This document shows, one piece after another, positions 1 through 11,373 of a DNA stretch of 11,373 bases. The notes below the pieces were generated by a model. That model was not told the origin of the DNA. It did no database searches and saw only the letters and a list, made by a program, of their open reading frames with translations. Position 1 is the stretch's first letter. Each line of letters starts with the position of its first letter. The DNA is taken from assembly GCA_020425835.1 (NCBI GenBank), contig JAGQRC010000045.1, positions 1 through 11,373 on the forward strand, read 5' to 3'. The position numbers were made by a program, and so were the translations under genes. The stretch is from Planctomycetota bacterium (GTDB taxonomy: Bacteria > Planctomycetota > UBA8108 > UBA1146 > JAJFFE01).

Positions 1-109
1 CCCAGAGCAACCCGGCGAGAGCGGGGATCACGATCGTCGCGTGGCGAGGGCGAGGCCGGGTGGCAGAGGCTCGGCCTGCCGGGTCGGTCGGTCGGGTTCG
101 AGTGGACAT
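1..109 (-). CDS. Possible N-terminus of a membrane protein, cut by the left edge
   Basis: Reading leftward from an ATG at 109, the frame stays open for 36 codons to the window edge. The first 23 residues are polar and carry many arginines and prolines. They are followed by a hydrophobic run, ATIVIPALAGLLW, that looks like the start of a transmembrane helix with a positive cytoplasmic N-terminus. Third codon positions are about 75% G/C, in line with real genes here. A weak GGAA lies upstream of the ATG. If real, the gene is divergent from the glycan operon, and a polysaccharide ligase, flippase or exosortase would fit that place, but nothing in the 36 residues shows which. A short open frame in GC-rich DNA can arise by chance, so this is a tentative call. 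Confidence 0.35.
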   Translation of the reverse strand, partial: MSTRTRPTDPAGRASATRPRPRHATIVIPALAGLLW

Positions 110-318
110 GGCGGGTGCTTCCGAGATTGGCGATCCGCGGCAGTCTCGGGGACGAGGTGAGGGGAGTCAAGGAACGGGGCGGCGGGTGAGCCGATCGAGG
201 ATTCGCGTGAAGCCCGGAGGAATATCGGAACCGCGCGGGCGCGGATCGCCGACCCACCGTTGCGGACGCGGCCCGTTCATCCGACGCTCGATGATGAGGG
301 GCGGTCCTCGAGACGCCC

Positions 319-327
319 TGTTATCCT
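319..327 (+). promoter_or_regulatory. Candidate extended -10 element before the glycan operon
   Basis: TGTTATCCT matches the extended -10 layout (TG, one base, then a hexamer matching TATAAT at four of six positions). It sits about 48 bases before the ATG at 375, in the 265-base gap between the possible divergent gene and the operon. No good -35 hexamer lies at the usual distance, which is tolerated with an extended -10. Otherwise I see nothing convincing in 110-374. The evidence is a short motif match only. Confidence 0.25.
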
Positions 328-374
328 ACGCGCCCGATTTCCCGTCCGATGGCCCCCGAACGCTCGAAGAGATC

Positions 375-1685
375 ATGAGAGTCGCCCTGATCAACCACGC
401 GCGGCTGACCCTCCCGGAGGGCGGTCGTCAGCTCAGCAGTATCTCCATCGGGATCTGGGTCTACGAGATGGCGACGCGCCTCGCCGATCGAGGCTGGGAG
501 GTCACCGCCTACAGCTACCGTGGCGGTCGTTTCCGCAGCCGAGAGACCTCCCATCGAGGCGTCGACTTCGTCGATGTCCCGACGCGCTTCGACGATCTCT
601 GGCATCGCTGGCTGGAGCGTTTCTGGCGCTGGTTCGGACGGACCCGTCGCCCGCGTCGACCGATGTTCGCCTCTCGGCTCTACTACCTCTTCTACGCCGT
701 CCGCGTGGCCCTGGACATCCGCAAGCGGGGCTGCGACGTCGTGCACGTCACCAACTTCTCGCAGTGGGTGCCGATCATTCGCCTGTTCAACCCCGGCGTC
801 GAGGTCGTGCTCCACATGCAGTGCGAGTGGGCGAGTCAGCTCGACCCCGAGGTGATGGAGCCGCGGCTCGCCGCGAGCCGTCGCATCACGGGCTGCAGTC
901 ACTACATCGCCGACAAGATCGCCGAACGTTATCCGCAGTTCGCCGACCGCTGTCTGGGGCTCCACAATGGCTGCAACCTCGAGCAGTTCCAGCCCGATCC
1001 CGAGCGCTCGCGCGCGAGTCGTGAAGTGGTGTTCATCGGGCGGGTCTCTCCGGAGAAGGGGCTCCATGTCCTCTTCGAGGCGTGGCCGGACATCGTCGCC
1101 GAGGTTCCGGAGGCGACGCTCTCCGTCATCGGCCCGCAGACGCCGGCCGCCTACGAGTTCATCGTCGCGATCGACGATGATCCGCTCGTCCAGGCGATGG
1201 AGCGCTTCTACCGCGCACCCTATCTCCAGACCCTTCGCGAGATCCTCCCCGACGACGTGCGGTCGACCGTGGCGTTCGTCGACAACTTGCCGCAGGCGCA
1301 GCTCCAGGACGCCTACTCCCGCGCGGCGGTCTTCGTCTTCCCGTCGGAGTGGAACGAGCCGTTCGGCATGCCGGTGATCGAGACGGGAGCGGCGGGAACG
1401 CCGATCGTCACGACCCGTGGAGGCGGGATCCCGGAGTTGGTGGTCGACGGCGAGACCGGCTTCCTGGTCGATCGCGGGGACGCGGGTCAGCTCGCCCGAG
1501 CGATCACTCGGTTGCTGCAGGACGAAGACCTGCGACAGCGCATGGGATGTGAGGCGCGCCGCCACGTCGAGACGCATTTCGGCTGGGATCGCATCGCGGA
1601 TCGGCTGCACGAGATCCTCGGTGGGATCGACGGGGTCGTCGCCCCGAGGGGTGACGCCGCGTTGGTCGGGAAGGGTCACGGGTAG
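375..1685 (+). CDS. GT4-family glycosyltransferase (GT-B fold)
   Basis: This 436-residue protein is a retaining GT-B glycosyltransferase that would move a sugar from a nucleotide donor to a lipid-linked or growing glycan at the inner face of the membrane. The N-terminal acceptor domain opens with MRVALINHARLTLPEGG and contains ISIGIWVYEMATRLADRGWE. The C-terminal donor domain has VFIGRVSPEKGL (G222, R223, K228) and the GT4 E-x7-E signature, E328 to E336, in NEPFGMPVIETGAAGTP, followed by RGGGIPELV and GETGFLV. I start at ATG 375 because MRVALINHA is the usual beta-strand opening; the frame is open upstream to 60, but that part is arginine-rich and looks non-coding. Only a weak GAAGAG precedes the ATG. 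It is the first gene of the operon, 48 bases before the epimerase. The family is secure; donor and acceptor cannot be read. Confidence 0.92.
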   Translation: MRVALINHARLTLPEGGRQLSSISIGIWVYEMATRLADRGWEVTAYSYRGGRFRSRETSHRGVDFVDVPTRFDDLWHRWLERFWRWFGRTRRPRRPMFASRLYYLFYAVRVALDIRKRGCDVVHVTNFSQWVPIIRLFNPGVEVVLHMQCEWASQLDPEVMEPRLAASRRITGCSHYIADKIAERYPQFADRCLGLHNGCNLEQFQPDPERSRASREVVFIGRVSPEKGLHVLFEAWPDIVAEVPEATLSVIGPQTPAAYEFIVAIDDDPLVQAMERFYRAPYLQTLREILPDDVRSTVAFVDNLPQAQLQDAYSRAAVFVFPSEWNEPFGMPVIETGAAGTPIVTTRGGGIPELVVDGETGFLVDRGDAGQLARAITRLLQDEDLRQRMGCEARRHVETHFGWDRIADRLHEILGGIDGVVAPRGDAALVGKGHG

Positions 1686-1718
1686 GAACGTGGGCGGGGA
1701 CGAGACCGATCTGCGGGT

Positions 1719-1723
1719 AGGAG
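1719..1723 (+). promoter_or_regulatory. Shine-Dalgarno site supporting the TTG start of the epimerase
   Basis: AGGAG ends ten bases before the TTG at 1734, and a GAGG lies nearer at 1726-1729. Together they support the rare TTG start. The nearby ATG at 1724 is in a different frame and leads only into a shadow reading frame. Confidence 0.5.
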
Positions 1724-1733
1724 ATGAGGCACC

Positions 1734-2813
1734 TTGGCATCCGAAGTCCTGATCATCGCCGGCGCACGGCCCAACTTCATGAAGGTCGCGCCGATCCATC
1801 GCGCCATGGGAGTGGACGGACGGCTCGCGCCGCGCCTCGTCCATACCGGGCAGCACTACGATCCCGCGTTGAGCGACCAGGTGATGCAGGATCTCGAGCT
1901 CCCGGCGCCGGATCACCATCTCGGCGTCGGGTCGGGTCATCCCTCGCACCAGCTCGCGCGGATCCTCGAGTCGCTCGATCCGATCGTCGCCGAGCGGAAG
2001 CCCGCCGCGGTGATGGTGGTCGGTGACGTGACGAGCACCGTGGCGGCGGGCCTGGTCGCGGCCAACCGCGAGGTCCCGCTCGTGCACGTCGAGGCGGGGT
2101 TGCGGAGCTTCGACTGGACCATGCCCGAGGAGCGCAACCGGATCGTCGTCGACCGTCTGTCGCAGTTCCTCTTCGTGACCGAACCGTCCGGCCTGAGGAA
2201 CCTCGAGAACGAGGGCATGACGCACGACGGCGTCCACCTGGTCGGCAACGTGATGATCGATTCGCTGTTGCGGATCCTGCCGCGCGCGCGGGCCGAGAAG
2301 GTGCCCGAGCGGCTCGGTCTCGACGGGCCGTACGCGGTGCTCACGATGCATCGACCCGGGAACGTCGACGACCTCGGGCGGTTCCGGGTCATGTTCGAGG
2401 CGCTCGGTCCCATCGCCGAGCGCGCCCCGGTGATCTTCCCGGTCCATCCGCGGACGCGGCCGATGCTCGCGTCGCTCGAGATGCCGGCCGGCTTCCGCTG
2501 CATCGATCCGCTGCGCTACCTCGACTTCATCGGCTTGGTCGAGCGATCGACGTTGGTCCTCACCGACTCGGGAGGACTGCAGGAGGAGACGACGGTGCTC
2601 GGGGTGCCGTGCATCACCCTGCGACCCAACACCGAGCGACCGATCACCATCGAGATCGGCACCAACGAGTTGGTCGACTCCGACGCGCCGCGGATCCGTG
2701 CGCTCGGCGAGAGCGCGTTCGCCGGCCAGTGGAAGAAGGGCTCGGTGCCCGAGCTCTGGGATGGCCACGCGGCGGAGCGCATCGTCGCGATCCTCGCGGA
2801 GGCGCTGGGATGA
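1734..2813 (+). CDS. wecB: UDP-N-acetylglucosamine 2-epimerase, non-hydrolysing
   Basis: The product (359 residues, a normal length) interconverts UDP-GlcNAc and UDP-ManNAc in the cytoplasm, feeding ManNAc-type sugars into surface glycans. Family motifs appear in order: GARPNFMKVAPI near the N-terminus, HTGQHYD, VGDVTSTVAAG, HVEAGLRSFDWTMPEERNR, VGNVMIDSL, TMHRPGNVDD, FPVHPRTR, and TDSGGLQEE followed by GVPCITLRPNTERP. D98, E120, E132 and H206 line up with the catalytic D95, E117, E131 and H213 of E. coli WecB; H238 and the S279-G280-G281 loop belong to the nucleotide-binding half. It starts at TTG (encoded MASEVLIIAGARPN); no in-frame ATG lies nearby, and the signature begins only nine residues in. 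Its TGA overlaps the ATG of the next gene. No UDP-ManNAc dehydrogenase (wecC) is visible, so the sugar may be used as ManNAc or oxidised by an enzyme encoded elsewhere. Confidence 0.95.
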   Translation: MASEVLIIAGARPNFMKVAPIHRAMGVDGRLAPRLVHTGQHYDPALSDQVMQDLELPAPDHHLGVGSGHPSHQLARILESLDPIVAERKPAAVMVVGDVTSTVAAGLVAANREVPLVHVEAGLRSFDWTMPEERNRIVVDRLSQFLFVTEPSGLRNLENEGMTHDGVHLVGNVMIDSLLRILPRARAEKVPERLGLDGPYAVLTMHRPGNVDDLGRFRVMFEALGPIAERAPVIFPVHPRTRPMLASLEMPAGFRCIDPLRYLDFIGLVERSTLVLTDSGGLQEETTVLGVPCITLRPNTERPITIEIGTNELVDSDAPRIRALGESAFAGQWKKGSVPELWDGHAAERIVAILAEALG

Positions 2814-3754
2814 GCTCGCGTCCTCGCGTGAGTGCGGTGATCCCCGCCTACGATCGCGAGCGAACCATCACTCGGGCCATCGACAGTGTGCTCGAGCAGA
2901 GCGAGCCTCCGGTCGAGCTCATCGTCGTGGACGACGGCTCCACCGATGCGACGTTGGAGCGGATCCGGGCCTACGGCGGTCGGGTCCGTCCGATCGCCCA
3001 GGCCAACGCCGGCGCCGGGGCCGCGCGCAACCACGGGGTGCGCGAAGCGTCGGGGGAGTGGATCGCGTTCCTCGACTCCGACGACTACTGGAACCGAGAG
3101 CATCTCGAGCGCATGGGCGATGCGATCGTCGAGACGAAGGGACGCGCCGACGTCTATTTCGGGAACACGCGCCGACCCGAGTCGGAGGGCGGCGAACTGC
3201 AATGGGCGCGCGCCGGGTTCCGTCCGGAGGGCGCGACCGATCTCGTCGACGACGCGCGGGCGTGGGCCTTCGCCTCGAAGCAGCCGTTGATGCTCCAGTC
3301 GAGCCTGTTCCGTCGCGAGCGCTACCTCGCGGTCGGGGGGATCTGGGAAGCGCTCCGCGCGCGCGAGGACACGCACCTCTTCTTCAAGCTCCTGGTCGGC
3401 GCGCCCGCGTGCGCCGTCGACTACTGCTCGACACAGATGACTTCGGATGACGACAGCGGCGGGCGGCTGTCGGAGAAGTACGGTCTGTCCGACCGGCACT
3501 ACGAGCAGACCGAGCGGCTCTACATCGACCTGCTCGAGCGTCTCGACCTGACCCCCGCGGAGCGCCGCGAACTCGCGTTTCGCATCGCTGCGGCGCAGCT
3601 GCGGCTCGCCCGGAGCGCGCTGTCCGCGGGACGCTACCTCTCGGCCGCCTCCTTCTCGGTGCGCGCGCTCTGCCGAAGTCCGCGCCGGTTCTGGGCGGCG
3701 GCACGTCGACGGGTGTCGTCGGGCGACGTCGCGACGGAGGGAGGAAGCGCATGA
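2810..3754 (+). CDS. GT2-family glycosyltransferase (GT-A fold)
   Basis: This 314-residue GT-A transferase opens with VSAVIPAYDRERTITRAIDS. It carries the nucleotide-binding VDDGSTD (residues 40-46), the ribose/uracil segment NAGAGAARNHGV (66-77), and the metal-binding DxD in FLDSDDYW (D89, D91). The segment ALRAREDTHLFFKL supplies the acidic pair expected near the acceptor site. The C-terminal part is helical and basic (RSPRRFWAAARRR), which fits peripheral membrane contact. The ATG overlaps the epimerase stop (ATGA), and GGAGG at 2798-2802 lies seven bases upstream, so the start is well supported. An inverting transfer from a UDP- or dTDP-sugar onto a glycan is expected from the family; the specific sugar is not visible. 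Confidence 0.92.
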   Translation: MSSRPRVSAVIPAYDRERTITRAIDSVLEQSEPPVELIVVDDGSTDATLERIRAYGGRVRPIAQANAGAGAARNHGVREASGEWIAFLDSDDYWNREHLERMGDAIVETKGRADVYFGNTRRPESEGGELQWARAGFRPEGATDLVDDARAWAFASKQPLMLQSSLFRRERYLAVGGIWEALRAREDTHLFFKLLVGAPACAVDYCSTQMTSDDDSGGRLSEKYGLSDRHYEQTERLYIDLLERLDLTPAERRELAFRIAAAQLRLARSALSAGRYLSAASFSVRALCRSPRRFWAAARRRVSSGDVATEGGSA

Positions 3755-4725
3755 CCTCCTCGCCTGCCGTCTCCGCCACCGGCGCGAGCTCCGGCGAGAC
3801 CGAGACCCCCAAGGTCGGGATCGGCATGCCGGTCTACAACGGCGCGGAGCTGATCGGTCTCGCGATCGAGTCGATCCTCGCTCAGACCTTCACCGACTTC
3901 GAGCTGGTCATCGTCGACAATGCCTCGACCGACGACACCGTGGCGATCGCGCGCCACTACGCGGAGCGCGACCCGCGAGTGACGGTGCACATCAACGAGA
4001 GCAACATCGGCGCAGCGCCGAACTTCGATCGCGCGTTCGAGCTGACGCGCGGCCCCTACTTCAAGTGGGCGGCCCACGACGATCTGATGGAGCCGGAGTT
4101 CATCGAGCGTTGCGTGCGCGTGCTCGACGAGGACGATGGCGTCGTCCTCGCGTATCCGAAGGCGATGATCATCGACGAGGTGGGCGCGGACGTCGAGCCG
4201 TACGACCTTCACCTCCCGACCGACAGCGACGACGTGGTGGAGCGGTTCGCCTCGCTCCTGCGCGGGCACAAGTGCTTCGAGGTCTTTGGGCTGATCCGCC
4301 GGGATCCGCTCGCGACCACCCCGGGCATGGGCGCGTACTCGCACGGCGACGGGGTGCTGCTCGCGCGTCTCGCCTTGTTGGGTCGCTTCGTCGAGGTTCC
4401 CCGGTACGACTTCCGCGCTCGACGGCACGCCAAGCAGTCGATGGCGATGCTGGGCGACTACCATCAGTACGCGGTCTGGTTCGATCCTCGGTTGAAGGAC
4501 AAGTGGGTCTTCCCGCAGTGGAAGATCCACTGGGAGTTCTTCAAGTCGATCTGGCGCTCGAGGATCGGCGGACGCGAGCGGCGGCACTGTTACAAGGCGC
4601 TCGCGGGCTGGGCCTGGAAGCGACGGCGATTGCTCCGCGGGGACGTCACCTATCACATTCGACGCGTGCTCCAGAAGTGGACCGGGTGGACGCTCCCCGG
4701 CCGTGCGACGAAGAAGGACTCATGA
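3751..4725 (+). CDS. GT2-family glycosyltransferase with an HDD metal motif
   Basis: The 324-residue product has a polar, Ser/Thr-rich leader of about 20 residues, then VGIGMPVYNGAELIGLAIES, the nucleotide-binding VDNASTDDT (55-63), ESNIGAAPNFDRAF (83-96) and FKWAAHDDLMEPEF. There H109-D110-D111 takes the place of a classical DxD, as in a recognised GT-A subgroup with WxxHDD. GMGAYSHGDGVLLARLALLG follows, its acidic residue perhaps being the catalytic base. The C-terminus is aromatic and basic, suggesting a membrane-surface position. The start overlaps the preceding stop (ATGA), and a purine run GGAGGGAGGAA (3736-3746) serves as ribosome-binding site. It differs clearly from both flanking GT2 genes, so it is not a recent duplicate. 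Its place in the operon implies one step of the same glycan pathway. Confidence 0.91.
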   Translation: MTSSPAVSATGASSGETETPKVGIGMPVYNGAELIGLAIESILAQTFTDFELVIVDNASTDDTVAIARHYAERDPRVTVHINESNIGAAPNFDRAFELTRGPYFKWAAHDDLMEPEFIERCVRVLDEDDGVVLAYPKAMIIDEVGADVEPYDLHLPTDSDDVVERFASLLRGHKCFEVFGLIRRDPLATTPGMGAYSHGDGVLLARLALLGRFVEVPRYDFRARRHAKQSMAMLGDYHQYAVWFDPRLKDKWVFPQWKIHWEFFKSIWRSRIGGRERRHCYKALAGWAWKRRRLLRGDVTYHIRRVLQKWTGWTLPGRATKKDS

Positions 4726-5738
4726 ACCCGACCGACGAACTCGACCTGACCGTGATCATGCCGACGTTCAACCGCGCGGAGATCGTGCGGAAGACGCTCG
4801 AGAGCATGGCCGCGATGGACACGGGCGACCTGCGCTTCGAGATCGCGGTCGTCGACAACAACTCGACCGACGACACGCGCGCGGTGATCGAGTCGTTCGC
4901 CGATCGGCTCCCGGTCCACTACTTGTTCGAGAAGCAGCCCGGCAAGAACTGCGCGCTGAACCGCGGGCTCGACGGCGCGAACCACGGGAAGATCGTCGTC
5001 TTCACCGATGACGACGTGACCGCCGAGCCCGACTGGCTCACCACGATCGTCGAGTGTTGCGCGCGCTGGCCCGAGCACACGGTCTTCGGGGGCAAGATCA
5101 CCGTCGAGTGGCCGTGGCCCGAGGATCGCGTTCCCGGCTGGGCGCATCACCCGTACATCAAGGAGTTCGGCTTCACTTCGCACGACTACGCCGAAGCGGA
5201 GAAGGAGTACGAGGGCGTGCGCCTCCCGTTCGGCCCCAACTTCTGGGCGCGTCGCGAGGCGCTCGAGGGGCGCCGGTTCAACGTCGAGATCGGTCCGCAT
5301 CCGACCAACCGCATCCTCGGCGACGAGACCCTCTTCCTCCGCGAGCTCGTCCGCGACGGCCACGCGCCGGTCTACTCGCCCTACCCGTCGGTCGCCCACC
5401 GGATCCAGGAGGAAGTGCTCACGCCCGAAGGCATCGTGAAGCGCTCCTTCCAGCTCGGCCGAGGCAACCCGCACGTCTACGGCCTGCCGCGCCGCGACCT
5501 GCTTCCCGCTCATCGTCTGAAGTGGCGTCTCATTCGTCGTCTCGCCGTCGTGCGGGACCACTGGGCGATCTTCAAGACGCGCTTCATCTCGGACCCCGAC
5601 ACGCGGGTCGTGCGTGCCGTTCAACGCACCCGCGACCTCGGCTACAACACCGAATGCCTCACTCTCGAGCGCCTCGGCATGCTCGACGTCGGCTTCGACA
5701 CGCCGAAGACGGAAGCGACATCGGTCGAGCGGGTGTGA
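4722..5738 (+). CDS. GT2-family glycosyltransferase, last gene of the glycan operon
   Basis: This 338-residue GT-A transferase starts LTVIMPTFNRAEIVRKTLES and has VVDNNSTDDTRAVI (43-56), KQPGKNCALNRGLDGANHG (71-89), and the metal-binding FTDDDV (D96-D98). GPNFWARREAL (171-181) and GDETLFLREL (200-209) match the acceptor and catalytic-base regions of this subgroup, and SVAHRIQEE plus FQLGRGNPH form the usual C-terminal signature. The ATG overlaps the previous stop (CATGA), with AAGG four bases upstream, a short spacing that suggests translational coupling. The frame is open far upstream, but that part overlaps the previous gene out of frame and is a shadow. Downstream, the strand holds nothing coding until 8996. 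The family is certain; the sugar and linkage are unknown. Confidence 0.92.
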   Translation: MNPTDELDLTVIMPTFNRAEIVRKTLESMAAMDTGDLRFEIAVVDNNSTDDTRAVIESFADRLPVHYLFEKQPGKNCALNRGLDGANHGKIVVFTDDDVTAEPDWLTTIVECCARWPEHTVFGGKITVEWPWPEDRVPGWAHHPYIKEFGFTSHDYAEAEKEYEGVRLPFGPNFWARREALEGRRFNVEIGPHPTNRILGDETLFLRELVRDGHAPVYSPYPSVAHRIQEEVLTPEGIVKRSFQLGRGNPHVYGLPRRDLLPAHRLKWRLIRRLAVVRDHWAIFKTRFISDPDTRVVRAVQRTRDLGYNTECLTLERLGMLDVGFDTPKTEATSVERV

Positions 5739-5818
5739 GGTCCACGCCAGGGCTGCGAGGCGCCCGGCGTGAACCGCGGTTTTCACCACGACTGCTACGG
5801 ACAGGCGGCGAAGCCCCG

Positions 5819-5985
5819 TCAATCCAAGGAGTCGGGCGTGGGATCGGGGGCGCAACAAGCGTGGGGGGACGGCGGGAGCGAGGTCGAGAGAAAGTGCGCC
5901 GAGATCCCGAAGATCGCATCCCCGGCACGGCGACGGAGTCGCCGAGATCGAACGACCCATCGACGTTGGCGTCTCCTCTTCGAGG
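5819..5985 (-). pseudogene. Decayed dockerin-like module broken by a frameshift
   Basis: On the minus strand, 5979-5938 reads RGDANVDGSFDLGD, a perfect dockerin calcium loop (D, N, D, G, D, D at positions 1, 3, 5, 6, 9 and 12), but the frame then runs into unrelated residues. In the next frame, from 5920, come DAIFGISAHFLSTSLPPSP and then HACCAPDPTPDSLD before a stop at 5821-5819. These match the helix and the Pro/Cys tail that follow such a loop in the two intact modules nearby (DAVALLAYLF and CGTDPGQDTLTC in the Kelch gene). Removing 20 bases (5919-5938) joins the halves into one continuous module, LGDAIFG, in frame. The module has no usable start or signal peptide, so it is probably the dead 3' end of a lost secreted-protein gene. 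The alignment is by eye, but the two half-matches in the right order and distance are hard to explain by chance. Confidence 0.6.
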
Positions 5986-6004
5986 GAGCGACAGCACTGG
6001 CTTG

Positions 6005-6038
6005 CGACGACGGCGCAGAGATCAACGACGACGGCGCA
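6005..6038. repeat. 13-base direct repeat with 21-base period
   Basis: CGACGACGGCGCA occurs at 6005-6017 and again at 6026-6038, with 8 bases between. The pair lies exactly where the DinB-like fragment loses its similarity and stops, just before the dockerin remnant. It looks like a small tandem duplication or slippage product, or a scar of the deletion that joined the two remnants. Confidence 0.5.
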
Positions 6039-6258
6039 ACACCTGCGTCTCTCCGAACACGACGGTCGCCACGCAAGAGTCCTCGACTCGAGCGAGATGC
6101 CAGAAGAGCCACGCGATGGAGTTGAGCCCGTGCGGCCGCATTCGAAGGCGTGCGTCGTCGAGTCCGTCGAGCGCCCAGTCGGCGACGTGGTAGTCGCCCG
6201 GACCCGACGCACCGTGAACCGCGGCATGCTCGCGGAGGAAGAGGTCGAGTTCGTTCAT
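6022..6258 (-). pseudogene. DinB-family protein, N-terminal fragment
   Basis: The ATG at 6258, preceded by AGGA eight bases upstream, opens MNELDLFLREHAAVHG, followed by the conserved segments WALDGLDDARLRMRPHG and NSIAWLFWHLARVEDSCVA. H54 of WHLARVED is the first metal-ligand histidine of the DinB four-helix bundle. After VFGETQVL (residue 74) the sequence turns into RRRR and stops at residue 78. DinB-family proteins are usually about 150-170 residues and need later histidines to complete the metal site, so about half the fold is missing. No other minus-strand frame below 6022 resumes DinB-like sequence. I treat it as a truncated remnant, although the start region is intact and it may still be translated. 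The in-frame upstream extension to 6360 looks non-coding. Confidence 0.6.
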
Positions 6259-6340
6259 GGTCGCGATCCTACGTGCCGCGGAAAGGACTCCGCAACACGC
6301 ACGAACGCGCACACCGGGACTGCGCGAGATCTCGGCGGAA

Positions 6341-6883
6341 TCAGCAGCCGGGGACCGCACACCCCAGCTGCAGGTCGTCGAACAGGATGGACGTCCCGCA
6401 GTCGGGAAAGGGGTCGGGAGGTGGAGACGCGCCGTCGAACAGGAACGACAACAGGGTCACGGCGTCCCCCACATCGTTCTGCGCGTCCGCGTTGGTGTCG
6501 GCCGCTGCAAAGCAGCCGGGCGACGCTCCTCCACCGAAGAGATAGGAGAGCAGCGCGATCGGATCCCCGATGTCGACGTTCCCGTCCGCGTTGATGTCCC
6601 CACGCAGGAACGCGACAGGCTCGCACGCATCGAGAACACCATTGCCATCGGCATCGCCGCCGGCGGCGAAGTCACAGGAGTCGATCACGCCATTTCGGTC
6701 GCAGTCGAGTTCTCGCTGGAGAAGGACCGAGACCGTGCTGTCCTCGATGATGAGGGAGACGATGTCTTCGAGTCCGTCGCCGTCCAGGTCCGCTGCGATC
6801 AAGCTCTCAGCATCGTCGAGATCGTAGTTGATCCGCCCGACGTTGCGGTGCAACGGAAAGACCTGGTACGGCTCAAGGGTCAC
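6341..6883 (-). CDS. FG-GAP / TSP3-like / dockerin-like C-terminal protein or fragment
   Basis: The 180-residue frame starts at a GTG whose last bases overlap the Kelch gene stop (GTGA). Visible parts in order are an FG-GAP/VCBS-like calcium loop, AADLDGDGLEDIVSLI (30-45); an Asp/Cys stretch like thrombospondin type 3 repeats, DCDRNGVIDSC (60-70) and DADGNGVLDACE (77-88); and two dockerin-like halves, RGDINADGNVDIGD (94-107) with PIALLSYLF, and DTNADAQNDVGD with AVTLLSFLF, ending in DPFPDCG and LQLGC. All these modules normally work outside the cell, yet there is no signal peptide and no ribosome-binding site before the GTG. It is therefore either the 3' remnant of a larger exported FG-GAP protein, or is made by coupling or frameshifting from the Kelch gene. 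The frame is open upstream to 6964, but that part overlaps Kelch codons and looks like a shadow. Confidence 0.6.
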   Translation of the reverse strand: MTLEPYQVFPLHRNVGRINYDLDDAESLIAADLDGDGLEDIVSLIIEDSTVSVLLQRELDCDRNGVIDSCDFAAGGDADGNGVLDACEPVAFLRGDINADGNVDIGDPIALLSYLFGGGASPGCFAAADTNADAQNDVGDAVTLLSFLFDGASPPPDPFPDCGTSILFDDLQLGCAVPGC

Positions 6884-8061
6884 GGTAGTGACAGCATTTC
6901 GTGCGTCGCCGTGGCCTGGTTGCCGAGGGCGAAACCGCCGACGACATGGAGCGCGTCCTGCCACACGACGGCGAGGCTCCAGGAGCGCGGCGTCGGGATC
7001 GGATCGAGCTCCGACCAGAGCTGGGTGAGCGGGTCGAAGGTCTGAACGGTGCAGACGTTCCCGCCGGTCTCGTTGGTCGTTCCCGAGACGACGATGAGCT
7101 TCCCGTCGTGGACGCAGGTCGCGGGAGCGTAGGTGTAGGCCGGGAGGTCCGGGCCGTAGGACCAGCTGTCGGTGAGGACGTCGTAGACCTGAAGACGTGC
7201 GCTGGGGGTCCCCACGGCGTAGATCCGATCACCGATCGTCTCTCCCGCCATCCCGTACGAGTATGTGAGCGGGGCCGCGGCGAACGCCCAGCTGTCGGTC
7301 GCGATGTCGAAAACGACGTGGTGGAACGCTCCGCGGCCCCCGAAGACGTGGACGCGGCCGGGCGTCTGGGCGACGACGTGTCCCCACTCGAACGGCCACG
7401 GCAGATCCGGGAGAGTCTCCCACGTATCGAGGCTGGCGTCGTACCGACGAGCACGGAGCTCACCACCCGACCAGCCGCCCATCAGGTAGAAGCGTCCATC
7501 ACTCGCCACGACTCCTTCGGCACCCCAGGTCGCATTGTCGGGGACGGGAGCCGCCGTCGACCAAGTCCCGGTGGCGAACTCGTACGTTTGGTGGAGACCG
7601 TCGGTCCCGGCGCCGTTCCACAGGGTCGCCCCCCCGAAGGCGTGGAGTTGTCCATCGAAGATCGCGCCACACAACGCGCCCTTCGCAGTTCCCATGGGGG
7701 ACTCGACCGACCAAGCGGTGGAAAACGGACACGTCGGCACCGGACCGAGGCAGGTGAGCGTGTCTTGACCCGGGTCGGTTCCGCACGACGGGAACGGGTA
7801 CGCCGGCGTCGGGCTCCCTGGGATGAAGAGGTAGGCGAGGAGGGCGACCGCGTCGGCGATGTTCACGTAGCCATTGTCGTCGGTGTCGCCCGCGTCCCGG
7901 CAGGAGGGAGCCGGGGATCCGGAAACGAACAGATGCGACAGGAGGAACACCGCGTCGTCGATGGCCACCGCGCCATTGGCGTTGACATCGCCGCGAATGA
8001 ACGGCACCGAGGCCGATACCGGAGAGCACACCAGCACGCACAGCGCGATCCAGCACCGCAT
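6880..8061 (-). CDS. Secreted Kelch-propeller protein with an N-terminal dockerin-like domain
   Basis: This 393-residue protein has a signal peptide, MRCWIALCVLVCSPVSA, with probable cleavage after A17. A dockerin-like pair follows at once: loop 1 RGDVNANGAVAIDD (23-36) with AVFLLSHLF, loop 2 DTDDNGYVNIAD (59-70) with AVALLAYLF, and the tail FPSCGTDPGQDTLTC. From about residue 115 six Kelch repeats run to the end, each with a hydrophobic strand plus GG or similar (LHAFGG, FYLMGG, VHVFGG, IYAVG, LIVVSG, LHVVGG) and a later Y/F-D-x(4)-W (YDASLDTW, FDIATDSW, YDVLTDSW, FDPLTQLW), giving a likely six-bladed propeller. The start is ATG 8061, with GGAG six bases upstream (8068-8071); the longer open frame to 8817 has no coding character. 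The function is probably binding or assembly outside the cell. The first dockerin loop has N29 and A33 where Asp is commoner. The stop overlaps the next frame. Confidence 0.85.
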   Translation of the reverse strand: MRCWIALCVLVCSPVSASVPFIRGDVNANGAVAIDDAVFLLSHLFVSGSPAPSCRDAGDTDDNGYVNIADAVALLAYLFIPGSPTPAYPFPSCGTDPGQDTLTCLGPVPTCPFSTAWSVESPMGTAKGALCGAIFDGQLHAFGGATLWNGAGTDGLHQTYEFATGTWSTAAPVPDNATWGAEGVVASDGRFYLMGGWSGGELRARRYDASLDTWETLPDLPWPFEWGHVVAQTPGRVHVFGGRGAFHHVVFDIATDSWAFAAAPLTYSYGMAGETIGDRIYAVGTPSARLQVYDVLTDSWSYGPDLPAYTYAPATCVHDGKLIVVSGTTNETGGNVCTVQTFDPLTQLWSELDPIPTPRSWSLAVVWQDALHVVGGFALGNQATATHEMLSLP

Positions 8062-8285
8062 GGACAGCTCCAAACAACAGGTTGGGGAGACTCCGGACAG
8101 CTCTTCTCGCTTCCGGTCGGAGATCGAGACGACCTCGAAGCCGGTTCCGACCGGCGCTCTGGGCCGCGAACCCTCGGAACCAGCCACCCACCGATCCGGG
8201 AAGCGGCCGACATGTGACCGTATTCTCCGGGAGCGATCGGCCCGGCGGCGACGACGCGTGAGGACCTGAAGCGGCCGCTCACGGA
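8062..8285. other. Intergenic stretch between thioesterase and Kelch genes
   Basis: The 224 bases hold a 10-base palindrome, AGCGGCCGCT (8270-8279), just after the thioesterase stop, with no loop or T-run, so it is not a convincing terminator. The Kelch promoter presumably lies here, but no clear -10/-35 pair is visible. No small gene is supported. Confidence 0.4.
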
Positions 8286-8756
8286 TCACCGCGCCACCAT
8301 CGACTCCGGCATCCGGACGGCGATGACCTCGCCGCGGGCGCACACCTCGCCGCTCGCCGACACCGTGACGTGGACGACGACCTTCCGCTCCTTGATCTCG
8401 ACGATCTGGCCGCGGATCTCGAGCGGGACACCGAGCGGCGTCGGGCGCAGGTAGTCCACCTTCAGAGCCGCCGTGACGAAGCGCAGCGGTGGAGCGCTGT
8501 CCATCGCCCGTCCCTCCGCGCGGTAGGCGGCGGCCGCCGCGCTGCCGGTGCCGTGGCAGTCGATCAGCGAGGCGATGAGTCCACCGTAGACGTAGCCGGG
8601 GATCGCGGTGTGGTAGGGTTTCGGCTCGAAGAAGGCGACGGTCTCGTCGCCATCCCAATGGCTCTTCAGCTGGTGCCCGTGCTCGTTGAGATACCCGCAG
8701 CCGTAGCAGTGGGCGGTGTCGGCCGGGTAACAGTCCTGGAACGCGCGCTCGCTCAT
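8286..8756 (-). CDS. PaaI-family hotdog-fold acyl-CoA thioesterase
   Basis: The 156-residue product should hydrolyse an acyl- or aryl-CoA thioester in the cytoplasm. It begins with a Cys-rich segment, CYGCGYLNEHGHQLKSHW (17-34), seen in a PaaI-like subgroup (CxGCGxxNxxG). The hotdog helix signature follows as GYVYGGLIASLIDCHGTGSA (54-73), with G58-G59 forming the oxyanion turn and D66 the likely catalytic acid. Then come VDYLRPTPLGVPLEIRGQIV (100-119) and the strands KVVVHVTVSASGEVCARGEV. The start is ATG 8756: AGGAGG lies eight bases upstream (8765-8770), the strongest ribosome-binding site in the window. The longer frame to 9044 is not coding in character. It stands alone, divergent from the YCII gene, and 224 bases before the Kelch gene on the same strand. 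The natural substrate cannot be told. Confidence 0.9.
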   Translation of the reverse strand: MSERAFQDCYPADTAHCYGCGYLNEHGHQLKSHWDGDETVAFFEPKPYHTAIPGYVYGGLIASLIDCHGTGSAAAAAYRAEGRAMDSAPPLRFVTAALKVDYLRPTPLGVPLEIRGQIVEIKERKVVVHVTVSASGEVCARGEVIAVRMPESMVAR

Positions 8757-8995
8757 TGTCTTCCCCTCCTGTCCTCCGTCCACTCTGGTGCGTGCACCGT
8801 CCGCCATCAACCGGCAATGGTCCTGTCGCGAGAGGCCTTTCGCCGCGAAGCGAGATGAGTCGCCGGGTTCGGGCGCGATCGGCCCGTCTCCGAGCCGTTC
8901 ATCGGTTGCGGTCGTCGAGGGGAAGAGCGAACGTGTGCCTCGACCGACGCGTGCGCGTTGACGCATCGATGCCGACACTGGGAAGGCGATGAGTC
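8757..8995. other. Divergent intergenic region
   Basis: These 239 bases separate the leftward thioesterase gene from the rightward YCII gene and should hold both promoters. TTGACG at 8958-8963 resembles a -35 box, but the bases at the proper distance (GGAAGG) are not a -10 box. I see no convincing promoter, operator or RNA gene. Confidence 0.35.
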
Positions 8996-9298
8996 GTGAA
9001 GGACTTCTTGCTCCTGATGCACAACGATCTTCCGAGCGGGGCATCGCGGCCCACCGAGGAGTGGGCGACGTACTTCGCGAAGCTGCGCGCTGCGGGGGTC
9101 TTCCAGGGCGGGAGCTCGATCGGTGGGGGGATCTGCTCGAGGAGGTCGGGCGACTCGCCGGGCATCACGAGCCATCTCTCGGGGTACATCCGCGTTATGG
9201 CCGTCGACCTCGAGGCTGCACGAGATCTCGTGGCAGGGAATCCCGTGTACGAGGCGGGGGGAACGGTCGAGATTCGAGAGCTCCCCCGGGATGAGTGA
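8996..9298 (+). CDS. YCII-related domain protein
   Basis: The 100-residue product has the ferredoxin-like YCII pattern: a first strand MKDFLLLMHND, a helix EEWATYFAKLRAAGVFQGG (residues 22-40), a strand around SGYIRVMAVD, the helix LEAARDLVAGNPVYEAGG, and the closing strand TVEIRELP. The family includes small enzymes and many proteins of unknown role, often near sigma factors or DinB-like proteins. The usual DP near the C-terminal helix is NP here. The start is GTG 8996, with GGAAGG (8981-8986) nine bases upstream; the size matches single-domain family members. Its last eight bases overlap the start of the following exported PDZ protein, which suggests co-translation, but no shared function is evident. 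Confidence 0.8.
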   Translation: MKDFLLLMHNDLPSGASRPTEEWATYFAKLRAAGVFQGGSSIGGGICSRRSGDSPGITSHLSGYIRVMAVDLEAARDLVAGNPVYEAGGTVEIRELPRDE

Positions 9299-11373
9299 CG
9301 GCTGGCGCGGGTCGCGGCGTCGTCAGGCGAGAGGAGTTGCGCCGGTGCTTCCCCTGATCTTCCTGTTCGGATCGATGGTCGCTGGGTCGGCCGACGGCGC
9401 GGACTCCGGTCCGGGCTTCTTCGGCGCGCGTCTCACCGGAGTGATGGTGGAGATCGACGGGACATCGAGAAACGGAGTGCGCATCGATTCGCTCCTGCCC
9501 GGGGGCGGCGCGGCGGCGGCGGGGTTGATCGTCGGCGATGTCGTGCTCGCTCTGAATGGTGGTGCGTTCGAAGACGGCAGCGATCCGGCGCGCGCCGCGT
9601 TGGAGGCCGCGATTCGCGGTCGGCGGCCCGGCGATCGGTTGTCGCTCACGGTGACTCGCGAGGTCGTGACGCTCGAAGGGCTGGGCGAGCCGCTGGGGGA
9701 AGAGGAGCGTGCGCGACTCCTCGCCGACCCGGACCGTGCGGCGCGCGCGGCGGGTGAGGGCCACTCGCGCGATCTTCGGCTCTCCTGCGAGCGTCGGTTC
9801 TTCGACGTCGAGGTGGTGCTCGGCGTGCACCCTTCCTATCGCGGGTCGCCCGTTCCGTCGTTGGAGTGGAAACCGACCTCGACGCAGTTCGGGCCCGCGC
9901 GAGAGTTGGAAGCCTGGCTCGAGGAGTACGGGATTGCGCACGACTCCGCCGACCTCCGTGCTCGGCTCGCTGCGATCGAGGAGCGAGGGGACCCGGCGCG
10001 TTCGCCGAGCATCGTCGCTGCGCACCGGTACCCGTTCGCCCTTCCCGAGGTCGTCAGCCACGTCGTGGGGCTCGACGAGCTCCCGTCGCAGCGCCCACTC
10101 GGTGACTTGGGGGCGTGGTTCCTGGCGTCGGCGGCGCGTGCCGATGGTGGCGCGACCACACCGTCTCGACGCTCGGCATCGCCGAAGGGAACCGTCGACG
10201 AGATTCTCGATACCCTGGCGTCGATCCTCGATCGGGCCGTGGAGCAGCGCGACGCGGCGATCGCTTCGCTCACGGCGCAGGACGTGGACTTCATCGATGC
10301 ACACTGGCACGGCCTGACGGGTCGTTTGCTCGAGGACATCTATCTCTACAACGACGAGGACACCGAGCGCCTCGCTGCGAATCGCCGGATCCTGGAGCTG
10401 GGTTGTCGGGTCGATCGCCGCCTCCTGCGCGAGTGCGCGGGTGAGCTGCTCGGCGTGGTGGCCGAGATCGAGTCGTGGAAGGAGAGTCTCCTCGCGGCGG
10501 TTCGAGCGGAGAACGGAGACACGACTCGGCCGATCATCGCCGAACGCGTCACACCCCACGGTCGCATCATCATCTCCGGGACCGGCGACACGTGGCATCG
10601 TGAGACCGATGTCGCGCTCCTCATCGATCTCGGAGGAGATGATTTCTACGGCAACGGTGCCGGGTCGACGGTGGAAGAGCTTCGCGATCCGCGGCGTTCG
10701 GTGAGGCCGCTGCCGATCTCCCTGGTCATCGATTGCGCGGGGAACGATGCGTACGAGTCGACGCACGATGGTGCGCAGGGGTTCGGTCTCCTCGGCGTCG
10801 GGGTCCTGGTCGACGTTGCCGGTGACGACACCTATCTCGGCCAGCGGTGGGCTCAGGGGGCAGGCTTCCTCGGGCTCGGCATCCTGATCGACGACGGCGG
10901 GAGCGATCGCTATCGGTCGGAAGGTCTCTCGCAGGGAACGGCGCTCTTCGGAGCGGCCGCGCTCCTCGATGCATCGGGCGATGATCGCTACGACCTGGCG
11001 CTCTACGGGCAGGGGCTCGGATTGCCCGGAGGTCTCGGCGCCATCGTCGACCGGTCCGGCGATGACGAGTACTTCGCGAAGGGACGTCGACCCACGGGCT
11101 ACGGCGACGAGGGCATCTTCGACGCGTGGGCGCAGGGGTGCGGACTCGGCTTGAGGCTCGACGCATCGGGAGGACTCGGGTTGCTCATCGACGGGGATGG
11201 TCGGGATCGTTACGAGGCCGGGAACTTCGCGCAGGGCGGCGGCTACTACTTCGGCTTCGGAGCCCTCCTCGACCGGGGTACCGAGGACGATCGATACATC
11301 GGCTCGCGCTACAACCAGGGCTTCCCGGCGCATCAAGCCGCGGGCTTCTTCTGCGAGCAGGGCGGCAACGACC
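9291..11373 (+). CDS. Exported PDZ protein with a C-terminal repeat of about 27 residues, cut by the right edge
   Basis: The frame is open from ATG 9291 to the window end (694 codons, no stop). Residues 1-34 form a signal peptide: an Arg-rich start (SRRRQARG), the hydrophobic stretch VAPVLPLIFLFGSMV, and likely cleavage after GSA (A34). A PDZ-like domain spans about 43-124 (FFGARLTG, VRIDSLLPGGGAAAAGLIVG, DVVLALNG, GDRLSLTV). About 125-439 is mostly helical and unrecognised. From residue 440 a repeat begins with GxDxY loops whose tyrosines fall at 453, 488, 515, 541, 567, 594, 641 and 669, with a ninth loop starting at the edge. The unit is GxDxY, six or seven residues, QG, a Gly-rich strand, then two hydrophobics and D. 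It overlaps the YCII stop by eight bases. GTG 9345 is an alternative start. I cannot name a family for the repeat; its role, perhaps outer-surface or periplasmic scaffolding, is inference. Confidence 0.85.
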   Translation, partial: MSDGWRGSRRRQARGVAPVLPLIFLFGSMVAGSADGADSGPGFFGARLTGVMVEIDGTSRNGVRIDSLLPGGGAAAAGLIVGDVVLALNGGAFEDGSDPARAALEAAIRGRRPGDRLSLTVTREVVTLEGLGEPLGEEERARLLADPDRAARAAGEGHSRDLRLSCERRFFDVEVVLGVHPSYRGSPVPSLEWKPTSTQFGPARELEAWLEEYGIAHDSADLRARLAAIEERGDPARSPSIVAAHRYPFALPEVVSHVVGLDELPSQRPLGDLGAWFLASAARADGGATTPSRRSASPKGTVDEILDTLASILDRAVEQRDAAIASLTAQDVDFIDAHWHGLTGRLLEDIYLYNDEDTERLAANRRILELGCRVDRRLLRECAGELLGVVAEIESWKESLLAAVRAENGDTTRPIIAERVTPHGRIIISGTGDTWHRETDVALLIDLGGDDFYGNGAGSTVEELRDPRRSVRPLPISLVIDCAGNDAYESTHDGAQGFGLLGVGVLVDVAGDDTYLGQRWAQGAGFLGLGILIDDGGSDRYRSEGLSQGTALFGAAALLDASGDDRYDLALYGQGLGLPGGLGAIVDRSGDDEYFAKGRRPTGYGDEGIFDAWAQGCGLGLRLDASGGLGLLIDGDGRDRYEAGNFAQGGGYYFGFGALLDRGTEDDRYIGSRYNQGFPAHQAAGFFCEQGGND
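9332..9336 (+). promoter_or_regulatory. Shine-Dalgarno site that supports an internal GTG start
   Basis: AGGAG lies eight bases before an in-frame GTG at 9345 (codon 19 of the PDZ gene), while ATG 9291 has no good site. Starting at 9345 would give a signal peptide with no positive charge (MLPLIFLFGSMVAGSA), so I keep ATG 9291 as the first choice. Both starts may be used. Confidence 0.4.
10608..11373 (+). repeat. Tandem protein repeat, about 27 residues per unit, in the PDZ protein
   Basis: Nine units are visible, the last cut by the edge. The distance between the tyrosines of successive GxDxY loops is 35, 27, 26, 26, 27, 47 and 28 residues. Examples of the loop are GGDDFY, AGNDAY, AGDDTY, GGSDRY, SGDDRY, SGDDEY and GRDRY; seven of the units follow it with a QG pair (AQGFG, AQGAG, SQGTA, GQGLG, AQGCG, AQGGG, NQGFP). 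The loops resemble RTX calcium nonapeptides (GGxGxDxUx), and 27 is three times nine, but the intervening strands are not RTX consensus. A beta-solenoid is a reasonable inference. The copies differ at DNA level, so this is an old repeat array, not a recent expansion. Confidence 0.75.

Follow-up and report, generated by a model that had tools for sequence, protein, structure and literature searches.

The window analysed here, a stretch of 11,373 nucleotides of Planctomycetota DNA taken as a whole, ends inside a gene whose product joins a PDZ domain to a run of GxDxY-type repeats, and raises the question of what these repeats are and whether they do more than hold the PDZ domain in place. Relatives extend for about 110 or more residues beyond the point at which the window cuts the reading frame (Table 1), with additional coils. 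The Arg-rich and then hydrophobic N terminus suggests that the protein is likely to be exported; residues 1-33 fall below a pLDDT of 50 in the predicted model. The PDZ domain that had been recognised from the sequence is borne out by a Pfam match above cut-off (PF00595, 27.3 bits against 23.2, residues 40-107) and by a PDZ fold in the model; the Pfam scan of the window protein matched PDZ families alone, and the NCBIfam scan gave weak matches to PDZ proteins and nothing else. The alpha-helical domain that follows is also found in relatives without a PDZ domain.

Table 1. Features of the gene and its product in the window (residue numbers in brackets).
Feature	Position	Strand	Remarks
PDZ-helical-solenoid protein, CDS	9291..11373	+	ATG at 9291; 694 residues; open at window end
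Probable N-terminal signal peptide (1-36)	9291..9398	+	Arg-rich, then hydrophobic
HtrA-type PDZ domain (37-184, from model)	9399..9842	+	
Alpha-helical domain (201-410)	9891..10520	+	DSSP of model, P0023 model, alignment
Predicted beta-solenoid domain (417-694)	10539..11372	+	models, alignment; incomplete at window end
Coil 1, GDDFY (449-483)	10635..10739	+	35 residues; family's most variable interval (20-51)
Coil 2, GNDAY (484-510)	10740..10820	+	27 residues
Coil 3, GDDTY (511-536)	10821..10898	+	26 residues
Coil 4, GSDRY (537-562)	10899..10976	+	26 residues
Coil 5, GDDRY (563-589)	10977..11057	+	27 residues
Coil 6, GDDEY (590-636)	11058..11198	+	47 residues; long coil, family-conserved
Coil 7, GRDRY (637-664)	11199..11282	+	28 residues
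Coil 8, EDDRY variant of GxDxY (665-691)	11283..11363	+	27 residues, as in 45/45
Coil 9 start, GND (692-694)	11364..11373	+	cut by window end
Stretch with conserved non-repeat residues (window part)	11100..11333	+	Y604 (11100), R622 (11154), Y652 (11244), Y674 (11310), H681 (11331)

The repeats themselves are unambiguous. GxDxY occurs seven times in the C-terminal 257 residues (starting at residues 449 to 637, nt 10635-11199), against a mean of 0.33 and a maximum of 4 in 20,000 composition-preserving shuffles of the same segment, none of which reached seven, and self-identity rises above 0.17 at lag 26 alone among lags 5-59. With the variant at residue 665 this yields the eight complete units that the original prediction had counted. 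Its description of the spacing also agrees with the positions, the Tyr being followed by QG after six residues in five units (511, 537, 563, 637 and 665) and after seven in unit 484, with an interval of 20 in the 47-residue unit. That two units are stretched is equally correct, as far as their lengths go; the suggestion that insertions account for them does not suit the longer one, since coil 6 is exactly 47 residues in 37 of 45 aligned solenoids. The two stretched units are thus unlike each other, the 47-residue unit being a conserved part of the domain and the 35-residue unit belonging to its variable N-terminal end. When distances between successive GxD anchors were counted in these 45 solenoids, D513-D539 was 26 or 27 in all 45, D565-D592 was 27 in 42, D667-D694 was 27 in 45 and the interval after D694 was 28 in 43 of 44; D539-D565 was 59 or 60 in two members, and variation was otherwise concentrated in the first (20-51) and last (31-47) intervals. 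Order and spacing this close to fixed indicate a globular domain, as opposed to an array that can gain units, and a repeat of variable copy number was accordingly rejected.

Conservation outside the repeat is confined to one end of the domain. Across coils 1-4 the positions conserved at 85% or more are the repeat Gly, Asp and Tyr together with one Leu, and coil 5 adds only the QG residue Q574. From coil 6 onward, however, Y604, R622, F646, Y652, Y674 and H681 join this set (Y604 in 41/45, R622, Y652 and H681 each in 44/45, Y674 in 42/45), followed beyond the window by a Trp and an Asp in coil 9 and by Asn, Tyr, His and Ser in coil 11. Coil 10 has no extra residue at 85%, one of its positions being Asn in 31/44 and Gln in 11/44. 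The coil-9 Asp is kept in 44 of 44 members, PDZ-less relatives included, and H681 is likewise retained in PDZ-less relatives, the sole exception being a Leu in a member with a PKD domain (L083). Counting residues to the strand end places H681 and the coil-9 Asp at the same point of successive coils, so that the two are probably stacked. Whether coils 6-11 form a functional site is, on this evidence, an evenly balanced matter.

Structure prediction returned regular, confident solenoids for both the window protein and its PDZ-less relative P0023, in line with the regular beta-solenoid that had been anticipated. In each, the chain forms a parallel beta-helix that makes one acidic turn in every coil, and from the regularity of the coils the loop Asp residues would be stacked on one face. 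The equation of the repeat period with three nonapeptides was not supported, as each unit of 26-28 residues makes roughly one coil in the model, and each coil has a single GxD turn. Because PDZ chains filled the fold search made with the window model, the fold was judged from P0023, for which Foldseek gave the antifreeze domain 3p4g, an RTX-like calcium beta-helix, at an E-value of 1.2 and a probability of 0.23. In the VIA alignment (89 chains aligned) 3p4g stood 7.7 Z units above 5zku, making it the nearest solved fold, and it is by analogy with 3p4g that the solenoid would be right-handed. Viral predicted structures yielded no match better than E 1.2, the solenoid sequence profile matched no solved relative (3p4g was also missed), and canonical RTX rolls were absent from the list of fold matches, an absence that does not count against them. 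Prediction and conservation together make a strong case for the domain order, the solenoid fold and the near-fixed register, and solenoids of this kind, in which each coil has one acidic turn, are already known from 3p4g.

The chemistry of the turn was profiled from 823 units of 26-27 residues in 165 sequences (45 aligned and 120 listed, partly overlapping). It reads D(91%)/E(6%)-x-[AGS](65%)-G-[DN](80%)-D-x-Y, in which the G, the D and the Y/F were preset by the search pattern. Asp or Glu thus occupies the first position in 97% of units, Gly occupies the second in 8%, and in the aligned solenoids the Asp recurs at the same place in each coil. With a pair of carboxylates in every coil and about a dozen coils on top of one another, repulsion would be expected in the absence of cations, and for this reason calcium is expected to staple the coils, which we regard as fairly probable.

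The repeat had been put forward as unnamed, and this judgment stands. None of the 45 members matched a named repeat family, pentapeptide and hexapeptide repeats included, beyond chance-level scores in Pfam and NCBIfam: ten Pfam families appeared at E <=1 (best 0.021) and four NCBIfam families at E <=0.1 (best 0.037), each with one or two members and none of them a repeat family. Nor was a paper describing the solenoid domain among those listed from the open-licence PMC literature. The domain is nonetheless far from rare. Residues 300-694 have at least 1519 relatives at E <=1e-3 (7995 candidates scored), and a solenoid-only profile matched at least 3315 proteins (7997 scored, from a collection of 5.8 billion sequences); among the matches listed, relatives bear, where a name is given, 'hypothetical protein' or 'PDZ domain-containing protein'. 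Genome loci (80 kept of 85 confirmed, mostly of the PDZ branch) include Planctomycetota, Candidatus Eisenbacteria, Lentisphaerae, SAR324, Desulfobacterales, Calditrichaeota, Burkholderiales and Amphritea, among others. The profile matches 114 of 294 sampled genomes in the phylum of L001 (Planctomycetota) and 19 of 20 in that of L006 (Eisenbacteria), the phylum names being those of these centre genomes, so that the solenoid is probably a standard component in both; in the phylum of Amphritea balenae 1 of 299 genomes matched, Amphritea itself. No plasmid relatives of the window protein were found at E 1e-5. One metagenome-assembled genome (L068) is labelled Bordetella parapertussis; its solenoid aligns with environmental relatives and the label may be a misassignment.

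Pairing with a PDZ domain, which had appeared unfamiliar as a combination, proved common in the family without being its only arrangement. PF17820 and PF13180 (both PDZ) are each found in 23 of 30 members at E <=0.1; one of the 30 (P0103) has an N-terminal alpha/beta hydrolase (PF12146) ahead of the PDZ, helical and solenoid domains. Among seven proteins scanned with Pfam, five of them chosen as PDZ-less, L084 carries HEAT repeats, L085 has HEAT just below cut-off (27.4 against 27.7 bits), L083 has PKD, L043 and L061 have PDZ, and L081, which is cut by a contig end, and L082 have no Pfam match. HEAT is likewise present in four of eight long members scanned from 24 solenoid ORFs (L107, L111, L113 and L118; N-terminal in L111), the other four comprising two with PDZ (L109 and L110) and two with no Pfam match (L105 and L112). 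As neither module was found in L081, L082, L105 or L112, the PDZ/HEAT module is not universal. Within the Eisenbacteria phylum, where 14 loci (L119-L132) were chosen from 19 matching genomes, the solenoid is fused to HEAT in L120, L121 and L132; it is unfused and free of Pfam matches in L122, L123 and L129, where the next gene encodes a HEAT protein. By tblastn a HEAT stretch directly follows the solenoid on the same strand at all 14 loci. Solenoid and HEAT are linked by being fused in some genomes and neighbours in others, and the partner scans as a whole indicate that the solenoid and helical domain form the core, to which an exchangeable protein-binding module is added.

Gene neighbourhoods of the PDZ branch offer no comparable constancy: the largest shared neighbour family occurs in 8 of the 80 loci, and the commonest Pfam family among 69 same-strand neighbours within 400 bases, BrkB, in six. 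At the Eisenbacteria loci L120-L132, a gene for a molybdopterin-binding, xanthine-dehydrogenase-like subunit (an identity taken from the Pfam match of one gene, L120) precedes the PDZ-less solenoid gene, the family being present in 11/14 loci; the two genes overlap by four bases in 7 of 12 loci with a solenoid ORF called. In the window, the gene for a small YCII-related protein (8996-9298, plus strand; PF03795, below cut-off) shares eight bases with the start of the PDZ gene, and translational coupling of the two is possible. Further upstream, a run of glycosyltransferase-type genes (375-5738, plus strand; Pfam matches for three of five genes), which includes a UDP-GlcNAc 2-epimerase at 1734-2813, is probably a surface polysaccharide cluster. 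Two minus-strand ORFs (8061-6880 and 6964-6341) contain RGDVNANG/RGDINADG stretches that we take to be dockerin-like, the first also having a signal-like start and, presumably, kelch-like repeats; since the second begins inside the first, either a frameshift or an incorrectly read start may account for the boundary.

Compared relatives keep both the coil order and the conserved residues at one end, and for that reason the solenoid probably has a working role in the cell envelope. The reading that we favour, with somewhat better than even confidence, is of an exported envelope protein built on a calcium-laddered solenoid, with a functional surface on its C-terminal half and a PDZ or HEAT module for recruitment. 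Its core would be a right-handed beta-solenoid with some 12 coils, each of 26-28 residues except one of 47, in which the D-x-[AGS]-G-[DN]-D-x-Y turn closes one edge of each coil and the two Asp per turn stack into ladders that calcium would bridge, in the manner of the one-sided calcium beta-helix known from the Marinomonas antifreeze adhesin. Export would be by Sec, low cytosolic calcium keeping the domain open until then and folding following afterwards. A lipobox-like motif occurs in 15 of 177 long relatives, according to a crude pattern. The conserved Tyr, Arg, His, Trp, Asp and Asn of coils 6-9 and 11 would form a putative ligand-binding or catalytic surface, and PDZ here, or HEAT in other branches, would recruit the solenoid to partner proteins. 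Weighing against this reading are the modest Foldseek score of 3p4g and the alignment of only 89 chains, the departure of the turn from the canonical RTX one, the low probability of the RTX profile comparison, the lack of an extra conserved residue in coil 10, the missing conserved neighbour gene of the PDZ branch and the members with neither PDZ nor HEAT. The more far-reaching proposal, that these proteins are exported enzymes or receptors of a new class, near-universal in one Eisenbacteria phylum and common in Planctomycetota, with the active site (Tyr/Arg/His/Asp/Asn) on calcium-stapled coils 6-11, calcium-triggered folding after Sec export and interchangeable targeting by PDZ or HEAT, is doubtful.

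The main rival, which we think rather unlikely, is a passive rigid scaffold in which the solenoid spaces or anchors PDZ or HEAT, has no ligand or active site, and uses its Asp ladders structurally. Both PDZ and HEAT are protein-binding modules, the solenoids of the 45 members match no enzyme family in Pfam or NCBIfam and the PDZ branch lacks a conserved neighbour gene, all as a scaffold would have it. A spacer usually varies both in how long it is and in its sequence, however, and here the coils keep a near-fixed spacing and no other domain is as well conserved as the solenoid (mean pairwise identity in 82 sequences 0.57, compared with 0.30 for the helical and 0.32 for the PDZ domain, a contrast biased by the use of residues 300-694 as the query for relatives). 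The near-invariance of R622, Y652, H681 and the coil-9 Asp in a set that includes five solenoids from the PDZ-less L081-L085 likewise speaks against a spacer. An improbable alternative is a carbohydrate-active beta-helix enzyme, broadly pectate-lyase-like and without structural calcium ladders: 3p4g outscored 5zku, and to our knowledge such enzymes do not carry an Asp along one edge in each coil, as the solenoid does. Very improbable is a true RTX domain that has diverged, sharing its ancestry with the RTX nonapeptide proteins and secreted by the type I route. PF00353 is absent from the ten Pfam families matched by the 45 solenoids at E <=1, hhalign of the solenoid against an RTX alignment of three sequences gave a probability of 0.2, the Gly-Gly is missing and the N terminus has a signal-like stretch. 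With Asp in its first position and so little Gly in its second, the turn cannot be the canonical RTX one. Membership of RTX was rejected and RTX retained as an analogy. The resemblance to RTX noted earlier is true of the fold, whose nearest solved counterpart is RTX-like, and not of the repeat sequence. An ice- or surface-binding array, though suggested by the antifreeze domain as nearest solved fold, is scarcely credible, as no 19-residue repeat with an outward Thr/Asx array was found, the Thr place of xGTGND being mostly A, G, S or E with Thr outside its seven commonest residues, and the extra conserved residues do not recur from coil to coil as in a flat array.

Despite at least 3315 matching proteins, the solenoid is uncovered by Pfam and NCBIfam models in the 45 members, and its near-fixed coil order and conserved non-repeat residues, unlike many repeat arrays, provide a concrete, testable hypothesis. 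Planctomycetes have been described as rich in PDZ proteins (PMC6411480, 2019), in a survey of 12 microbial PDZ families that left 7% of proteins unclassified and whose Figure 4 legend names protease, pilus, radical SAM, kinase and DUF399 partners and no solenoid. In contrast to the PDZ proteins HtrA, DegP and DegQ, no protease domain was found in the window protein (TIGR02037 scores 22.1 bits against a cut-off of 416.2, on the PDZ part only), and its PDZ domain is followed by the helical domain and solenoid. With the RTX nonapeptide beta-roll it shares a GxDxU-like loop, in which Asp is followed by a large hydrophobic residue at +2; RTX has two GGxGxD turns per 18-residue coil (PMC6891781), whereas here there is one per 26-28 residues. 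Closest is region IV of the Marinomonas primoryensis protein MpAFP/MpIBP (3p4g), with the repeat xGTGNDxuxuGGxuxGxux, in which calcium is described as lying on a single edge, bridged by Asp (PMC6891781). The G-[ND]-D-x-hydrophobic part of the turn is common to both, but the 19-residue coils of MpAFP contrast with coils of 26-28 residues, plus the 47-residue coil 6, in the solenoid family, whose turn opens with Asp and lacks the second-position Gly, and which adds the Q-G segment and the conserved non-repeat residues of coils 6-9 and 11. MpAFP is, moreover, a giant adhesin secreted by the type I route, whereas the solenoid proteins have an N-terminal signal-like stretch with PDZ or HEAT; if the favoured reading is correct, one-sided calcium solenoids would extend from giant adhesins to compact exported proteins.
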